From Herbiconiux oxytropis (GTDB lineage: Bacteria; Actinomycetota; Actinomycetes; Actinomycetales; Microbacteriaceae): a stretch of 64,000 bases of DNA. Below, piece after piece: positions 1-64,000 of the stretch (position 1 is the first letter of the stretch; the number at the start of each line of letters is the position of its first letter). The translations under genes were made by a program, and so were the position numbers. The stretch covers positions 372,001 to 436,000 of the forward strand of contig NZ_JANLCK010000004.1 of assembly GCF_024979315.1 (NCBI RefSeq), given 5' to 3'. The notes beneath the pieces were generated by a model. The model made no database searches. It had not been told where the DNA came from and saw nothing but the letters and a program-made list of their open reading frames with translations.

Positions 1-608
1 TCGGACTCGCCCTGCTTGTCGGCGAGCTTGTCGAGCCCGGCGTTGGCCCGCGCCACGTGCACCATGTCGTTGAGGGCCTTGTTGAGCACGATCACGAGGG
101 CCAGCAGGAGGCCGAGCGTCGTCCAGAGGAAGTCCTCCGGGGCGTCGAACGGCAGTCCGGCAGCGCGGAGGCCGAGGGCGATCGGGATGAGCGACTCGGT
201 GGTGTAGTGCCCCACCTTGTCGAGGAACACGCCCGCAGGAGACGAGGTGCGGCGCCAGCGAGCGACCTCGCCGTCGCAGCAGTCGACGAGCATCTGCAGC
301 TGGCCCAGGATGAGCGCGAGGGCCGCTCCGCCGATGCCCGGGATGAGCAGGGCGGCGGCGGTGGCCCAGCCCGTGAGGATCATCAGCCCCGTCACCCCGT
401 TGGCCGAGATCGAGGTCTTCAGCAGCACCCAGGTGACGTAGGGCGAGAGGTTGCGGAGATAGAGCGACGCCGTCCAGTGCTCGGCGTTGCGGCGGCCTCG
501 CACCTCGGGCGGCTGGGCGACGGCCTTGAGCTCGGCGATCGACGACGGCCGCCCAGCTGTGGGCCGACCGGCCGGGGGGCGACCGAATGGGGATTGCGAC
601 ACTGTCAC
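1..608 (-). CDS. CDP-alcohol phosphatidyltransferase family protein (3' end outside window)
   Basis: Membrane enzyme that would transfer a phospho-alcohol from a CDP-activated donor to an acceptor, in phospholipid or phospho-glycopolymer synthesis. The frame opens with GTG at 608, sharing GTGA with the stop of the upstream glycosyltransferase, and runs off the left edge after about 202 codons. The family signature is visible as DCCDGEVAR followed eight residues later by GVFLDKVGH. This matches DxxDGxxAR-x8-GxxxDxxxD except that the last Asp is His. Hydrophobic helices flank the motif. Coupling to a GT2 enzyme suggests joint work on a surface polymer. Family is clear; substrate is unknown. Confidence 0.85.
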   Translation of the reverse strand, partial: MTVSQSPFGRPPAGRPTAGRPSSIAELKAVAQPPEVRGRRNAEHWTASLYLRNLSPYVTWVLLKTSISANGVTGLMILTGWATAAALLIPGIGGAALALILGQLQMLVDCCDGEVARWRRTSSPAGVFLDKVGHYTTESLIPIALGLRAAGLPFDAPEDFLWTTLGLLLALVIVLNKALNDMVHVARANAGLDKLADKQGES

Positions 609-1705
609 CTTCCCGTGTGCGCTGTGATGTTCTTGGTCAGCGTGAGGAAGCCGAGGATGAATCCCAGCCCCCAGCTGAAATGGATGCAGGGCAAGACTAC
701 GAGAAACAGTGCACCCGTGCGACCGCCGGCCTGCCGGGCGGCCCCGAGGGCCGCGACGATCACGAAGAGCGTGTAGACGGCGGGCACGACGAAGCCGAGC
801 AACAGCCACGTGCCGGCCGCCCCGCCGACGGCGGTCGTGATGACGCCGACGATCCCGGCGACCAGACCCAGCACCACGACAGCCACGGTGATGGGCGGCA
901 CGAAGTACTTGAGGGCGTTGGCCGAGAAGAAGCGGCGCGCGAGCTCGCCGCGCCAGAGCCCGGTGGAGAAGAACTGCCGCACGAGCCGCTCGAGCGAGGG
1001 CCGGGGGCGGTAGGTGACGACCAGGCGCGGCGTGAACCAGACCACGCCGCCGGAGGCCCGGAGGCGCCGGTTCAGCTCCCAGTCCTGGCCGCGGCGGATG
1101 TCCTCGTTGAACAGGCCCACGCGGGTGAGCCACTCGCGCCGGAAGACGCCGAGGTAGACGGTCTCGGCGGGGCCCTCCTCGCCGCCCACGTGGTGGGCGC
1201 CGCCGCCGAGGCCTGCCTTCGAGCCGTAGGCGATGGCCACGGCGGTCTCGAACGGCGTCGTGCCCTCGGCCTTCATGATGCCGCCCACGTTGGCGGCCCC
1301 CGTGCGGAGCATCGCCTCGACCGCGATGCGGGTGTAGTCGCGCGGCAGCAGGGAGTGCGCGTCGACCCGCACGACGATCGGGTACTGCGACGCCTGGATG
1401 GCGACGTTGAGGCCGGAGGGCGTCGACCCTGTCGGGTTCTCGATCACGCGGATGCGCGGGTCGACCTCCGAGAGCCGCTCGACGAGCTCGGTGGTGCCGT
1501 CGATCGACGGGCCCAGGGCGACGATCACGTCGAACGGCCCCTCGTAGTCCTGGTCGAGCAGGCTCGCGATGGCCGCTTCGACGTGCACGACCTCGTTGAG
1601 CACGGGCATCACGTAGGAGACTCCGGGACGGCCGCCCAGCTCGGAGGGCTCGGCGCTCGGCCCGGGGGTCGGTCCGTCGTCCGGTCCGGTGTTCGGCTGG
1701 GTCAT
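605..1705 (-). CDS. Glycosyltransferase family 2 with C-terminal membrane segments
   Basis: 366-residue GT-A fold glycosyltransferase. After a Pro/Gly-rich N-terminus the catalytic domain starts at SYVMPVLNE (about residue 30), with a DxD-like VRVDAHS motif near residue 115 and a QDWELNRR segment near 210 typical of GT2 acceptor/base regions. The last 110 residues hold about three hydrophobic helices that would anchor it in the membrane. It lies directly upstream of, and is translationally coupled to, the CDP-alcohol phosphotransferase, consistent with surface glycopolymer or glycolipid assembly. The sugar is not predictable from sequence. Confidence 0.85.
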   Translation of the reverse strand: MTQPNTGPDDGPTPGPSAEPSELGGRPGVSYVMPVLNEVVHVEAAIASLLDQDYEGPFDVIVALGPSIDGTTELVERLSEVDPRIRVIENPTGSTPSGLNVAIQASQYPIVVRVDAHSLLPRDYTRIAVEAMLRTGAANVGGIMKAEGTTPFETAVAIAYGSKAGLGGGAHHVGGEEGPAETVYLGVFRREWLTRVGLFNEDIRRGQDWELNRRLRASGGVVWFTPRLVVTYRPRPSLERLVRQFFSTGLWRGELARRFFSANALKYFVPPITVAVVVLGLVAGIVGVITTAVGGAAGTWLLLGFVVPAVYTLFVIVAALGAARQAGGRTGALFLVVLPCIHFSWGLGFILGFLTLTKNITAHTGR

Positions 1706-1806
1706 CGCATCCGCTCGTCGTCTCTGGCCCGCACACGGAAGACGGGCCGGGGGGCCGCCGTCGCGAGCGACGACGAGCCTACCAGCCCGCTTCGGTGGTG
1801 CCGGGA

Positions 1807-3609
1807 TTACGGCGTGAGCTCACCCAGGGTGACCGTCACGGTGTCCGAGGACGAGCCGCGGGTGTAGGTGACCTCGGCCTCGCCGCCGGCCGGCAGGGTG
1901 CGCACGAGGGCGGTGAGGTCGGTCGAGTTCGAGACCGGCAGGCCGTTGAACGAGGTGACGATGTCGCCCTCGCGGAGCCCGGCCGCCTCGGCCGCGCCGC
2001 CGGCCGTGACCGTCTGGATCTGTGCGCCCGCGGTGGTCGCGCCGTCCGCTGCGCTCGCGTTGCCCACGGTCGCGCCGAGGAGGCCATGGGTGGCGGCACC
2101 GTTCGCGATGATCTCGTCGGTGACGCGCTGCACGAGGTTCGACGGGATCGAGAAGCCCACGCCGATGCTGCCGGCGGTGCCCGACGAGCTGCCGGCACTC
2201 GCGATGGCCACGTTGATGCCGATGAGCTTGCCCTCGGAGTCGAGCAGCGCGCCGCCCGAGTTGCCGGGGTTGATGGCGGCGTCGGTCTGGATGACCGAGA
2301 GCGAGATGGTCGACTGCTGGGTGGTGGGGGCCTGCGGCTGGCCCTCCTGGCCGCCCTGGCCCTCCCGGCCGGGGAGGTCGAAGTTCCAGAAGTCGTACGG
2401 GCCCTGCTCGCCCTGCTCGCCGTCTTCGTCGGGCACGGAGTCGCTCTCGGTGTCCGGAACCGCCGAGGAGGCCACCGTGATGCTGCGGTTCAGCGCGCTC
2501 ACGATGCCGTCGGTGACGGTGCCGGCGAGGCCGAGGGGCGCACCGATGGCGATCGTGGTGTCGCCCACGTTGAGCTCGGAGGAGTCGGCGAACTCGATCG
2601 GGGTGAGTCCGCTCGCGTCGGTGAGCTTGATCACGGCGAGGTCGGCGATCGGGTCGGTGCCGACGATCGTGCCCACGAAGAGACGGCCGTCGTCGGTCTG
2701 CACCTGGATGGTGGGGGTCGACGCCGCGCCGTCGAGGGTGACGACGTGGGTGTTGGTCACGACGTAGCCGTCCTCGGAGAGGATGACGCCGGATCCGGTG
2801 CCCGCACCGGCGTCGCTCGAGACCGAGATGGTGACGACCGAGGGAGAGGCCTTGGCCGCGACCGCGGTGACGAGGGTGGCGTCCTCCGGGTCGTTGACCG
2901 TGATGCTCGTGGGGCTCGAGGCGGTGCTGGAGCCGCCGCCGCCGTTCTGGCTCGCGACCCAGGCGGTGACGCCGGCGCCCGAGGCTCCGCCGATCAGGGC
3001 GCCGATGGCGAGGGCGGCCACGAGCGCCACGCCGCCGCGGCGCTTCTTGGGCTTGGGGGCGCGCGACTGGTCGGTGTAGGCGCCGGAGGCGGCGTACATG
3101 GCCGAGTTGAAGGTGGGGTCGGGCACGGAGCCATAGGCCGCACCGCCCTGGGCCGGGGTGCCGAAGGAGCCGTTGCCGTAGTTGGCCGTCTGCTGCGCGT
3201 GGGGGGCCTGGGCCGCGTAGGGCTGGGTGGGCTGCTGGCCGTAGGGCTGGGTGGCCTGCTGGCCGTAGGGCTGGGTGGCCTGCTGGCCGTAGGGCTGCGG
3301 CTGCTGCGGGGTCGGCTGCTGCGCGGTGGGCTGCTGCGCCGTCGACTGCTGGGCGGTCGGCTGCTGGGCGGTGGGCTGCTGGGCGGTCGGCTGCTGCGGG
3401 TAGGTCGGGGTCTGGGGGTGGGTCTCGGTCGGCTGCACTGCCGGAACCTGCGCCTGCACCGGCGGCACGACGGGAGGCACCACGGCGGTGGTGGCGTCGG
3501 ACGCCTCGACGCGGGCGTTCTCGGTGTTCTGCGAACCCTCGGTGTTCTGCGAACCCTCGGTGTGCTGCGAACCGTCGGGGTTCTCGGGGTTCTCGGTGCG
3601 GTCTGACAT
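1807..3609 (-). CDS. HtrA/DegP-like trypsin-type serine protease with PDZ domain, membrane-anchored
   Basis: 600-residue S1C-family protease for surface or periplasm-equivalent protein quality control. The ATG at 3609 is preceded by GGAAGGAG and is preferred over an upstream in-frame start at 3648. Order: long cytoplasmic Pro/Gln/Thr-rich tail with QQPTA- and QNTEGS-type repeats (to about 200), one transmembrane helix (about 207-230), trypsin-like domain with His288 (TNTHVV), Asp323 (ADLAVIKL) and Ser451 (GNSGGAL), then a C-terminal PDZ domain. An acidic, Gly/Gln-rich insertion of about 50 residues lies between Asp and Ser and is unusual for the family. Divergent from the aminotransferase gene. 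Confidence 0.93.
   Translation of the reverse strand: MSDRTENPENPDGSQHTEGSQNTEGSQNTENARVEASDATTAVVPPVVPPVQAQVPAVQPTETHPQTPTYPQQPTAQQPTAQQPTAQQSTAQQPTAQQPTPQQPQPYGQQATQPYGQQATQPYGQQPTQPYAAQAPHAQQTANYGNGSFGTPAQGGAAYGSVPDPTFNSAMYAASGAYTDQSRAPKPKKRRGGVALVAALAIGALIGGASGAGVTAWVASQNGGGGSSTASSPTSITVNDPEDATLVTAVAAKASPSVVTISVSSDAGAGTGSGVILSEDGYVVTNTHVVTLDGAASTPTIQVQTDDGRLFVGTIVGTDPIADLAVIKLTDASGLTPIEFADSSELNVGDTTIAIGAPLGLAGTVTDGIVSALNRSITVASSAVPDTESDSVPDEDGEQGEQGPYDFWNFDLPGREGQGGQEGQPQAPTTQQSTISLSVIQTDAAINPGNSGGALLDSEGKLIGINVAIASAGSSSGTAGSIGVGFSIPSNLVQRVTDEIIANGAATHGLLGATVGNASAADGATTAGAQIQTVTAGGAAEAAGLREGDIVTSFNGLPVSNSTDLTALVRTLPAGGEAEVTYTRGSSSDTVTVTLGELTP
3200..3420 (-). repeat. Intragenic tandem repeats encoding QQPTA/QQ-type units in the protease N-terminus
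   Basis: Short near-identical units (built on ctgctgggcggtcgg and ctgctggccgtagggctggg on the plus strand) recur many times here and encode Gln-Gln-Pro-Thr-Ala and Tyr-Gly-Gln-Gln-Ala-Thr-Gln-Pro repeats in the cytoplasmic tail of the HtrA-like protease. Such tracts are prone to length change by slippage; they probably form a disordered linker. Confidence 0.8.
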
Positions 3610-3744
3610 GTGTGCTCCTTCCAAGCACTCGCAAGCTTCCTCACCCAAGCTGGGCGTTCTCTATGACCAGGCTGTATGCCGACTGCCGTCTCCATAAGAC
3701 CACGCCATCAAAGGGGTGTTCGGAGCGGGCGCTAGGTTGGAGGC

Positions 3745-4941
3745 ATGACCATCTCCGGATCCTGGCAGCGCACCGCGCGCGGCGCGGGCCTGCTCTCCCC
3801 CGACGGCAGGATCGCCTCCACCATCTTCGCCGAGATGAGCGCGCTCGCCCAGGCCACCGGTGCCATCAACCTCGGCCAGGGCTTCCCCGACGAGGACGGC
3901 CCCGCCGAGGTGCTCGAAGCGGCCCGCCGCGCGATCGCCGACGGCATCAACCAGTACCCGCCGGGCCTCGGCATGCCCGTGCTCCGGCAAGCCGTAGCCA
4001 CCCACCAGCAGCGTTTCTACGGCCTCACGGTCGACGCCGACCGTGAGGTGCTCATCACGGCGGGTGCCACCGAGGCCCTCGCCGCCACGATCCTCGCGCT
4101 CGTCGACGAGGGCGACGAGGTCGTGACCCTCGAGCCCTTCTACGACGCCTACGGCGGCCTCATCGCCCTCGCCCGCGGCGTGCACCGCACCGTGCCGCTG
4201 CGGCTCCCCGGCTTCCTGCCCGACCACGACGAGCTGCGGGCGGCCGTGACCGACCGCACCAAGGTCATCCTGATCAACAACCCGCACAACCCGACGGGCA
4301 CGGTGCTGCCCCGCGAGACCCTCGAGCTGATCGTGGAGCTCGCGCACGAGCACGACGCCGTGATCGTGACCGACGAGGTCTATGAGCACCTCGTGTTCGG
4401 CGTGCAGCACATCCCCGTCGCGACCCTGCCGGGCGCGCGCGAGCGCACCGTCACCATCTCGTCGGCCGGCAAGACCTTCAGCACCACGGGCTGGAAGATC
4501 GGCTGGATCGTGTCGACGCCCGAACTCGTCACGGCCGTGCTCGCCGTGAAGCAGTTCCTCACCTACGTCAACGGTGCGCCGTTCCAGCCGGCGGTGGCCG
4601 TGGGGCTCGGGCTGCCCGAGTCGTACTTCCGCGAGACCGCGGGCACCCTGCAGGCGAAGCGCGACCTGCTGTCGCAGGGCCTCGAGAAGGCCGGCTTCGA
4701 CGTGACGGTGCCGAACGGCACCTACTTCGTCGTAGCCGACGCGGCTCCCCTGGGCTACCGCGACGCCGCGACGCTGTGCCGGGAGCTGCCCGCACTGGCC
4801 GGCGTGGTGGCGGTGCCGATCAGCGCCTTCTGCAGCGACGAGCACGCCGGGGAGTACGCGAGCCTCGTGCGGTTCGCCTTCTGCAAGAAGGTCGACGTGC
4901 TCGAGCGCGCGGCCGCGCAGCTGGCCAGGCTCGGGCGCTGA
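3745..4941 (+). CDS. Class I/II PLP-dependent aminotransferase (DapC/methionine-aminotransferase-like)
   Basis: 398-residue fold-type I aminotransferase. Motifs include INLGQGFPDEDGP near the N-terminus, INQYPPGLG, NNPHNPTG near residue 175, VTDEVYEHL near 210 and the PLP-lysine motif SSAGKTFSTTGWK near 240. This pattern is shared by N-succinyldiaminopimelate aminotransferases of actinobacteria (DapC), methionine/kynurenine-type aminotransferases and relatives, so the substrate is not settled. The ATG at 3745 has both a GGAGG Shine-Dalgarno sequence and a TAGGTT hexamer 6 nt upstream. It stands alone, divergent from the protease. Confidence 0.9.
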   Translation: MTISGSWQRTARGAGLLSPDGRIASTIFAEMSALAQATGAINLGQGFPDEDGPAEVLEAARRAIADGINQYPPGLGMPVLRQAVATHQQRFYGLTVDADREVLITAGATEALAATILALVDEGDEVVTLEPFYDAYGGLIALARGVHRTVPLRLPGFLPDHDELRAAVTDRTKVILINNPHNPTGTVLPRETLELIVELAHEHDAVIVTDEVYEHLVFGVQHIPVATLPGARERTVTISSAGKTFSTTGWKIGWIVSTPELVTAVLAVKQFLTYVNGAPFQPAVAVGLGLPESYFRETAGTLQAKRDLLSQGLEKAGFDVTVPNGTYFVVADAAPLGYRDAATLCRELPALAGVVAVPISAFCSDEHAGEYASLVRFAFCKKVDVLERAAAQLARLGR

Positions 4942-4946
4942 CACGC

Positions 4947-5002
4947 GGGTACAGTCGCACGGGTACAGTCGCGCGGGTACAGTCGCACGGGTTCAGTCGC
5001 GC
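4947..5002. repeat. Four tandem 14-bp repeats between convergent genes
   Basis: GGGTACAGTCGCAC (4947-4960), GGGTACAGTCGCGC (4961-4974), GGGTACAGTCGCAC (4975-4988) and GGGTTCAGTCGCGC (4989-5002). The array begins 6 bp after the aminotransferase stop. Its last copy contains the stop codon (4993-4995) and last codons of the nitrilase gene on the other strand. The unit is not a multiple of three, so copy-number change would keep the nitrilase stop only because that lies in the last unit. Confidence 0.95.
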
Positions 5003-5847
5003 GGAACGACCTCGAAGCGGCGGAGCGCGAGAGCCGGGTTGACGCGCCGCACCTCGTCGATCCGCGCGGGGTCGACCCACGCGACCGCCACGTCCTCCCG
5101 CTCGCCGAGCGACGCGATCGTCACGCCCATCGGGTCGACCACGAGGCTCGATCCGACGCCGACCGGCGGCGTCTGGTCGGCGGCCGCGACGTAGACCGTG
5201 TTCTCGAGGGCTCTGGCGGTCACGAGGCTCCGCCAGTGGTGCTCCTTGAGGGGGCCGCGCACCCATTCGGCCGGCACCGCGAGCAGGTCGGCGCCCGCGT
5301 CGACGAGGCGGCGCGACACCTCCGGGAAGCGGATGTCGTAGCAGGTCTGCATGCCGATGGTCACGCCCTCGATCGAGAACGTCTGGGGCTCGGCGATCGA
5401 CCCGGCCTCCACCCAGTCGCTCTCCCGGGCGCCGAACGCGTCGTAGAGGTGCAGCTTGCTGTAGCGGGCCACGATCCCCTCGCCAGGAGACACGGCGACG
5501 AGCAGGTTGGCGAACCGTGCCGGATCGTCGGCCGTGGCCGTGAGGCCGGCGATGAGGTGCACGTCGAGCTCGTCGGAGAGGGCCGAGAGGGCGGTGACGA
5601 AGGGGCCGTCGACGGGCTCGGCGTTCTCGACGAGGGCGGGGCCGAGCGGATCGGCGAAGTACGACGAGTACTCGGGCAGCACCACGAGCGAGGCTCCTCG
5701 GGTCGCCGCGGTGCGCGCGAGGCGGGAGATGACGTCGAGATTGCGGGCCTTGTCGTCGTTCGGTGCGAACTGCGCCACCGCGACGCCGAAGCCGAGGCCC
5801 GTGGTGAGGTCGTCGCCGTTGCCGTCGCCGTTGCTCGCGCCGATCAT
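4993..5847 (-). CDS. Carbon-nitrogen hydrolase (nitrilase superfamily amidase)
   Basis: 284-residue enzyme cleaving C-N bonds of amides, nitriles or carbamoyl groups. The catalytic triad is visible: Glu59 (VLPEYSSYF), Lys131 (RYSKLHLYD) and Cys169 (MQTCYDIRFPE), with normal family length. The ATG at 5847 shares ATGA with the stop of the upstream alcohol dehydrogenase, so the two are translationally coupled. It is the last gene of a six-gene minus-strand run. Closest in style to the omega-amidase/NIT branch (the YDIRFPE motif); substrate unknown. Its final codons lie in a 14-bp tandem repeat. Confidence 0.92.
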   Translation of the reverse strand: MIGASNGDGNGDDLTTGLGFGVAVAQFAPNDDKARNLDVISRLARTAATRGASLVVLPEYSSYFADPLGPALVENAEPVDGPFVTALSALSDELDVHLIAGLTATADDPARFANLLVAVSPGEGIVARYSKLHLYDAFGARESDWVEAGSIAEPQTFSIEGVTIGMQTCYDIRFPEVSRRLVDAGADLLAVPAEWVRGPLKEHHWRSLVTARALENTVYVAAADQTPPVGVGSSLVVDPMGVTIASLGEREDVAVAWVDPARIDEVRRVNPALALRRFEVVPRD

Positions 5848-6881
5848 GACAGTCTCGCCATCGCCTTGATCGCCCGGCGTTCGTCCATGGCCGCGTAGGC
5901 CTCGGACAGGTTCTCGAACTCCACCTCGAGGTCGAACACGCGGCCGGGCTCGATCGTGCCGGCGAGCACGTCGTCGAGCAGCCCGGGGATGTAGGTGCGC
6001 ACGGGCGCGACCCCGCCGGCGAGACCGACGTTGTTCGTGAAGGCGATCCCCACCGGGAACTCCACGCCGTGAGGAACGCCCACGAACCCCACACGGGAAC
6101 CGGGGCGGGCGATCGCGAAGGCGGTGTTGACCGACTCGCCGGTGCCCACGCACTCGAGCGTGGCATCCGCACCGATGCCCCCGGTGAGCTCGACGACCGC
6201 CCCCACGGCGTCCTCACCACGGAGGTCGACGAGGTCGGTGGCGCCGAAGGCCGTGGCGACGGCCTGCCGGGCGGGGTTCCGGCTGAGGGCGATGATGCGC
6301 GAGGCGCCGAGGCGGCGGGCTGCGAGCACCCCGGAGAGGCCGACGGCCCCGTCGCCGACCACCGCGACCACGGATCCGGGCACGACGCCGGCGCTCACGG
6401 CGGCGTGATGGCCCGTGCCGGTGACGTCGGTGAGGGCGAGCAGGTGCGGGATTAGGGCGTCGTCGGGGCGGCCGCCCGGAACCACCACGAGGGTGCCGTC
6501 GGCCTGGGGCACGCGCACGAGCTCGCCCTGACCGCCGTCGACACCGCGGGAGGCGTAGACGCCGCCGTGGATGCAGGAGGTGGGCACGCCGTGCAGGCAG
6601 TGCACGCAGGTGCCGTCGCTGTAGGTGAAGGGCGAGATCACGAAGTCGCCCACGGCCACGCCGCCCACGTCGGTGCCGATCTCCTCGACCACGCCGATGA
6701 ACTCGTGGCCGATCCGGGTGCCCGCCTTGCGGCGCGTCTCGCCGCGGTAGTACCAGAGGTCGGAGCCGCAGACGCAGGTGGCGACCACGCGCACGATCGC
6801 GTCGGTGGACTGCGTGATCTCCGGGTCCGGGACGTCCTGCATGGTGACCGAATAGGCGTCGTTGAAGACGAGTGCGCGCAT
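5844..6881 (-). CDS. Zinc-dependent medium-chain alcohol dehydrogenase
   Basis: 345-residue MDR-family oxidoreductase, probably NAD(P)-dependent. The catalytic zinc ligands appear as CVCGSDLW (Cys38) and GHEF (about His60-Glu61). A structural-zinc lobe shows CVHCLHGVPTSC near residues 95-106 with three visible Cys. The Rossmann motif is VVGDGAVGLSG near 170. It starts 9 bp after the P450 stop, and a TAGGCT hexamer sits 6 nt before its ATG, so it may also have its own leaderless transcript. It overlaps the nitrilase by 4 bp. Whether it belongs to the KAS/P450 pathway or is a separate unit is open. Confidence 0.9.
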   Translation of the reverse strand: MRALVFNDAYSVTMQDVPDPEITQSTDAIVRVVATCVCGSDLWYYRGETRRKAGTRIGHEFIGVVEEIGTDVGGVAVGDFVISPFTYSDGTCVHCLHGVPTSCIHGGVYASRGVDGGQGELVRVPQADGTLVVVPGGRPDDALIPHLLALTDVTGTGHHAAVSAGVVPGSVVAVVGDGAVGLSGVLAARRLGASRIIALSRNPARQAVATAFGATDLVDLRGEDAVGAVVELTGGIGADATLECVGTGESVNTAFAIARPGSRVGFVGVPHGVEFPVGIAFTNNVGLAGGVAPVRTYIPGLLDDVLAGTIEPGRVFDLEVEFENLSEAYAAMDERRAIKAMARLS

Positions 6882-6890
6882 GCGCCCAGC

Positions 6891-8141
6891 CTACCGGCGC
6901 GCCCTCTGCCGTCTCGCTCGGAGCACCAGTCGGGAGTAGCCGGGGATGAGGGTGCCGCGTTGGGCACGTCGTGCGGTGACGGAGAGGGGCGCGCGGGCCT
7001 CCGCATCGAGCACGGCGTTCAGCACGAGGCCGATCTGCGCCATGGCGAGCGGGGCGCCGAGGCAGAAGTGGGCTCCGGCACCGAACCAGAGCTGCTTGAG
7101 GTCGGCGGCGGGGTTGGCCTCCGGGTCGAAGGGCACGGCGGCGCCCGTCCCTGCCCGGCGGTTCGCGAGGAAGGTCGCGAGCACGAGCCTGTCTCCCGGC
7201 CTCACAGCGACCGCACCCACCCGCGCGTCGACGGCGACGCTGCGGAGCATCACCGGGGAGGGGGTCGTGACGCGGAGGCCCTCGCCGATGGCGGGACCGA
7301 GCAGCGAGCGGTCGTGGGCGAGGCGTGGGAGCCAGCCGGTGTCGGCGAGGATGGCGAGCATGCGCGGGAGGTAGGAGACGAGCGTCTCGGTGCCGGTGAG
7401 CACGAAGGCACCGACCGCGCCCATGGCCTCGTCCTCGCTCAGGCCGAGCTCGCGCATCCGCGCGGGGACGGTGTCGGCTGTGGGGCCGGCGTCGGCTGCG
7501 GGGCCGGTGCCGGCGTCGCGGTAGGCGGCGCGGGCGTGCCGCGTGAGGTCGTCGAGCACCTCGCGGGCGTGGCGCACCTGGGCCGGTGTGAAGCGCGGCC
7601 GGGAGAGGCGCACGAAGCCCGTGACCGCCGAGACGCGGGCGAAGAGCTCCTCGCCGCCGGGGATCGAGCCGCCGGTGGTGCGCTCGAGCCCCACGAGGCG
7701 GCTGATCACCTGGCCGGAGGCCTCACGCACCTCGGCCACGAGGTCGACGGCCTCGCCCGCGACGAGGCGTTCGGTGAGCAGGGCGGTGGCCGGGCCGATC
7801 GTCTGGCGGGTGAGTTCGTCGACGTAGGCGGGCGCGAAGAGCGGGGCGAGGCGGCGCCGGAGGGCGAGGTGGTCGGCGCCCTCCATGTTGAGCAGCACAG
7901 AGGGCCCGAGCACCGGGGTCCAGAGGTCGGCGGGCGAACCGGGACCGGTCTTGGTGAAACTCGTGGTGTCGAGCAGCACCGAGCGGAGGAGGGCGGCATC
8001 GGTCACCACCACGCCGACCTTCGGGATGCGCTGCACCGGGCGGGCGAGACGCGAGAGCAGCGGGTAGACGAGCGGATGCGCCGCGCGCTGCACGCGCTCC
8101 TCCCACGCCCGCTCGGGGCCGGGTGCCGGCTGCCGGCTCAC
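6891..8141 (-). CDS. Cytochrome P450
   Basis: 416-residue soluble heme monooxygenase. The heme-binding loop FGAGAHFCLG gives the thiolate ligand Cys360. The K-helix ExxR motif appears as EGLR, and the I-helix Thr as TGTET near residue 245. The GTG at 8141 shares GTGA with the KAS III stop and is the only start that avoids long overlap. A redundant Ala/Pro/Asp stretch near residue 225 is a low-complexity loop. Coupling to a ketoacyl synthase suggests it hydroxylates or oxidises an acyl or polyketide-like product; this is inferred from context. No dedicated ferredoxin gene is adjacent. Confidence 0.93.
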   Translation of the reverse strand: MSRQPAPGPERAWEERVQRAAHPLVYPLLSRLARPVQRIPKVGVVVTDAALLRSVLLDTTSFTKTGPGSPADLWTPVLGPSVLLNMEGADHLALRRRLAPLFAPAYVDELTRQTIGPATALLTERLVAGEAVDLVAEVREASGQVISRLVGLERTTGGSIPGGEELFARVSAVTGFVRLSRPRFTPAQVRHAREVLDDLTRHARAAYRDAGTGPAADAGPTADTVPARMRELGLSEDEAMGAVGAFVLTGTETLVSYLPRMLAILADTGWLPRLAHDRSLLGPAIGEGLRVTTPSPVMLRSVAVDARVGAVAVRPGDRLVLATFLANRRAGTGAAVPFDPEANPAADLKQLWFGAGAHFCLGAPLAMAQIGLVLNAVLDAEARAPLSVTARRAQRGTLIPGYSRLVLRARRQRARR

Positions 8142-9148
8142 AGGCGCACCACCATGGCGCCGAGGGAGATGCCGCCGGCGAGGCCCACGAGTCCCACGAG
8201 GCTGCCGGGCCCCACGGTGCCGCTCGCGAGGGCCAGCTCGAGCTGGAGTGGGAGCGTCGCCGAGGCGAGGTTGCCGTGGCGGGCGATGGTGACGACGGTG
8301 CGGTCGCTGTCGAGACCGAGCACCCCGGAGATGGTCTCGTGGTAGGCGAGCGCCACCTGGTGCACGGCCACGAAGTCGAGCTGGTCGACGCCGAAGCCGA
8401 GGGAGGCGAGGGTCTCCTGCACGAGGCCGACCCCGAGCTCGGCGAAGGCGCGCTGCAGGGCGCCGCCGTCCATGTCGAAGTAGCTGCCGCCCTGGGCGTG
8501 CGGGTTGACCGAGCCGCCGGTGGGGAGGGTGCCGACGGCCCAGTGCTCGGAGCGCGCCACGAAGCGGCTGCCGAGGATGCCAGGGGCGACGTCGGTCGTC
8601 TCGGGGTCGCCGGCTTCGAGGATGACGGCGGCGCCCGCGTCGCTCATCGTGTAGCCCGCGAAGGATCTCAAGAACTGCGCCTGACTGTCGAGTCGCCAGC
8701 GCACCGCGTGCGAGGGCTGCTCGCCGCTCGCGATGAGCACTCGCCGGTACTGCCCCGTGGCGATGAGGGCCTCGGCCACCTGCATCGCGTTGAGCACGCT
8801 GTTGCAGGCGTTCTTCACGTCGAGCACGGGGCAGTCGAGGCCCAGCTTCGCCGAGACGATGTGGCTCGTGGCGGGCTCGATGAGATCCTGGCTGGCGGAG
8901 GCGAAGATCAGCAGGTCGATCGCACCGGGCGAGCGCTCGAGCGCCGTGCGGGCGGCGGCCACGGCGAGGTCGGAGGTCTGCCAGCCGTCGGGCCGCAGGT
9001 GCACCCGCTCGACCCCGGTGAGCCGACCGATGAGGCCCGTCGCGAGGTGCAGCCCGGGGTTCTCGCGGCGGAGGCGCTCCTCGGTCTCGACGGTGGAGCG
9101 CGTCTCGGGCGGCAGGTGGCTCGCCACGGCGGCGATCCGGGCGCGCAT
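8138..9148 (-). CDS. 3-oxoacyl-ACP synthase III family protein (KAS III/OleA-like)
   Basis: 336-residue thiolase-fold condensing enzyme. The Cys-His-Asn triad of KAS III is intact: Cys115 in KNACNS, His in AVHQVALAYHE and Asn in RHGNLASA. The usual C-terminal Gly-rich loop appears as GLVGLAGGISLG. ATG 9148 overlaps the stop of the reductase by one base (TGATG); GTG at 9151 is an in-frame alternative. The setting, between an SDR and a P450 and downstream of an adenylating enzyme, argues for a specialised acyl condensation, not the housekeeping FabH, whose fab neighbours are absent. Confidence 0.9.
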   Translation of the reverse strand: MRARIAAVASHLPPETRSTVETEERLRRENPGLHLATGLIGRLTGVERVHLRPDGWQTSDLAVAAARTALERSPGAIDLLIFASASQDLIEPATSHIVSAKLGLDCPVLDVKNACNSVLNAMQVAEALIATGQYRRVLIASGEQPSHAVRWRLDSQAQFLRSFAGYTMSDAGAAVILEAGDPETTDVAPGILGSRFVARSEHWAVGTLPTGGSVNPHAQGGSYFDMDGGALQRAFAELGVGLVQETLASLGFGVDQLDFVAVHQVALAYHETISGVLGLDSDRTVVTIARHGNLASATLPLQLELALASGTVGPGSLVGLVGLAGGISLGAMVVRL

Positions 9149-10257
9149 CACGAGGTGGCCCCACCTGCTGCGTCGGCCCGGCCGGTTCTGCCGGCGAGCC
9201 CGTCCGTGAACGCGGCCAGAGCGGCGTGCACGGTCACCGGGGGCGGACCGAGGAGCCGGTGGCAGGCTCGGCCGTCGAAGGTCTTGGAGTACGCGTACAC
9301 GATGACCGAGTATCTCGTGATCGGGGGTTCCGTGCGCCGACGGGTGAGTCGCCATCCCGTCTCCACGACGGTCGCAGCCGCGAGAGCGAGCGCCCTCGGC
9401 ACCTCGCGCGCGGGGTACGGCACCCCTGCAGCGCTCAGGATGCCCCGGACCGCAGGCTCGAGCTCCACGGTCTCCCCGCCGGTGACCGTGAGGGTGCGGC
9501 CGAGCACCGCGGGCTCGTGGCAGGCCCGCAGGAGGTACTCGACGAGCGTCTCCACAGGCACGAGATCGCAGACGACGGGCCATCCCCGCCGCGGCCGCTC
9601 ACCGAGTCCTGACCGGTCGGCATTCACGACGGGGGTCGGGCCACGCTCGGCCCGGAGGCGCGGAAACCTGCCGCGGCGCGCCGCCTCCACGATGCGCGGG
9701 AACAGGGTCGTGTCGCCCGGGCCGAACACGGCACGTGGCCGGAGCACAACCCAGTCGCCTCCTGCGGCGCGGACGAGCTCTTCGGCGGCGTGCTTGGTGG
9801 CCGCGTAGTGGTTCACGAACGGCCGACCGGCCGGCGCGTCGTCCGGAACCTCCAGCTGGTCGTGGGCGCGGTAGAGCACCGACGCCGTCGACACGAGCAC
9901 CACCCGCGGTCGTCGAGGCAGCCGCGCGGCGTGGTCGAGCACCGCGCGCGTGGCCTCCACGTTCTCCCGTTCGAACTCCGCCCGCGTGCCCCACGGACTG
10001 CTCCGCGCGGCGGCGTGCACGATCACGTCGGGCCCGGTGCCGACCTGGCCGTCCGAGGGCCAGCGGAGGGCCGCGAGCCGGGACGCCGCATCCGGGCTCG
10101 TGAGGTCGAGAGAGCGGTAGTCGGCGTCGTCGAGCCGGCGGCGGCCGATGCCGATGGCCTCGATGCCGGGCTCACGACGCAATCGCCCCATCAGGGCACC
10201 GCCGACGAAGCCGGAGGCCCCCGTCACCAGCACCCGCGTCGCCGTCGTGTCGGTCAT
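9148..10257 (-). CDS. NAD(P)-dependent epimerase/dehydratase, 3-beta-HSD/OleD-like extended SDR
   Basis: 369-residue extended SDR. The Rossmann motif GASGFVGG lies near residue 15, the active-site YAATK (Tyr-x3-Lys) near 165 with STAS upstream, and the C-terminus has a segment SKTFDGRACHRLLG reminiscent of 3-beta-hydroxysteroid dehydrogenase/OleD proteins. OleD reduces 2-alkyl-3-ketoalkanoates made by OleA, so its coupling to a KAS III gene fits that chemistry. ATG 10257 is chosen because longer starts would invade the upstream gene; no strong ribosome site is seen. It overlaps the KAS III gene by one base. Confidence 0.88.
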   Translation of the reverse strand: MTDTTATRVLVTGASGFVGGALMGRLRREPGIEAIGIGRRRLDDADYRSLDLTSPDAASRLAALRWPSDGQVGTGPDVIVHAAARSSPWGTRAEFERENVEATRAVLDHAARLPRRPRVVLVSTASVLYRAHDQLEVPDDAPAGRPFVNHYAATKHAAEELVRAAGGDWVVLRPRAVFGPGDTTLFPRIVEAARRGRFPRLRAERGPTPVVNADRSGLGERPRRGWPVVCDLVPVETLVEYLLRACHEPAVLGRTLTVTGGETVELEPAVRGILSAAGVPYPAREVPRALALAAATVVETGWRLTRRRTEPPITRYSVIVYAYSKTFDGRACHRLLGPPPVTVHAALAAFTDGLAGRTGRADAAGGATS

Positions 10258-10303
10258 GCGGCCCAGCCCATCACGAGATCCATGCCCCGAACGGTATGCC
10301 GGC

Positions 10304-11671
10304 TCATCCGCGAGCCGGTTCGCGCACGATCCGACGCGCCTTGACGGTCGGATCCGCAGCCTCCCAGGGATCGAAGACGACGACGGCGCGCCCCTCATGA
10401 GACTGCAGGAGGCGCTCGAGGAGGTCGTGCACCCGCGCCTCGGCTCCGGGAGCCGGGCTCGCCAGGGAGACATGCAGATCGAGTCCGCGCTGCCGGATGC
10501 GCCAGTCGGCATACGCGTCGGAGGCGGCGGCCATGGCCTGGCGCACGACATCCGGGAACAGCTCGACCTCGCGCAGGCCGCACTCATGAGGAAACCGCAG
10601 CACCGCATCCGCTCGCCCGTCGACGGCAGCGAGCACGGTGGTGACCCGCCCGCACGGGCAGGCGGGCGCCGCGGGATCGACGCGCAGCACGTCGTCGAGC
10701 CGGTAGCGGGCGATGATCTGGGTGCGGCGGTCGAAGTCGGTCACGATCGGGGTGAAGCGGGTGCGTTCCGCGTCGAGCCACTCGCGCTCCACGTGCACGG
10801 ATTCCTCGTTGAGGTGCAGGGAGCCGTGCTCGCAGGTGAGGGCGAGCAGACCCTCCGTCGCCTGGTACACCTGCCGCGGCGTGCGGCCCCACTCCCTCCG
10901 GATGCGCTCCGCCACCTCGGGCTCCAGCACCTCCGCCACCGAGATGACGAGCCGGGGCCGGATGCGCAGCCTGCCGTCATGGGCACGCTCAGCCAGCGCG
11001 CCGAGCACCGAGGCGGGGGCCACGAGCACATGGGGGCCTGCGCCCGCCGCCGCGCTCGCATCGAGCGCAGCCACGTGGGTGTCGAAGGGCTCGGTGAGGT
11101 CGTGGAACGAGAAGCGGATGCGCGAGCTCGCCACCGACTCGTAGAGGTTGCCGCCCGCACGCAGGAAGAACGCGATGCGCACAGGGGGCGCCCACAGCCG
11201 GAGCAGCTGCCCCACGCTCCGCCGATCGAGCACGCGGGCGAGCACGGTGCCGGCCCACAGCATCCGCTCGCGCGGGCTCACGAGGAAGGCGCCGCGGCGC
11301 CCGGACGTGCCGCTCGAGAGCCCCACCGTGAGGTCTCCCGCCACGAGGGGCGCGAAGTCGCGCGTGCGCTCGGCCTCGAGCGCCACCCCGAGTGCGTCGG
11401 CCAGCCGCACCCCGCGGGAGTTGAGCCCGTCGAAGTGCTCGAGCAGCACCCCCTTGTCGACCACGGGCAGAGCGCTCAGCTCCACCCCGGCGGGCTGGGC
11501 GACCCCGGCGTAGTGGGGAACCGTGCCGAGGCGCCGGAGGAACCGCGCGAGTCGCCGGCGCTGCCACGCGTCGAAGCGCGCACGGGAGCGGAAGCGATAG
11601 CCCCAGCGCGCTCGCACGAACCGCGCGAGCAGCACGGCCACGAGCGCACGGTCATTCCAGGAGCGCGGCAC
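10304..11671 (-). CDS. F390-synthetase/phenylacetate-CoA-ligase-like adenylating enzyme
   Basis: 455-residue member of the CapK/PaaK/coenzyme-F390-synthetase branch of adenylate-forming enzymes. The nucleotide loop is LSSGTSGRRGAF near residue 120. A YQATEG motif lies near 285, YRLDDVLRVDP near 340, and CPCGR near 355 resembles the zinc/cysteine motif of this branch. The GTG at 11671 is supported by TAGCAT exactly 6 nt upstream. First gene of the minus-strand cluster and divergent from the GAP-family gene. It probably activates a carboxylic acid as acyl-AMP; the F390 reaction itself is not implied. Confidence 0.85.
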   Translation of the reverse strand: MPRSWNDRALVAVLLARFVRARWGYRFRSRARFDAWQRRRLARFLRRLGTVPHYAGVAQPAGVELSALPVVDKGVLLEHFDGLNSRGVRLADALGVALEAERTRDFAPLVAGDLTVGLSSGTSGRRGAFLVSPRERMLWAGTVLARVLDRRSVGQLLRLWAPPVRIAFFLRAGGNLYESVASSRIRFSFHDLTEPFDTHVAALDASAAAGAGPHVLVAPASVLGALAERAHDGRLRIRPRLVISVAEVLEPEVAERIRREWGRTPRQVYQATEGLLALTCEHGSLHLNEESVHVEREWLDAERTRFTPIVTDFDRRTQIIARYRLDDVLRVDPAAPACPCGRVTTVLAAVDGRADAVLRFPHECGLREVELFPDVVRQAMAAASDAYADWRIRQRGLDLHVSLASPAPGAEARVHDLLERLLQSHEGRAVVVFDPWEAADPTVKARRIVREPARG

Positions 11672-11807
11672 CCGGCCATGCTATTCGAGCCGCCCGCGCG
11701 GACTTCGCCACCCCTGCCACCCTTCGGGCAGCAGGGGGCCCCGGACGAGCGCAGCGTTGGCGGAGTCCGCGCTCAGGCGCCGACCGGGCGCCTCCTAGAA
11801 TGACGGG
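11672..11807. promoter_or_regulatory. Divergent promoter region of the acyl cluster and the GAP-family gene
   Basis: Two outward-facing -10-like hexamers bound this 136-bp spacer: TAGCAT at 11678-11683 (minus) and TAGAAT at 11796-11801 (plus). Each lies exactly 6 nt from its start codon, so both transcripts are expected to be leaderless. No clear -35 hexamer or palindromic operator was found. Confidence 0.55.
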
Positions 11808-12539
11808 ATGGCGCCGATCATCGGACACATCCTGCCCCTCGCCCTCGGCGTGGCGCTCAGCTCGGTGCCGATCGTCGTGATGGTGCTCATCCTGCTCTCG
11901 CCCCGCGGGCGATGGTCGGGCCTCGCCTACCTCATCGGAGCGGTGGTCGGGCTCGCCGGGCTCACCGTGCTGTTCACGGCCGTCGCCTCGCTGCTGCCTC
12001 CTCCCCCGTCGGCCGACGAGAGCCCGCTGTTCGGCAGCATCGAGCTCGTGCTGGGCGCCGCGCTGCTGCTGCTCGCGATCATCCGCCTCGTGCGCGCCAG
12101 GCGGGCCCGCCGGGCCATCACCGGGTCGCCGCTCTCCGCCCTCGACGAGCTGGCCTCCCTCGACGACGCCCCTCCCCCCGGTGCGACCCAGCGGTGGATG
12201 AACAAGGTCACGACGCTCGGCCCCCTTCCGAGCCTCGGCGTGGGCTTCGTGCTCATGCTGCGGCCGAAGAACCTGCTGCTCACGATGGCCGCCGGTGTCG
12301 CGATCGCGGCGGGCGGAGAACCGCTCGCCCCCACCACGATCGCGATCGCGATCTTCGTGGTGCTCGGCATCTCCACCCTTGCCGCGCCCATCATCTTCGC
12401 CGTGAGCGACCCCGAGCGCACCCGTCGGCCCCTGCAGGAGATCCACGAGTGGATCGACCGCAACAGTGCCGTCGTGACCACGATCGTGCTCCTCGTGCTC
12501 GGCACCGTGATCGTCGGCAGCGGCCTCGCCCGCTACTGA
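11808..12539 (+). CDS. GAP-family (Sap, sulfolipid/glycopeptidolipid-addressing-like) membrane protein
   Basis: 243-residue integral membrane protein with about six hydrophobic segments: three before residue 95, a cytoplasmic linker, then three more from about 145 to the end. The N-terminal half and the LGFVLMLRPKNLLL-type core match the GAP family, named for mycobacterial Gap, needed to deliver glycopeptidolipid to the surface. ATG 11808 has TAGAAT 6 nt upstream. It is divergent from a putative lipid biosynthetic operon, so a role in moving that product is attractive but inferred. Confidence 0.85.
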   Translation: MAPIIGHILPLALGVALSSVPIVVMVLILLSPRGRWSGLAYLIGAVVGLAGLTVLFTAVASLLPPPPSADESPLFGSIELVLGAALLLLAIIRLVRARRARRAITGSPLSALDELASLDDAPPPGATQRWMNKVTTLGPLPSLGVGFVLMLRPKNLLLTMAAGVAIAAGGEPLAPTTIAIAIFVVLGISTLAAPIIFAVSDPERTRRPLQEIHEWIDRNSAVVTTIVLLVLGTVIVGSGLARY

Positions 12540-12552
12540 CCCCGCCGCCCGC

Positions 12553-12608
12553 CGAGACGTCACTCCTCACACTTCGGCCCGCGGAGTGGTGTGGAAAGTG
12601 ACGTCTCG
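12553..12608. terminator. Large inverted repeat between convergent genes
   Basis: Perfect 12-bp arms CGAGACGTCACT (12553-12564) and AGTGACGTCTCG (12597-12608) enclose a 32-bp loop with a further CACAC/GTGTG pairing. It sits between the stops of the GAP gene (12539) and the beta-amylase gene (12619), so a bidirectional terminator is likely. There is no T-run. Confidence 0.65.
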
Positions 12609-12618
12609 ACGGATGGGG

Positions 12619-14208
12619 TCACGAGAAGTCGCGGAGGAAGCGCTCGAGCTCGAGGCGGCCCGTGGAGCCCGGCACCACGACGTCGGCCAGGCGCAGCAGG
12701 GTGATGCCGCTGTAGGCCGGCGCGGGGCCGGAGAACGCGTCGCGGATGTGCAGCCAGCCGACCGTGGACGGCGTGCCCACCTGGCGCAGGTTGTCGGCGA
12801 GGGCGTTCTCGCCCTTCAGGGTGACCCCCGCACGCCGGGCGGCGTCTCCCACCCAGGTCACGAGCGACGCCGCATCGGAGTAGGCGTGGTCTGCCCCGTC
12901 CCATTCCCGGCCGTCCGGCATCTCGAGCGCCGTGAAGTGCAGCCGCACGTCGTGCGCACCGGGCCCCGACGACAGCTCGTCGACGATCGCCAGGAGCGGG
13001 TCGTAGCCGTGCCCGGTCGACGCGGAGGCGTAGTCCTGGTCGGTGTGCACGAGCCCCGCGGCGATCTCGGGCACTCGCTGCATGGGGCTCGTGGCCATCG
13101 TCTGCCAGTGCACGCCCGGGATCTTGAGACCGAGCGGCACCGTCGCGAACTCCTCGTCGAACGCCGCCGAGGCCCGCTCGACGACGTCGCGGCCGTGCGA
13201 GAGCAGGCTCTCGCTGTACCAGCGCGTGAAGTCGCGCCCGTAGGCGAGCGTGCGGTATGAGCCCGAGGTGATGAAGCGCTCGTGGTCGGTGGGCGGCGAG
13301 ATCGCGGAGTAGGTGAGGCCGGGGATGCTCCACGCGGCCCCGACGCCGGCGACCGAACCGTAGCGCGCCACTGCCCAGTCGGCGAAGTCGCGCACCGCCG
13401 CGGGCGTGTAGCTCTGGAAGGTGCCCCGGTTGGGGTAGCCCGCCGGGTTGCCGGGCACCTTCGAGTCGTGCGCCGCGTACGACGGGTAGCGGAGCTCCCC
13501 GGCCGGACCCGTGCCGATCGTGATCTCCTGGATCGAACCGGTGTAGTCCGTGGCGCCCGAGCCGAAGTGCTGCTCGAACGCCTCCATGAACTCCTGCTGC
13601 TGGTGAAGGGTGCGATCGACGCCCGCGCCCCACGGCGCCGGCGCCTCGCGGTTGGCGTTGCCGTACTCGCTCACGAAGTGGTTGTCGGCCGGCACGGGCG
13701 TGCTGCAGCCGGCGATGCCGCAGATGCTGACGGGCTCCCAGACGAACGAGGGCACCGAGATGTCGCAGTCGTCGCCCACGTTGCTCTTGCACTCGTGGAA
13801 CGACATGAGCGGCACGAGATCGAGCCCGGCCCCGGTGATGGCCGCGAACGCCTTCTCGTAGTACGACCAGTCGTAGACCCCGAGGGTGGGCTCCACCGCT
13901 CCCCACCAGACGTCGATCGCCACCGCGTCGACGCCCTGGGCAGAGGCCACGGCGAGCGATGACGTGAAGGCCCGCCACTCGGGCCCGCCCGTGGCCCAGT
14001 CGTCGACCCAGAGCGGTGCCATCACGTTGACGGTCTCGGCCGGGCCGGATGACAGCAGAGCAGAGCCCGGATCGGCGCTGCGCGGATCGAGGGCGGGTGG
14101 GGCGGCCGAGGCGCCGGGCACGAACAGGCCGCCGGCGACGACGCCGGACACGACGAGGGCGGCGGCCGCTGATGCGAGCCCTGATCGGGAGGGGATGCGG
14201 ATTCTCAT
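12619..14208 (-). CDS. Secreted beta-amylase (glycoside hydrolase family 14)
   Basis: 529-residue exo-acting enzyme that would release maltose from starch outside the cell. A signal peptide ends near residue 36 with GASA/APP. GH14 landmarks: VDAVAIDVWWGAVE near 95, EITIGTGPAGELRYPSY near 215 carrying the general-acid Glu (GELRYPSY), FTALEMPDG near 430 with the general-base Glu, and KGENAL near 470. The GTG at 14214 is an alternative start; no good Shine-Dalgarno sequence is present. No starch uptake genes are adjacent. Confidence 0.92.
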   Translation of the reverse strand: MRIRIPSRSGLASAAAALVVSGVVAGGLFVPGASAAPPALDPRSADPGSALLSSGPAETVNVMAPLWVDDWATGGPEWRAFTSSLAVASAQGVDAVAIDVWWGAVEPTLGVYDWSYYEKAFAAITGAGLDLVPLMSFHECKSNVGDDCDISVPSFVWEPVSICGIAGCSTPVPADNHFVSEYGNANREAPAPWGAGVDRTLHQQQEFMEAFEQHFGSGATDYTGSIQEITIGTGPAGELRYPSYAAHDSKVPGNPAGYPNRGTFQSYTPAAVRDFADWAVARYGSVAGVGAAWSIPGLTYSAISPPTDHERFITSGSYRTLAYGRDFTRWYSESLLSHGRDVVERASAAFDEEFATVPLGLKIPGVHWQTMATSPMQRVPEIAAGLVHTDQDYASASTGHGYDPLLAIVDELSSGPGAHDVRLHFTALEMPDGREWDGADHAYSDAASLVTWVGDAARRAGVTLKGENALADNLRQVGTPSTVGWLHIRDAFSGPAPAYSGITLLRLADVVVPGSTGRLELERFLRDFS

Positions 14209-14258
14209 CCCCACACGTTAGGTTCGCGCGGCCACCGCCTCGTCTGAGTACTTTGCAC

Positions 14259-15935
14259 CTACTCCTGGTCGGCGACCGCCTGGGTGGGGCGGCGCATCCG
14301 CACCGCCACGAGGGCGACGCCGGCGGCCAGCACGAGCGTGGCGAGCGGCAGCAGGTTCAGCGCCTCCGCGTTCGCACCGGTCGCGGCGAGCTCACCGCCG
14401 GGGCCACCGGCAGGGCCCGTGGTGGGCGTCGGGGTCGGGGTCGGGGTGACCGTGGGGTCGGGCGTCGGCACCACGGGCGGCAGCACGCCGTTGATGGCGG
14501 ACGTGTCGTTGGCGAGCGATCCCGTGACCGACGCGATCGCGCCGATCATGATCCCGAGCGCCTCGGTGTTGACGTTCGAGATGTCGTCGCCGGCCGTGTG
14601 GTAGTTCGGGTCCTGGATGATCCCCTCGGTGCCGCCGAAGAGCGCCACCTGCTCCGCCGTCTTGACGTCGTCGGCCCCGGTGAAGAGTCCGGATGCCGGC
14701 ACCCCGTAGGTGATGAAGGCGTCGTAGTCGCTCCGGGCGTCGAAGGCCGTGTCGATCCAGGGCTGACCGCCGGCGTCGAAGTAGTCGGTGAAGGCCTTCT
14801 CCGTGGCGATGGAGCCCTCGGGCACCTCGACCGGCGCCTCGAACGTCGACTGGTCGGCGTCGTAGACGCTGATCACGTAGTTCGGCGAGGCCACCATGTC
14901 GAAGTTGAGGTAGGTCGCGATCTCGTCGAGCTCGGCCGGGTCGTTCTCGGCGAGGTCCTCCACGTAGTGGGTGGAGCCCACGAGGCCCACCTCCTCGGCA
15001 CCCCACCAGGCGAACCGCACCTGGTTGTTCAGCTCGCCTGAAGCGGCCAGCTGCACCGCGGTCTCGAGGATGGCGGCCGATCCGCTGCCGTTGTCGTTGA
15101 TGCCCGCGCCTTCCGGCACCGAGTCGAGGTGCGCTCCGAGCATGACCGTGTTGTCGGCGCGGCCCGTGGAGGTCTCGGCGATGATGTTGAACGTGTCGAC
15201 CGAGGTCGTGGTCTCCTGCAGCTGCAGGTCGACGGTCTGCGGCCCCTCCGCGAGGGCGGCGAGCACCGCCTGGCCCTCGGCCTGGGTGAGCCCGACGGCC
15301 GGGATGTACTCAGGCAGCTGCTCGCCGAGGGTTCCGTTGAGCGGCCCCTCCTCGCTGTTGTAGACGAGCACGGCCACCGCGCCGGCCGCGGCCGCAGCGA
15401 GATCCTTCTCGGCGAAGGAGCAGATGCCGCGGCTGACCACGGCGACCTTGCCGGTGGCGTCGACATCGCCCCACTCGTCGACGTTGCAGCCCGTCGCTGT
15501 GGCCGGAGCCACGAGCTCGGCCCCCACGATGCCCGCCTCGGGGGTGGCCGTCGTGCCCTCCATGGGGATCCGGTCGCCGTCGACCGTGTCCAGGTTCTGC
15601 GTGGTGCCGAGCAGCGTGATGGAGAACGCGTCGATCGACTGCGAGGTGGCCTGGAACTCCTGCCGCACCGGCGAGTAGCCCGCCGCGGTCAGCACCTCCT
15701 CGATGTAGGCGCCGCTCGCCTCGTAGCCCGAGGTGCCGATGGCGCGGTTGCCGTCGTTCGCATCCGCGATCGCCTGCAGGGCCTCGAGGTGCGCGTACAC
15801 GCCCTCGACCGTGACCCGGCTCTCGAGATCCGCCGGATCGACCGCGAATGCGGCCGACCCACCGGCACCGGCGGCCGCCAGGACGACCCCCGATCCGATC
15901 CCGAATGCTGCGAGTCTGCGCTGACTTCTCTTCAC
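14259..15935 (-). CDS. Secreted M28 family zinc aminopeptidase with PA domain and LAATG anchor
   Basis: 558-residue exported metallopeptidase. GTG 15935 has AAGGGGAG 6 nt upstream. Signal peptide to about residue 31 (AFA). A PA-domain-like segment occupies about 115-235. The M28 zinc ligands follow: GAHLDSV (His, Asp), WWGAEEVGL (Glu-Glu), NFDMVASPN (Asp) and NYHTAGDD (His). A Pro/Thr-rich stalk precedes LAATG, a hydrophobic helix and MRMRR-like basic tail, the layout of a sortase substrate; LAxTG is the class E sortase type. Expected to cleave peptides at the cell wall. Confidence 0.92.
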   Translation of the reverse strand: MKRSQRRLAAFGIGSGVVLAAAGAGGSAAFAVDPADLESRVTVEGVYAHLEALQAIADANDGNRAIGTSGYEASGAYIEEVLTAAGYSPVRQEFQATSQSIDAFSITLLGTTQNLDTVDGDRIPMEGTTATPEAGIVGAELVAPATATGCNVDEWGDVDATGKVAVVSRGICSFAEKDLAAAAAGAVAVLVYNSEEGPLNGTLGEQLPEYIPAVGLTQAEGQAVLAALAEGPQTVDLQLQETTTSVDTFNIIAETSTGRADNTVMLGAHLDSVPEGAGINDNGSGSAAILETAVQLAASGELNNQVRFAWWGAEEVGLVGSTHYVEDLAENDPAELDEIATYLNFDMVASPNYVISVYDADQSTFEAPVEVPEGSIATEKAFTDYFDAGGQPWIDTAFDARSDYDAFITYGVPASGLFTGADDVKTAEQVALFGGTEGIIQDPNYHTAGDDISNVNTEALGIMIGAIASVTGSLANDTSAINGVLPPVVPTPDPTVTPTPTPTPTTGPAGGPGGELAATGANAEALNLLPLATLVLAAGVALVAVRMRRPTQAVADQE

Positions 15936-16050
15936 GTGGTGCTCCCCTTGTCGCGTGAACGTTTGTCGAAGGTTACCCCCGTCCTGGGGGCACAAAGCAA
16001 GCCCCTCGACAAGTGGTTACACGACCGAAACAGGGACGTAGACTCCGGGC

Positions 16051-16365
16051 ATGGATGACGACCCGACGAAGATGGGGAACCAGCCCGCTCTCACCACGTC
16101 GAGCGGCACCGTGTGGCTCGTGACGGGAGCCATCACGGCGGTGATCTCGATCGTGCTGCTGTTCTCGCTGCAGCAGGTGAACTCGAGCGGGATCGCCATC
16201 GCCGGGATCGTCGTGATCGCGTTGCTCTACGTGGCGATGGTGGAGGTGCGACTGCTCGTGCGCGGGCTGCGGCTGCGCCTGATCCTGCTCGCGATCGGCT
16301 TCGGGCTGCTCACGGCGGTCGCCCTCGGTTCCGTGCTCGTGATCGCCGCATCGCAGATTGTGTAA
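16051..16365 (+). CDS. Small hypothetical membrane protein
   Basis: 104 residues, not recognised. A short polar N-terminus (MDDDPTKMGNQPALT) is followed by three hydrophobic helices (about 20-42, 46-66 and 75-98) joined by an Arg-rich loop (RLLVRGLRLR), giving an N-in small membrane protein. The ATG lies exactly 6 nt after TAGACT (16039-16044), with GTTACA 17 nt further upstream as a possible -35, so a leaderless start is likely. The EamA transporter begins 9 bp downstream in the same direction; a shared transcript is probable. Confidence 0.7.
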   Translation: MDDDPTKMGNQPALTTSSGTVWLVTGAITAVISIVLLFSLQQVNSSGIAIAGIVVIALLYVAMVEVRLLVRGLRLRLILLAIGFGLLTAVALGSVLVIAASQIV

Positions 16366-16374
16366 CAATATGTC

Positions 16375-17421
16375 ATGGCCCCCGTGCTCGCCGTGCTCCT
16401 CGCCGCCGTCTGCTTCGGCACCACGGGCACCGCACAGGCCTTCGGGCCCGAGGGCGCGTCGTCGGTCTCGATCGGCGCCGCCCGCATCCTGATCGGCGGC
16501 GGTCTGCTCGCGGCCCTCGCCCTGCCGGGCCTGGTGCGGGTGCGCCGGTCACGCCGGGAGCGCGAAGGGGCCCGGACCGGCTCCGCACCGCACGCCCGGC
16601 GCCTGCCCTCCTGGGTGCTCGTCGCCATCGGCGGCCTCGGCGTGCTCGCCTACCAGCCCGCCTTCTTCCTCGGAACGGCCCAGAACGGCGTGGCCGTCGG
16701 CACGGTCGTGGCCCTCGGCTCGGCACCCGTGCTCACGGGGGTGCTCGACTGGCTCCTGCACCGCCGCTTCCCCGGCCTCGTCTGGCTCCTCGCGACCGTC
16801 ATCGCCACCGCCGGGGTCGTGCTCATGAGCGGCCTCCCCGCCGAGTGGCTCGGCATCACCGGCGCCGGCACCGGACAGTCCGCCGCCACCGCCATCAGCC
16901 TCCCCGGCATCCTCGCCTCGGTGGGCGCCGGCGCGTCGTACGCCGTCTACACCCTCGCCGCGAAGGCCCTGCTCGACCGCGGCTGGGCACCCACGGCGTC
17001 GATGGGGGCTGTCTTCGGCACCGCCGCGCTCCTCAGTGTGCCGGTGCTTCTCACGAGCGACATGAGCTGGCTCGCCACCCCCGAGGGCGTCGCCGTGGCC
17101 CTGTGGCTCGGTGTCGTCACCACCGCCGTGGCCTACGTGCTCTTCGGCTGGGGCCTCGCCAGGCTGAACGCGTCGACCGTCTCCACCCTCACCCTCGCCG
17201 AGCCCCTCACCGCCACGATCCTCGGGGTCGCCGTGCTCGGTGAGAGCCTCGGCGCCCTCTCGGCCACCGGGCTCGTGGTGCTCGCCGCCGGCCTCGTGGT
17301 GCTCACCGCCCCGGGCTGGCTGCCGGATCGGCGACAGGGCCCGGGAAAGAGCCGGAAGCTGGATGCCGCGGGCCGCCGTCGGCAGCGAGAAGAGGCTGCG
17401 GCCGGGTCTTCCTCGTCATGA
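16375..17421 (+). CDS. EamA/DMT-superfamily metabolite exporter
   Basis: 348-residue transporter with about ten hydrophobic helices in two repeats, from VLAVLLAAVCFGTTGTAQ at the N-terminus to VLAAGLVVLTAPGWL. The second repeat carries the usual TLTLAEPLTATILGVAVLGE signature near residue 270. The family exports amino acids, sugars or metabolites; substrate unknown. The last 35 residues are a charged, Ser-rich tail (GKSRKLDAAGRRRQ...SSSS) that overlaps the convergent glucosidase gene for 119 bp. It starts 9 bp after the small membrane protein stop. Confidence 0.88.
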   Translation: MAPVLAVLLAAVCFGTTGTAQAFGPEGASSVSIGAARILIGGGLLAALALPGLVRVRRSRREREGARTGSAPHARRLPSWVLVAIGGLGVLAYQPAFFLGTAQNGVAVGTVVALGSAPVLTGVLDWLLHRRFPGLVWLLATVIATAGVVLMSGLPAEWLGITGAGTGQSAATAISLPGILASVGAGASYAVYTLAAKALLDRGWAPTASMGAVFGTAALLSVPVLLTSDMSWLATPEGVAVALWLGVVTTAVAYVLFGWGLARLNASTVSTLTLAEPLTATILGVAVLGESLGALSATGLVVLAAGLVVLTAPGWLPDRRQGPGKSRKLDAAGRRRQREEAAAGSSSS

Positions 17422-20038
17422 CGACGTGGGCCACGAGTGCCGTCCACCCCGTCTGGTGGGAGGCCCCGAGGCCCTGACCCGTGTCACCGTGGAAGTACTC
17501 GTAGAAGAGGATGCCGTCGCGCCAGCGGGGGTCGGTGGACAGCAGCGGATACCGCGCATCCGAGGGCCGCGGCCCACCGCCCGGCGCCGACGGGTCTCCG
17601 ACGAACAGCGACAGCAGCCGGGAGGACAGGTCGTCGGCGACCTGACCGAGCGTGTGCGTCTGCCCCGACCCCGCCGGGTACTCGATCCGGTGCTCCTCGC
17701 CGAGGCTCACGTCGTAGCCGCGCAGCGACTCGATGATCATGACGTTGAGCGGGAACCACACGGGGCCCCGCCAGTTCGAGTTGCCGCCGAACAGTCCCGA
17801 GGTCGACTCCCCCGGCTCGTAGTCGACCACGGCCTCGACGCCGTCCACCTCCACCCGGAACGGGTGCTCGCGGTGCCAGGCCGAGATGCTCCGGATGCCG
17901 TAGGGCGAGAGCATGGTCGCCGGGTCGAGCGCCTGGTGCAGCACGCGCTCGAGCCGCTCGGGCTCCACGAGGGCGAGGAGGCTCCGGAAGCCGCCCTCCT
18001 CATCGCCGCGGATGTGCACGAGGCGTGAGAACCCGGGGTTCCGCTCGAGGAACACCTGGCCGCGGTGCACGAACTCGTCGAGCCGTCCCATCCGCGCCCG
18101 GTCGAACACGAGCGCCGCGGTCACCGGGATGAGCCCCACGAGCGAGCGCACCTTCATCGGCACGGAGCGGCCGTCGGCGAGGTGCAGCACGTCGTAGTAG
18201 AAAGCGTCCTCCTCGTCCCAGAGACCGGCGTCGTTGGCGGAGTCGGCGATCACGAGGAAGTGCTCGAAGAACTTCGTCGCCACGTCTTCGTAGGCCGGGT
18301 CGTGGCTGGTCAGCAGGAGGGCCATCGACAGCAGGTGCAGCGCGTAGGTCGCCATCCACGCCGTCGAGTCGGCCTGCTCGAGCACGCCCACCTCGGGCGG
18401 CAGCGTGGAGCGGTCGAGCGGCGCGATGTTGTCGAGGCCCATGAAGCCGCCCTCGAAGAGGTTGTTGTCGCCGTGGTCCTTGTTGTTGGTCCACCAGGTG
18501 AAGTTCATCAGGAGCTTGTGGAACACCCGGCCGAGGAAGGTGAAGTCGCGCCCGCCGTCGATCTCGAACACGCGGAGCGCCGCCCACGCCTCGATCGGCG
18601 GGTTCGCGTCTCCGAAGTCCCACTCGTAGGCCGGCAGCTGACCGTTGGGGTGCATGTACCACTCGCGCAGGATGAGCACGAGCTGCTGCTTGGCGAACTC
18701 CGGATCGATGTGGGCGAGGGTCACGCAGTGGAACGCGAGGTCCCAGGCCGCGAACCACGGGTACTCCCAGGGGTCGGGCATGAGGATGACGTCGTGGCCG
18801 GCCAGGTGCCGCCAGTCGCCGTTGCGGATGCCGCGGCGCTCGGGAGGAGGGGGCGGCGAGACGGGGTCGCCCGCGAGCCAGCGCCGCACGTCGAAGTGGT
18901 AGAACTGCTTCGACCAGGTGAGCCCGGCGAACGCCTGGCGCGCCACCACGGCCTCGGTGGTGGTCGTGGCCGGCGGCAGCACGGCGGCGTAGAACTCGTC
19001 GGCCTCCCGGGCCCGCTCGGCCACCATCCGGTCGAAACCCGCGTCGCCGTCATCGGCGAACGGATGCGACGCCCCGGCATCCGCCACCCGCAGCCGGATC
19101 CGCATGGTCGCCCTGGCCCCCGGCGCCACGGTGAGCACCCGGTGCAGGGCGGCCTTCGTGCCCTCACCGGCCGGGTTCACGGTGGGCAGTCCGCCGACGA
19201 CGTGGTCGTTGATCCCGTCCTTCGGATACGCCGTGCCGCCCATCTCGCCGAAGAGCCGGCCCACGTTGGTCTCGTTCTCACAGAGCAGCACGGCGTCGTC
19301 GCCGTCGGACTCGATCACGAGGTCGTCGCCGTCGGCGCGGTGGAGCGCCGCAGACCCCGGTCGCGACGAGCGGATGACGGGCTTCGGCGCCGGATCCCCG
19401 CCCCACGACCAGGTGTTGCGGAGCCACAGCGTGGGGAGCAGGTGGATGGTGGCCGCCTCAGGACCGGCGTTCTCCACGGTGATCGTCATGAGCAGGTCGT
19501 GCGGGCCCGCCTTGGCGTAGTCGACGGTGACGGCCCAGTAGCGCCCGTCGTCGAAGATCCCGGTGTCGACGAGCTCGTACTCCGGCTCGTCCTTCGAGCG
19601 CCGGGCGTTCTCGTCGACGAGCTCCTCGTAGGGGAAGGCGCGCTGCGGGTAGTGGTAGCGCCAGCGCTGGAACGAGTGCGTGGGGGTGCCGTCGAGGTAC
19701 CACCAGTACTCCTTGGCGTCTTCGCCGTGGTTGCCCTCGGGGCCGGAGAGCCCGAACATCCGCTCCTTGAGGATGGGGTCGGCTCCGTTCCAGAGTGCGA
19801 GACCGAGGCACCAGCTCTGACCGGCGTCGCAGAAGCCGGCCATGCCGTCCTCGTTCCACCGGTAGGTGCGCGAGCGGGCGTGGTCGTGCGGGAAGAAGTT
19901 CCAGGCGTCGCCGTCGGCGCTGTAGTCCTCGCGCACCGTGCCCCAGGCGCGCTCGGCGAGGTAGGGGCCCCAGTCGCGCCAGCCGCCGGCCGCCGCCTCG
20001 GCGAGTCTGCGGTGCTCGGCGGTCTGCGGAACGCTCAT
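17303..20038 (-). CDS. GH63/MGH1-like glucosidase
   Basis: 911-residue cytoplasmic (no signal peptide) alpha-toroid glycosidase. The N-terminal third is a beta-sandwich (TIHLLPTLWLRNTWSWG near 200), followed by an (alpha/alpha) barrel. Candidate catalytic acids sit in PAYEWDFGDANPPIEAW near 480 and in FYEYFHGDTGQGLG near 860, the usual GH63-type places. Related enzymes act on glucosylglycerate- or mannosylglycerate-type compatible solutes or alpha-glucosides, but the substrate cannot be fixed here. The last 40 residues are low complexity and overlap the EamA gene antisense. Confidence 0.85.
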   Translation of the reverse strand: MSVPQTAEHRRLAEAAAGGWRDWGPYLAERAWGTVREDYSADGDAWNFFPHDHARSRTYRWNEDGMAGFCDAGQSWCLGLALWNGADPILKERMFGLSGPEGNHGEDAKEYWWYLDGTPTHSFQRWRYHYPQRAFPYEELVDENARRSKDEPEYELVDTGIFDDGRYWAVTVDYAKAGPHDLLMTITVENAGPEAATIHLLPTLWLRNTWSWGGDPAPKPVIRSSRPGSAALHRADGDDLVIESDGDDAVLLCENETNVGRLFGEMGGTAYPKDGINDHVVGGLPTVNPAGEGTKAALHRVLTVAPGARATMRIRLRVADAGASHPFADDGDAGFDRMVAERAREADEFYAAVLPPATTTTEAVVARQAFAGLTWSKQFYHFDVRRWLAGDPVSPPPPPERRGIRNGDWRHLAGHDVILMPDPWEYPWFAAWDLAFHCVTLAHIDPEFAKQQLVLILREWYMHPNGQLPAYEWDFGDANPPIEAWAALRVFEIDGGRDFTFLGRVFHKLLMNFTWWTNNKDHGDNNLFEGGFMGLDNIAPLDRSTLPPEVGVLEQADSTAWMATYALHLLSMALLLTSHDPAYEDVATKFFEHFLVIADSANDAGLWDEEDAFYYDVLHLADGRSVPMKVRSLVGLIPVTAALVFDRARMGRLDEFVHRGQVFLERNPGFSRLVHIRGDEEGGFRSLLALVEPERLERVLHQALDPATMLSPYGIRSISAWHREHPFRVEVDGVEAVVDYEPGESTSGLFGGNSNWRGPVWFPLNVMIIESLRGYDVSLGEEHRIEYPAGSGQTHTLGQVADDLSSRLLSLFVGDPSAPGGGPRPSDARYPLLSTDPRWRDGILFYEYFHGDTGQGLGASHQTGWTALVAHVVMTRKTRPQPLLAADGGPRHPASGSFPGPVADPAASPGR

Positions 20039-20054
20039 GCTGCGATCCTAGGGC

Positions 20055-20507
20055 TCAGCGCACCGCCAGAGCGTGCTCGAGCGCCACCCACGGCAGCATC
20101 GCGCACTTGATGCGCGTGACGTAGCGGGAGACCCCGCCGAGCGCGACCGCGTCGCCGAGCAGCTCCTCGTCGCCCTCGAGCGATCCCTTCGACTGCATGA
20201 GCTCACGGAAGGCGCCGACCCGCGCACGGAGATCCTCCTCGGGCAGCTCGTGCACGAGGTCGGCGAGCACCGAGGCGGAGGCCTGGGAGATGGAGCAGCC
20301 CTGCCCCTCCCAGCTGATCGACTCCACGGTGACCGGGTCCCGGCCATCCGCCGACCGGTGCACCCGCAGGGTGACCTCGTCGCCGCAGGTGGGGTTGACC
20401 TGGTGCGATTCCCCCGAGGAGCCCTCGCGCAGGCCGAAGCCGTGCTTCTGCTTCGCGTGGTCGAGGATGACCTGCTGGTAGAGCGTCTCGAGCTCGCGCG
20501 AGGCCAT
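20055..20507 (-). CDS. sufU: SUF-system iron-sulfur/sulfur-relay protein SufU
   Basis: 150-residue NifU-like protein that accepts sulfur from SufS in Fe-S cluster assembly. The three conserved cysteines are present: NPTCGDEV (about Cys41, with the Asp two residues on), GQGCSISQ (about 66) and IKCAMLPW (about 136). The 18-residue insertion between the second and third Cys that marks SufU is visible (MQSKGSLEGDEELLGD). ATG 20507 overlaps the sufS stop by one base (TGATG). sufBCD are not in this window. Confidence 0.94.
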   Translation of the reverse strand: MASRELETLYQQVILDHAKQKHGFGLREGSSGESHQVNPTCGDEVTLRVHRSADGRDPVTVESISWEGQGCSISQASASVLADLVHELPEEDLRARVGAFRELMQSKGSLEGDEELLGDAVALGGVSRYVTRIKCAMLPWVALEHALAVR

Positions 20508-21808
20508 CAGGCGACCCGGAAGAACGCGCGCACGCCGGCCACGGCGTCGAGCGCCGCGTCGATGTCGGCGGTCGTGTTGTAGAGGTAGGCGCTCGCCCGC
20601 GTGGTGGCGGTCACGCCGAAACGGCGGTGCACCGGCTGCGCGCAGTGGTGCCCCACTCGCGCGGCGATGCCGCGGTCGTCGAGGAACTGACCCACGTCGT
20701 GCGCGTGCACGCCGTCGACCACGAAGCTCGCGAGCCCCACCCGCTCCACCCCCGGCGCAGGTGCCGGGCCGAGGATGCGCACGCCCTCCACCCTCGAGAG
20801 CCCCTCGAAGAGGCGGAGGCCGAGCTCGGCCTCCCACGCCTCGATGCGGTCGAGGCCCACGGCGTCGAGGTAGTCGATCGCGGTCGCGAGCGCGATGGCC
20901 TGCGACACCCGCTGGGTGCCGGCCTCGAAGCGGAGCGGCGCGGGCAGGTACTCCGACTCGATGAGCCCGACGGTCGTGATCATCGACCCGCCCGTGAGGA
21001 AGGGAGGCAACGCGTTCAGCAGCTCCGAGCGCCCGTAGAGCACGCCGATGCCGGTGGGCGCGAGCATCTTGTGGCCCGAGAACACGGCGAAGTCGACGTC
21101 GAGGGCAGGCAGGTCGAGCGGCAGGTGGGGCGCCGACTGGCACGCGTCGAGCACCACGAGCGCCCCGTGCGAGCGCGCGAGCGCGACGATCTGCGAGACG
21201 GGGTTGACGGCGCCGAGCACGTTGCTCACGTGGGCGACGGCGACCAGCCGGGTGCGCTCGCCGATCACGGCCGCCGCCTCGTCGAGGTCGATCCGCCCGT
21301 CGTCGGTGAGGCCGATCACCCGCAGGGTCGCTCCCGTGCGGAGGGCGAGCTCCTGCCAGGGCACGAGATTGGCGTGGTGCTCGAGCTCGGTGGTGACGAT
21401 CTCGTCGCCCGGACCGATCCGGAACCGCTCCGCCGCCTCTCCGCCACGGCCGAGGGAGGCGTTGGAGATGCCGTAGGCGATGAGGTTGAGACCCTCGGTG
21501 GCGTTCGAGGTCCAGACGATCTCATCGGACCGTGCGCCCACGAACCGGGCCACGCGCTCGCGAGCCGCCTCGAACAGCTCCGTGGCCTCGCCGGCGAGCG
21601 TGTGAGCGCCGCGGTGCACGGCCGCGTTGGTCTCCTCGTAGTAGGCCCGCTCCACGTCGATCACGGAACGCGGCTTCTGCGAGGTGGCGCCCGAGTCGAG
21701 GTAGATGAGAGGTTCGCCGTGCACCTCGCGGCCGAGAAGGGGGAAGTCGGCGCGGAGCCGCAGGGCCTCCGCGTCGTCGATCGGGGTGGTCGTCGCGGTA
21801 ATCGTCAC
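20507..21808 (-). CDS. sufS: Cysteine desulfurase SufS
   Basis: 433-residue class II cysteine desulfurase, a PLP enzyme that takes sulfur from cysteine as an enzyme persulfide and hands it to SufU. Motifs: LDSGATSQKP near 35, TNAAVHRGAHTLA near 60, ELEHHANLVPW near 145, PLP-lysine Lys247 in SGHKMLAPTG, and persulfide Cys389 in VGHHCAQPVHRRFG. GTG 21808 has no Shine-Dalgarno sequence; TAGACT lies 10 nt upstream, so a very short leader is possible. Coupled to sufU. Confidence 0.94.
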   Translation of the reverse strand: MTITATTTPIDDAEALRLRADFPLLGREVHGEPLIYLDSGATSQKPRSVIDVERAYYEETNAAVHRGAHTLAGEATELFEAARERVARFVGARSDEIVWTSNATEGLNLIAYGISNASLGRGGEAAERFRIGPGDEIVTTELEHHANLVPWQELALRTGATLRVIGLTDDGRIDLDEAAAVIGERTRLVAVAHVSNVLGAVNPVSQIVALARSHGALVVLDACQSAPHLPLDLPALDVDFAVFSGHKMLAPTGIGVLYGRSELLNALPPFLTGGSMITTVGLIESEYLPAPLRFEAGTQRVSQAIALATAIDYLDAVGLDRIEAWEAELGLRLFEGLSRVEGVRILGPAPAPGVERVGLASFVVDGVHAHDVGQFLDDRGIAARVGHHCAQPVHRRFGVTATTRASAYLYNTTADIDAALDAVAGVRAFFRVA

Positions 21809-21861
21809 AAGGGTTGCAAGTCTACCGGCCCGCCCCGCATTCCGGCCGGGCGAGGGATCGC

Positions 21862-21918
21862 GGTATTCGGTGTTGCTATCTACTGGTACTCGGCGTTACT
21901 ATCTACTCGTAGTCAGCG
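21862..21918 (+). promoter_or_regulatory. 23-bp direct repeats upstream of the PadR operon
   Basis: Copy 1 at 21862-21884 and copy 2 at 21885-21907 share GGTA-TCGG-GTT-CTATCTACT with three mismatches; a third, partial copy starts at 21908. The array lies 38 bp before the PadR start codon, so autoregulatory binding by PadR is the simplest reading. Confidence 0.55.
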
Positions 21919-21955
21919 ACACAGAGTAGCCAGTGCAACACAGCGAGGAGGCCGC

Positions 21956-22297
21956 ATGGCCAAGCAGATGACCGAGATGCTGAAAGGCACCCTCGAGGGG
22001 ATCGTGCTCGCACTGCTCTCCGATCGGCCGGCCTACGGCTACGAGATCACGGCGCGGCTCCGCGAGCAGGGCTTCGCCGACATCGTGGAGGGCACGATCT
22101 ACGCCCTCCTCGTGCGCATCGAGCAGCGCGGCCTCGTCGACATCGCCAAGGTGCCCTCGGAGAAGGGCCCGCCGCGGAAGGTCTACTCGCTGAACGCCGC
22201 CGGGCGCGAGCACCTCGCCGAGTTCTGGAGCAGCTGGACGTTCCTCACCGAGCGGATCGAAGGGATCCGCCGGCCCACCATCGAAGGAGAGAAGTGA
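21956..22297 (+). CDS. PadR family transcriptional regulator
   Basis: 113-residue winged-helix repressor. LKGTLEGIVLALLSDRPAYGYEI and the FADIVEGTIYALLVRIEQRGLV recognition region are diagnostic; the C-terminal dimerisation helix is short. ATG 21956 has a GAGGAGG ribosome site. First gene of a four-gene operon (PadR, DUF1048, ABC ATPase, permease), an arrangement in which PadR usually represses an exporter and is released by the exported compound. It is preceded by 23-bp direct repeats. Confidence 0.93.
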   Translation: MAKQMTEMLKGTLEGIVLALLSDRPAYGYEITARLREQGFADIVEGTIYALLVRIEQRGLVDIAKVPSEKGPPRKVYSLNAAGREHLAEFWSSWTFLTERIEGIRRPTIEGEK

Positions 22298-22298
22298 C

Positions 22299-22688
22299 AT
22301 GGCAGCGAAATGGATCGAGGTCCTGACCGGGCCCCTCGAGCAGAAGAAGCAGTACCGGCAGGCCACCGCCAGGATCGCGGCCCTGCCTGCACCGTACCGG
22401 GACGCCGCGAAGGCGATCGGCCGTTACGTGATGTACTACAGCGGCACGACCGACGGCGACACGCTCACGACCATGATCGGCGACCACGCCGACCTCTGGG
22501 AGCGCGCCGCCGTCGACGGCACGCCGGTGCGCGAGATCGTGGGCGACGACCCCGTGGGGTTCGCCGAGGAGTTCGCCGCCGCCTACGCGGGGGCGCACTG
22601 GATCGACAAGGAGCGCGCCCGCCTCACCAAGGCCATCGACGCCGCGGTCGAGGGCACCACGGTCGAGGGCACGGAGGCGGAGGAATGA
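22299..22688 (+). CDS. DUF1048 family protein
   Basis: 129-residue soluble helical protein of the DUF1048 type, typically found between a PadR regulator and an ABC exporter. It begins 1 bp after the padR stop, and its own stop overlaps the ABC ATPase start (ATGA). N-terminal KWIEVLTGPLEQKKQYRQ and the FAEEFAAAYAGAHWIDKERARL region are the recognisable parts. The role is unknown; the constant neighbourhood suggests it modulates the regulator or exporter. Confidence 0.8.
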   Translation: MAAKWIEVLTGPLEQKKQYRQATARIAALPAPYRDAAKAIGRYVMYYSGTTDGDTLTTMIGDHADLWERAAVDGTPVREIVGDDPVGFAEEFAAAYAGAHWIDKERARLTKAIDAAVEGTTVEGTEAEE

Positions 22689-23455
22689 CCGCCGCAGCCA
22701 CCACCCCCGCCGCGGTCCGGATCGAGGGCCTGACCAAGTCGTTCGGCGACGTGCACGTGCTCCGGGGGGTCGACCTCACCGTCGAGCCCGGCACGATCCT
22801 CGCCCTGCTCGGCTCGAACGGAGCCGGCAAGACCACTCTCGTGCGCATCCTGTGCACCCTGCTGCAGGCGGATGCGGGCACGGCCGCCGTGCACGGCCAC
22901 GACGTCGCCGCGTCGCCTGCCGAGGTGCGCGAGTCGATCAGCCTCACCGGGCAGTTCGCGGCGATCGACGAGGTGCTGAGCGGTCGGGAGAACCTCGTGC
23001 TCGTGGCACGCCTCCGCCACCTGGCCGATCCGGGTGCCATCGCCGACGCGCTCCTGGCCCGCTTCGCGCTCGGCGAGGCCGGCTCCCGCCGGGCCGGCAC
23101 CTACTCGGGCGGCATGCGCCGGCGGCTCGACATCGCCATGAGCCTCATCGGCGATCCGCCGGTGGTCTTCCTCGACGAGCCGACCACGGGCCTCGACCCG
23201 CAGGCCCGCATCGAGGTGTGGCAGGCGGTGAAGGAGCTCGCGGCCGCCGGCACCACGGTGCTCCTCACCACGCAGTACCTCGATGAGGCGGAGCAGCTGG
23301 CCGACCGCATCGCCATCCTGCACGAGGGCGTGATCATGCACAGCGGCACCCTCGCCGAACTCCGACGGCTCCTCCCGCCCGCCACGGTCGAGTACGTCGA
23401 GAAGCAGCCATCGCTCGAAGACGTGTTCCTCGCGCTGACGGAGGCCGGACGATGA
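22685..23455 (+). CDS. ABC transporter ATP-binding protein (DrrA-like drug exporter)
   Basis: 256-residue nucleotide-binding subunit. Walker A GSNGAGKTT near residue 43, Q-loop SLTGQFAAIDEVL, signature YSGGMRRRLDIA near 141, Walker B VVFLDEPTTGLDP near 165 and the switch His region replaced by TTQYLDEAEQLADR, as in DrrA-type exporters where Gln stands at the switch. The shortened C-terminus keeps the PSLEDVFLALTEAGR end typical of DrrA. Coupled by ATGA overlaps on both sides. Confidence 0.94.
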   Translation: MTAAATTPAAVRIEGLTKSFGDVHVLRGVDLTVEPGTILALLGSNGAGKTTLVRILCTLLQADAGTAAVHGHDVAASPAEVRESISLTGQFAAIDEVLSGRENLVLVARLRHLADPGAIADALLARFALGEAGSRRAGTYSGGMRRRLDIAMSLIGDPPVVFLDEPTTGLDPQARIEVWQAVKELAAAGTTVLLTTQYLDEAEQLADRIAILHEGVIMHSGTLAELRRLLPPATVEYVEKQPSLEDVFLALTEAGR

Positions 23456-24216
23456 CCACCCATGCCCTCGGCGACACCGCCGTGCTCACCGGCCGCTCGC
23501 TCCGCCACATCCTGCGGAGCCCCGACACCATCCTCACCACGGCGGTCACGCCGATCGCGCTCATGCTCCTGTTCGTCTTCGTGCTGGGCGGCGCCATCGA
23601 CACCGGGGGCGGCGTGTCGTACGTCGACTACCTGCTGCCGGGCATCCTGCTCGTCACCATCGCGTCGGGCATCGCCTACACCTCCTACCGGCTGTTCCTC
23701 GATCTGCAGAGCGGCATCCTGGAACGCTTCCGCTCCATGCCGGTCGCCCGCTCGAGTGTGCTCTGGGCGCACGTGCTCACCTCCCTGGCCGCCAATCTCG
23801 CCTCGGTGGTGATCGTCACCGGTGTGGCACTGCTCCTGGGCTTCCGCAGTGGCGCCTCGGTGGCCGCGTGGCTCGCGGTCGCCGGCATCCTCGTGCTCTT
23901 CACGCTCGCCCTCACCTGGGTGGCCGTGATCGCCGGACTCTCGGCGAAGAGCGTCGACGGCGCGAGCGCGTTCAGCTATCCGCTGATCTTCCTGCCGTTC
24001 ATCAGCTCCGCCTTCGTTCCCACCGACACGATGCCGGCACCTGTCGCCTGGTTCGCCGAGAACCAGCCCGTCACCTCCATCGTCGACACCATCAGGGCGC
24101 TCTTCGCGGGGCAGCCCGTGGGCGGTGGGATCTGGATCGCTCTCGCCTGGCTCATCGGGATCCTCGTGGTGGCCCACACCGCGGCGATCCTCATCTACCG
24201 CCGCCGGTTCCGCTAG
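23452..24216 (+). CDS. ABC-2 type transporter permease (DrrB-like)
   Basis: 254-residue integral membrane partner of the preceding ATPase, with six hydrophobic helices and the ABC2 signature around GILERFRSMPVARSSVLWAH (cytoplasmic coupling helix, about residue 90). Together they would export a hydrophobic drug or metabolite. ATGA overlap with the ATPase gene shows a single translation unit. Last gene of the PadR operon. Confidence 0.93.
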   Translation: MTTHALGDTAVLTGRSLRHILRSPDTILTTAVTPIALMLLFVFVLGGAIDTGGGVSYVDYLLPGILLVTIASGIAYTSYRLFLDLQSGILERFRSMPVARSSVLWAHVLTSLAANLASVVIVTGVALLLGFRSGASVAAWLAVAGILVLFTLALTWVAVIAGLSAKSVDGASAFSYPLIFLPFISSAFVPTDTMPAPVAWFAENQPVTSIVDTIRALFAGQPVGGGIWIALAWLIGILVVAHTAAILIYRRRFR

Positions 24217-24414
24217 CCGCGGCGAGCGCCGACGGGGCCCCGGCCGAGCGCCGCTCGGGGCCCCGGCCGACAGGATTCCGTTCGGGTTCGGGGGGTCCGG
24301 GGTGCACCGGCGTCAGGATCCCGTTAGGACGGCCGGATCGCCGCGGATGGGCGGGCAGGATCGACCTCCGTACCCGCGCGCCCACTCCGGGCGCCGGTCG
24401 GAGGGAGAACATCC
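24217..24414 (+). promoter_or_regulatory. Spacer between ABC operon and kdp: hairpin repeats and probable kdp control region
   Basis: Two perfect 15-bp direct repeats CGGGGCCCCGGCCGA (24233-24247 and 24256-24270) enclose GAGC/GCTC pairing and could act as terminator of the exporter operon. Next come two near-identical sites, GACAGGATTCCGTT (24269-24282) and GTCAGGATCCCGTT (24312-24325), 43 bp apart, likely KdpE binding sites or promoter elements. A GGAGGGAG ribosome site (24399-24406) serves the first small ORF. Confidence 0.5.
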
Positions 24415-24498
24415 GTGCTCGACGTCGTCTACATCGTCGCGATCCTCGCCGTCTTCGGCGTGGTCGCTCTGGTCGCCCGGGGGGTCGGGAGGCTGTGA
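24415..24498 (+). CDS. Small single-helix membrane protein at head of kdp operon
   Basis: 27 residues (starts MLDVVYIVAILAVFG, ends ARGVGRL) forming one hydrophobic helix with a positively charged C-terminus. The GTG at 24415 has GGAGGGAG 8 nt upstream, the best ribosome site in the region. Its stop overlaps the kdpF start as GTGA, and third positions are G/C biased. Too short for most gene callers. Likely an accessory peptide of the Kdp complex or an upstream coupling ORF; function unknown. Confidence 0.65.
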   Translation: MLDVVYIVAILAVFGVVALVARGVGRL

Positions 24499-24584
24499 TC
24501 GTGCTCGAACTCGCCGCAGCCCTTCTCGGGGTGGCCGCCGTGGCCTACCTCGTGGTCGCCCTCGTCAAGCCCGAGAGGTTCTGA
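24495..24584 (+). CDS. kdpF: KdpF, small subunit of the K+-transporting ATPase
   Basis: 29-residue single-helix peptide starting [15 protein letters not shown] after GTG and ending VALVKPERF; the -KPERF end is the hallmark of KdpF. It stabilises the KdpABC complex in the membrane. GTGA overlap with the upstream small ORF; kdpA follows after 1 bp. The length is typical for KdpF. Confidence 0.9.
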
Positions 24585-24585
24585 C

Positions 24586-26262
24586 ATGGAGGCCTGGCTC
24601 CTCGTCGCCCAGGTGGCGACGCTCGCACTCATCCTGGCGGTGCTGTATCGCCCGCTCGGCGACTACATCGCGTGGACGTTCAGCTCGGCGAAGGATCTGA
24701 AGTTCGAGCGCGGGCTCTACCGTGTGGTGGGCGTCGATCCCTCGGGTGAGCAGTCCTGGGGCGCGTACCTCAGGGGCGTGCTCGCCTTCTCCCTCGTCGG
24801 AGTGCTCTTCGTCTACGCCCTCCAGCGGCTGCAGGCGGTGCTGCCCTACTCGCTCGGCCTCCCCGCCGTGCCCGAGGGGCTGTCGTTCAACACGGCGGTC
24901 TCGTTCGTGACCAACACCAACTGGCAGTCGTACTCCCCCGAGGTCACGTTGGGCTACACGGTGCAGCTCGCCGGGCTCGCCGTGCAGAACTTCGTCTCGG
25001 CCGGTGTCGGGCTCGCCGTGGCGGTCGCCCTGATCCGGGGCTTCTCGCGCCGGAGCACCGGCACGCTCGGCAACTTCTGGGTCGACCTCACCCGGGCACT
25101 GCTCCGCATCCTGCTGCCGCTCGCCGTCGTGTCGTCGGTCGTGCTGCTCGCGGGCGGCGTCATCCAGAACCTGAACGGTTTCACAGAGGTGACCACCCTC
25201 ACGGGCGGCACCGCGACCGTGCCGGGCGGACCGGTGGCCTCGCAGGAGGCCATCAAGCTGCTCGGCAACAACGGCGGCGGCTTCTTCAACGTCAACTCCG
25301 CGCATCCGTTCGAGAACCCCACGCCCTGGACGAACCTGTTCCAGATCGTGCTCATGCTCGCCATCCCGTTCTCGCTCCCCCGCGCGTTCGGCAGGATGGT
25401 CGGCGACAACCGGCAGGGTTATGCCATCCTCGCCGCCATGGGCACCCTGTTCGTGGTGTCGCTGGCCGCGCTCACCACGTTCGAGATCATCGGATCCGGC
25501 ACCGGCCCGCAGCTCGCGGGTGGTGCGATGGAGGGCAAGGAGCAGAGGTTCGGCATCGCCGCCTCGACGCTGTTCGCCACGACGTCGACGATCACGTCGA
25601 CGGGTGCGGTGAACTCGATGCACGACAGCTACACGTCGCTCGGCGGCATGATGACGCTGTTCAACATGATGCTCGGCGAGATCGCTCCGGGAGGCATCGG
25701 GGCGGGGCTCTACGGCATCCTGATCATCGCGATCATCACGGTGTTCATCGCGGGCCTGCTCGTCGGCCGCACCCCCGAGTACCTGGGCAAGAAGCTCGGG
25801 CCGCGGGAGATCAAGCTCGCGAGCCTCTACATCCTCGCCACCCCCACGCTCGTGCTCGTGGGCACCGCGCTGAGCTTCGCGGTGCCGGCCATCCGCGACG
25901 ACGTCGAGTCGACGTCGATCTGGAACCCGGGCCTGCACGGCTTCACCGAGGTGCTCTACGCCTTCACGAGCGCCGCCAACAACAACGGCTCCGCGTTCGC
26001 GGGCCTCACGGCCAACACCCCGTGGTTCAACACGGCGCTCGGCGTGGCGATGCTGCTCGGGCGGTTCATCCCGATCGTGCTCGTGCTCGCCCTGGCGGGC
26101 TCGCTCGCCGCGCAGGGCTCCGTGCCCGTCACCGCGGGCACGCTGCCCACCCACCGCCCGCAGTTCGTGGGCCTCCTCGTGGGCGTCGTCCTCATCGTCG
26201 TCGCCCTCACCTACTTCCCCGTGCTCGCACTCGGACCTCTCGCCGAAGGGCTCCCCCGATGA
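24586..26262 (+). CDS. kdpA: Potassium-transporting ATPase subunit KdpA
   Basis: 558-residue channel-like K+-binding subunit of the high-affinity KdpFABC pump, with about ten membrane helices. The four selectivity-filter loops are visible: [12 protein letters not shown] near 107, [18 protein letters not shown] near 228, [13 protein letters not shown] near 343 and [12 protein letters not shown] near 465. Full length. Starts 1 bp after kdpF and shares ATGA with kdpB. Confidence 0.97.
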
Positions 26263-28388
26263 CCTCCCTCCCTCGCCAGCTCGCCGCGTCGCTCCCCGGA
26301 GCAGTCCGCAAGCTCGATCCGCGCGAGATGTGGCGGAACCCCGTCATGTTCCTCGTCGAGGTCGGGGCCGCCTTCACCACGGTGATCGCCATCGCACAGC
26401 CGTTCCTGCCGGTGGTCGAGGGGCCGCAGGCCACCTCGCTCGCCTTCACCTGGGCCATCGCGGTGTGGCTCTGGCTCACCGTGCTCTTCGCCAACCTCGC
26501 CGAGAGCGTGGCCGAGGGCCGCGGCAAGGCGCAGGCCGCCACTCTTCGCTCGACGCGCACGAGCACGATGGCCGCGAGGGTCGAGGCCTACGACGCCGCC
26601 GGTGATCCCGCCGCCCTGACGGCCCGCACCGAACAGGTGTCCTCCGCCGACCTGAAGCTCGGCGACGTGGTCGTCGTGGTCGCGGGCGAGCTCATCCCCG
26701 GCGACGGCGACATCGTCGAGGGCATCGCCTCGATCGACGAGTCGGCCATCACGGGCGAGTCCGCCCCGGTGGTGCGGGAGTCCGGCGGCGATCGGAGCGC
26801 CGTCACGGGCGGCACCCGCGTGCTGTCGGACCGCGTGGTGGTGACCATCACCTCGAAGCCCGGCGAGACGTTCGTCGACCGCATGATCCGTCTGGTCGAG
26901 GGGGCCTCCCGGCAGAAGACGCCCAATGAGATCGCGCTCAACATCCTGCTCGCGAGCCTCTCGGTGATCTTCCTCATCGTGGTGCTGACCCTCGGCCCCA
27001 TCGCGGGGTACTCGGATGCCGCACCGTCGATCGCGGTCATGGTCGCGCTGCTCGTGTGCCTCATCCCCACCACGATCGGCGCTCTGCTCTCGGCCATCGG
27101 CATCGCCGGCATGGACCGGCTCGTGCAGCGCAACGTGCTCGCGATGTCGGGCCGCGCCGTCGAGGCCGCGGGCGACGTGACGACCCTGCTGATGGACAAG
27201 ACGGGCACGATCACCTACGGCAACCGGCGCGCCTCCGACTTCGTCGCCCTCACCGGCGTCGACGCCGTCGCGCTCCGCGACGCCGCCGCCCTCTCGTCGC
27301 TCTCCGACTCCACCCCGGAGGGGAAGTCGATCGTCGACCTCGCTTCGGAGCAGGGGTTCGAGCGGCCTGCGTCGGTCGACGGCGAGATCGTGCCCTTCAC
27401 CGCGCAGACCAGGATGAGCGGCGTCGACTTCGCCGACGGCCGCCAGATCCGGAAGGGAGCGGGCTCCGCCGTCACCGCGTGGGCCAGGGAGACCGGCACC
27501 GTGCAGACCGGCACCGTGCAGACCGGCACCGTGGAGACCGACACCGTGGGCCACGTGCTCTTCGACGAACTCGAGCAGCAGACCGACCGCATCGCCGGCC
27601 TCGGCGGCACCCCGCTCGTGGTGGCCACCCGGGAGCCAGGGCAGCCGGCGCGGATCCTCGGGGTCGTGCACCTCAAGGACATCGTGAAGGAGGGCATGGC
27701 GTCACGCTTCGCCGAACTGCGCTCGATGGGCATCCGCACCGTCATGATCACGGGCGACAACCCGCTGACCGCCAAGGCGATCGCTGCGGAGGCGGGTGTC
27801 GACGACTACCTCGCCGAGGCCACCCCCGAGGACAAGCTCGCGCTGATCCGCAAGGAGCAGGAGGGCGGCCGGCTCGTGGCGATGACCGGCGACGGCACCA
27901 ACGACGCCCCGGCGCTCGCCCAGGCCGACGTCGGGGTGGCGATGAACACGGGCACGTCGGCGGCGAAGGAGGCCGGCAACATGGTCGACCTCGACTCCGA
28001 CCCCACGAAGCTCATCGACATCGTGGCGATCGGCAAGCAGCTGCTCATCACCCGCGGGGCGCTCACGACCTTCTCGATCGCCAACGACGTGGCGAAGTAC
28101 TTCGCCATCATCCCGGCGATGTTCGCGGCCGTCTTCCCGGGCCTCGGGCTGCTCAACGTCATGCAGCTGCACTCGCCGTCCTCGGCGATCCTGTCGGCCG
28201 TCGTGTTCAACGCGCTCGTCATCATCGTGCTGATCCCGCTCGCCCTCCGCGGCGTCACGTACCGGCCGATGTCGGCGTCGCGCATCCTCAACCGCAACAT
28301 CCTCGTCTACGGGCTGGGCGGGGTGATCGCGCCGTTCATCGGCATCAAGATCATCGACCTCGTCGTCAGCCTCATCCCCGGCTTCTAG
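26259..28388 (+). CDS. kdpB: Potassium-transporting ATPase ATP-binding subunit KdpB
   Basis: 709-residue P-type ATPase subunit that powers K+ uptake. The phosphorylated Asp313 lies in [12 protein letters not shown]. The A-domain TGES motif appears as ITGESAPV, and the hinge as [22 protein letters not shown]. The ATG at 26259 (ATGA overlap with kdpA) gives normal length. The nucleotide domain carries an extra four-fold TGTVQ/E repeat (about residues 411-430) not usual for KdpB. Confidence 0.97.
27489..27548 (+). repeat. Four in-frame 15-bp tandem repeats inside kdpB
   Basis: Units GAGACCGGCACCGTG, CAGACCGGCACCGTG (twice) and GAGACCGACACCGTG encode (E/Q)T(G/D)TV four times in the nucleotide-binding domain of KdpB. 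Being 15 bp, gain or loss keeps the frame. Confidence 0.95.
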
Positions 28389-28417
28389 AGCCCCGCAGAA
28401 CAGAACAGGACATCCTC

Positions 28418-29020
28418 ATGGCCACCACCCGCGGGTTCGCCCGCCCCTACGGAGTCGCACTCCGCTACCTGCTCGTCGCCACCGTGGCGCTCGGCATCGT
28501 CTACCCCGTCGTCATCCTCGGCGTAGGACAGCTCGCCCTGCCCGCCCAGGCCAACGGCTCCCTCGTCTCGGTCGAGGGCGAGCCCGTCGGCTCCGCGCTC
28601 ATCGGCCAGTCGTTCACCGATGAGAACGGGGAGGCGCTCCCCGAGTGGTTCCAGTCGCGGCCCTCCGCCGCGGGCTACGACGGCGGCGCCTCGGTGGGCT
28701 CGAACTACGGCCCCGAGAACCCCGACTTCCTCGCCGAGATCGAGGCCCGCCGCGCCGCGATCGCCGAGAGCGACGGGGTGTCGGAGGACGACATCCCGGT
28801 CGACGCCCTCACCACCTCCGGCTCCGGCCTCGACCCGCACATCAGCCCGGAGTACGCGTACCAGCAGGTCACCAGGGTGGCCGACGCGCGCGGGCTCGGC
28901 GAGACCGCCGTGCGGGGCCTCGTCGACGCGGCCGTCCAAGGCCGCGACCTCGGCTACCTCGGTGAGCCGGCCGTCGACGTGCTCGAGCTCAACGTCGCGC
29001 TCTCGCAGCTCGGCTCCTGA
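28418..29020 (+). CDS. kdpC: Potassium-transporting ATPase subunit KdpC
   Basis: 200-residue single-span subunit: one N-terminal helix (about 15-37, LLVATVALGIVYPVVI) and an extracytoplasmic domain with the conserved LIGQSF, FQSRPSAAGYDGGASVGSNYGP and SGSGLDPHISPEYAYQQ motifs. It joins KdpA and KdpB and raises ATP affinity. ATG 28418 with AGGA 8 nt upstream, 29 bp after kdpB. Confidence 0.96.
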   Translation: MATTRGFARPYGVALRYLLVATVALGIVYPVVILGVGQLALPAQANGSLVSVEGEPVGSALIGQSFTDENGEALPEWFQSRPSAAGYDGGASVGSNYGPENPDFLAEIEARRAAIAESDGVSEDDIPVDALTTSGSGLDPHISPEYAYQQVTRVADARGLGETAVRGLVDAAVQGRDLGYLGEPAVDVLELNVALSQLGS

Positions 29021-29048
29021 CGCCTAGGCTTCCGAGCATGGAGGAACG

Positions 29049-31529
29049 ATGAAGCAGGGACGGCTCCGGGTGCTGCTCGGGGCCGCTCCCGGCGTGGGCA
29101 AGACCTACGCGATGCTCGAGGAAGGGCGGCGGCTGCGCTCCCAGGGCAAGGACGTGGTGGTCGCCGTGGTCGAGACCCACGGGCGGGCCGCCACGAAGGC
29201 CATGACTCTCGGCTTCGAGATCATCCCCCGCACCCTCGTCTCGCACCGCGGCGTGGAGCTCGACGAGATGGACCTCGACGCCGTCCTCGCCCGGGCTCCG
29301 CAGTACGCCCTCGTCGACGAGCTCGCCCACACCAACGCCCCCGGGCTCGCGCACGAGAAGCGCTGGCGCGACGTCGAGACGCTCCTGGATGCCGGCATCA
29401 ACGTCATCTCGACCGTCAACATCCAGCACATCGAATCGCTCAACGACGTGGTGCAGCAGATCACGGGCGTGCCCCAGCGCGAGACCATCCCGGATGCGGT
29501 GCTGCGCGAGGCCGACCAGATCGAGGTCGTCGACCTGGCCCCGCAGGCCCTCCGGGACCGTCTCTCCGAGGGCGTCGTCTACCCGGCTGCGCGCATCGAC
29601 GCCGCGCTGTCGAACTACTTCCGGCTCGGCAACCTCACCGCGCTCCGCGAGCTCGCCCTGCTCTGGCTCGCCGACGAGGTCGACTCGTCGCTGCAGAAGT
29701 ACCGCACCGAGCATGGCATCGGCCAGAAGTGGGAGGCGCGCGAACGCGTGGTCGTGGCACTCACGGGCGGCCCGGAGGGCGAGACCCTGCTGCGGCGGGG
29801 CTCCCGGATCGCCGCCCGCTCGGCGGGCGGACAGCTGCTGGCCGTGCACGTCACGAGCCAGGACGGCCTGCGCCCCTCCGACCCCGGGGCGCTCGCGGCG
29901 CAGCGCTCGCTCGTGGAGAGCCTCGGCGGCACCTTCCACCAGGTGGTGGGCAGCGACATCCCGAAGGCGCTCGTAGAGTTCGCGCGGGCCTCGAACGCCA
30001 CCCAGCTCGTGATCGGCGTGAGCAGGCGGAGCCGTCTCTCGGCTCTCCTGACGGGCGCGGGGATCGGCTCGACCGTCATCCGCGAGTCCGGCGACATCGA
30101 CGTGCACATCGTCACCCACGCCGCCGCCGGCGGCCGGCGCTTCGCCCTCCCGCACCCGCACGGATCGCTCACCGTGCGCCGACGCGTCTACGGCTTCGTG
30201 CTCGCCCTCGTCGGCGGACCGCTCCTGACCTGGCTGCTCACCCTCTTCCACAACGAGGAGTCGATCACCTCCGACGTGCTGAGCTACCAGCTGCTCGTCG
30301 TGGTGGTGGCGCTCGTCGGCGGCATCTGGCCCGCTCTGTTCGCCGCGGTGCTGAGCGGGTTCACCCTCGACTTCCTGTTCGTCGACCCGCTCTACACCGT
30401 GCACATCAACGAGCCGCGGCACGCCCTCTCGCTGCTGCTCTACGTCGTGATCGCGGTGCTCGTGTCGATCGTGGTCGACCAGGCGGCGAGGCGGTCCCGC
30501 GCGGCGAGGCGCTCGGCCGCCGAGTCCGAGCTCATCGCGGGCGTCGCGGGCGAGGTGCTGCGGGGGCAGGACGCGTTCCAGGCCTTCGTGACCCGCACCA
30601 GGGAGGCCTTCGGACTCACGGGCGTGCGCATCCTCGTGGGAGACCGCGTGCTCGCCTCGGACGGGGAGCCCGCCCGCGACGACGAGCCCGATCGCGTGCC
30701 GATCGACCCGGAGGCCACGCTGGAACTCCACGGCCGACCCCTGCAATCGGCCGACCGGAGGCTGCTCGGGGTGATCGTGACCCAGCTGGCGACCGCTCTC
30801 GAGCACGCCGGGCTCGAGGAGACCGCGCGCGAGATGGCACCGCTCGCCGCCGCCGACAAGGTGCGGAGCGCCCTGCTGGCGGCCGTCGGCCACGACCTCC
30901 GCCGGCCCCTGGCAGGGGCGACCGCCGCCGTCACCGGGCTCCGGAGCTCGGGCCCTGCGCTCTCGGCCGGCGACCGAGACGAGCTGCTCGACACCGCCGA
31001 GACCTCGCTCAAGCAGCTCACCGACCTGCTCACGAACCTTCTCGACGTGAGCCGTGTGCAGGCCGGAGCCCTCGCCGTGACCCTCGAGCCCGTCGACCTC
31101 GTCGACCTCGTGCCCACGGTGCTCGAGGAGCTGGGCGTGGGGCCCGAGTCGGTCGACCTCGACCTGCCGGCCGATCTCCCGCACCTCGAGGCCGATCCGG
31201 GGCTGCTCGAACGCGTGCTCGTGAACCTGCTCTCCAACGCCCTCAAGTACTCCCCCGATGGTCAGAACGCGGTGGTCGCCGCCTCGGCCTTCCACGACAC
31301 CGTGCAGATCCGCGTGATCGACCGCGGGCCAGGGGTGCCGGAGGATCGTCGCGACGACATCTTCGTGCCCTTCCAGCGCCTCGGCGACACCGACAACTCC
31401 ACCGGACTCGGGCTCGGCCTCGCGCTCTCGAAGGGCTTCGTGGAGGGCATGGGCGGCACGCTCGAGTTCGAGGAGACCCCGCGCGGCGGATCCACCATGG
31501 TCGTCACCCTCACGGCGGTGTCCGCATGA
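29049..31529 (+). CDS. kdpD: Osmosensitive K+ channel sensor histidine kinase KdpD
   Basis: 826-residue sensor. Order: KdpD N-terminal domain with Walker A GAAPGVGKTYAML (about 10-22) and DELAHTN near 94; universal-stress-like domain (about 230-355); four membrane helices (about 378-480); a GAF-like segment; dimerisation domain with His615 in VGHDLRRPL; and an ATPase domain with NALKYSP and the G-boxes near 750-800. It senses K+ limitation and phosphorylates KdpE. A GGAGGA site precedes ATG 29049; ATGA overlap with kdpE. Confidence 0.96.
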   Translation: MKQGRLRVLLGAAPGVGKTYAMLEEGRRLRSQGKDVVVAVVETHGRAATKAMTLGFEIIPRTLVSHRGVELDEMDLDAVLARAPQYALVDELAHTNAPGLAHEKRWRDVETLLDAGINVISTVNIQHIESLNDVVQQITGVPQRETIPDAVLREADQIEVVDLAPQALRDRLSEGVVYPAARIDAALSNYFRLGNLTALRELALLWLADEVDSSLQKYRTEHGIGQKWEARERVVVALTGGPEGETLLRRGSRIAARSAGGQLLAVHVTSQDGLRPSDPGALAAQRSLVESLGGTFHQVVGSDIPKALVEFARASNATQLVIGVSRRSRLSALLTGAGIGSTVIRESGDIDVHIVTHAAAGGRRFALPHPHGSLTVRRRVYGFVLALVGGPLLTWLLTLFHNEESITSDVLSYQLLVVVVALVGGIWPALFAAVLSGFTLDFLFVDPLYTVHINEPRHALSLLLYVVIAVLVSIVVDQAARRSRAARRSAAESELIAGVAGEVLRGQDAFQAFVTRTREAFGLTGVRILVGDRVLASDGEPARDDEPDRVPIDPEATLELHGRPLQSADRRLLGVIVTQLATALEHAGLEETAREMAPLAAADKVRSALLAAVGHDLRRPLAGATAAVTGLRSSGPALSAGDRDELLDTAETSLKQLTDLLTNLLDVSRVQAGALAVTLEPVDLVDLVPTVLEELGVGPESVDLDLPADLPHLEADPGLLERVLVNLLSNALKYSPDGQNAVVAASAFHDTVQIRVIDRGPGVPEDRRDDIFVPFQRLGDTDNSTGLGLGLALSKGFVEGMGGTLEFEETPRGGSTMVVTLTAVSA

Positions 31530-32218
31530 GGATCCTGATCGCTGACGACGACCCGCAGATCCTGCGCGCGCTGCGGGTGACCCTCGGGGCGCAGGGCCAC
31601 GAGATCCTCACGGCGGGCGATGGCCTCGCCACCATCGCGGCCGCGTCCACGCACCCGCCCGACCTCCTCATCGTCGACCTCGGCATGCCGCACCTCGACG
31701 GCATGGAGGTCATCCGCACCGTGCGCGGCTGGTCGCAGCTGCCGATCCTCGTCGTCTCGGGCCGCACGGATGCCGCCGACAAGGTCGACGCGCTCGACGC
31801 CGGGGCCGACGACTACGTCACGAAGCCGTTCGCCATCGACGAGCTGCTCGCCCGCGTGCGCGCCCTCACCCGGCGGAGCTCGGCCGCTGCGCCCAGCGCG
31901 CCGGTCGTGACCCTCAGCGGTGTCACCGTGGACCTGCTCGCCCACGTCGTCACGCGCGAGGGACAGCGGAACGCCATCCGGCTCACCCCGACGGAGTGGA
32001 AGATCCTCGAGCTGCTCGTGCGGAACCCGCACCGGCTGCTCACCCATGGCGACCTCTTCACCCAGATCTGGGGCACCGCCGACGTGCGGGAGACCGGCTA
32101 CCTGCGCCTCTACATCGGCCAGCTCCGCAAGAAGCTCGAGCCCGACCCCTCGCACCCGCGACACATCCTCACCGAGACGGGGATGGGCTACCGTTTCGAA
32201 CCGGATCCGCCTCGGTGA
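31526..32218 (+). CDS. kdpE: Response regulator KdpE
   Basis: 230-residue OmpR/PhoB-type regulator. Receiver domain with acidic pocket ADDD (7-9), phospho-acceptor Asp51 (IVDLGMP) and Lys in VTKPF; C-terminal winged helix with LTPTEWKILELLVRNPHRLLTHGDL and the YLRLYIGQLRKKLE recognition helix. It activates kdpFABC, probably via the paired CAGGAT-CCGTT sites upstream. Its last 50 bp overlap the convergent TetR gene. Confidence 0.96.
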   Translation: MRILIADDDPQILRALRVTLGAQGHEILTAGDGLATIAAASTHPPDLLIVDLGMPHLDGMEVIRTVRGWSQLPILVVSGRTDAADKVDALDAGADDYVTKPFAIDELLARVRALTRRSSAAAPSAPVVTLSGVTVDLLAHVVTREGQRNAIRLTPTEWKILELLVRNPHRLLTHGDLFTQIWGTADVRETGYLRLYIGQLRKKLEPDPSHPRHILTETGMGYRFEPDPPR

Positions 32219-32960
32219 GCCCGAGGTCGGCGGCGAGTCGGTCGATCACGATCTCGAAGTAGTCATCGGGCTGCGAGACCGACCCCACGAGGTGGCCGAA
32301 GAGCTCGAACGAGATCGTGCCGAACACCGTCGTCCACCCCATGAGCGTGCGCACCACGAGCTCGGTCGGCGCGTCGGTGTGCATCAGCCCCCGCTGCTGG
32401 GCGAAGCCGATCGCGCCGGCCACGGCGGAGGTGTCGTGGGCGGCGCCGCGAGCAGCGGGCGTCGCAGAGCCTGCCTCCTTGGCATCCACCACGATCCGGA
32501 GGATCACCAGGATCACCCTCGTCGCGGGCTCCACCGTGGCCTGCGGCGCCGCATAGCCAGGCACGGGAGATCCGTAGAGCAGCGCGTAGTCGCCCGGATG
32601 AGCGAGTGCCCAGCCGCGCACGGCGAGCCACGCCGCGCGCCAGCGGCCGACCACGTCGCGGCGGTCGGCCACGGCCGCCTCGGCCTGCTCCACAGCGGCC
32701 CCCAGCTCGTCGTAGGCGAGCACGAGCAGGGCGGTGAGCAGCTCGTCGCGGCTCGCGAAGTAGCGGTAGACCGCCGACGACACCATCCCCACGTCGCGCG
32801 CCACGGCCCGGAGCGAGAGCTCCCCCGGGCCTGACTCGGTGAGCCGGATGCGTGCCGCCGTCAGGATCTCGGCCGTGATCTGCTCGCGGGCGCGCTCCCG
32901 CACGGTGCGGGCGCGGGGCACGGGCGAGGGGGCCGGTGCAGGGTGGTCGGCAGGCGTCAT
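32169..32960 (-). CDS. TetR/AcrR family transcriptional regulator
   Basis: 263-residue repressor. The helix-turn-helix lies at about residues 45-75 (LSLRAVARDVGMVSSAVYRYFASRDELL), followed by a TetR_C-like helical ligand domain (WRAAWLAVRGWALAHPGDYALLYG). ATG 32960 is preferred over 33008, which would lie in the operator region. Divergent from the epimerase gene, with two palindromic sites in the spacer, so autorepression and repression of the epimerase gene are expected. The 3' end overlaps kdpE by 50 bp. Confidence 0.92.
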   Translation of the reverse strand: MTPADHPAPAPSPVPRARTVRERAREQITAEILTAARIRLTESGPGELSLRAVARDVGMVSSAVYRYFASRDELLTALLVLAYDELGAAVEQAEAAVADRRDVVGRWRAAWLAVRGWALAHPGDYALLYGSPVPGYAAPQATVEPATRVILVILRIVVDAKEAGSATPAARGAAHDTSAVAGAIGFAQQRGLMHTDAPTELVVRTLMGWTTVFGTISFELFGHLVGSVSQPDDYFEIVIDRLAADLGLTEADPVRNGSPSPSR

Positions 32961-33000
32961 CCGACCACTCTGGCCGCAATCGAGAGCATCCGCAACAAAT

Positions 33001-33065
33001 GAGAGCACTGCTCTTGTTTCCCGATCCTCGATATGTCAGGCTCATGGACAGAGAGCACCGCTCTC
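33001..33065. promoter_or_regulatory. Twin palindromic operators between TetR gene and epimerase gene
   Basis: Site 1 GAGAGCACTGCTCTT (33001-33015) and site 2 GAGAGCACCGCTCTC (33051-33065) have 6-bp arms around a 3-bp centre, both followed by GTTT. They are 50 bp apart, close to five helical turns. A further half-site CGAGAGC occurs at 32981. They fit a TetR dimer binding pattern controlling both directions. Confidence 0.75.
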
Positions 33066-33086
33066 GTTTTCCAGAAGGAGTCGCCC

Positions 33087-34001
33087 ATGTCGGATCGCCA
33101 TGTCATCGTCGGAGCCGGCCCCGTGGGCCGCCACCTCGCCGCCCAGCTCGCCGAGCGGGGCTCCGAGGTGGTCGTCGCCACGAGGTCGGGCACCGATCCG
33201 GGGCTCGCGGGGGTGCGGGGCATTCGTGTGGATGCGAACGACGCCGACGCCCTCTCGGCCGTCACGGTCGGCGCATCCGCCCTCTACAACTGTGCGAACC
33301 CCGGCGACTACACGCAGTGGGACACCACCTGGCCGCCATTGGCCGCGGCGCTCCTCAGCACGGCCGAGCGCACGGGACCCGTCTACGCGATCACAGGCAA
33401 CCTCTACCCCTACGGTCCCGTCGACGAGCCGATGCACGAAGGCCTGCCCGACGCCGCCGTCGACCACAAGGGCGTGCTGCGGGCCCGCCTCTGGGCCGAC
33501 GCACTCGAGGCGCACGACGCCGGGCGGGTGCGCGCCGTGGAGGTGCGCGGCTCCGACTACATGGGCACCGGCGTGGGAGTCAACGGCCACATCAGCCGCC
33601 AGCTCCCCGCCGCCCGCAGGGGCAAGCGCGCCCGGGTGCTCGGCGACCCCGACATGCCGCACACCTTCACCGATGTGCAGGATGTCGCCCGGCTCCTGAT
33701 CGCCGCGGCCGACGACGAGTCGTCGCACGGGCGCCTCTGGCACGTCCCCTCGAACCCGCCCCGCTCGCAGCGCCAGGCGCTCGGCGACGTGCTCACGGCC
33801 GCCGGTCTCTCGCCCGTGCCCGTGAGTCCCATCCCGCCGCTCGCGCTGCGCGCCGGAGAGCTCTTCTCGCCGATGCTCCGCGAGCTGAAGGAGCTCTCGT
33901 ACCAGTGGACCCGCCCCTACGTGCTCGACGACTCCGCCGCCCGCGCCCACTTCGCGCTCGAGCCGACCCCCTGGGAGGAGGTCTGCCGCCGCACCTCGTG
34001 A
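33087..34001 (+). CDS. NAD(P)-binding epimerase/reductase-like SDR protein
   Basis: 304-residue atypical SDR. The N-terminal Rossmann motif is VGAGPVGRHLA, closer to a GxGxxG than the GxxGxxG of epimerases. A GNLYPYGPV segment near residue 115 contains the Tyr of the usual active site region but no clear YxxxK. Related proteins are annotated as NAD-dependent epimerase/dehydratase or NmrA-like. ATG 33087 has AGAAGGAG 6 nt upstream. Likely regulated by the divergent TetR protein; substrate unknown. Confidence 0.8.
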   Translation: MSDRHVIVGAGPVGRHLAAQLAERGSEVVVATRSGTDPGLAGVRGIRVDANDADALSAVTVGASALYNCANPGDYTQWDTTWPPLAAALLSTAERTGPVYAITGNLYPYGPVDEPMHEGLPDAAVDHKGVLRARLWADALEAHDAGRVRAVEVRGSDYMGTGVGVNGHISRQLPAARRGKRARVLGDPDMPHTFTDVQDVARLLIAAADDESSHGRLWHVPSNPPRSQRQALGDVLTAAGLSPVPVSPIPPLALRAGELFSPMLRELKELSYQWTRPYVLDDSAARAHFALEPTPWEEVCRRTS

Positions 34002-34089
34002 CCACTGGCGCGGCGCGGGGAACTCGAGCCGCTCCTCGCCGTGCGTCGTTTCTGCCGGCAATCGGGCTACGCGCCTCGGCAGAGCAGCT

Positions 34090-35514
34090 CTATGCAGCGG
34101 GGCGCTGCCGTGGGTGCAGGGCGGTTCTTCGGCGAGTGGTGGGGACCGGGATCTGGTCGACGTCGATCCAGGCGGGTGGAACGAGATGGGGGACGCCGTT
34201 CCGCATGGTCAGCTTCCAGGCCGATCTGTGGAGGTGGGAGTGATGGAAGTGGCACAGGAGCACGCCGTTGTCGATGTCGGTGCGGCCGGGTTCGTGATCG
34301 GGGTGCTGCCATTCGTCGGCGTGGTGACTTTCGCACCAGGGTGGCGGTCTGTCGCAGTCGGGCCAGACGCAGCCGCCGTCGCGTGCGGCGAGGGCGCGGT
34401 TCTGGGCCGGAGTGAAGAGCCGCTGCGTCTTGCCGTGGTGGAGGATCTCTCCCCGGTCGCCGAACACCGTGGGGGCGACACGAGAGCTGCATCGCAGCTG
34501 CTGGATGGACGAAGCGGGGACGGGTTCGTGGATGCCATCGATCCAGCCGACACCTCGCCCTTCCTGGAGGTCGGCGAGGGTGACGTGCACGTTGACCGTG
34601 GTCGTGGCTCCGCCGAGGCGCGGCATGTCGGTTGCGCCGGCCGCGCGGGCGATGAGCTCGGTGACCGCGTCGACGTTCTTCTGCGCTTGTGTGCGCGTGT
34701 CGGCGGTGGCGGTCCGCGCGAGGAACGCGTCTTCGGCCTCGCCTGACCCGCCTGCTCCGCCTGACCCGCCTGCCTCGACGAAACGCGGACCCGTGACGCG
34801 GGGGCTCGACAGCGCGTCGATGCTCGCCATCCACAACCCGCCCTGCTCGGGGGTGAGAGCGAACCGACCCCGGATCATGCCATCCGCCGACCGGCTGTAG
34901 GTCAGCGACCGCTGCTGCTGATGGACATCGTCGCGGGGCTCGGCACCATCGGGATCGAGGAGCTCCCGGAGATGGATCGATGCCTTGGCCACCTGATCCG
35001 GCGTGAGGTGTCGAGTGGTGGTCTCCTCGACGAGCAGCCCCTCCGCCTCCGCGATCACCTCCGCCGACAGACCTCGCTCGGCCAGCGCCGCACAGTGCCG
35101 ACTGATGATGGCGGCCGCCTCGATCGCGAGCTCACCGTGCCGGAGCGCCTCGGAGATTCGAGGGAACGGCGGGAGACCGGCGCTCCCTCCGAGCAGAATG
35201 GCACCGCGAAGTCGTCGACCGAGTTCGAGGCGACTGCGGCTCTCCTGAGCCGACACCCCCGTCACTGCCGACACCAGCGCGACGGGGCTCGTGAAGTTCT
35301 GCGACCGGCTCAGCCCCTCATCTCCCAACTCGGCACGAGACCGAGCCCCGACCTCCCCCGCGTACCGCACCCGGGCATCGTCCACGAGCCTCCCGACGCT
35401 CTCGAGAACTGCCTGACCGGCCAGCAGATCGACGTCTGCGAGCCCGCCGAGTTCGGCACCCAGGACGACAACGAGATCGTCGAAGATCTCGCTGAGGCCG
35501 GTGGAGAAGGACAT
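34090..35514 (-). CDS. DUF222 and HNH-endonuclease-motif protein
   Basis: 474-residue protein with an N-terminal helical DUF222 region (about 20-330) and a C-terminal HNH domain: CVWPDCDRPPPWCESHH, then TDIDNGVLLCHFHHSHLH, with paired Cys for zinc and His/Asn for metal and catalysis. Such proteins are numerous in actinobacterial genomes and of unknown role; mobility or DNA processing has been proposed. The ATG at 35514 lies 5 nt after TAGGAT (leaderless). A short Gly/Ser-rich repeat (GGSGGAGGSGEAE) links the domains. Confidence 0.88.
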   Translation of the reverse strand: MSFSTGLSEIFDDLVVVLGAELGGLADVDLLAGQAVLESVGRLVDDARVRYAGEVGARSRAELGDEGLSRSQNFTSPVALVSAVTGVSAQESRSRLELGRRLRGAILLGGSAGLPPFPRISEALRHGELAIEAAAIISRHCAALAERGLSAEVIAEAEGLLVEETTTRHLTPDQVAKASIHLRELLDPDGAEPRDDVHQQQRSLTYSRSADGMIRGRFALTPEQGGLWMASIDALSSPRVTGPRFVEAGGSGGAGGSGEAEDAFLARTATADTRTQAQKNVDAVTELIARAAGATDMPRLGGATTTVNVHVTLADLQEGRGVGWIDGIHEPVPASSIQQLRCSSRVAPTVFGDRGEILHHGKTQRLFTPAQNRALAARDGGCVWPDCDRPPPWCESHHADEWQHPDHEPGRTDIDNGVLLCHFHHSHLHRSAWKLTMRNGVPHLVPPAWIDVDQIPVPTTRRRTALHPRQRPAA

Positions 35515-35660
35515 GCCCTATCCTACCATTTTTCCCTGATGAATGCTCGTTTTCGCAGCTGTCCACAGCCCCAGAGGGCACGCCGCGCAGCACGAGCCTC
35601 AGCACCTGGTCGCTCCGGACATGACGAAGGCCTGGTCTCTCGACCAGGCCTTCGTGCTAG
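35515..35660 (-). terminator. Spacer with perfect hairpin downstream of tRNA-fMet
   Basis: ACGAAGGCCTGGTC (35624-35637) and GACCAGGCCTTCGT (35642-35655) are perfect 14-bp arms around TCTC, directly after the tRNA on the minus strand, so it should terminate the tRNA transcript. The rest of the spacer holds the TAGGAT promoter hexamer of the HNH gene (35520-35525) and nothing else I can recognise. Confidence 0.75.
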
Positions 35661-35737
35661 TGGTTGCGGGGACAGGATTTGAACCTGCGACCTCTGGGTT
35701 ATGAGCCCAGCGAGCTACCGAACTGCTCCACCCCGCG
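35661..35737 (-). tRNA. tRNA-fMet (initiator, anticodon CAT), CCA encoded
   Basis: 77 nt including CCA. Acceptor CGCGGGG pairs with CCCCGCA, leaving the C1-A72 mismatch that marks bacterial initiator tRNA. The anticodon stem carries the GGG/CCC pairs (CTGGGCTCATAACCCAG). T-arm GGTTCAAATCC. A second gene for the same tRNA lies at 46763-46836. Confidence 0.97.
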
Positions 35738-35786
35738 TTGCAGGATCCAGTCTACCCCACGCCGGAGGGGCACCCGACCGTCGCTG

Positions 35787-35887
35787 TAGGATCGATCCCG
35801 GAGAGCCGGGAAGTCTGGTCGGCGGGCGGTCACGCGATCGCTCACACCCTTCGCCGACGCCCGCTCTCCGGGCAGCTAGGACACCGC
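35787..35887 (+). ncRNA. Structured leader RNA of nhaA (candidate riboswitch)
   Basis: TAGGAT at 35787-35792 is a -10 candidate that would start transcription near 35798. The RNA begins with CCCGGAGAGC (35797-35806), which pairs perfectly with GCTCTCCGGG (35863-35872) just before the ribosome site AGGA and ATG at 35888. Inside, GTCGGC (35818-35823) pairs with GCCGAC (35853-35858). The strand between the stems, CGGGAAGTCTGG (35807-35818), is an unpaired purine-rich bulge. A long P1 stem next to the ribosome site with an asymmetric internal loop is riboswitch-like. No known class is confidently matched. Confidence 0.5.
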
Positions 35888-37069
35888 ATGGGCATCATCC
35901 GCTCCGAACGCGTCGCCGCGTTCCTCCTTCTCGCCGCCGCCGCCCTCGGGCTCATCGCCGCCAACACGGCAATCGGTCCTGCCCTCCTTCGGCTGCAGGA
36001 TGCGCACCTCGCCATCCCCGGCACGCCCCTCGACCTGTCGGTCGGCCACTGGATCAGCGACGGCCTGCTCGCCGTGTTCTTCTTCGTCGTCGCGGTCGAG
36101 CTCAAGAACGAGCTCACGGTCGGGCAGCTGAACTCGGTCTCGAAGGCCGTGCGCCCCGCCATCGCCGCACTCGGCGGCGTCGCGGTGCCCGCGCTCATCT
36201 ACGTCGCCGTGACCGCGGGCTCCGGCTACGAGGGCGGCTGGCCCATCCCCACCGCCACCGACATCGCCTTCGCGTTGGGCGTGCTCGCCGTGTTCGGCAG
36301 GGGCATCCCGTCGCGACTGCGGATCTTCATCCTGGCCCTCGCAATCCTCGACGACATCGTCGCCATCGTCATCATCGCGGTCTTCTTCACCGCCGACCCC
36401 AACCTCGTGTTCCTCGGGCTCGCGGCGATCGGCGTTGCCCTCTTCGGCCTCGTCAGCCGTCTGCTCGGCGGCAGGCACCGGATGCTCGCCGTCGCGGTCA
36501 TGATCGTGCTCGCGGCGCTCACCTGGTCACTGGTCTACCTCTCCGGCGTGCACGCCACGATCGCGGGCGTCGCGCTCGGACTCGTGATGGTGCGGAAGCC
36601 CGCCATGCACGTCCGCCACGCCCTCGAACCGGTCACGAACGGCGTCATCCTGCCGCTGTTCGCCTTCTCGGCCGCCCTCGTGGCCATCCCCCAGGTGTCA
36701 CCGGCCGAGCTCGCCGCCCCGTTCTGGGGCATCCTGATCGCGCTGCCGGTGGGCAAGGTGATCGGCATCGCCCTCGGCGGCTGGCTGTCGAGCTTCGTGG
36801 GTCCACGCGAGAAGCGGCCGCACCTCACCCCCTACGCGCTGCTGACGGCCGGCGCGCTCGGCGGCGTGGGCTTCACGGTGTCGCTGCTCATGAACGAGCT
36901 CGCGTTCGCCTCCCGGCCCGAGGTGGCCGACGAGGGCACGCTCGCGGTGCTGCTGGGCTCGTCGATCTCGATCGTCGTGTCGGCCGTGCTGGTGTCCCGG
37001 CTGAGCGCCTACTACCGGCGCCTCCGGGTGCTGCGGGCCGACGCCGTCCGCCGCCTCTCCGGAGCCTGA
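35888..37069 (+). CDS. nhaA: Na+/H+ antiporter NhaA
   Basis: 393-residue sodium/proton antiporter with about 11-12 membrane helices that expels Na+ in exchange for protons. Key residues of the family are present: Asp in TATDIAFALG (about 118) and the Asp-Asp pair in LAILDDIVAI (about 150). VFFFVVAVELKNEL near 70 and the GVGFTVSLLMNELAF region near 325 are also conserved. ATG 35888 has AGGA 8 nt upstream. Preceded by a structured leader RNA. Confidence 0.96.
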   Translation: MGIIRSERVAAFLLLAAAALGLIAANTAIGPALLRLQDAHLAIPGTPLDLSVGHWISDGLLAVFFFVVAVELKNELTVGQLNSVSKAVRPAIAALGGVAVPALIYVAVTAGSGYEGGWPIPTATDIAFALGVLAVFGRGIPSRLRIFILALAILDDIVAIVIIAVFFTADPNLVFLGLAAIGVALFGLVSRLLGGRHRMLAVAVMIVLAALTWSLVYLSGVHATIAGVALGLVMVRKPAMHVRHALEPVTNGVILPLFAFSAALVAIPQVSPAELAAPFWGILIALPVGKVIGIALGGWLSSFVGPREKRPHLTPYALLTAGALGGVGFTVSLLMNELAFASRPEVADEGTLAVLLGSSISIVVSAVLVSRLSAYYRRLRVLRADAVRRLSGA

Positions 37070-37103
37070 CGGGCCGGCCAGGGCTGCCTGCCGGGGCTGC
37101 CGG

Positions 37104-37697
37104 CTAGGGCTTCTGCTGCACGAGCGTGAGCACCTGCGCCGAGGCGACCCGGATGCGGTGGAGGCCCTGCGGGTCGATGAGGGTGGCCGCGTGGCCGGGC
37201 ACGTCGGCGTCGTCGAGCAGCACGGCGTCGCGGAGCGTGACGATCCCGCAGGTGCCGGCGGCCATCACCGCGGCGCCCTCCACGGTCTGCAGCGTGAGCG
37301 TGGGGGCGAGAGCCGGAGACGACGCCGTGAGCACCACGAGCGAACTGGCACCGGCGGCACGGAGCTTGGGCCGTTCGAAGACGATCGTGGACGAGCGGAT
37401 GGGGACGACGCGGCCGCGGCGGAGCACGTGGCCCGACCGCGTGTCGCCGACGGCCACCTGCGGCCCCGCGAGCCCGATCACGTAGTGCTCGGAGCCTGCG
37501 GAGGCACTGAGGATGCCCCGCGGCCCGCGCATGTCGACGATGCGCAGCTGCCAGCAGGGCTCGTGGTGAGGGCCCTCACCCGCCCAGATCTCGCGCACCG
37601 CTCCGCGCCCCTGCTCCAGCGGGAGCCTCCGGAGACCGGCGAGCAGCACGGGATCCCCGAACGCAGAAGTGCGCTGGATGTCAGATGACTCCGACAT
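37104..37697 (-). CDS. Hypothetical protein (beta-rich, about 197 residues)
   Basis: Not recognised. No signal peptide or membrane helix; rich in short beta-type stretches (HYVIGLAGPQVAVGD, SLVVLTASS, CGIVTLRDAVLL) with a GLHRIRVASAQVLTLVQ end, suggesting a beta-sandwich or cupin-like fold. ATG 37697 has AGGGGG 8 nt upstream. Both lie in or next to a 38-bp inverted repeat, so translation could be controlled by a hairpin. It follows amt on the same strand by 35 bp. The opposite-strand ORFs here look like shadows. Confidence 0.6.
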   Translation of the reverse strand: MSESSDIQRTSAFGDPVLLAGLRRLPLEQGRGAVREIWAGEGPHHEPCWQLRIVDMRGPRGILSASAGSEHYVIGLAGPQVAVGDTRSGHVLRRGRVVPIRSSTIVFERPKLRAAGASSLVVLTASSPALAPTLTLQTVEGAAVMAAGTCGIVTLRDAVLLDDADVPGHAATLIDPQGLHRIRVASAQVLTLVQQKP

Positions 37698-37706
37698 CCA
37701 GCGCAC
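37669..37706 (-). promoter_or_regulatory. Inverted repeat between amt and the downstream gene, covering its start codon
   Basis: Perfect 14-bp arms GTGCGCTGGATGTC (37669-37682) and GACATCCAGCGCAC (37693-37706) around a 10-bp loop. It begins 26 bp after the amt stop, so it may terminate amt. It also contains the ATG of the following gene. Confidence 0.7.
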
Positions 37707-37732
37707 CCCCTGTTCGGTACTACGTGTTCGTA

Positions 37733-38998
37733 CTACTTGGTGTCGACGAGGACGTAGCCCTCTTCACCGTGCACGACGGTGTCGATGCCGGCGATCTCGT
37801 CCTCGTTCTTCACCCGGAAGCCCATGGTCTTCTCGATCACGAAGCCGATGGCGAAGGCGAGCACGAAGGAGTAGATCAGCACGGAGAACGCGGCGATCGC
37901 CTGCACGAGCAGCTGCGATCCGTCGCCGCCCATGAAGAGTCCGGTGCTGTTGGCGAAGAAGCCGAGGTACAGCGTTCCGATCAGACCGCCGACGAGGTGG
38001 ATGCCCACGACGTCGAGGGAGTCGTCGAAGCCCCACTTGAACTTCAGCTCGATCGCCAGGGCGCAGACGGCGCCGGCCACGACACCGAGCACGATCGCCC
38101 AGATCGGGTGGAGCGACGCACAGGCCGGGGTGATCGCCACGAGACCCGCGACAGCGCCGGAGGCCGCTCCCACCGAGGTGGGCTTGCCGTCCTTGATCTT
38201 CTCCACCAGGAGCCAGGCGAGCAGCGCGGCGGCGGGAGCGGCGATCGTGTTCACGAAGGCGAGGGCCGCGGTGCCGTCGGCGGCGAGCTCGGAGCCGGCG
38301 TTGAAGCCGAACCAGCCGAACCAGAGTAGGCCTGCGCCGAGGAGCACGAACGGCGGGTTGTGCGGAACGTTGACGCCCTTCTGGAACCCGACGCGCTTGC
38401 CGAGCACGAGAGCCAGCGCGAGTGCCGCAGCACCCGCGTTGATGTGCACGGCGGTGCCGCCGGCGAAGTCGATCGCGCCGACGCCGAAGACCGACTGCAG
38501 ACCGTGCGTGATCCAGCCGCCGTAGGCGAAGCTGCCGTCTTCGGCGAGGCCGAAGTTGAACACCCAGCTGGCCACCGGGAAGTAGACGATCGTGGCCCAG
38601 ATGGCGGCGAACACCATCCACGCGCCGAACTTGGCCCGGTCGGCGATCGCACCCGAGACGAGGGCCACGGTGAGGATGGCGAAGGTGGCCTGGAAGGCCA
38701 CGAAGGCCAGCGGCGGGTAGAGAGCGCCCTCGGGCGTCTCGAGGGCTGCGGTGAGGCCGATGTTGGAGAGGTCGATCGCCCAGGGAGCAAGCGTGCCCTC
38801 GGAGCCCGGGAAGGCGATCGCGTAGCCGTAGATCACCCACAGCACTCCGATGAGGCCCAGGGCGCCGAAGCTCATCATCATCATGCTGATGACGCTCTTG
38901 GCCTTGACCAGGCCGCCGTAGAAGAAGGCCAGGCCCGGTGTCATCAACAGGACGAAGGCCGCGGCCAAGAGTAGGAAGGCGGTGTTTCCTTGATCCAT
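37733..38998 (-). CDS. amt: Ammonium transporter Amt
   Basis: 421-residue Amt/MEP/Rh-family channel with 11 helices. Recognisable segments: FVLLMTPGLAFFYGGLV at the N-terminus, AIDFAGGTAVHINAGAAALAL near 185 with the first pore His, LLWFGWFGFNAGSEL near 230, and DVVGIHLVGGLIGTLYLG near 340 with the second pore His. ATG 38998 has AGAGG upstream. The usual glnK/glnB partner is absent downstream. Confidence 0.96.
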   Translation of the reverse strand: MDQGNTAFLLLAAAFVLLMTPGLAFFYGGLVKAKSVISMMMMSFGALGLIGVLWVIYGYAIAFPGSEGTLAPWAIDLSNIGLTAALETPEGALYPPLAFVAFQATFAILTVALVSGAIADRAKFGAWMVFAAIWATIVYFPVASWVFNFGLAEDGSFAYGGWITHGLQSVFGVGAIDFAGGTAVHINAGAAALALALVLGKRVGFQKGVNVPHNPPFVLLGAGLLWFGWFGFNAGSELAADGTAALAFVNTIAAPAAALLAWLLVEKIKDGKPTSVGAASGAVAGLVAITPACASLHPIWAIVLGVVAGAVCALAIELKFKWGFDDSLDVVGIHLVGGLIGTLYLGFFANSTGLFMGGDGSQLLVQAIAAFSVLIYSFVLAFAIGFVIEKTMGFRVKNEDEIAGIDTVVHGEEGYVLVDTK

Positions 38999-39188
38999 TC
39001 GAACTGACCTCTCTGAAGGGACGCAGCGTCGGCGTCGGGTAACGCACACAGTGACAGGGCCGTGTTACGTGCGGCGGCACCGGATGTTTCCGGGGTGTTG
39101 CAGAATCGGCGATCGTGTAAACACTGGTGGCCGGGTGGAGGACACAGGTCTATTGCCCGGCTGTCGTCGATTCGGGAGCATGGGGGTC
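38999..39188. promoter_or_regulatory. Divergent spacer between amt and lipoprotein hydrolase
   Basis: Contains GTAAC (39039-39043) and GTTAC (39064-39068) as an imperfect dyad (GTAACGCAC...GTGTTAC), resembling nitrogen-regulator (GlnR-type) half-sites but not matching the full consensus. No other element is clear. Confidence 0.3.
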
Positions 39189-40391
39189 ATGACGACCACC
39201 CGCACCTCCGCGCGCACGACCCGACTCCTCGGCGCAGCCGCCGTCGCCGCCACCGCCCTGCTCGCCGCCGGCTGCACCTCGGTGCCGGGCGCCGACGCGG
39301 GCCCCACCGTCTCCGCCACCGCCCGCCCGGCCGTGGAGCGCCCAGCTGCACCCGAGGGCGACCTCCCGGTCGAGCTGCAGGCCGAGCTGCAGACGGCTCT
39401 CGACGGCGTCATGTCGGAGTACGGCGTGCCCGGTGCCGTCGCCGGCGTCTGGATCGCCGGAGAGGGGTCGTGGACGACGGCCGCCGGTCTCGCCGACGTC
39501 GAGGGCGGCGTCGAGGCGACCACCGAGATGACCTGGCCCATCCGGAGCATCACGAAGTCGTACACCGTGACCCTGCTGCTCCAGCTCGCCGACGAGGGCG
39601 CCCTGAGCCTCGACGACACCCTCGACGAGTACGTCGAGGGAGTCACGGGCGGTGACGAGATCACCCTGCTCGAGCTCGCGAACATGTCCAGCGGCAACGC
39701 CGACTACGTCAACGAGGCGTTCGTCACCGACTGGCGGGCGGAGCCCGACCGCATCTTCACCCTCGCGGAGCTCAACAGCTACGTGGTGGGCCTGCCGGCC
39801 GAGTTCGCGCCCGGCACGGAGTACATCTACACGAATGCGAACACGAACCTCCTCGGCGGGGTGATCGAGGCGGTCACCGGCAAGCCCTACGCCGAGGTGC
39901 TCGACGAGCGCATCCTGCAGCCCCTCGGGCAGACGGGCACCACCTACATCACGGATGTGACCGACTGGGCCGGTCCGCATCCCACCGGGTATCTGCCGCG
40001 CGAGGGCGCCCTCGTCCCTCAGGACGAGAACCCCTCCATCCTCGGCGCCGCCGGGTCGCTCTTCTCCACCCTCGACGACGGGCGTGTGTGGGCCGAGACG
40101 CTCGGCTCCGGCACCCTGCTCGAGCCGGAGACGCAGGAGCTCCGCCGGATCGGCCACCCCATCCCGAAGCCGCCCTACGACCGCTACGCCGTGGGCATCG
40201 GCGAGACGAACGGCTGGTGGGGCCACAACGGCGAGGGCATCGGCTTCACCGCCGCGACCTTCCATGATCCCGAGTCGGGCGCGAGCATCGTCGTGTACAT
40301 GAACGAGTCCGACCTGCCCGACAAGACGCATCCGGCCGACACGGCCTTCCGTGCCCTCGCCGAGGTGCTCGCGAACGGAGCGGGCGCATGA
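39189..40391 (+). CDS. Serine hydrolase lipoprotein (class C beta-lactamase/D,D-carboxypeptidase fold)
   Basis: 400-residue exported lipoprotein. Signal peptide with lipobox LLAAGC (Cys about 28). The penicillin-binding fold motifs are SITK (Ser nucleophile, SxxK), YTN (YxN) and GHNGEG (HxG in place of KTG), as in family S12 D-Ala-D-Ala carboxypeptidases and related esterases. An in-frame ATG at 39180 is an alternative start. ATGA overlap with dacB suggests a joint role in peptidoglycan trimming. Confidence 0.9.
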   Translation: MTTTRTSARTTRLLGAAAVAATALLAAGCTSVPGADAGPTVSATARPAVERPAAPEGDLPVELQAELQTALDGVMSEYGVPGAVAGVWIAGEGSWTTAAGLADVEGGVEATTEMTWPIRSITKSYTVTLLLQLADEGALSLDDTLDEYVEGVTGGDEITLLELANMSSGNADYVNEAFVTDWRAEPDRIFTLAELNSYVVGLPAEFAPGTEYIYTNANTNLLGGVIEAVTGKPYAEVLDERILQPLGQTGTTYITDVTDWAGPHPTGYLPREGALVPQDENPSILGAAGSLFSTLDDGRVWAETLGSGTLLEPETQELRRIGHPIPKPPYDRYAVGIGETNGWWGHNGEGIGFTAATFHDPESGASIVVYMNESDLPDKTHPADTAFRALAEVLANGAGA

Positions 40392-42010
40392 GCCGCGCAG
40401 CAGCCGCCCGCGGCCTGAGCGTGCTCACCGTGGCGGTGACCGCCGCTCTCGTGGCCGGCTGCACGGGCGGCGCCCCGGTCGGCACGACGAGCACCCCCGG
40501 CAGCGGTGGAGCGCTCTCCGGCGTTCCCGGTCTCCCGGATGCCGCGCTCGAGGTCATGAACCAGCCCCACTACGCGAGCGGTCGATGGGCGATCTCGGTC
40601 GAGGATCTCGACACCGGTGAGACCCTGATCGACCTCGACGCCGACAAGCTCGCCGAGCCCGGCTCGTTCGTGAAGACCTACAGCGCGGGTGCGGCCTGGG
40701 TGAAGTGGGGGCCGGATCACACGGTCACGACCCCGGTGAAGCAGTCCGGGAACGTGACCGACGGCACCCTCACCGGCGACCTCATCCTCGTGGGCCAGGG
40801 CGACCTCACGATGGGCGGGCGCACGAAGGACGACGGCACGGTCGACTTCACGAACCTCGACCACAACGACGCCAACCCGCTCCCGGGCGCCACTCTCACC
40901 TCGGAGGATCCGCTCACCGGGCTCGACGAGCTCGCCGCGGAGGTGAAGGCGTCGGGAATCGACGCGGTGAACGGCGATGTCGTGATCGACGACCGCCTCT
41001 TCGCGAGCGTGCTGCAGGGCAAGCCCGTCACACCGACCATCATCAACCAGAACCTCCTCGACGTGCTGATCACCCCGGGCACGGCCGGCGAGCCCGCGAC
41101 CGCGGCGCTCACCCCCGCCGTCGCCCCGTGGAAGCTCGACAACCAGGTGCAGACCGTCGCCGCGGGTGAGAAGACGGCCATCAGCGCGCCCAAGCCCTCC
41201 CCCGCCGATCCGAACACCCTCGTCATCACCGGCACCATCGCCCAGGGCGACGACCCCTCGCTCAAGGTGTACGAGTTCGAGGACACGGCCTCCTTCGCCC
41301 GCACAGCGCTGATCGAGGCGCTCGGACGAGCCGGGGTCACGGTGTCGGCGAGCCCCGTGGCTGCGAACGCCGCCGGTTCCCTGCCCGATTCCGCCGCGGT
41401 CGCAGCCCTGCCGGCGGTCGCGGAGCTCGAGTCGCTGCCCCTCGGCGAGGAGATCACCTACGTCATGAAGATCAGCTACAACCGTGGCGCGCAGACCCTG
41501 ATGTGCCGCCTCTCGGCCGACGCCGGCGAGCCCGACTGCGGCCCCGAGAACGGCATGGGCATGGGCGTGGCCGGAGAGAGCTGGGCCGAGGCCGGCCTCG
41601 ACGTCCTGGGCGCCTCGCTGATCGACGGCTCGGGCCTCGAGGGCAACTACATCACTCCGGCCAATGCGGTCCAGATCCAGAGCATCATGGCTGCCCGACC
41701 GGATGCCGAGCGTTGGCGGGACACGATGCCGATCCTCGGCGTCGACGGATCCCTCGCCGCGGTGCAGCCCGACAGCCCCGCGGCCGGGAAGGTGTTCGCC
41801 AAGACCGGGACCCTGGTGAACGGCGACTCCTTCAACGGTCGCGTGCGCCTCAGCACCAAGACGCTCGGCGGGGTCATGGAGACCGAGGGCGGCCGGAACC
41901 TCGCTTTCACCATCATCGTGAACCAGGGCTTCTACCCCACGATGGAAGGCGTCTTCGACGCCAACAACGACGTCGGAGCTGTCGCCGCGGCAATCCAGCA
42001 GGCCTACTGA
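40388..42010 (+). CDS. dacB: D-alanyl-D-alanine carboxypeptidase/endopeptidase, PBP4 type, lipoprotein
   Basis: 540-residue S13 peptidase that trims or cuts peptidoglycan cross-links. A lipobox LVAGC near residue 25 predicts lipid anchoring. Catalytic motifs: SFVK (SxxK, in EPGSFVKTYS), SYN (SxN, in MKISYNRGAQTL) and KTG (VFAKTGTL). A large domain separates the first two motifs, as in PBP4. The ATG overlaps the upstream hydrolase; the 3' end overlaps the response regulator by 7 bp. Confidence 0.94.
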   Translation: MSRAAAARGLSVLTVAVTAALVAGCTGGAPVGTTSTPGSGGALSGVPGLPDAALEVMNQPHYASGRWAISVEDLDTGETLIDLDADKLAEPGSFVKTYSAGAAWVKWGPDHTVTTPVKQSGNVTDGTLTGDLILVGQGDLTMGGRTKDDGTVDFTNLDHNDANPLPGATLTSEDPLTGLDELAAEVKASGIDAVNGDVVIDDRLFASVLQGKPVTPTIINQNLLDVLITPGTAGEPATAALTPAVAPWKLDNQVQTVAAGEKTAISAPKPSPADPNTLVITGTIAQGDDPSLKVYEFEDTASFARTALIEALGRAGVTVSASPVAANAAGSLPDSAAVAALPAVAELESLPLGEEITYVMKISYNRGAQTLMCRLSADAGEPDCGPENGMGMGVAGESWAEAGLDVLGASLIDGSGLEGNYITPANAVQIQSIMAARPDAERWRDTMPILGVDGSLAAVQPDSPAAGKVFAKTGTLVNGDSFNGRVRLSTKTLGGVMETEGGRNLAFTIIVNQGFYPTMEGVFDANNDVGAVAAAIQQAY

Positions 42011-42711
42011 GACCCGGCGGCGGGCGCCGCGGTGCCGGGCGCACCGGCCGTGCCCGCAGTGCCGGCCGCGGCCAGATAGCGGATGACGGCGAGCACCCTG
42101 CGGTGGTCGTCGGCCGCCACCGGCAGGCCGAAGGTGTCGTAGATCTTCGAGGTGTGCTGCACCACGGCCTTCTCCGACGTGCCGAGCCGCGCGGCGATGT
42201 GGGCGTTGCTCCGTCCCTCCGCCATCAGCCCGAGCACCTCGAGCTGGCGTGGAGTGAGGTCGCCGACCGGACCCCGGGTCTTGCTCGCGCGGGAGACGAG
42301 CACCGCCACGACGTCGGGATCGAGGGCCGTGCCGCCGGCCTGCACCCGCCGGAGGTCTTCGGTGAAGGTGCGCACGTCGGCGATCCGCTGCTTCAGCAGG
42401 TAGCCCACTCCCCCGTCGCGCGGTTCGAGCAGCTCGGTCGCGTAGCGCCGCTGCACGTGCTGCGAGAGCACCATGACGGCCACCCCGGGGTGCGAGCGGC
42501 GGATGCGCAAGGCGGCCAGGAGCCCCTCGTCGGTGTGGGTGGGCGGCATGCGGATGTCGGTCACCACGAGGTCGGGCTCGAGGCGCGCGACCTCCACCTC
42601 GAGCTCGACCGCGGTGCCCACCGCGGCGACGACCTCGATCCCCTCGTTCTCGAGCAGGTGCACGAGCCCTTCCCGCAGCAGCACTTCGTCTTCGCCGATC
42701 ACGACGCGCAT
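42004..42711 (-). CDS. NarL/LuxR-type response regulator
   Basis: 235-residue regulator. Receiver with acidic pocket GEDE (7-9) and phospho-acceptor Asp in VVTDIRMP (about 53); Lys in YLLKQRI. LuxR-type helix-turn-helix near 155-205 (LTPRQLEVLGLMAEGRSNAHIAARLGTSEKAV). The C-terminal tail is Ala/Gly/Thr repeats (GTAGTAGAPGTAAPA). Its first 13 bp overlap the kinase gene, so the two form a coupled two-component system. Target unknown. Confidence 0.93.
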   Translation of the reverse strand: MRVVIGEDEVLLREGLVHLLENEGIEVVAAVGTAVELEVEVARLEPDLVVTDIRMPPTHTDEGLLAALRIRRSHPGVAVMVLSQHVQRRYATELLEPRDGGVGYLLKQRIADVRTFTEDLRRVQAGGTALDPDVVAVLVSRASKTRGPVGDLTPRQLEVLGLMAEGRSNAHIAARLGTSEKAVVQHTSKIYDTFGLPVAADDHRRVLAVIRYLAAAGTAGTAGAPGTAAPAAGSQ

Positions 42712-44444
42712 GGCAGCTCCACTCTCAGTTCGGTCCCGGCTCCCGCCGGGGAGATCAGTTCGAACGCTCCCCCGAGCGCGTCGACGCGGTCGGTGAGCCC
42801 CTTGAGCCCCGACCCGTCCTCCACGCGTGCTCCCCCGCGCCCGTCGTCTTTCACGCTCAGCCGCAGCACGCCCTCGGAGCGGGCCAGTGTGACCCGCACG
42901 GAACGCGCCTCGGAGTGCTTCACGGCGTTGGTGAGCCCCTCGGCCACGATCAGGTAGGCCGAGCGCGCGGTCGTCGGGTCGAGGGCGCGGTCGTCGACGT
43001 CGCTCACCAGGGTGGCAGGGATGTCGAGCCGGTCGACGAGGTCTTCGGTTGCGGCGGTCAGCCCGCGCTCGACGAGCGCCGAGGGCAGCACGGCGTGCAC
43101 GAGGCGGCGGAGATCGGCGGCGGCGTCATCGATGCGCGAGCGCAGGGCGGTGGCCGCGGCCGTGGTCGAAGGGGGTGCATCCCGCGAGTTGGCGATCTGC
43201 TGGGCGTCGAGCGCGAGCAGCACGAGCTGCACCTGGAGGCCGTCGTGCAGGTCGCGCGCGATGCGGCCCCGTTCCCGGTCGGCGGCCTCCACGATGCGCA
43301 GCCGCGAGAGCTGCAGCGCCTCGTTGCTCGCCACGAGCGCCGAGGTCAGCCGCTCCCGGTCCAGAGCGATCGCGAGCACCCGCCCGGCCCGGCGCACGGC
43401 CTCCGGATCGGTCAGCATGCGACCGTCGTAGCCGATCGCGCCCACGAGACGCGACTCCACGTGCACTTCCTGCCAGAGCCGCGGGGGCGCCTGCTCGTGC
43501 TCAGGCACCTGGGCGCCCGCGGCGTCGACGAAGGTCCCCTTCTCCTCCGACCAGTACGCCACCCGCAGCGAGTCGTCGCCGAGCGACCGGGCGAGCGCCT
43601 GCGCGACCGACGCGCCCGTGGAGCCAGCGTTCCCGAGCCACGCGCTCAGTGCATCCGCCTCGGCCGTCTGGGCGAAGCCGCCGCGCAGCACGCCGAGGAG
43701 GAAGGCGATGGGGATCCCGGCGAGAACGATCAGCTGGGTTCCGCCGATCACCACGCCGTCGGCACCGAGGAGTGCGAGCACGTTCGCCGAGACCGGGATG
43801 AGCACGACGGCGAGGATGCCGTAGAGGTAGAGCGGCAGCAGCACCCTCACGTTCTGCGGATCGGCCGACCGCAGCCGCCTGATCAGGAACACGGCCGTCG
43901 CCACCATGACCCCGAAGCCCACCGTGCTCTGCACGAGGACCGCGACCGACCGGAGGGCGGACTGGTCGGCGGGCAGGAGGTAGAGCGGCATCTGCAGGAG
44001 AAGGGTCACCCCGTACGCCGTGGCGACCGTCGTGACCGAGAAGGCGCCGTGCAGCCGGCCGGAGGGGAAGGCGTGGAGCAGGTGCACGGTCACGGCGAGG
44101 ATGAAGGTGGCGAACACCGTGCTGATCTCCGTCAGCACCGGCAGCCCCAGGTTGCCGGCCCCGCCCACGAACACCGCCACGGCGCCGGCGAGCAGCAGGC
44201 CGCCCGTGCCGCTCATCGGCCGTCGCCACCAGGCGATGACGCCGGCGGCGGTCCAGATGGCGTACACGGCGGTGAAGGCGGCCGGTATCCAGAACGGCAC
44301 CGGAGCGACCGCACCCACGGCCAGCTGGAGCCCCCCGCACACGAAGGCGAAGACCGCGAGCAGGATGAGCGCGGGTCTCAGCGCGTCGGCACGCACAGCG
44401 CGCAGCCGCACACCGCCCGCCCTCTGTTCGGTCAGTCTGATCAC
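42699..44444 (-). CDS. Membrane sensor histidine kinase (HisKA_3 type)
   Basis: 581-residue kinase. The N-terminal half holds about seven hydrophobic helices (25-255), followed by a GAF-like linker and the dimerisation domain with [18 protein letters not shown] (about 390-410, His in DLHD). The ATPase domain has [12 protein letters not shown] and DDGRGG. It should phosphorylate the adjacent NarL-type regulator. The sensing domain resembles membrane-embedded sensors; signal unknown. Confidence 0.93.
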
Positions 44445-44573
44445 GTCGCTCGGGTCACCACAGCGCGAGCCTAGGGGCGGCGAGGCGTCCCGCGGAAGGG
44501 ACCTGGGTCCAGGTGCGGGCCCTCAGGCACCCTCCGTGCACCCCGTCCGGGGGGCATCTTCTCTCCACCGGCG

Positions 44574-44617
44574 CTTCACCCCGCCGTCTCGCCCTGTTCA
44601 CTCGGCGTTCCGGCGAC
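44574..44617 (+). promoter_or_regulatory. 11-bp direct repeats resembling a PHO box upstream of alkaline phosphatase
   Basis: Four 11-bp units in register: CTTCACCCCGC (44574), CGTCTCGCCCT (44585), GTTCACTCGGC (44596) and GTTCCGGCGAC (44607). Units 1 and 3 fit the actinobacterial PhoP-box pattern GTTCAYYYRGC. They end 18 bp before the start codon. A separate dyad ACCTGG-GT-CCAGGT lies at 44501-44514. Confidence 0.4.
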
Positions 44618-44635
44618 GGGCGTGGGCTGAGCAGC

Positions 44636-46552
44636 ATGACACCCACCTCACACACCGGTCGCGCGATGCGCGCTCCGCTCGCGCTCTCCGCCGCGCTGCT
44701 CGTCGCGGCGAGCATCTGCATCCCCTCCACGGCGTTCGCCGCCGGCGACGACCTCTCTGCGAACGGCGGGGCCCAGCGCAACGACGGCGACAAGACCGCC
44801 CTGCTCCGCGACTCCATCGTTGACGGCCCCGCCAAGAACGTCATCCTGCTGATCGGCGACGGCATGGGCGACTCCGAGATCACGATCGCCCGCAACTACG
44901 AGTACGGGGCCGCCGGGGAGCTCCCCGGCATCGACGCACTGCCGCTGACCGGGCAGTACACGACCTATTCCCTCTACCGCGACGGCGAGAACAAGGGCAA
45001 GCCCGACGCCGTCCCCGACTCCGCGGCGACCGGATCGGCGTGGGCCACCGGCACGAAGACATTCGACAACGCCATCTCTGTCGACATCGACGGCAACCCC
45101 CAGGACACACTGATCGAGATCGCGAAGGCCAACGGACTGAAGACCGGCAACGTGTCCACGTCCGAGATCCAGGACGCGACGCCCGCGGTGCAGGCCGCCC
45201 ACGTCGACGCCCGCAGCTGCTACGGCCCCGACAGCCCCTCGTGCGGCGACGACGCCCTCGCGGCCGGGGGCCTCGGCTCGATCAGCGAGCAGCTGATCGA
45301 CACCCGCGCCGACGTCACTCTCGGCGGCGGCTCGACGAGCTTCGGCCAGACGGCGAAGGCCGGCCAGTGGAACGGTCAGACCCTCTTCGCCCAGGCGGAG
45401 GATCGCGGCTACCAGCTCGTCGACGACGGCGCGGCTCTCGCCGCCGTCGCGACCGCGGACCAGTCGCAGCCCGTTCTCGGCCTCTTCACCCCCGGCAACT
45501 TCCCCACACGTTTCGCGCCCTCGGTGGCGACCGTCGGAGGGGCCGACCTGCCGGCGGTGACCTGCGAGCCGAACCCCGACCGTCTCGCGACCGACCTCTC
45601 GCTCGCCTCCCTCACGACCAAGGCGATCGATCTGCTCGACACGGGCGACAAGGGCTTCTTCCTGCAGGTCGAGGGCGCCTCGATCGACAAGCAGGACCAC
45701 GCCGCGAACGCCTGCGGCCAGATCGGTGAGACCATCGACCTCGACGAGGCCGTGCAGGCGGCCCTGGCCTTCGCCGAGGCCGACGGAGAGACGCTCGTGA
45801 TCGTGACCGCCGACCACGCGCACACCAGCCAGATCGTCGACTCGACGCCTCCCACCAGCCTGAGCACGGCGCTCACGACGGCCGATGGCACCACGATGAA
45901 GGTCTCCTACGGCACCGCCGCCCTCGGCGGTTCGCAGCAGCACACCGGATCGCAGCTGCGTATCGCGGGCTACGGCCCCGGGGCCGCCCAGGTCGTGGGG
46001 CTCACCGACCAGACCGACAACTTCTTCACCATGGCGAACGCGCTCACGCTCGAGCGCGACACGGACGTCTTCAGCGCGGGGGCGACCGCGACCCTGACGC
46101 CCACCACTGTCCAGCCGGGCGGCGACCTCGTGCTCGATGCGGCCGGCTTCGGCGGCGACCGCCAGATCGACGCCGTCGTGCAGGGCGAGGCGGAAGGACT
46201 CGGCAGCCACGATCTCATCGACGGCGCCACGCGCTACGAGTTCAGCGGTCCTGCCGAGGAAGGCGCGCACGTGGTGACCCTCACAGGCCGCCAGAGCGGC
46301 AAGGTCGTCGAGGTGCCGTTCACCGTCGCGGCCGACGCACCCGCCACGCCGAGCCCGTCGCCCACGCCCCCTCCGGCAGCGCCCGCCCCCGACGGCGGCG
46401 CAGGAGGTGACTCCGGCTCGGCCGGTTCGGGTGCCTCGGTGCTCGGCTCGACCGGCGCCGTCGTGGCCCCTGTGCTCACCGTCGGGGCCCTTCTCCTCGC
46501 GGCCGGCGCCTACCTCTTCGCACGCCAGCGACGTCGCCAGCACACCGCCTGA
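44636..46552 (+). CDS. Secreted alkaline phosphatase with C-terminal membrane anchor
   Basis: 638-residue phosphomonoesterase releasing phosphate outside the cell. Signal peptide with AFA cleavage near residue 37. Metal motif [11 protein letters not shown] near 65, nucleophile Ser in [13 protein letters not shown] near 125, [11 protein letters not shown] near 350 and TADHAHTS near 395 supply the zinc and magnesium ligands. A beta-sandwich domain and a Pro/Ser/Gly stalk precede LGSTG, a hydrophobic helix and ARQRRRQ, an LPxTG-like anchor. ATG 44636; an internal ATG at 44666 is possible. Confidence 0.92.
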
Positions 46553-46568
46553 CGCCCCCCGAGAAACG

Positions 46569-46603
46569 AGAGAAGGCCCGGTCGCGATGACCGGGCCTTC
46601 TCT
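46569..46603 (+). terminator. Rho-independent terminator of alkaline phosphatase
   Basis: Perfect 15-bp arms AGAGAAGGCCCGGTC (46569-46583) and GACCGGGCCTTCTCT (46589-46603), 5-nt loop, followed by the T-rich TCTTGTT, 16 bp after the stop. Confidence 0.88.
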
Positions 46604-46607
46604 TCTT

Positions 46608-46627
46608 GTTGCGGGGACAGGATTTGA
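46608..46627 (-). repeat. Fragment of the tRNA-fMet 3' end
   Basis: The 20 bp GTTGCGGGGACAGGATTTGA is identical to the 3' end (T-arm to acceptor) of the intact tRNA-fMet gene 155 bp away; homology stops abruptly before the T-loop is complete. It is a remnant or a target-site-like duplication, not a gene. Confidence 0.85.
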
Positions 46628-46723
46628 CTCCCCACCGCGCCCTCCAAGCGCCGCATACGGCGCTCGGAGCCTCCGCACGGCGTGGGCCCACGAGCAGGGT
46701 CGCGTCCGGGCCCCGCGACGCAA

Positions 46724-46758
46724 AAAGGTGGGCCCGGTCGATGACCGGGCCCACCTTT
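46724..46758 (-). terminator. Rho-independent terminator of tRNA-fMet copy 2
   Basis: Perfect 16-bp arms AAAGGTGGGCCCGGTC (46724-46739) and GACCGGGCCCACCTTT (46743-46758), 3-nt loop. On the minus strand the stem is followed by a run of five T. It lies 4 bp after the tRNA. Between 46628 and 46723 there are only smaller palindromes (CGTGGGCCCACG at 46681-46692; GTCGCG/CGCGAC at 46699-46719). Confidence 0.88.
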
Positions 46759-46762
46759 ATCG

Positions 46763-46836
46763 TTGCGGGGACAGGATTTGAACCTGCGACCTCTGGGTTA
46801 TGAGCCCAGCGAGCTACCGAACTGCTCCACCCCGCG
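46763..46836 (-). tRNA. tRNA-fMet (initiator, anticodon CAT), CCA not encoded
   Basis: 74 nt, identical in body to the copy at 35661-35737 with the C1-A72 mismatch and GGG/CCC anticodon stem, but the genomic sequence after A73 is CG instead of CCA, so CCA must be added by tRNA nucleotidyltransferase. Followed by its own terminator. Confidence 0.96.
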
Positions 46837-46884
46837 GCACAAGAAGCTAACTTAGCATGCGCCGCGGAGTGGTGCAACCACGAA

Positions 46885-49824
46885 TCAGTCCGAGGCGGCG
46901 ATGGCCTGCTCGATGGCGGCCTGCAGGCGCTCGTCGGCCTCGCCGTAGGCGGTCCAGTCGCCGGCCTTGAGAGCGGCTTCGCGCTCGGCGAGAGCCGTCT
47001 GCGCCGCGGTCAGTGCGGCCACGAGCTCCGGCGAGCCCGTGATCGGCGTCGTCGGCGCGGGGGCGGTTCCGGTTCCACCCTCGTCGGTCGTTCCGCCGTC
47101 GCCGTCCGGATCCGAGACCACCGGGTCGGAGCCGTCGACCGGAGTCACGTCGGTGTCGCCCGCCTGGGCTCCGGAGTCGCCGTCGAACAGGGCGTCGAGC
47201 GCCCCGTCGAGCGTGCTCTCGAACGCGATCTTGTTGCCGAACGACACCAGCACGCGCTGGAGCAGCGGGAAGCTCGTCTCACCGCGCGACTGCACGTAGA
47301 CCGGCTGCACGTAGAGCAGACCACCGCCGACGGGCAGCGTGAGCAGGTTTCCGCTGATCACCTGGCTCTCACCCTGTCGCAGCAGGTTGAGCGCCGAAGA
47401 GACGGCTGGGTCGGACGAGAAGCTGTTCTGCACCTGACCGGGGCCGGGGATCGTGTCGTCCTTCGGCAGCGTCAGGAGCCTCAGCGCACCGTAGTCGCTC
47501 GACTTCGTGCCCTCGGCGTCGCCCGCGTTCGAGTCGACCGCGAGGTAGCCCGTAAGCACGCTCCGCGAGGTGTCGGCCCCCTGCTGGGTGAGCGGGATGA
47601 ACGTCGAGTAGAGCGAGTACGACGGATCGTCCTGCGTCGGCATCTGCAGCGTGAGGTAGTACGGCGGCTGCAGCGTGGGGTTCGTCGGCGGAGTGGTCGG
47701 ATCGTTGGGCGTCGTCCAGGCGTCCTCCTGCGAGTAGAAGGAGCCGGCATCCGTCACGTGGTACTGACCGAGGATCGAGCGCTGCACCTTGAAGAGGTCG
47801 GCGGGGTAGCGCACGTGGCTCATCAGGTCGCCGCTCATCTCGTCGATCGACTTGAGCGTCGACGGGTAGATCTTCTGCCAGGTCTCCAGCAGCGGATCCG
47901 TCTCGTCCCACGCGTAGAGCGTGACCGAGCCGTCGTAGGCGTCGACCGTGGCCTTCACCGAGTTGCGGATGTAGTTGATGTCGTCGACCGGGTACGCCGG
48001 GGTGGGCGTGTAGGTGTCGGCGATCGACTCGCTGAGCGACTGCACGCGCGAGTAGGGGTAGTTCGCCGAGGTCGTGTAGCCGTCGACGATCCAGACGACC
48101 TTGCCGTCGACGACCGACGGGTAGGGGTCGGAGTCGATCGTGAGGTACGGCGCGACCTTCGAGACGCGCTCGGCGGGGTCGCGGTCGTAGAGGATCTGCG
48201 AGTCGTCGTTCACCGCATCCGAGAGGAAGATCTGCTCGGACTGGAACTTCAGCGCGTAGACGAGCCGCTTGAAGATGTTGTCGAGCTTGGGCCCGCCTTC
48301 GCCGTCGAACGTCGTGTAGGTCTGCGAGGCGCCGTCTTCTCCGGACGGGTAGTCGAGCTCGATGTTGGGCGAGCCCTCGGGGCCGCCCACGATCGAGTAG
48401 GCGGGCGAGTCCTCGCCGAAGTAGATGCGCGGCTCGAAGTCGCCGAGCTCGCCCACGGTCGGGATGCCCGACTCGAGGAACACGGGCTGGCCGTCGCCCG
48501 AGCGCTGGTTGCCGTAGGCGGCGACCACGCCGTAGCCGTGGGTGTAGACGACGGTCTGGTTGTACCAGGTGGCCGAGGAGCCGAGGGCGTCGATGTCGAT
48601 GTCACGCACGGTGACCACGGCATCCTGCACCTGGCCGTCGATGTTGTAGCGGTCGACGTCGAGCTGCGGCGGGAACTGGTAGTACTGCCGGAACTGCTGC
48701 AGCTGCTGGAACGACCGCGTGACGAGGGCGGGGTCGAGGATGCGGATGTTGGCCGTCGTCTCGGCGTCGTTGCGGAGCGCTCCCGCCTCGGCCGTGGTGG
48801 TGGCGTCGTAGGGGGTCTCCTCCACGTCGGCCACATCGTACGCGTCGCGGGTCATGTCGATGTTGCGCTGGATGTACTCCTGCTCGAGCGTGCGCTCGGA
48901 CGGGTCGACCTGGAAGCGCTGCACGACCCACGGCGCGAGCGAGCCGAGGATCAGGGCGATCACGACGAGGAGCGCCGTGGCGATGATCGGCAGGCGCCAG
49001 CGGCCGATGACGGCGGCCACGATGAAGAGCACGGCCACGATGGCGGCGACGCCGGCGAGGATCTGGAGACCAGGGATGGTGGCGTTGACATCGGAGTACG
49101 AGGCACCCGTGATGAGCCCCGAGTCATTGGCGAGGGTGGCGAACTGGTCGAGCCAGATGCTCACGGCCTGCAGCAGGAGGTAGAGCGCGGCGGTGATGGC
49201 CATCTGGATGCGCGCGACCTTGGAGATGCGCACCTCGCGCTGGCTGAACCGGATGGCGCCGTAGAGGTAGCTGGTGGCGATGCCGGCGAGGCCCGCCACG
49301 ATCACGACGGCCGAGGCGAAGCCCACGACGCCGCGGAGGAAGGGCAGGTCGTAGATGTAGAACGAGATGTCGAGGCCGAACTGCGGATCGGTCTGGCCGA
49401 ACGCGGTGCGGTTGAGGTACTGCAGGGTGAGCTGCCAGCGCGACGCGGTGGCGACACCGGCGAAGAGGCCGAGCACGGCGGGCACGCCGAAGGTGGCGAG
49501 ACGGCGGAGGGGCTCGATCACCTGCTGGTAGCGGTCGAGCTGCGAGTTGAGCTTCGCGTAGACCGGTCGCCGGCGGAAGGCGATCTCGATCGAGGCCCAG
49601 ACCGGCAGCGCCATGGCGAGGAAGCCGATGACGAACATCACTCCCCCGGCGAGCCACTGCGTGGTCAGAACGCTCAGGAAGCCCAGCTGGTCGTACCAGA
49701 GGATCTCGGTGTACAGGGTGCTGAAGACGAAGAAGAGAATCGCCAGGACGACCACGATCGCGATGGCTATCGCGAGAGTGACTCTCGATCGTCGTGCGGG
49801 CTTCTCTGCTGTTTGCGAAGTCAC
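46885..49824 (-). CDS. UPF0182 family large membrane protein
   Basis: 979 residues. Seven or so hydrophobic helices in the first 310 residues, then a large extracytoplasmic domain (WYNQTVVYTHGYGVVAAYGN near 425, YPADLFKVQRSILGQYHV near 650). The C-terminus is acidic and Gly/Pro/Thr-rich with a final helical segment. Function is unknown, although conserved across actinobacteria and some firmicutes. GTG 49824; upstream CTAGGATT occurs twice (49859-49880 region) as possible promoter. Next to the Lon-like protease as in mycobacteria. Confidence 0.93.
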   Translation of the reverse strand: MTSQTAEKPARRSRVTLAIAIAIVVVLAILFFVFSTLYTEILWYDQLGFLSVLTTQWLAGGVMFVIGFLAMALPVWASIEIAFRRRPVYAKLNSQLDRYQQVIEPLRRLATFGVPAVLGLFAGVATASRWQLTLQYLNRTAFGQTDPQFGLDISFYIYDLPFLRGVVGFASAVVIVAGLAGIATSYLYGAIRFSQREVRISKVARIQMAITAALYLLLQAVSIWLDQFATLANDSGLITGASYSDVNATIPGLQILAGVAAIVAVLFIVAAVIGRWRLPIIATALLVVIALILGSLAPWVVQRFQVDPSERTLEQEYIQRNIDMTRDAYDVADVEETPYDATTTAEAGALRNDAETTANIRILDPALVTRSFQQLQQFRQYYQFPPQLDVDRYNIDGQVQDAVVTVRDIDIDALGSSATWYNQTVVYTHGYGVVAAYGNQRSGDGQPVFLESGIPTVGELGDFEPRIYFGEDSPAYSIVGGPEGSPNIELDYPSGEDGASQTYTTFDGEGGPKLDNIFKRLVYALKFQSEQIFLSDAVNDDSQILYDRDPAERVSKVAPYLTIDSDPYPSVVDGKVVWIVDGYTTSANYPYSRVQSLSESIADTYTPTPAYPVDDINYIRNSVKATVDAYDGSVTLYAWDETDPLLETWQKIYPSTLKSIDEMSGDLMSHVRYPADLFKVQRSILGQYHVTDAGSFYSQEDAWTTPNDPTTPPTNPTLQPPYYLTLQMPTQDDPSYSLYSTFIPLTQQGADTSRSVLTGYLAVDSNAGDAEGTKSSDYGALRLLTLPKDDTIPGPGQVQNSFSSDPAVSSALNLLRQGESQVISGNLLTLPVGGGLLYVQPVYVQSRGETSFPLLQRVLVSFGNKIAFESTLDGALDALFDGDSGAQAGDTDVTPVDGSDPVVSDPDGDGGTTDEGGTGTAPAPTTPITGSPELVAALTAAQTALAEREAALKAGDWTAYGEADERLQAAIEQAIAASD

Positions 49825-49938
49825 GTGTGCCTCTGGGTCGCTGTGCTGTGTCCATCAATCCTAGACACCTGAATCCTAGGGAGGCGTCGCTGAGAGAGCG
49901 CTGTCGGCGAACAGCGCATCACCTGCGGACGTGCGGGA

Positions 49939-51135
49939 CTACGAGCCCGCCAGGACCGCTTCGCAGGTCGGCAGTGCGCTCGTGTCGCCGCCGTCGGCGA
50001 TGGTCTCGACAGCGGTCATCGCCTCGTCGAGGGTCGCGACCGCGAACACCCGGATGCCGTCGGGCACGTGGCCCACGACCTCGCCGCAGTTGGTGGCCGG
50101 TGCGAGGAACCAGTCGGCGCCGGCGTCGCGGGCGCCGAAGAGCTTCTGCCTGATGCCGCCGATGGGGCCGACCGTGCCGGCGTCGTCGATCGTGCCGGTG
50201 CCCGCGATGTTCTCTCCTCCGTTGAGCTCGCCGGGGGTGAGCTTGTCGATGATCCCGAGCGCGAACATCATGCCGGCGCTCGGACCGCCCACGTCGTCGA
50301 GCTGGATCACGACGTCGAAGGGGAACTCGTAGCCGTAGCTCACGCCGATGCCGATGACGGGGTCGGTGGAGCCAGGGGCGAGGCGGGGTGTGACCTCGAC
50401 GCTCCGTGCGTCGTCGGAGGGTTCGCCGGTCTCGGGGTCGTCGGCCGACCGCACGACGAGGGTCGCGGGCGACTCGGTGCCGTTCGCGGCGAGCTCGGCC
50501 TTCAGCTCCTCGATGTCGTCGACCGGCACGCCGTTGACCGACTCGATCACGTCGCCGGTCCCGAGCACTCCTGCAGCGGCGCCGTCCTCCGTCACTCCCG
50601 CGACCGTCACCTCGCGGGTGTAGTCGATCCCCAGCTGGCCCAGGGCGGCGGCGATGGCCTCGGTCTGGCTGTCGACCATGAGAGCCGCGTTCTGCTCGTT
50701 GCGCTGCTCGGTGCTCACGGTCGGCGGGTAGATGAGGTCGATCGGCACGACGGCCTTGCTGGTGTCGAACCAGGCGGAGAAGATCTCGGCCCAGGACGGG
50801 CGCTGCTCCCTGGTGCCGCGCACCGAGACCGTGAGCATGTCGAGGGTGCCCGCCGTGGGGTAGGTCTCGGCTCCGTCGATCGAGATGAGGGGCACGTCCT
50901 CGCCATCCTGCTCCTGCGTGCCGAGGGTGTCGTAGACCGGGCCCGGCTGCTCGATCGCGTAAGGGGCGGGGAGGAAGCTCATGACGAGGCCGAGCACGAG
51001 AGCGACCAGGAGCATGGTCCAGCCGGTGCGGGCACGGCGAGACGAGCGGGGGCGTGCGGGCTCGTCGGCGCGGTACGGGAGGTCGCCGTCCGGGCGCTCG
51101 TCGGGAGACTCCACCGGGGGTGGGAACAGGGTCAC
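49939..51135 (-). CDS. Membrane-anchored PDZ and Lon-like serine protease (YlbL family)
   Basis: 398-residue S16-type protease outside the membrane. One N-terminal helix (about 34-55), a PDZ domain (about 165-245), and a Lon proteolytic domain with Ser286 in GGPSAGMMFAL and Lys331 in IRQKLFGARDAG. The 45-residue spacing is that of the Lon Ser-Lys dyad. GTG 51135 with GAGAGGA upstream; frames further upstream belong to the divergent gene. Divergent from the zinc protease gene. Confidence 0.93.
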   Translation of the reverse strand: MTLFPPPVESPDERPDGDLPYRADEPARPRSSRRARTGWTMLLVALVLGLVMSFLPAPYAIEQPGPVYDTLGTQEQDGEDVPLISIDGAETYPTAGTLDMLTVSVRGTREQRPSWAEIFSAWFDTSKAVVPIDLIYPPTVSTEQRNEQNAALMVDSQTEAIAAALGQLGIDYTREVTVAGVTEDGAAAGVLGTGDVIESVNGVPVDDIEELKAELAANGTESPATLVVRSADDPETGEPSDDARSVEVTPRLAPGSTDPVIGIGVSYGYEFPFDVVIQLDDVGGPSAGMMFALGIIDKLTPGELNGGENIAGTGTIDDAGTVGPIGGIRQKLFGARDAGADWFLAPATNCGEVVGHVPDGIRVFAVATLDEAMTAVETIADGGDTSALPTCEAVLAGS

Positions 51136-51352
51136 GGGGTCCTCTCGCTGCGAACGGGCGCCTCCGCGGCGACGGGTCGGCGACCGGCGGTGCCGGTGTT
51201 CGCCACGGGCGCACGGCCGAGCGGTCAAGCTTATGCGAAAACCCAGCCTGGGCGGTGGGCCAGCCGTTAGCGTAGAAGCACTGTCTGACAGCGCGCATGG
51301 AACGTGCTCGGAGCCGACCCGGTGCCCGCTGTCGCCAATGAGGAGGAACACC

Positions 51353-52771
51353 GTGAGCGACCAGCCCCGCGACGATTCGGAGGACGAGTTCCGCGACATG
51401 CTGCGCGCGTTCCTGTCAGGCAACTCCGAGATCGACCCCTCCAAGCTCGCGAGCGCCGCGGGTCTCCCGTCCGATCCGGCGGCCGTGCAGCAGCTCATGG
51501 CGCAGCTCCAGAACGCCATGCAGGCCTCGACCGACGGCGTCAACTGGGACGCAGCGCGCACCCAGGCCGAGCAGATCGCCGGCACCGCGAGCCTCGCCGT
51601 GACCGACCAGACCAGGGCGGCGCTCGACCAGGCGCTGCACGTGGCGACGCTGTGGCTCGACGAGGTCACCTCGCTCTCGGACTCAGCGGTCGCCCCGCGC
51701 CTGCTGACTCGCGCCGAGTGGGCCACGGCCACCATCCCGGTCTGGACCCAGCTCGCCGAGCCCGTGGCCGTGAGCATCTCGGATGCTCTCACCTCCGTGC
51801 TCCGCGACCAGGCGCCCGAGGAGATGGCCGGCATGATCGCCGGCGCCAGCCAGATGATGCGCAACCTCGGCGGCACCCTCTTCGCCATGCAGCTCGGCCA
51901 GATCGTCGGCCAGCTCTCCAAGGAGGTCGTCTCCGGCGGCGACGTCGGCATCCCGCTGCTCGAAGAGGGCCAGGCGGCTCTCGTGCCGCAGAACGTCGCC
52001 GAGTTCGGCGAGGGCCTCGACATCCCCGCCGAGGAGGTGCAGCTCTACCTCGCCATCCGTGAGCTCGCCCACGCCCGCCTCTTCCGGCACGCGCGGTGGC
52101 TGCGACTGCATGTGATCTCTTCGATCACCGAGTTCGCGAAGGGCATCACGATCGACACCGAGCGACTCGAGGAGCTCGCCTCGAGCTTCGACCCCTCGAA
52201 CCCCGAGGAGCTCCGCGACGCCATGGCCTCCGGCGCCCTCATCCCGCCTAAGACCGAGCAGCAGCTGCACGCCCTCGCGCGGCTCGAGACCACCCTCGCC
52301 CTGATCGAGGGCTGGGTCGACGTCGTCACCGCCCAGGCCTCGAGCCGGTTGCCCCGCTGGAACGCGATCGCCGAGACCGTGCGCCGCCGCCGCGCCACCG
52401 GTGGGCCCGCCGAGTCGGCCTTCGGGTCGCTCATCGGGCTCGAGCTCCGGCCGCGGCGTCTCCGCGACGCCGCAGCCCTGTGGCAGCAGGTCACGGATGC
52501 GGTGGGCCAGGAGAAGAGGGACGCACTGTGGTCGCACCCCGACCTGGTCCCCACGTCCTCGGATCTCGACGAGCCGGGCGCGCTCGTGGCGCGACTGCTT
52601 GCTCCGGCGCCGGAGCCGGACGAGATGGACCAGGCGCTCGAAGATCTTCTGCGCTCCGAGGAGTCGAAGGGGTCGGACTCGTCGTCGGACTCCGACTCCT
52701 CGTCGCCCTCGGACTCCTCGCCCGGCTCCTCGCCCTCGTCCGACGACGAGGATCAGCCGCCGGCCGTCTGA
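51353..52771 (+). CDS. Zinc-dependent metalloprotease-like protein (DUF2342)
   Basis: 472-residue soluble protein of the DUF2342/zinicin family. The core IRELAHARLFRHARWLRLH near 230-250 holds the metal-site region, and LALIEGWVDVVT near 320 carries the Glu. An AGGAGG site precedes GTG 51353. The C-terminus is a long Ser/Asp-rich tract (SDSSSDSDSSSPS). Often noted near coenzyme F420 genes in other actinobacteria, but its substrate is unknown. Conserved gene pair with the downstream RRE/E1-like gene. Confidence 0.88.
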   Translation: MSDQPRDDSEDEFRDMLRAFLSGNSEIDPSKLASAAGLPSDPAAVQQLMAQLQNAMQASTDGVNWDAARTQAEQIAGTASLAVTDQTRAALDQALHVATLWLDEVTSLSDSAVAPRLLTRAEWATATIPVWTQLAEPVAVSISDALTSVLRDQAPEEMAGMIAGASQMMRNLGGTLFAMQLGQIVGQLSKEVVSGGDVGIPLLEEGQAALVPQNVAEFGEGLDIPAEEVQLYLAIRELAHARLFRHARWLRLHVISSITEFAKGITIDTERLEELASSFDPSNPEELRDAMASGALIPPKTEQQLHALARLETTLALIEGWVDVVTAQASSRLPRWNAIAETVRRRRATGGPAESAFGSLIGLELRPRRLRDAAALWQQVTDAVGQEKRDALWSHPDLVPTSSDLDEPGALVARLLAPAPEPDEMDQALEDLLRSEESKGSDSSSDSDSSSPSDSSPGSSPSSDDEDQPPAV

Positions 52772-52867
52772 ACCACCTCTCCTCCACCGGCGCTCGTCGG
52801 CTGAGGAGCTCGCACGCCGCCTGTGGAGAACTGCTCGGGGCCGTGGCCGGTGGTGCAGGATGCCGGG

Positions 52868-53731
52868 ATGGCGCTCCGATTGAACCCCGATCATCCGCTC
52901 GTCTGGCGCACCCCGAGCGCCCTGCAGTTCGGCGTGGAGGAGCCCCTGCTCCGGCTCGAGACCGTCGACGACGCGCAGGAGACGGTGCTCGGGCTCACGG
53001 CCGGCGGGGTGTCGCGCCCCGTGCTCGGAGCGCTCACCTCGGCGAGACGGATCGGGGCGGGCCGGGTCGACGAGATCCTCGGCGAGCTGCACCCGGTGCT
53101 CGGCGAGCCGCTCCCGCTGGATCCGCTTCGCGGCCGCCGGATGGCGCTCGACGGGCACGGTGCGGCGGCGGCAGCCGTGGCACGACTGCTCGAGCAGCTC
53201 GGAGCCTCTGTGCGCCCCCTGCCCGGCCCACTCGAGGAGCCGCCGGTCGTGGATCCGGTGGCGCAGCCCGGCTCATCCCTGGAGCTGGCAGTGGTGCTCT
53301 CGCACTTCGCCACCGTGCCGCGGAGGGCCGCTCGATGGCTCCGGGCTGACGTGCCCCATCTGCTCGTGGAGTTCGGGGACAGGTCGATCAGGGTAGGGCC
53401 CGTCGTCGTGCCGGGGCGGGGGCCCTGCGCGATGTGCCTCGAGCTCTGGCGGGTCGATCGCGATCCGGCGTGGCCGGCCATCGCCATTCAGGCGGCCCGC
53501 CGCACGGCTCCGTCGGCCGATCCGCTCGGCATCGCGAGCGCCGCGGCGATCGTGGCGAGGGTCGTGGTCGAGCACCTCGGGTCAGCGGGCTGGGCCGACC
53601 GCGCCCTCCGGGTGCGCCGCCCGGGAATCCCTGCCGCTGAGCTCCCCGGTGCCGCCGATGCGGTGATCGGGTGCGGGATCTCGGTGGAGCGGGTCAGCCC
53701 CCATCCGCGGTGCGGATGCCGGTCTCCGTGA
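52868..53731 (+). CDS. Orphan RRE/E1-like (TOMM leader-binding cyclodehydratase-type) protein
   Basis: 287 residues. The N-terminal 60 residues (LNPDHPLVWRTPSALQFG...) look like the winged-helix peptide-binding part of TOMM cyclodehydratase partners. The middle is a degenerate ThiF/E1 Rossmann domain whose loop reads LDGHGAAAAAVARLL. GPCAMCLELWRVDRDPAWP (Cys187, Cys190) and CGC near the end (Cys282, Cys284) form a zinc site. No YcaO or precursor gene is nearby. GTG 52823 is an alternative start. The 3' end overlaps uvrD2 by 38 bp. Confidence 0.7.
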   Translation: MALRLNPDHPLVWRTPSALQFGVEEPLLRLETVDDAQETVLGLTAGGVSRPVLGALTSARRIGAGRVDEILGELHPVLGEPLPLDPLRGRRMALDGHGAAAAAVARLLEQLGASVRPLPGPLEEPPVVDPVAQPGSSLELAVVLSHFATVPRRAARWLRADVPHLLVEFGDRSIRVGPVVVPGRGPCAMCLELWRVDRDPAWPAIAIQAARRTAPSADPLGIASAAAIVARVVVEHLGSAGWADRALRVRRPGIPAAELPGAADAVIGCGISVERVSPHPRCGCRSP

Positions 53732-55511
53732 GGAAGCGCGAGGGGGCGCGCTCGCCCGAGCGACGCGATCCGATGGCCGCCCAGGAGAGCGCGAGACGCT
53801 CGCGCGCCCGGGTGATGCCCACGTACAGCAGGCGGCGCTCCTCGTCGACGCCCTCGAAGCCGCTCGCGTGCCCGATCGGCAGCAGCCCCTCGGAGACGCC
53901 CACGATGAAGACCGCGGGCCATTCGAGACCCTTCGCCGAGTGCAGCGTGGCGAGGGTGACCGCGCGGAGGGTGGGCTCGTGCTGAGACGACTGGCGGTGC
54001 AGGAGCTCCTCGGTGAACTGGCGGAACGTCGTGCCGGCCGGCATCGCCTCGGCGAGGCCCATGAGGGCATTGAGCGACTCCCAGCGGTCGCGCACCGCGC
54101 CGACGCCCTCGGGCGGCTCCTGCGACCAGCCGCGGGTGCGAAGCACGTCACTCACCGACTTGAACAGCGGCTCGTCGGCGATCGAGACCGACGCGGCGCG
54201 CAGCTCCATGACGGCGTGCTTGACGTCGGGCTGGTCGAAGAAGCGCGTGCCGCCCTTCACCTGCACGCTCACGCCCACCGCGGCGAGCGCTTGCTCGAGC
54301 GGGGCCGACTGGGCGTTCACGCGGTAGAGCACGGCGATGTCCTGCGGAGCGGTGCCTGCCGCGATCAGGCGGGCGATCTCGGCGGCCACGCCCTCCGCCT
54401 CGTCGACGTCGTGGCGGTAGGCGGTCACGACGGGTGCGGGGCGTGCGGGCGACGGGGCCGGCACGTCGTCGGCCGGCACATCGTCGGGCGTCGCGGGGTC
54501 GTTCTCGGGGGTTGCCGCGTGCAGCGTGAGCGCACCGGGCCGCCCTCGCATGAGGCGGTTCGCCGTGGCTACGATCTCGGGCGTCGAGCGGTAGTTCTGC
54601 TCGAGCATCACCACGGTGGCGCTCGGGTACTGCCGCTCGAAGCCGAGCAGGAAGTCGGCGCTCGCCCCGGCGAAGGAATAGATGGTCTGGCTCGCGTCGC
54701 CCACCACGCAGAGGTCCTGCCGGTCGCCGAGCCAGAGCCGCAGCAGGTGCTGCTGCAGCGGCGAGACGTCCTGGTACTCGTCGACCACGAAGAAGCGGTA
54801 CTGCTCGCGCACCTGGATGGCCACGGAGGGCTCGGTCTCGATCATGCCTGCGGTCACGAGCAGCACGTCCTCGAAGTCGAGCTGGCGCCGCTCGTCCTTC
54901 AGCTGCTCGTAGCGCTCGTGCAGCGCGAGCATCTGCTCGACCGAGAGCGAGGAGGGCATCGGCCGCGAGCTCCGCGCCTTCAGCTCGTACTCGGCGAGAC
55001 CGAGGTTGGCGACCTTCCGCCACTCGATCTCGCCCGCCACGTCGCGGAGGGTGGCGGTGTCGAGCCTCAGCCGGAGGGTCTCGGCGGCGTGCGCGATGGC
55101 CCTGGCCTTGTTCTCCACGATCTTCGGGGCCTCGCCGCCGATCACCTGCGGCCAGAAGTAGTTCAGCTGCGAGAGCGCCGCCGAGTGGAAGGTGCGCGCT
55201 GCCACACCGCCGGCGCCGAGCGGCCGGAGCCTCGAGCGCAGTTCGGCCGCGGCCCGGGAGGTGAAGGTGAGCGCCATCACGCGGTTCGGCGAATAGACCC
55301 CGGTGGCCACGCCGTAGGCGATCCGGTGCGTGATGGCACGGGTCTTTCCCGTGCCGGCTCCGGCGAGGATGCACACCGGCCCGAGCAGCGACCGCGCTGC
55401 CACCCGCTGCTCGGCGTCGAGAGCGCCGAGGAGCGCGTCACCGCTCAGGGCATCGGCGCTCGGGGCGTCGGGACTCAGGGCATCGGGACTCAAAGCGTCG
55501 GCGTCCGTCAC
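53694..55511 (-). CDS. uvrD2: ATP-dependent DNA helicase UvrD2-like
   Basis: 605-residue superfamily 1A helicase for DNA repair. Walker A GAGTGKTRAI (about 48-57), motif Ia LTFTSRAAAELR, motif II VDEYQDVSPLQ, motif III GDASQTIYSFAGA, motif IV QNYRST, motif V LHSAKGLEW and motif VI YVGITRARERLAL. It is shorter than mycobacterial UvrD2 and has no HRDC or C-terminal zinc-cysteine domain. The N-terminus carries an LSPDA/PSADALSGDA repeat. GTG 55511 shares GTGA with the nudC stop. Confidence 0.92.
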   Translation of the reverse strand: MTDADALSPDALSPDAPSADALSGDALLGALDAEQRVAARSLLGPVCILAGAGTGKTRAITHRIAYGVATGVYSPNRVMALTFTSRAAAELRSRLRPLGAGGVAARTFHSAALSQLNYFWPQVIGGEAPKIVENKARAIAHAAETLRLRLDTATLRDVAGEIEWRKVANLGLAEYELKARSSRPMPSSLSVEQMLALHERYEQLKDERRQLDFEDVLLVTAGMIETEPSVAIQVREQYRFFVVDEYQDVSPLQQHLLRLWLGDRQDLCVVGDASQTIYSFAGASADFLLGFERQYPSATVVMLEQNYRSTPEIVATANRLMRGRPGALTLHAATPENDPATPDDVPADDVPAPSPARPAPVVTAYRHDVDEAEGVAAEIARLIAAGTAPQDIAVLYRVNAQSAPLEQALAAVGVSVQVKGGTRFFDQPDVKHAVMELRAASVSIADEPLFKSVSDVLRTRGWSQEPPEGVGAVRDRWESLNALMGLAEAMPAGTTFRQFTEELLHRQSSQHEPTLRAVTLATLHSAKGLEWPAVFIVGVSEGLLPIGHASGFEGVDEERRLLYVGITRARERLALSWAAIGSRRSGERAPSRFLTETGIRTADGG

Positions 55512-56638
55512 GCGGGCTCCGGTTCCGGGAGGGGCCCGCCGTACCAGCGCTCGATGATGGCGCGCGCGATCGACGAGGAGCCCGGCAGCAGCACTCCGCT
55601 CTCCGGGTCGGCGATCTCGTCGCGCGTGAACCAGCGGAGGGCGAGGATCTCGTCGCCGTCCGGGCGCAGCACGGGAGGATGATCGGGCGAGACCTTCGCG
55701 AGGAACCCCACCATGAGCGACGCCGGGAAGGGCCACGGCTGCGAGCCGAGGTACTCGGGGTCGTCGATCACGACTCCCGACTCCTCGGCGATCTCACGGA
55801 TGGCGGCGGCCTCGAGCGACTCCCCCGGCTCCACGAACCCGGCCAGCAGCGAGAACCGGTTGTTCTCCCACATCGCGTTGGAGCCGAGCAGCAGCCGGTC
55901 GTGCTCGTCCACGATCCCCACGATCACCGCGGCGTCGGTGCGGGGGAAGAGCTCGATGTCCTGCACGGGGCACCGGCGCACCCAGCCGCCGCTCTCCACG
56001 AGCGTCGCCGCCCCGCAGCGCGGGCAGTGGGTGTGGGTGGCGTGCCAGTTGAACATCGCGAGCGCCTCGGTGAACGCTCCGGCCTCCGAGTCGCCGAGGT
56101 CGGCGGCCACGAGCCTGAGGTTGATCCACACGGGTTCCGGCTCGCCGGCCTCGCGGGCGGCGGTGGCGAGCGCCTCCACCTGCTCGTCGCCGAGCGACAC
56201 GGCGAACACCGGCGAGCCGCTCGGCAGGGCCCCGGCCACCGGCTGCTCGGTGACCGCCGCGACCGCTTCTGCTTCTGCTTCTGCGCCATCGCCACCGTCA
56301 CGGCCGCCGGTCGTGCCCTCGGCCGCGCCGAGCGCCAGCCCGAGGTACAGCCGGATGCCGTCGGTCAGGATCGTCTCGACCACCACTCCGGGCAGCGCGG
56401 CCGGCGACACGAGGGCCACGCCGGCCCGCACGCGGCTCGTGGGCCGGTGCCCGAATCCGTCCCAGTTCTCCGGATCCGCGCCTGCGGCCGCGAGTGCAGT
56501 TCCCTTGTGCAGCACGAGCACGCGGGCCTCCTGGCTCGCCCAGCGGGCGTCGAGCAGGGCGTCGTCGCGGCGGGCCGCATGGTCGCGGTCGATCCGATGC
56601 CGGGCGAGGGGAAGCGAGGACTGGAAAGCTCGAGACAT
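55508..56638 (-). CDS. nudC: NAD+ diphosphatase NudC-like Nudix hydrolase
   Basis: 376 residues. N-terminal domain, then a zinc ribbon with HCPRCG (about 208-211) and RRC, a Nudix box GFVEPGESLEAAAIREIAEESGV near 270-292, and the NudC-specific SQPWPFPAS just after it. The fourth ribbon Cys is replaced (RRCPVQD). Cleaves NAD(H), and in other bacteria removes NAD caps from RNA. An Ala/Glu-rich insertion near 110-135 is low complexity. Coupled to uvrD2. Confidence 0.92.
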   Translation of the reverse strand: MSRAFQSSLPLARHRIDRDHAARRDDALLDARWASQEARVLVLHKGTALAAAGADPENWDGFGHRPTSRVRAGVALVSPAALPGVVVETILTDGIRLYLGLALGAAEGTTGGRDGGDGAEAEAEAVAAVTEQPVAGALPSGSPVFAVSLGDEQVEALATAAREAGEPEPVWINLRLVAADLGDSEAGAFTEALAMFNWHATHTHCPRCGAATLVESGGWVRRCPVQDIELFPRTDAAVIVGIVDEHDRLLLGSNAMWENNRFSLLAGFVEPGESLEAAAIREIAEESGVVIDDPEYLGSQPWPFPASLMVGFLAKVSPDHPPVLRPDGDEILALRWFTRDEIADPESGVLLPGSSSIARAIIERWYGGPLPEPEPA

Positions 56639-56698
56639 GATGGACCAATCGTGCGTGGCGGAAGCCGCAGCCGGGCGGCACCGCCCTACCCTGGGGTT

Positions 56699-57760
56699 AT
56701 GGCGCGATCCCCCTTCACTCTAGCCGCGCTCGCGACCTCCGCCGTCGCGGGTGCCGACATCGTCACCACCCGGGAGCTCACCTCGTCGACAGGCGGCCGG
56801 TTCGACTCCGCGGTGGTGGGGCTCCGCTCCGGCGAGGAGTACGTGGTGCGCGTGCCGACCGGCTCCGACGCCGAGTCGGAGCAGTCCCGAGACCTCGTGG
56901 CGCTGAACGCGCTCACCCCCGGTGTGCGCTCCCGACTGCCCTTCCACATCCCGGCCTACGTCGGTCAGGCCCCCACCGGCGACACCCGCGCTGTGGTCTA
57001 CGACTACATCCAGGGCCGGCCCGCCTCGCTCGACGACATCGGGGGCGAGGGCAGCGCCTCCGACTCGATCGGCCGCGCCATCGCCGCCGTGCACTCCCTG
57101 CCCACCTCGGTGGTGTCGGATGCCGGTCTGCCGGCCAACACGTCCGCGCAGATCGCCGCGACCTCCAAGAAGCTCGCCGACCGGGCCGGAGCCTCGGGCA
57201 AGGTGCCTCAGGAGCTGCTCACCCGCTGGGCCCTGGCCCTCGACGACAGCGCGCTCTGGCAGTTCCAGCCCACCGTCGTCAACGGCGCCCTCGCCCCGGA
57301 GTCGTTCCTCGTGGTGGGCGACCGGGTCACCGGCGTGCTCGGCTGGCAGAACCTGCGCGTGGGAGATCCGGCGCTCGACCTGTTCTGGCTGAACTCGGCC
57401 TCGAGCGCCTCGAGCGCCGAGCGCGTGCACGCCGCCTACGACGCCTCGCTCTCCAAGCCCGCCGACCACCAGCTGCAGAAGCGCGCCCGGCTCTACGCCG
57501 AGCTCGAGATCGCCCGCTGGCTCCTGCACGGCGTCGACTCCCGCGACGCCTCGATCGTGGCCGACGCCGAGTCGATGCTCACGGGACTCGCGGCGACCGT
57601 GCAGAACGACCTCCTCAATCCGCTCTCCACCGACACCGGCCAGGTGCTCGCGGTCGAGGACGTCGAGGCGCTGCTGGACCGCACTCCCGTGCCCGGCCGC
57701 TCGTTCAGCCCGTCGTCGCCCGCCGGTGCCCCGCACGCCAACCGCATCGCCGAGGACTAG
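56699..57760 (+). CDS. Phosphotransferase-fold protein lacking catalytic residues (pseudokinase)
   Basis: 353-residue aminoglycoside/macrolide-phosphotransferase-like protein. The fold is clear from YVVRVP near 55 (ATP Lys replaced by Arg) and RVGDPALDLFWLN near 220, but the catalytic HGDxxxxN loop reads NGALAPES (Asn195-Gly-Ala197), and the metal-binding Asp of the DW motif is Gly215 (VLGWQN). It should not phosphorylate anything by the usual mechanism. TACCCT lies 6 nt before ATG 56699 (leaderless). Divergent from nudC. Confidence 0.85.
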   Translation: MARSPFTLAALATSAVAGADIVTTRELTSSTGGRFDSAVVGLRSGEEYVVRVPTGSDAESEQSRDLVALNALTPGVRSRLPFHIPAYVGQAPTGDTRAVVYDYIQGRPASLDDIGGEGSASDSIGRAIAAVHSLPTSVVSDAGLPANTSAQIAATSKKLADRAGASGKVPQELLTRWALALDDSALWQFQPTVVNGALAPESFLVVGDRVTGVLGWQNLRVGDPALDLFWLNSASSASSAERVHAAYDASLSKPADHQLQKRARLYAELEIARWLLHGVDSRDASIVADAESMLTGLAATVQNDLLNPLSTDTGQVLAVEDVEALLDRTPVPGRSFSPSSPAGAPHANRIAED

Positions 57761-57822
57761 GCGGCGAAGCGCCGGTTCTCGGGGCGCCGCTGTTCAGAGC
57801 GCCGGATCCGGTGCGCCGTGCC
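57761..57822. terminator. Short spacer between convergent genes with GC-rich hairpin
   Basis: GCGGCG shortly after the phosphotransferase-like stop pairs with CGCCGC about 20 bp further on, a possible shared terminator. No T-run. Confidence 0.4.
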
Positions 57823-60800
57823 TCAGAGCACAGAGCCGAGCAGCAGCTGTTCGAGCTCGACGGCGCTGAACAGCCGCTCGGGGCGGATGACGGCGTCGTC
57901 GGCCACGAAGTAGAACGACGCATCGATCTTCTCCTCGTCGATCCCGCGCCAGCGCGCGTAGGCGAGCCGGTAGAGAGCGAGCTGCAGCTGCTTGAGCTCG
58001 AGGTCGGCGGCCCCGGTGGGCGCCTTCCCCGTCTTCCAGTCGACCACCTCGAAGCGGTCGCCCTCCTGGAAGATCGCGTCGATCTTGCACACCACCACAC
58101 GCCCGGCCAGCACGAGGTGCACCTCGACCTCGACCTCCACGGGCTGCCGCGAGGCGTACGGCGAGCGCTCGAAGATGTCGATGAGTTCCTGCAGCCGCTC
58201 GTCCTCGCTCGCCTCGGCGGTTTCCTGCGGCTCGCTCCGCCCTGACGCCTCGTCCGGGCCGCCTTCGGCGCCGGCGAGCCCAGCGGCGGCGAGCCCAGCG
58301 GCGGCGAGCTCCTCCTGCGCCGTCGGCGCCAGCCCGCCGTCGTCCGTCGGCTCCAGCTCGTCGTCGTCCCACGGCTCCAGCTCGTCGAGGTACGCATCCA
58401 GCTCGTCGAGCCCGAGCAGCGCCGACTCGCCGCCCCGGTACCGGCTCTCCACCCAGCTGTGGAACCGCGTGCCGAGCCTGGTCTGCCGGAACGGTCGCTC
58501 GGGCATCGGCCGCTGCAGGCTCTTCGCCACCTTCTGCGGGTCGGAGACGTAGTCCTTGAAGCGCGAGGCCGGGATGCGCACGGGCACGTCGAGCACCGGG
58601 TCGGCCCCCCGTGCCGCCCGCTCGGCGAGCAGCACGTCGATCTCGTGGTCGTACGGCGTGCGGGCGCCGGGATCGGCGGCCAGCACCGCCTCCGCGGCCG
58701 CTTCGACCCGTGGCCGTCGGCCGCCGAGGGGATCTCTCGGCCAGACCACCCAGCTCTCCGACTCGGCGAGCGGGTTCTCCTCGTGCTCGGGTGACTCCGG
58801 CAGCGCCCCTGCGGTCACGACGCCGGCGGCCTCGAGCTCGCGCAGATAGAGCCCCGGCCCGCGTGGCTTCTTCACCCCCGTCGTCCAGAACGAGCCGGTC
58901 AGCAGCAGATCCGACTTCGCGCGGGTGACAGCCACGTAGATGAGCCGGCGCTGTTCGGCCGCGTAGTGCTCGCTGTTGGCCGCCCGGAACTCCTCCAGCG
59001 CCGCCTTCACCTCACCCTGCGTCTCAGCTCCGCGCCAGGCGAAGAACGGCAGCTCGGCCGAGTCTCCCCGGAAGTCGAACGGCAGTTCGCCGAAGCTCAG
59101 CCAGCCGAGGCGCGACATGGGCTCGCCGGGCAGCTCCCCCGCCACCATGCGCGGGATCGCCACGACATCCCACTCGAGCCCCTTGGCCCCGTGGATGGTG
59201 AGGATCTGCACGGTGCCGGGTTCCGGCTCCTCCGAGCGCGGCTCGAGCCGGTCGCGCTTCTCGGCCTCCTCGAGCCAGGAGAGGAAATCGCCGAGCCCCG
59301 CGGCGGGGTCGAGGGCGAGGAACGAGGTGAGCTGCTCGCCGAACGCGTCGAGCGCCGCCCGCCCGGCCGCGGCGTGCGGGCTCGCGAGCACCTCGATGTC
59401 GAGCAGCAGCTCCTGCTGCACGAGGTCGACGTAGTCGATCAGGCCGAGGCCGGCGCGCGTGCGCAGCGCGGCGAACTCGGCGGCGGCACGGCGCAGCCGC
59501 TCGAGCCCGGTCTCGCTGAAGCCCACGAGCGCGCCGTGCTCGGGGTTCGCCGTGGCGAGGAAGTCGAGCGCGTCGATCACCGACCTGTCCTCGTCGGCCA
59601 CCACCGAACCGCGGATGCGATCGGCCACCTCGGCATCGAGCTTCTGGAACCGGTGGTCGCGCTGGGCGATCCACGAGGCGAGGGTGCGGAGGGCCATCAG
59701 GTCCTTCGTGCCGATCCGCCAGCGGGCGCCTCCGAGCACGCGCAGGAGGTCGGGCCCGGCGGTCGGGTAGTAGAGCACGCGCAGCATCGAGACGAGGTCG
59801 GCCACCGCGGGCTGGCCGAGCAGCCCGCCGATGCCGAGCACGTGGTAGGGGATGCCCCGGGCATCCAGCGCCGCCGTGAACGGCTCGATCTTCTTGACCG
59901 AGCGGCACAGCAGCGCGGCCGAGCGCGTGCGACCCTGCGCATCCGGGACCGCCAGCTGGGCGGCGAACCACGCCGCCACCTCCTGCGCCTCCTCGGCGAC
60001 CGTCTCGCGGAACCCCACGTCGAGCGCGCCCTCGAGCACACCGGGCCGCGGGCCGAGCTGCTCCACCGGCACGCCCGACGTGGCCGAGAGCGGCTGCACG
60101 AGCGTGTTGGCTGCATCGAGCACGACGCGAGGGTTGCGCCAGCTCGTCGAGAGGGCGTACGGATGCGTGCCGCCGTGCACGGGGTCGGCTCCGAAATCGC
60201 TGCCGAAACGCGCCAGATTGGCCGCGCTGGCTCCGCGCCAGCCGTAGATCGACTGGTGCGGGTCGCCGACCGCCATGACAGCCTGCTCGCGGAACAGGCG
60301 GGAGAGCAGGCGGGTCTGCACCACGCTCGTGTCCTGGTACTCGTCGAGCAGCACCACCTTGAAGCGGTCGCGGTACTCCTCCACCACGCGCGGCGTGCTC
60401 TCGACGATCGCGAGGGCGAGCGCGATCTGGTCGGAGTACTCCACGTAGCCGCGCCGCACCTTCTCGGCCGCGTAGGTCTCGGCGAGGTCGACGAGCAGCG
60501 GCAGCATCGAGACCTGCCCGACGGCCTTCACGATGTCGGCGAGCACGCCCTTCGTGCGCGCGGTGCCCGCGGGAAGGCCCACGAGATCACCGAAGCGCTC
60601 CGCGTAGGCGATGACCTCCGTGGGCCGCACCACGTTCTCGGCGAGCGCGCGACTGAGGCCGAGCACGGCGGAGGCGACGACGTCGACCGACTTGTCCATC
60701 TCGCGGAGCCGCTCGTCGTCGCTCGCAACCACGACCGTGCGGGCCAGCTGCCAGGCCGAGGCCTCGCTCAGCACGGCCGCCTCGCCCTCGCGGCCGATCA

Positions 60801-61353
60801 CCACGGCGTTCTCCCGGAAGATGCTGTTCGCGAAGGCGTTGTAGGTGGCGATCGTAGGGGCGTCGAACGGATCGAAGACGAGGTCGGTGATGCGGGCGTC
60901 GGCGAGCTGCTGCAGGCGCTTGCGGATGCGCTCGGCGAGTTCGCCCGCGGCCTTCCGGGTGAAGGTGAGGCCGAGCACCTCGGGGACCCCGACGAGACCG
61001 TTCGCGATCAGCCAGACCACGCGGTTGGCCATCGTCTCGGTCTTGCCGCTGCCGGCGCCGGCCACCACGATCCGCGGGTCGAGCGGCGCCTCGATCACGG
61101 CGCGCTGCTGCGCGGTGGGTGGCGGGAGCTCGAGCAGCTCGGCGATGCGGGCGGCCGAGAGGCGCGGGGCCGGTGCGTCGGTGTCGTCCCGAACGTCCGC
61201 GTCGTTCCGCGCGTTCGTTCCCGGCCCGCCACCGGGTGCCCCCACCTCACCTCGTGCATCCGGACCATCCACCCCACGAGCCACGGCCGGCTCGGGCGGC
61301 CGGAACGTCTCGGGCCGGTCGAGGTCGTCGAGATCGAACAGTGCGTCGCTCAT
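57823..61353 (-). CDS. adnB: AdnB-like ATP-dependent helicase-nuclease subunit
   Basis: 1176-residue UvrD-type motor plus RecB-type nuclease for double-strand break resection. Walker A AGAGSGKTETMANR (about 94-107), motif II LLDEYQDTS near 340, AVGDPHQSIYGWRGAS near 362, HGAKGLEWDVVAIPR and YVAVTRAKSDLLL. The C-terminal nuclease has KIDAIFQEGDRFEVVDWKTGK and QLALYRLAY. The region between holds Ala/Gly-rich repeats (AAAGLAAAGLAG). ATG 61353 shares ATGA with the upstream partner gene. Confidence 0.93.
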   Translation of the reverse strand: MSDALFDLDDLDRPETFRPPEPAVARGVDGPDARGEVGAPGGGPGTNARNDADVRDDTDAPAPRLSAARIAELLELPPPTAQQRAVIEAPLDPRIVVAGAGSGKTETMANRVVWLIANGLVGVPEVLGLTFTRKAAGELAERIRKRLQQLADARITDLVFDPFDAPTIATYNAFANSIFRENAVVIGREGEAAVLSEASAWQLARTVVVASDDERLREMDKSVDVVASAVLGLSRALAENVVRPTEVIAYAERFGDLVGLPAGTARTKGVLADIVKAVGQVSMLPLLVDLAETYAAEKVRRGYVEYSDQIALALAIVESTPRVVEEYRDRFKVVLLDEYQDTSVVQTRLLSRLFREQAVMAVGDPHQSIYGWRGASAANLARFGSDFGADPVHGGTHPYALSTSWRNPRVVLDAANTLVQPLSATSGVPVEQLGPRPGVLEGALDVGFRETVAEEAQEVAAWFAAQLAVPDAQGRTRSAALLCRSVKKIEPFTAALDARGIPYHVLGIGGLLGQPAVADLVSMLRVLYYPTAGPDLLRVLGGARWRIGTKDLMALRTLASWIAQRDHRFQKLDAEVADRIRGSVVADEDRSVIDALDFLATANPEHGALVGFSETGLERLRRAAAEFAALRTRAGLGLIDYVDLVQQELLLDIEVLASPHAAAGRAALDAFGEQLTSFLALDPAAGLGDFLSWLEEAEKRDRLEPRSEEPEPGTVQILTIHGAKGLEWDVVAIPRMVAGELPGEPMSRLGWLSFGELPFDFRGDSAELPFFAWRGAETQGEVKAALEEFRAANSEHYAAEQRRLIYVAVTRAKSDLLLTGSFWTTGVKKPRGPGLYLRELEAAGVVTAGALPESPEHEENPLAESESWVVWPRDPLGGRRPRVEAAAEAVLAADPGARTPYDHEIDVLLAERAARGADPVLDVPVRIPASRFKDYVSDPQKVAKSLQRPMPERPFRQTRLGTRFHSWVESRYRGGESALLGLDELDAYLDELEPWDDDELEPTDDGGLAPTAQEELAAAGLAAAGLAGAEGGPDEASGRSEPQETAEASEDERLQELIDIFERSPYASRQPVEVEVEVHLVLAGRVVVCKIDAIFQEGDRFEVVDWKTGKAPTGAADLELKQLQLALYRLAYARWRGIDEEKIDASFYFVADDAVIRPERLFSAVELEQLLLGSVL

Positions 61354-64000
61354 TCGGAGACCGCCTTGATCAACTGGATGCGGTACTCGTACCGGTTCTG
61401 GAAGTCGCGCTCCTCGGGCTCGGCCACACCGCGGAAGGTCGCGGCGGCCATCCCCTCGGCGACGGCCTCGATGCGCGCCGCGATCTCGGTCAGCTCGGGC
61501 TCACCGAGCGCATCCTGCCGCCGGATCGTGTAGCGCGAGGGCCGCTCCCCCTTGGCCACGTAGAGCAGCTCGGCGCCGCCCACCTCGCCGCCCACGAACG
61601 GCTCGGGCGCTGCGGAGACCTCGGCCGCGCCACCGGCTGCGACCTGGCCCTCCACCTGAGGCGCAGCGTCCTCCGCTGCGTCCCCCTCCAGCTCCACATC
61701 CTTGGTCCGCAGGGCGCGCCGCTGCACGGCGAGCTGGTAGGTGGCGAGCTGGGCGTGCCGCGGCATGTCTCCACGGGCCGCCGGGTACTTGCCCGTCTTG
61801 AGGTCGATCACCACGACGGTGCCGTCGGCGCGCCTCTCGATCCGGTCGATCGAACCATTGACCTCGGCCCGGCCCTGCCGCAGCCGGAACCCCGCTTCGG
61901 CTCCCACGAGCTCGCCGCCCGAGACCGAGAACCCGCGAAGGTAGTCCGAGAGCCCCTCGAGTTTGGTGCCGAGGGCCCGGCGCTCGCGCTCCTCGATCCA
62001 CGGGGCCTCGAAGCGCAGCTCCTTCCACCGCTCCTCCGAGCGCCGCAGCAGCTCCTCGGGGCTCGGATCGGTCTCGGGGTCGGCCGCGAGCTGCTCCATG
62101 ACCGAGTGCACGATCGTGCCGATGCCGGCCGCGAGCCCCTTGGCGCCCCCGGCCACCTGGTCGACGAACCACATCAACGGCGACTCCTCGAACGCCTCGA
62201 TGCGGGACGGCGACACCCGCACCACGGCCTCGGGGTCGTCGGGGTCGACCACGGGCTCTTCGGTCGACGCGGGCAGCAGACCGTACCAGCTGCGCGGATG
62301 CGCGCCCGCGACCTCCTCCGCGGCCAGCCGGGCGAGTGCCGACGCCGCACGCAGGTCGCCCTCCTCCGCGAGGCGCCTCCGGAGGTGACCCGTCAGCCCC
62401 CGCAGGGAGAGCGGATGCCGCACGGGCTTGACGGTCTCGGCGTCCGGTGCGAGGGCGAGGAACGCCGAGGGCTGCTCGTCGTCGTTCGCGACCCCGCTCA
62501 GCACGGTGACGCGGCGCGATCTCGAGACCGCGAGGGCGAACATCCGCAGCTCGTCCGAGAGCACCTCGGCGCGGGAGTCCTCGGTGCGGGTGGGGGCCGC
62601 AGCGGGCTCGGCGAAGCGGCCGGATGCGGCGGACGAGTCGGATGCGAAGGGCGAGCCGGATGTGACGGGCGAGTCGGATGCGACGGAACGCTCGTCGAGC
62701 ACCTGGTCGGTCGCGACGCCTGGCGCACGGGTGCGGGTCTCGCCGAAAGTCCCGTCTGCCCGACGCTCCCGAGCCTCGAGGCGGGCCTCGGTGGCGACGG
62801 CGCCGAGGCGCTGGGCGTGCAGGAGGGAGCCGCGGAGGCGGAGGTTCGGCCACACCGACTCCTGCAGCCCGGCGACCACGACCACCTCGACGTCGAGCCC
62901 CACGGCGCCGCTCGGTGTGGTCACGAGCACGGAGTCGGCACGGGAGCGCGGCGAGAGCGTGTCCTCCGGCACCTCGGCGGTGAGGAACTCGTCGATGAAG
63001 AGCTCCGCGGGCCGCTCGGGCTCGCGCTCGACGGCACGGCGGGCGGCGGTGAAGAGCGCGACCGCACCGTCGAGGTTGCGGTTGGCCTCGTCGGCGAGGA
63101 TGCCGGTGCCCGCGGCGAGCGCGCCCCAACGCGTGGCGAGGCCGGTGCGCTGCCAGAGCTCCCAGAGCAGCTCCTCCACGGTGGCGCCGGCCTCGAAGCT
63201 CGAGCGCAGGGCGGCGAGCGTGGTGCCGAGGGCCGCGACGCGCCGGGCGGGGGCGGAGTCGATGGTGGCGAGCACGCCCGGGGTGAGCAAGGCCTCGCAG
63301 AGCAGCTCGTCCGAGTGCCGAGATCCGCCTGCGGCGAGCTCGTCGTGCCGCAGCGCGAGCCGCAGCCTGCGCAGCCCCACGGCGTCGACGCCGCAGAGGG
63401 GCCCGAGGATGACGGAGCTGGCGGTCTCGGCAGTGAGCTCGAGCCGGCCGATACCGAGCGCGAGCCCCTCGGCGAGGTGCCGGGCGGCGTAGTCGTCGCG
63501 GAGCGCCTGCACCGCGGAGAGGGTGCGGGTGGGCACCTCGGCGAGGGCGAGCCCGCGCGCGATCGCGGGCACGAGCGATCCGGATCGCACGATCACCGCC
63601 ATCTGCGACCACTCGGTGCCCTCGAGCAGGAACCGCTCCCGCAGCAGCCGCGCGATGGTGGCGATCTCGGAGGTGCGGTTGTCGGCCTGGATGCGCAGCA
63701 CCCGCGCCTCGCCGCGCTCGGCGGCGTTCGAGGCCGCGGCACCGGATTCCGCGCCTCCTCCGGCGCCGGGCTCGACCGTGCGGCGCTGGAGCCCGGCGGC
63801 CGCGGTGCCGATGCGCTCGGTCACGCGCTGCGAGAGAGAGCGGAGGTCGCCGTGCTGGCGGTATGTGGTGCCGAGCACGATCGTGGGGGCGGTCGGCACG
63901 CCGAGCGTCTGCCCCAGCTGCCCGAGCGCACGCACGTCCGACCCTCGGAAGCCCGCCGTGGCCGTGTCGGGATCGCCGAACACCACGACCGCCGCGCCGC
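61350..64000 (-). CDS. adnA: AdnA-like helicase-nuclease subunit (N-terminus outside window)
   Basis: About 883 residues visible, open at the right edge. The first visible motif is VVVFGDPDTATAGFRGSDVRAL (helicase motif III region), then TTYRQHGDL (motif IV). The C-terminal RecB-type nuclease shows RAEVNGSIDRIER, VVVIDLKTGKYP and HAQLATYQLAV. The middle has a Ser/Ala-rich repeat tract (about 62600-62700) and an Ala/Glu-rich insertion near the end. Translationally coupled to the AdnB-like gene, with which it should form one complex. Confidence 0.9.
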   Translation of the reverse strand, partial: GAAVVVFGDPDTATAGFRGSDVRALGQLGQTLGVPTAPTIVLGTTYRQHGDLRSLSQRVTERIGTAAAGLQRRTVEPGAGGGAESGAAASNAAERGEARVLRIQADNRTSEIATIARLLRERFLLEGTEWSQMAVIVRSGSLVPAIARGLALAEVPTRTLSAVQALRDDYAARHLAEGLALGIGRLELTAETASSVILGPLCGVDAVGLRRLRLALRHDELAAGGSRHSDELLCEALLTPGVLATIDSAPARRVAALGTTLAALRSSFEAGATVEELLWELWQRTGLATRWGALAAGTGILADEANRNLDGAVALFTAARRAVEREPERPAELFIDEFLTAEVPEDTLSPRSRADSVLVTTPSGAVGLDVEVVVVAGLQESVWPNLRLRGSLLHAQRLGAVATEARLEARERRADGTFGETRTRAPGVATDQVLDERSVASDSPVTSGSPFASDSSAASGRFAEPAAAPTRTEDSRAEVLSDELRMFALAVSRSRRVTVLSGVANDDEQPSAFLALAPDAETVKPVRHPLSLRGLTGHLRRRLAEEGDLRAASALARLAAEEVAGAHPRSWYGLLPASTEEPVVDPDDPEAVVRVSPSRIEAFEESPLMWFVDQVAGGAKGLAAGIGTIVHSVMEQLAADPETDPSPEELLRRSEERWKELRFEAPWIEERERRALGTKLEGLSDYLRGFSVSGGELVGAEAGFRLRQGRAEVNGSIDRIERRADGTVVVIDLKTGKYPAARGDMPRHAQLATYQLAVQRRALRTKDVELEGDAAEDAAPQVEGQVAAGGAAEVSAAPEPFVGGEVGGAELLYVAKGERPSRYTIRRQDALGEPELTEIAARIEAVAEGMAAATFRGVAEPEERDFQNRYEYRIQLIKAVSE

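Follow-up and report, generated by a model that had tools for sequence, protein, structure and literature searches.

A conserved 24-nt core at the predicted start of an nhaA leader marks an apparently undescribed, probably ion-responsive RNA in Actinomycetota and Chloroflexota

The window, a stretch of 64,000 nucleotides, contains an nhaA gene whose product is identified as the Na+/H+ antiporter NhaA by profile match (PF06965, E 5.2e-98). The leader of this gene is flanked by a minus-strand tRNA-Met gene (35661-35737) and by nhaA itself (35888-37069). The features discussed below are, by position in the window:

35787-35792, + strand: -10 box TAGGAT, seen in the sequence, with TAnnnT equally spaced in related leaders
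35800-35823, + strand: conserved 24-nt core, GGAGAGCCGGGAAGTCTGGTCGGC, predicted transcript positions +1 to +24 (genome scans; model R1)
35800-35806, + strand: 5' strand GGAGAGC of a competing helix (core 1-7), the RNA part of a 10-bp stem, complementary to 35863-35869
35805-35808, + strand: 5' strand GCCG of the core hairpin P1 (core 6-9), with covariation at core pairs 7:23 and 8:22
35818-35824, + strand: 3' part of the core, GTCGGCG, able to form a helix with 35852-35858 in place of core P1 (predicted fold)
35820-35823, + strand: 3' strand CGGC of core P1 (core 21-24), with covariation at core pairs 7:23 and 8:22
about 35825-35842, + strand: genus-limited hairpin, or second stem (centroid fold; same-genus leaders)
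35852-35858, + strand: CGCCGAC, partner of 35818-35824 (predicted fold; CGACC is enriched in actinobacterial leaders)
35863-35869, + strand: 3' strand GCTCTCC of the competing helix (complementarity), whose Chloroflexota counterpart is a terminator 3' arm
35878-35881, + strand: AGGA ribosome-binding site (RBS), seen in the sequence
35888-37069, + strand: nhaA, Na+/H+ antiporter, 393 aa (PF06965), with the start codon ATG at 35888

An earlier, sequence-only reading had proposed a structured, riboswitch-like RNA here, and the elements on which it drew are present: the -10-like hexamer, the second hairpin in the centroid fold, the AGGA site, the purine-rich letters it placed in a bulge (CGGGAAGTCTGG, 35807-35818), and a perfect 10-bp complementarity between CCCGGAGAGC (35797-35806) and GCTCTCCGGG (35863-35872). 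It had matched the leader to none of the known nhaA motifs, and Rfam agrees, giving no credible family for the window and 20 related loci (at gathering), for the leader (E up to 10) or for two more leaders (E up to 5); the covariance models of Na+-I (DUF1646), Li+-I/Na+-II (nhaA-I) and Li+-II (nhaA-II) were all unmatched. The sole matches in the window at gathering are two tRNAs; its two tRNA-Met genes, both on the minus strand and about 11 kb apart (35664-35737 and 46763-46836), have an identical 74-nt sequence. A generic search of 35600-36000 for promoters and terminators was empty, and the predicted fold of the window leader is no more stable than chance, with 25 of 200 shuffles equally stable (z -1.17), or 58 of 200 when it is folded from 35800 (z -0.53).

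The part of the leader that is conserved is a 24-nt core at 35800-35823 with the consensus GGnGnGCCGGGAAGnCUGGUCGGC. Of 60 genomes, counting that of the window, 30 have its exact 17-mer CGGGAAGTCTGGTCGGC and none has the reversed control, so that the conservation of the core is, on this comparison, not due to chance. When up to 2 mismatches were allowed, 80 of the 296 genomes sampled from the phylum had the 24-mer (reversed control, 1), and with two stem pairs left free the core was found in 256 of 394 Actinomycetes genomes (reversed control, 1). Within its own genome, model R1 scores the core at 41.7 bits (E 3.4e-6), the next-best place having an E of 0.36. A scan of named genomes returned at least 119 stretches, and 113 of the 119 listed carry an actinobacterial title. 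Nine core places were seen in one Streptomyces-like genome (G184). Outside this phylum, 12 of the 151 genomes sampled from the phylum of a Chloroflexota MAG (centre included) have the core, as do 21 of the 47 sampled from one Chloroflexota class that includes a Ktedonobacteraceae MAG; the latter sample was drawn around a genome (G786) picked for already having matches. A Pseudomonadota sample around a Mesorhizobium gave 1 genome in 200, which was the centre itself. The matches in this Mesorhizobium (L122), in a Bradyrhizobium (L145) and in an unplaced MAG (L147) were judged doubtful, the Pseudomonadota sample being otherwise empty; no transporter-like frame was recognised downstream at L122, and L147 is followed by a membrane protein of the same kind as at L006 and L117.

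In most loci shown, the usual frame is TAnnnT, about 7 nt, and then the core. We examined the spacing in 184 leaders, a set partly selected for stem pairing in that matches without three stem pairs had been dropped beforehand. The -10 box is the only other strongly conserved upstream sequence among them: TAnnnT lies 3-15 nt upstream of the core in 142 of the 184 leaders, as against 19 at control offsets, and the distance is exactly 7 nt in 92, 8 nt in 25 and 6 nt in 11. In the window, too, the core begins 7 nt after the box. No -35 element is conserved in these 184 leaders and position -1 is a G in just 9% of them, which together with the TAnnnT spacing suggests that the transcript most likely begins at core G1 (35800). 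The sequence-only reading had placed the start at 35797 and had regarded any start farther downstream as fatal to its model. The predicted start does lie 3 nt later, so by the letter of that reading its model would fall; the core is untouched by the shift, and with a start at 35800 seven of the ten pairs of the 10-bp stem would be within the RNA. Start codons cluster 51-63 nt past G1, with a tail beyond 300.

The core contains a 4-bp stem of its own, P1 (GCCG/CGGC), which closes an almost invariant loop of 11 nt. Among the 131 matches listed in the named scan, the unconstrained middle pair is Watson-Crick in all 131 (C-G 128, U-A 3), and the adjacent pair, which was restricted to Y:R, is C-G in 130 and U-A in 1. 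In a census of 394 genomes with the stem left free, 12 cores differ at letter 7 or 8, and 7 of these are compensated on both strands. All 7 have TAnnnT 7 nt upstream and, by eye, a NhaA-, Mrp- or DUF2254-like frame; the 5 uncompensated cores have neither the promoter box nor a transporter-type frame. Two further compensated cores (L286, L297) lie ahead of nhaA in relatives. In alignment A3 (35 distinct rows) there are nine two-sided changes, compared to 1.5 in shuffles and with 0 of 500 shuffles reaching nine, but many of these rows were pre-selected for pairing, and the unselected tests are the named scan and the 12-core census. The rows of its predecessor A1, and some of A3, had been taken after leaving out matches without three stem pairs; A3 was made from A1 by removing L122 and L145 as doubtful and adding seven rows. 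Two of the four P1 pairs, 6:24 and 9:21, are invariant in A3. What is generally expected of a riboswitch, namely a conserved sensor-like core and a covarying structure within a 5' UTR, is thus found here. Because the mean predicted probability of P1 is 0.007 in native actinobacterial leaders and 0.061 with shuffled leaders, the hairpin would need help to form.

A gene could be assigned downstream of 195 of the 207 core matches (12 were without one), with gene starts set by a simple script, so that some are certainly wrong. The largest BLAST cluster, with 125 of the 195 genes, was taken as NhaA from the sequences shown, its members not each having been searched, and the other clusters were named from one or two searched members: Na_H_Exchanger (17), CBS protein (8), MrpA-like (5), DrrA-like ABC (5), a membrane protein with no Pfam or NCBIfam match (5), CitMHS/ArsB-like (3), PPDK_N (3), alpha/beta hydrolase (3), DUF2254 (2) and a cluster without a match (2). 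Seventeen genes are single; those searched were CitMHS_2, P-type ATPase, H+ pyrophosphatase, TrkH, TrkA_N, Na/Ca exchanger, LCM methyltransferase, glycosyltransferase, acyltransferase and SpoIIE. Seen from the gene, the core is present at 18 of 30 NhaA loci of relatives. The four of these loci with NhaA frames of 626-688 aa (L279, L290, L291, L293) have no core, and the 18 with a core are among the other 26.

Some of the genes that follow a core, the DrrA-like ABC, PPDK_N/Rph-like, glycosyltransferase, hydrolase and acyltransferase genes, are not obvious cation genes. The DrrA-like ABC transporters are at L048, L085, L116, L217 and L223, the PPDK_N proteins, which resemble PEP synthase or rifamycin phosphotransferase, at L101, L129 and L141, and at L179 there is a glycosyltransferase similar to those that inactivate rifamycin or macrolides; these family matches are mostly under curated cut-offs. 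At L205 and L207, both in G184, the core precedes small proteins that are similar to each other by eye, and the one searched is a STAS-domain protein. A membrane protein family with the motif ...DPVSSVAYA.EA.LRAL... follows the core at L006, L068, L117 and L147, in Actinobacteria and a Chloroflexota MAG; two members were searched without a Pfam match, and L117 had no NCBIfam match.

Many Chloroflexota leaders have a G+C-rich hairpin, followed by a U-tract, whose left arm is the 5' half of the core. A core-built intrinsic terminator was counted in 22 of 28 distinct Chloroflexota leaders, whereas shuffles gave a mean of 6.15 and a maximum of 11; similar leaders had been merged and L226, L229 and L230 omitted, and some of the 22 are weak cases (e.g. 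L068, L232, L233, L245). L236 is an example, with a fold z of -3.5. In 15 clear terminators, core position 3 is paired as A-U in 14 and stands as U-U in 1, and position 5 is U-A in 7, C-G in 3, U-G in 4 and C-C in 1. The leader L235 (1501-1540) has a terminator that uses the core from position 9 on, and not its 5' half. Since the 5' strand of P1 (core 6-9) lies within the terminator arm, core P1 and the terminator are, as modelled, mutually exclusive in Chloroflexota. Such exclusion implies the logic of an ON switch, which would fit an ON riboswitch or a protein-bound antiterminator. In Chloroflexota, therefore, the expression platform is of the kind that excludes the core structure; in Actinobacteria the corresponding observation is a statistical pairing only.

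Core-built terminators are not above chance in Actinobacteria (4 of 213, with 8.7 expected from shuffles). The pairing was studied there in leaders with an assigned start at 40-110 or 44-100 nt, similar ones being merged. Pairing between leader and core is 0.684 for native and 0.597 for shuffled cores (p 9.6e-13, n=143), and pairing between the RBS and the core is 0.386 versus 0.273 (p 5.5e-8, n=143); total pairing of the RBS is not raised (0.570 versus 0.583 with shuffled cores, p 0.34, n=143). The complement of core 18-22, CGACC, is present in 59 of 149 leaders, with 25.1 expected, and is commonest at +36. Letter swaps at core positions 3, 5 and 15 point to a weak fit of the core to its own leader (p 0.036, 0.015 and 0.034; n=139). 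Two stricter tests were negative: exact complements of a leader's own core 1-5, 1-6 and 1-7 occur in 9, 2 and 2 of 143 leaders (10.7, 2.2 and 0.8 when permuted), and between letter 15 and the RBS region there is no covariation in actinobacterial leaders. These comparisons suggest that leaders of Actinobacteria have adapted to pairing with the core, the two stricter tests notwithstanding, and translational control is likely in this group. In the window, the competing helix GGAGAGC/GCTCTCC is predicted in two folds, and a third, from 35800, has it in the centroid but not in the minimum-energy fold; the pairing of 35818-35824 with 35852-35858 belongs to one of two near-equal predicted folds.

Taken together, the comparisons point to a real, widespread and apparently undescribed cis-regulatory element, which we regard with considerable confidence as a switch acting at the level of RNA. 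Directly legible in the sequences are the core, the spacing to its promoter, the covariation of P1, the terminators built from the core and the gene associations. The model that we favour, with rather more belief than doubt, is of an undescribed, ion-linked RNA class with two states, of which the 24-nt core at the 5' end of the nhaA transcript would be a member. In one state the core would fold as the small hairpin P1, probably stabilised by an ion or a small ligand, and in the other its strands would pair with RNA downstream. In Chloroflexota the second state would be an intrinsic terminator, and for this reason the P1 state would leave the gene ON. In Actinobacteria, the window included, the alternative helices would use the linker and partly the RBS, so that control would most likely be translational, presumably in the same ON direction. 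The signal is likely to be Na+ or a linked variable (H+, Li+), as Na+/H+ antiporters and other cation transporters make up most of the genes; the sequence-only reading had itself named sodium or pH, which is a guess drawn from gene associations. A new ion-responsive riboswitch class is the probable identity of the element, the type of sensor and the ligand being what we infer. That the RNA is a riboswitch in the strict sense, binding its ligand directly, we hold to be somewhat the better bet, and that this ligand is Na+ or H+ we consider less than half probable. The most specific proposal would be a new and exceptionally small riboswitch class sensing an alkali ion (Na+) or protons, with a 24-nt aptamer in the first nucleotides of the transcript, that serves as a principal regulator of Na+/H+ antiporters in Actinomycetota, in several copies in some genomes, and acts on translation in Actinobacteria but through terminators in Chloroflexota; we put it forward tentatively, with slightly more doubt than belief.

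The strongest alternative is that a conserved RNA-binding protein, itself sensing ion or pH, targets the core hairpin and antiterminates or frees the RBS, much as happens at the antiterminator targets of LicT and SacY. A short, near-invariant hairpin that lends its 5' half to a terminator fits such a protein as well as it fits a riboswitch, and P1 is weak alone. However, no recurring regulator gene was noticed beside the core in a general inspection of the loci examined, and one core serves two phyla; we consider this explanation unlikely, if a serious one. A second alternative is that the 24 bp are a DNA site, overlapping the transcription start, to which a transcription factor binds; for this the rigid -10 spacing, the lack of a -35 element and the very high sequence conservation might speak. 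The core, however, is not palindromic, the changes at 7:23 and 8:22 come as base-paired couples, the core is built into terminators, and leaders appear adapted to pair with it, all of which makes a DNA site improbable.

The two-state RNA model also differs from the structure that was originally drawn, in which the 10-bp stem 35797-35806/35863-35872 is a sensor helix at the base of the RNA. The complementarity is real in the window and partly present in L021, but three of its pairs lie ahead of the predicted start, the strict complement test is negative, and the GGAGAGC/GCTCTCC part is common to 1 (L021) of 12 other same-genus leaders and absent in 11, which keep the core. We regard a basal sensor helix as very improbable. 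What is conserved instead is the region drawn as a bulge, which has a 4-bp stem to itself (35805-35808/35820-35823). The predicted pairings of the core differ among same-genus leaders and include the GGAGAGC/GCUCUCC of the window, and the 10-bp stem looks like a lineage-specific competing helix, one of several solutions in the genus. Covariation had been suggested as a check on the two stems, and as drawn they are not conserved beyond near relatives; in most same-genus leaders the second still pairs although its letters differ (by eye). The proposal of a riboswitch-like, cation-linked RNA is accordingly well supported, while its structural model is not. A leaderless upstream peptide (GTG nGC CGG GAA GTC TGG TCG GC) acting by attenuation was rejected as next to impossible, for although most cores begin G-GTG at the predicted start (T in 103 of 131 listed matches), that letter is A, C or G in the other 28, letter 15 varies between T, C, A and G and alters the amino acid, so that neither start nor codons are conserved, and the window, which has GAG, lacks the start codon and refutes the peptide there.

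Found in about two-thirds of the sampled Actinomycetes (256/394), a class that includes the antibiotic-producing Streptomyces, the core would count among the common orphan cis-regulatory RNAs of the class, and it opens a testable question as to how Na+ or pH is sensed in these bacteria. Should the 24-nt core alone bind an ion, RNA sensors of ions would gain a very compact member; should a protein be its reader, this would bring to light a widespread salt or pH regulator.

Several known systems resemble the core in part. The targets of the antiterminators LicT and SacY are short, conserved hairpins that overlap the 5' arm of a terminator, as does the core hairpin; they belong to different genes, however, and the core has no known protein partner. 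The preQ1-I riboswitch likewise has a very small sensor core with a terminator or RBS platform, although to our knowledge it is unrelated to the core in sequence, fold and genes. Searches of open-licence literature, supplements aside, found no description of the core, an earlier description elsewhere being possible; the available portions of two genome-wide ncRNA surveys contain no such motif, and literal core strings matched only an unrelated mouse paper. The Li+-I/Na+-II (nhaA-I) and Li+-II (nhaA-II) riboswitches often lie ahead of nhaA, as the core does, but shared context is not membership; in PMC9646797 the RNAs tested are about 71-73 nt, and most members of these classes are thought by the authors to gate access to the RBS, with rare variants using a terminator. 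The word Actinobacteria is absent from both papers on alkali-ion riboswitches (PMC9337991, PMC9646797). The Na+-I (DUF1646) riboswitch, like the core, is found with cation-transporter genes, including Na+/H+ antiporters, and the ON control that we infer for core leaders has been reported for it (PMC9337991). According to the same paper, Na+-I is built of two extended stems, P1 and P2, its conserved clusters lying at the base of P1 and in the P2 loop, and its reported range is Firmicutes, Proteobacteria, Acidobacteria and Verrucomicrobia, whereas the element described here has a 24-nt core with a single 4-bp stem and occurs in Actinomycetota and Chloroflexota.
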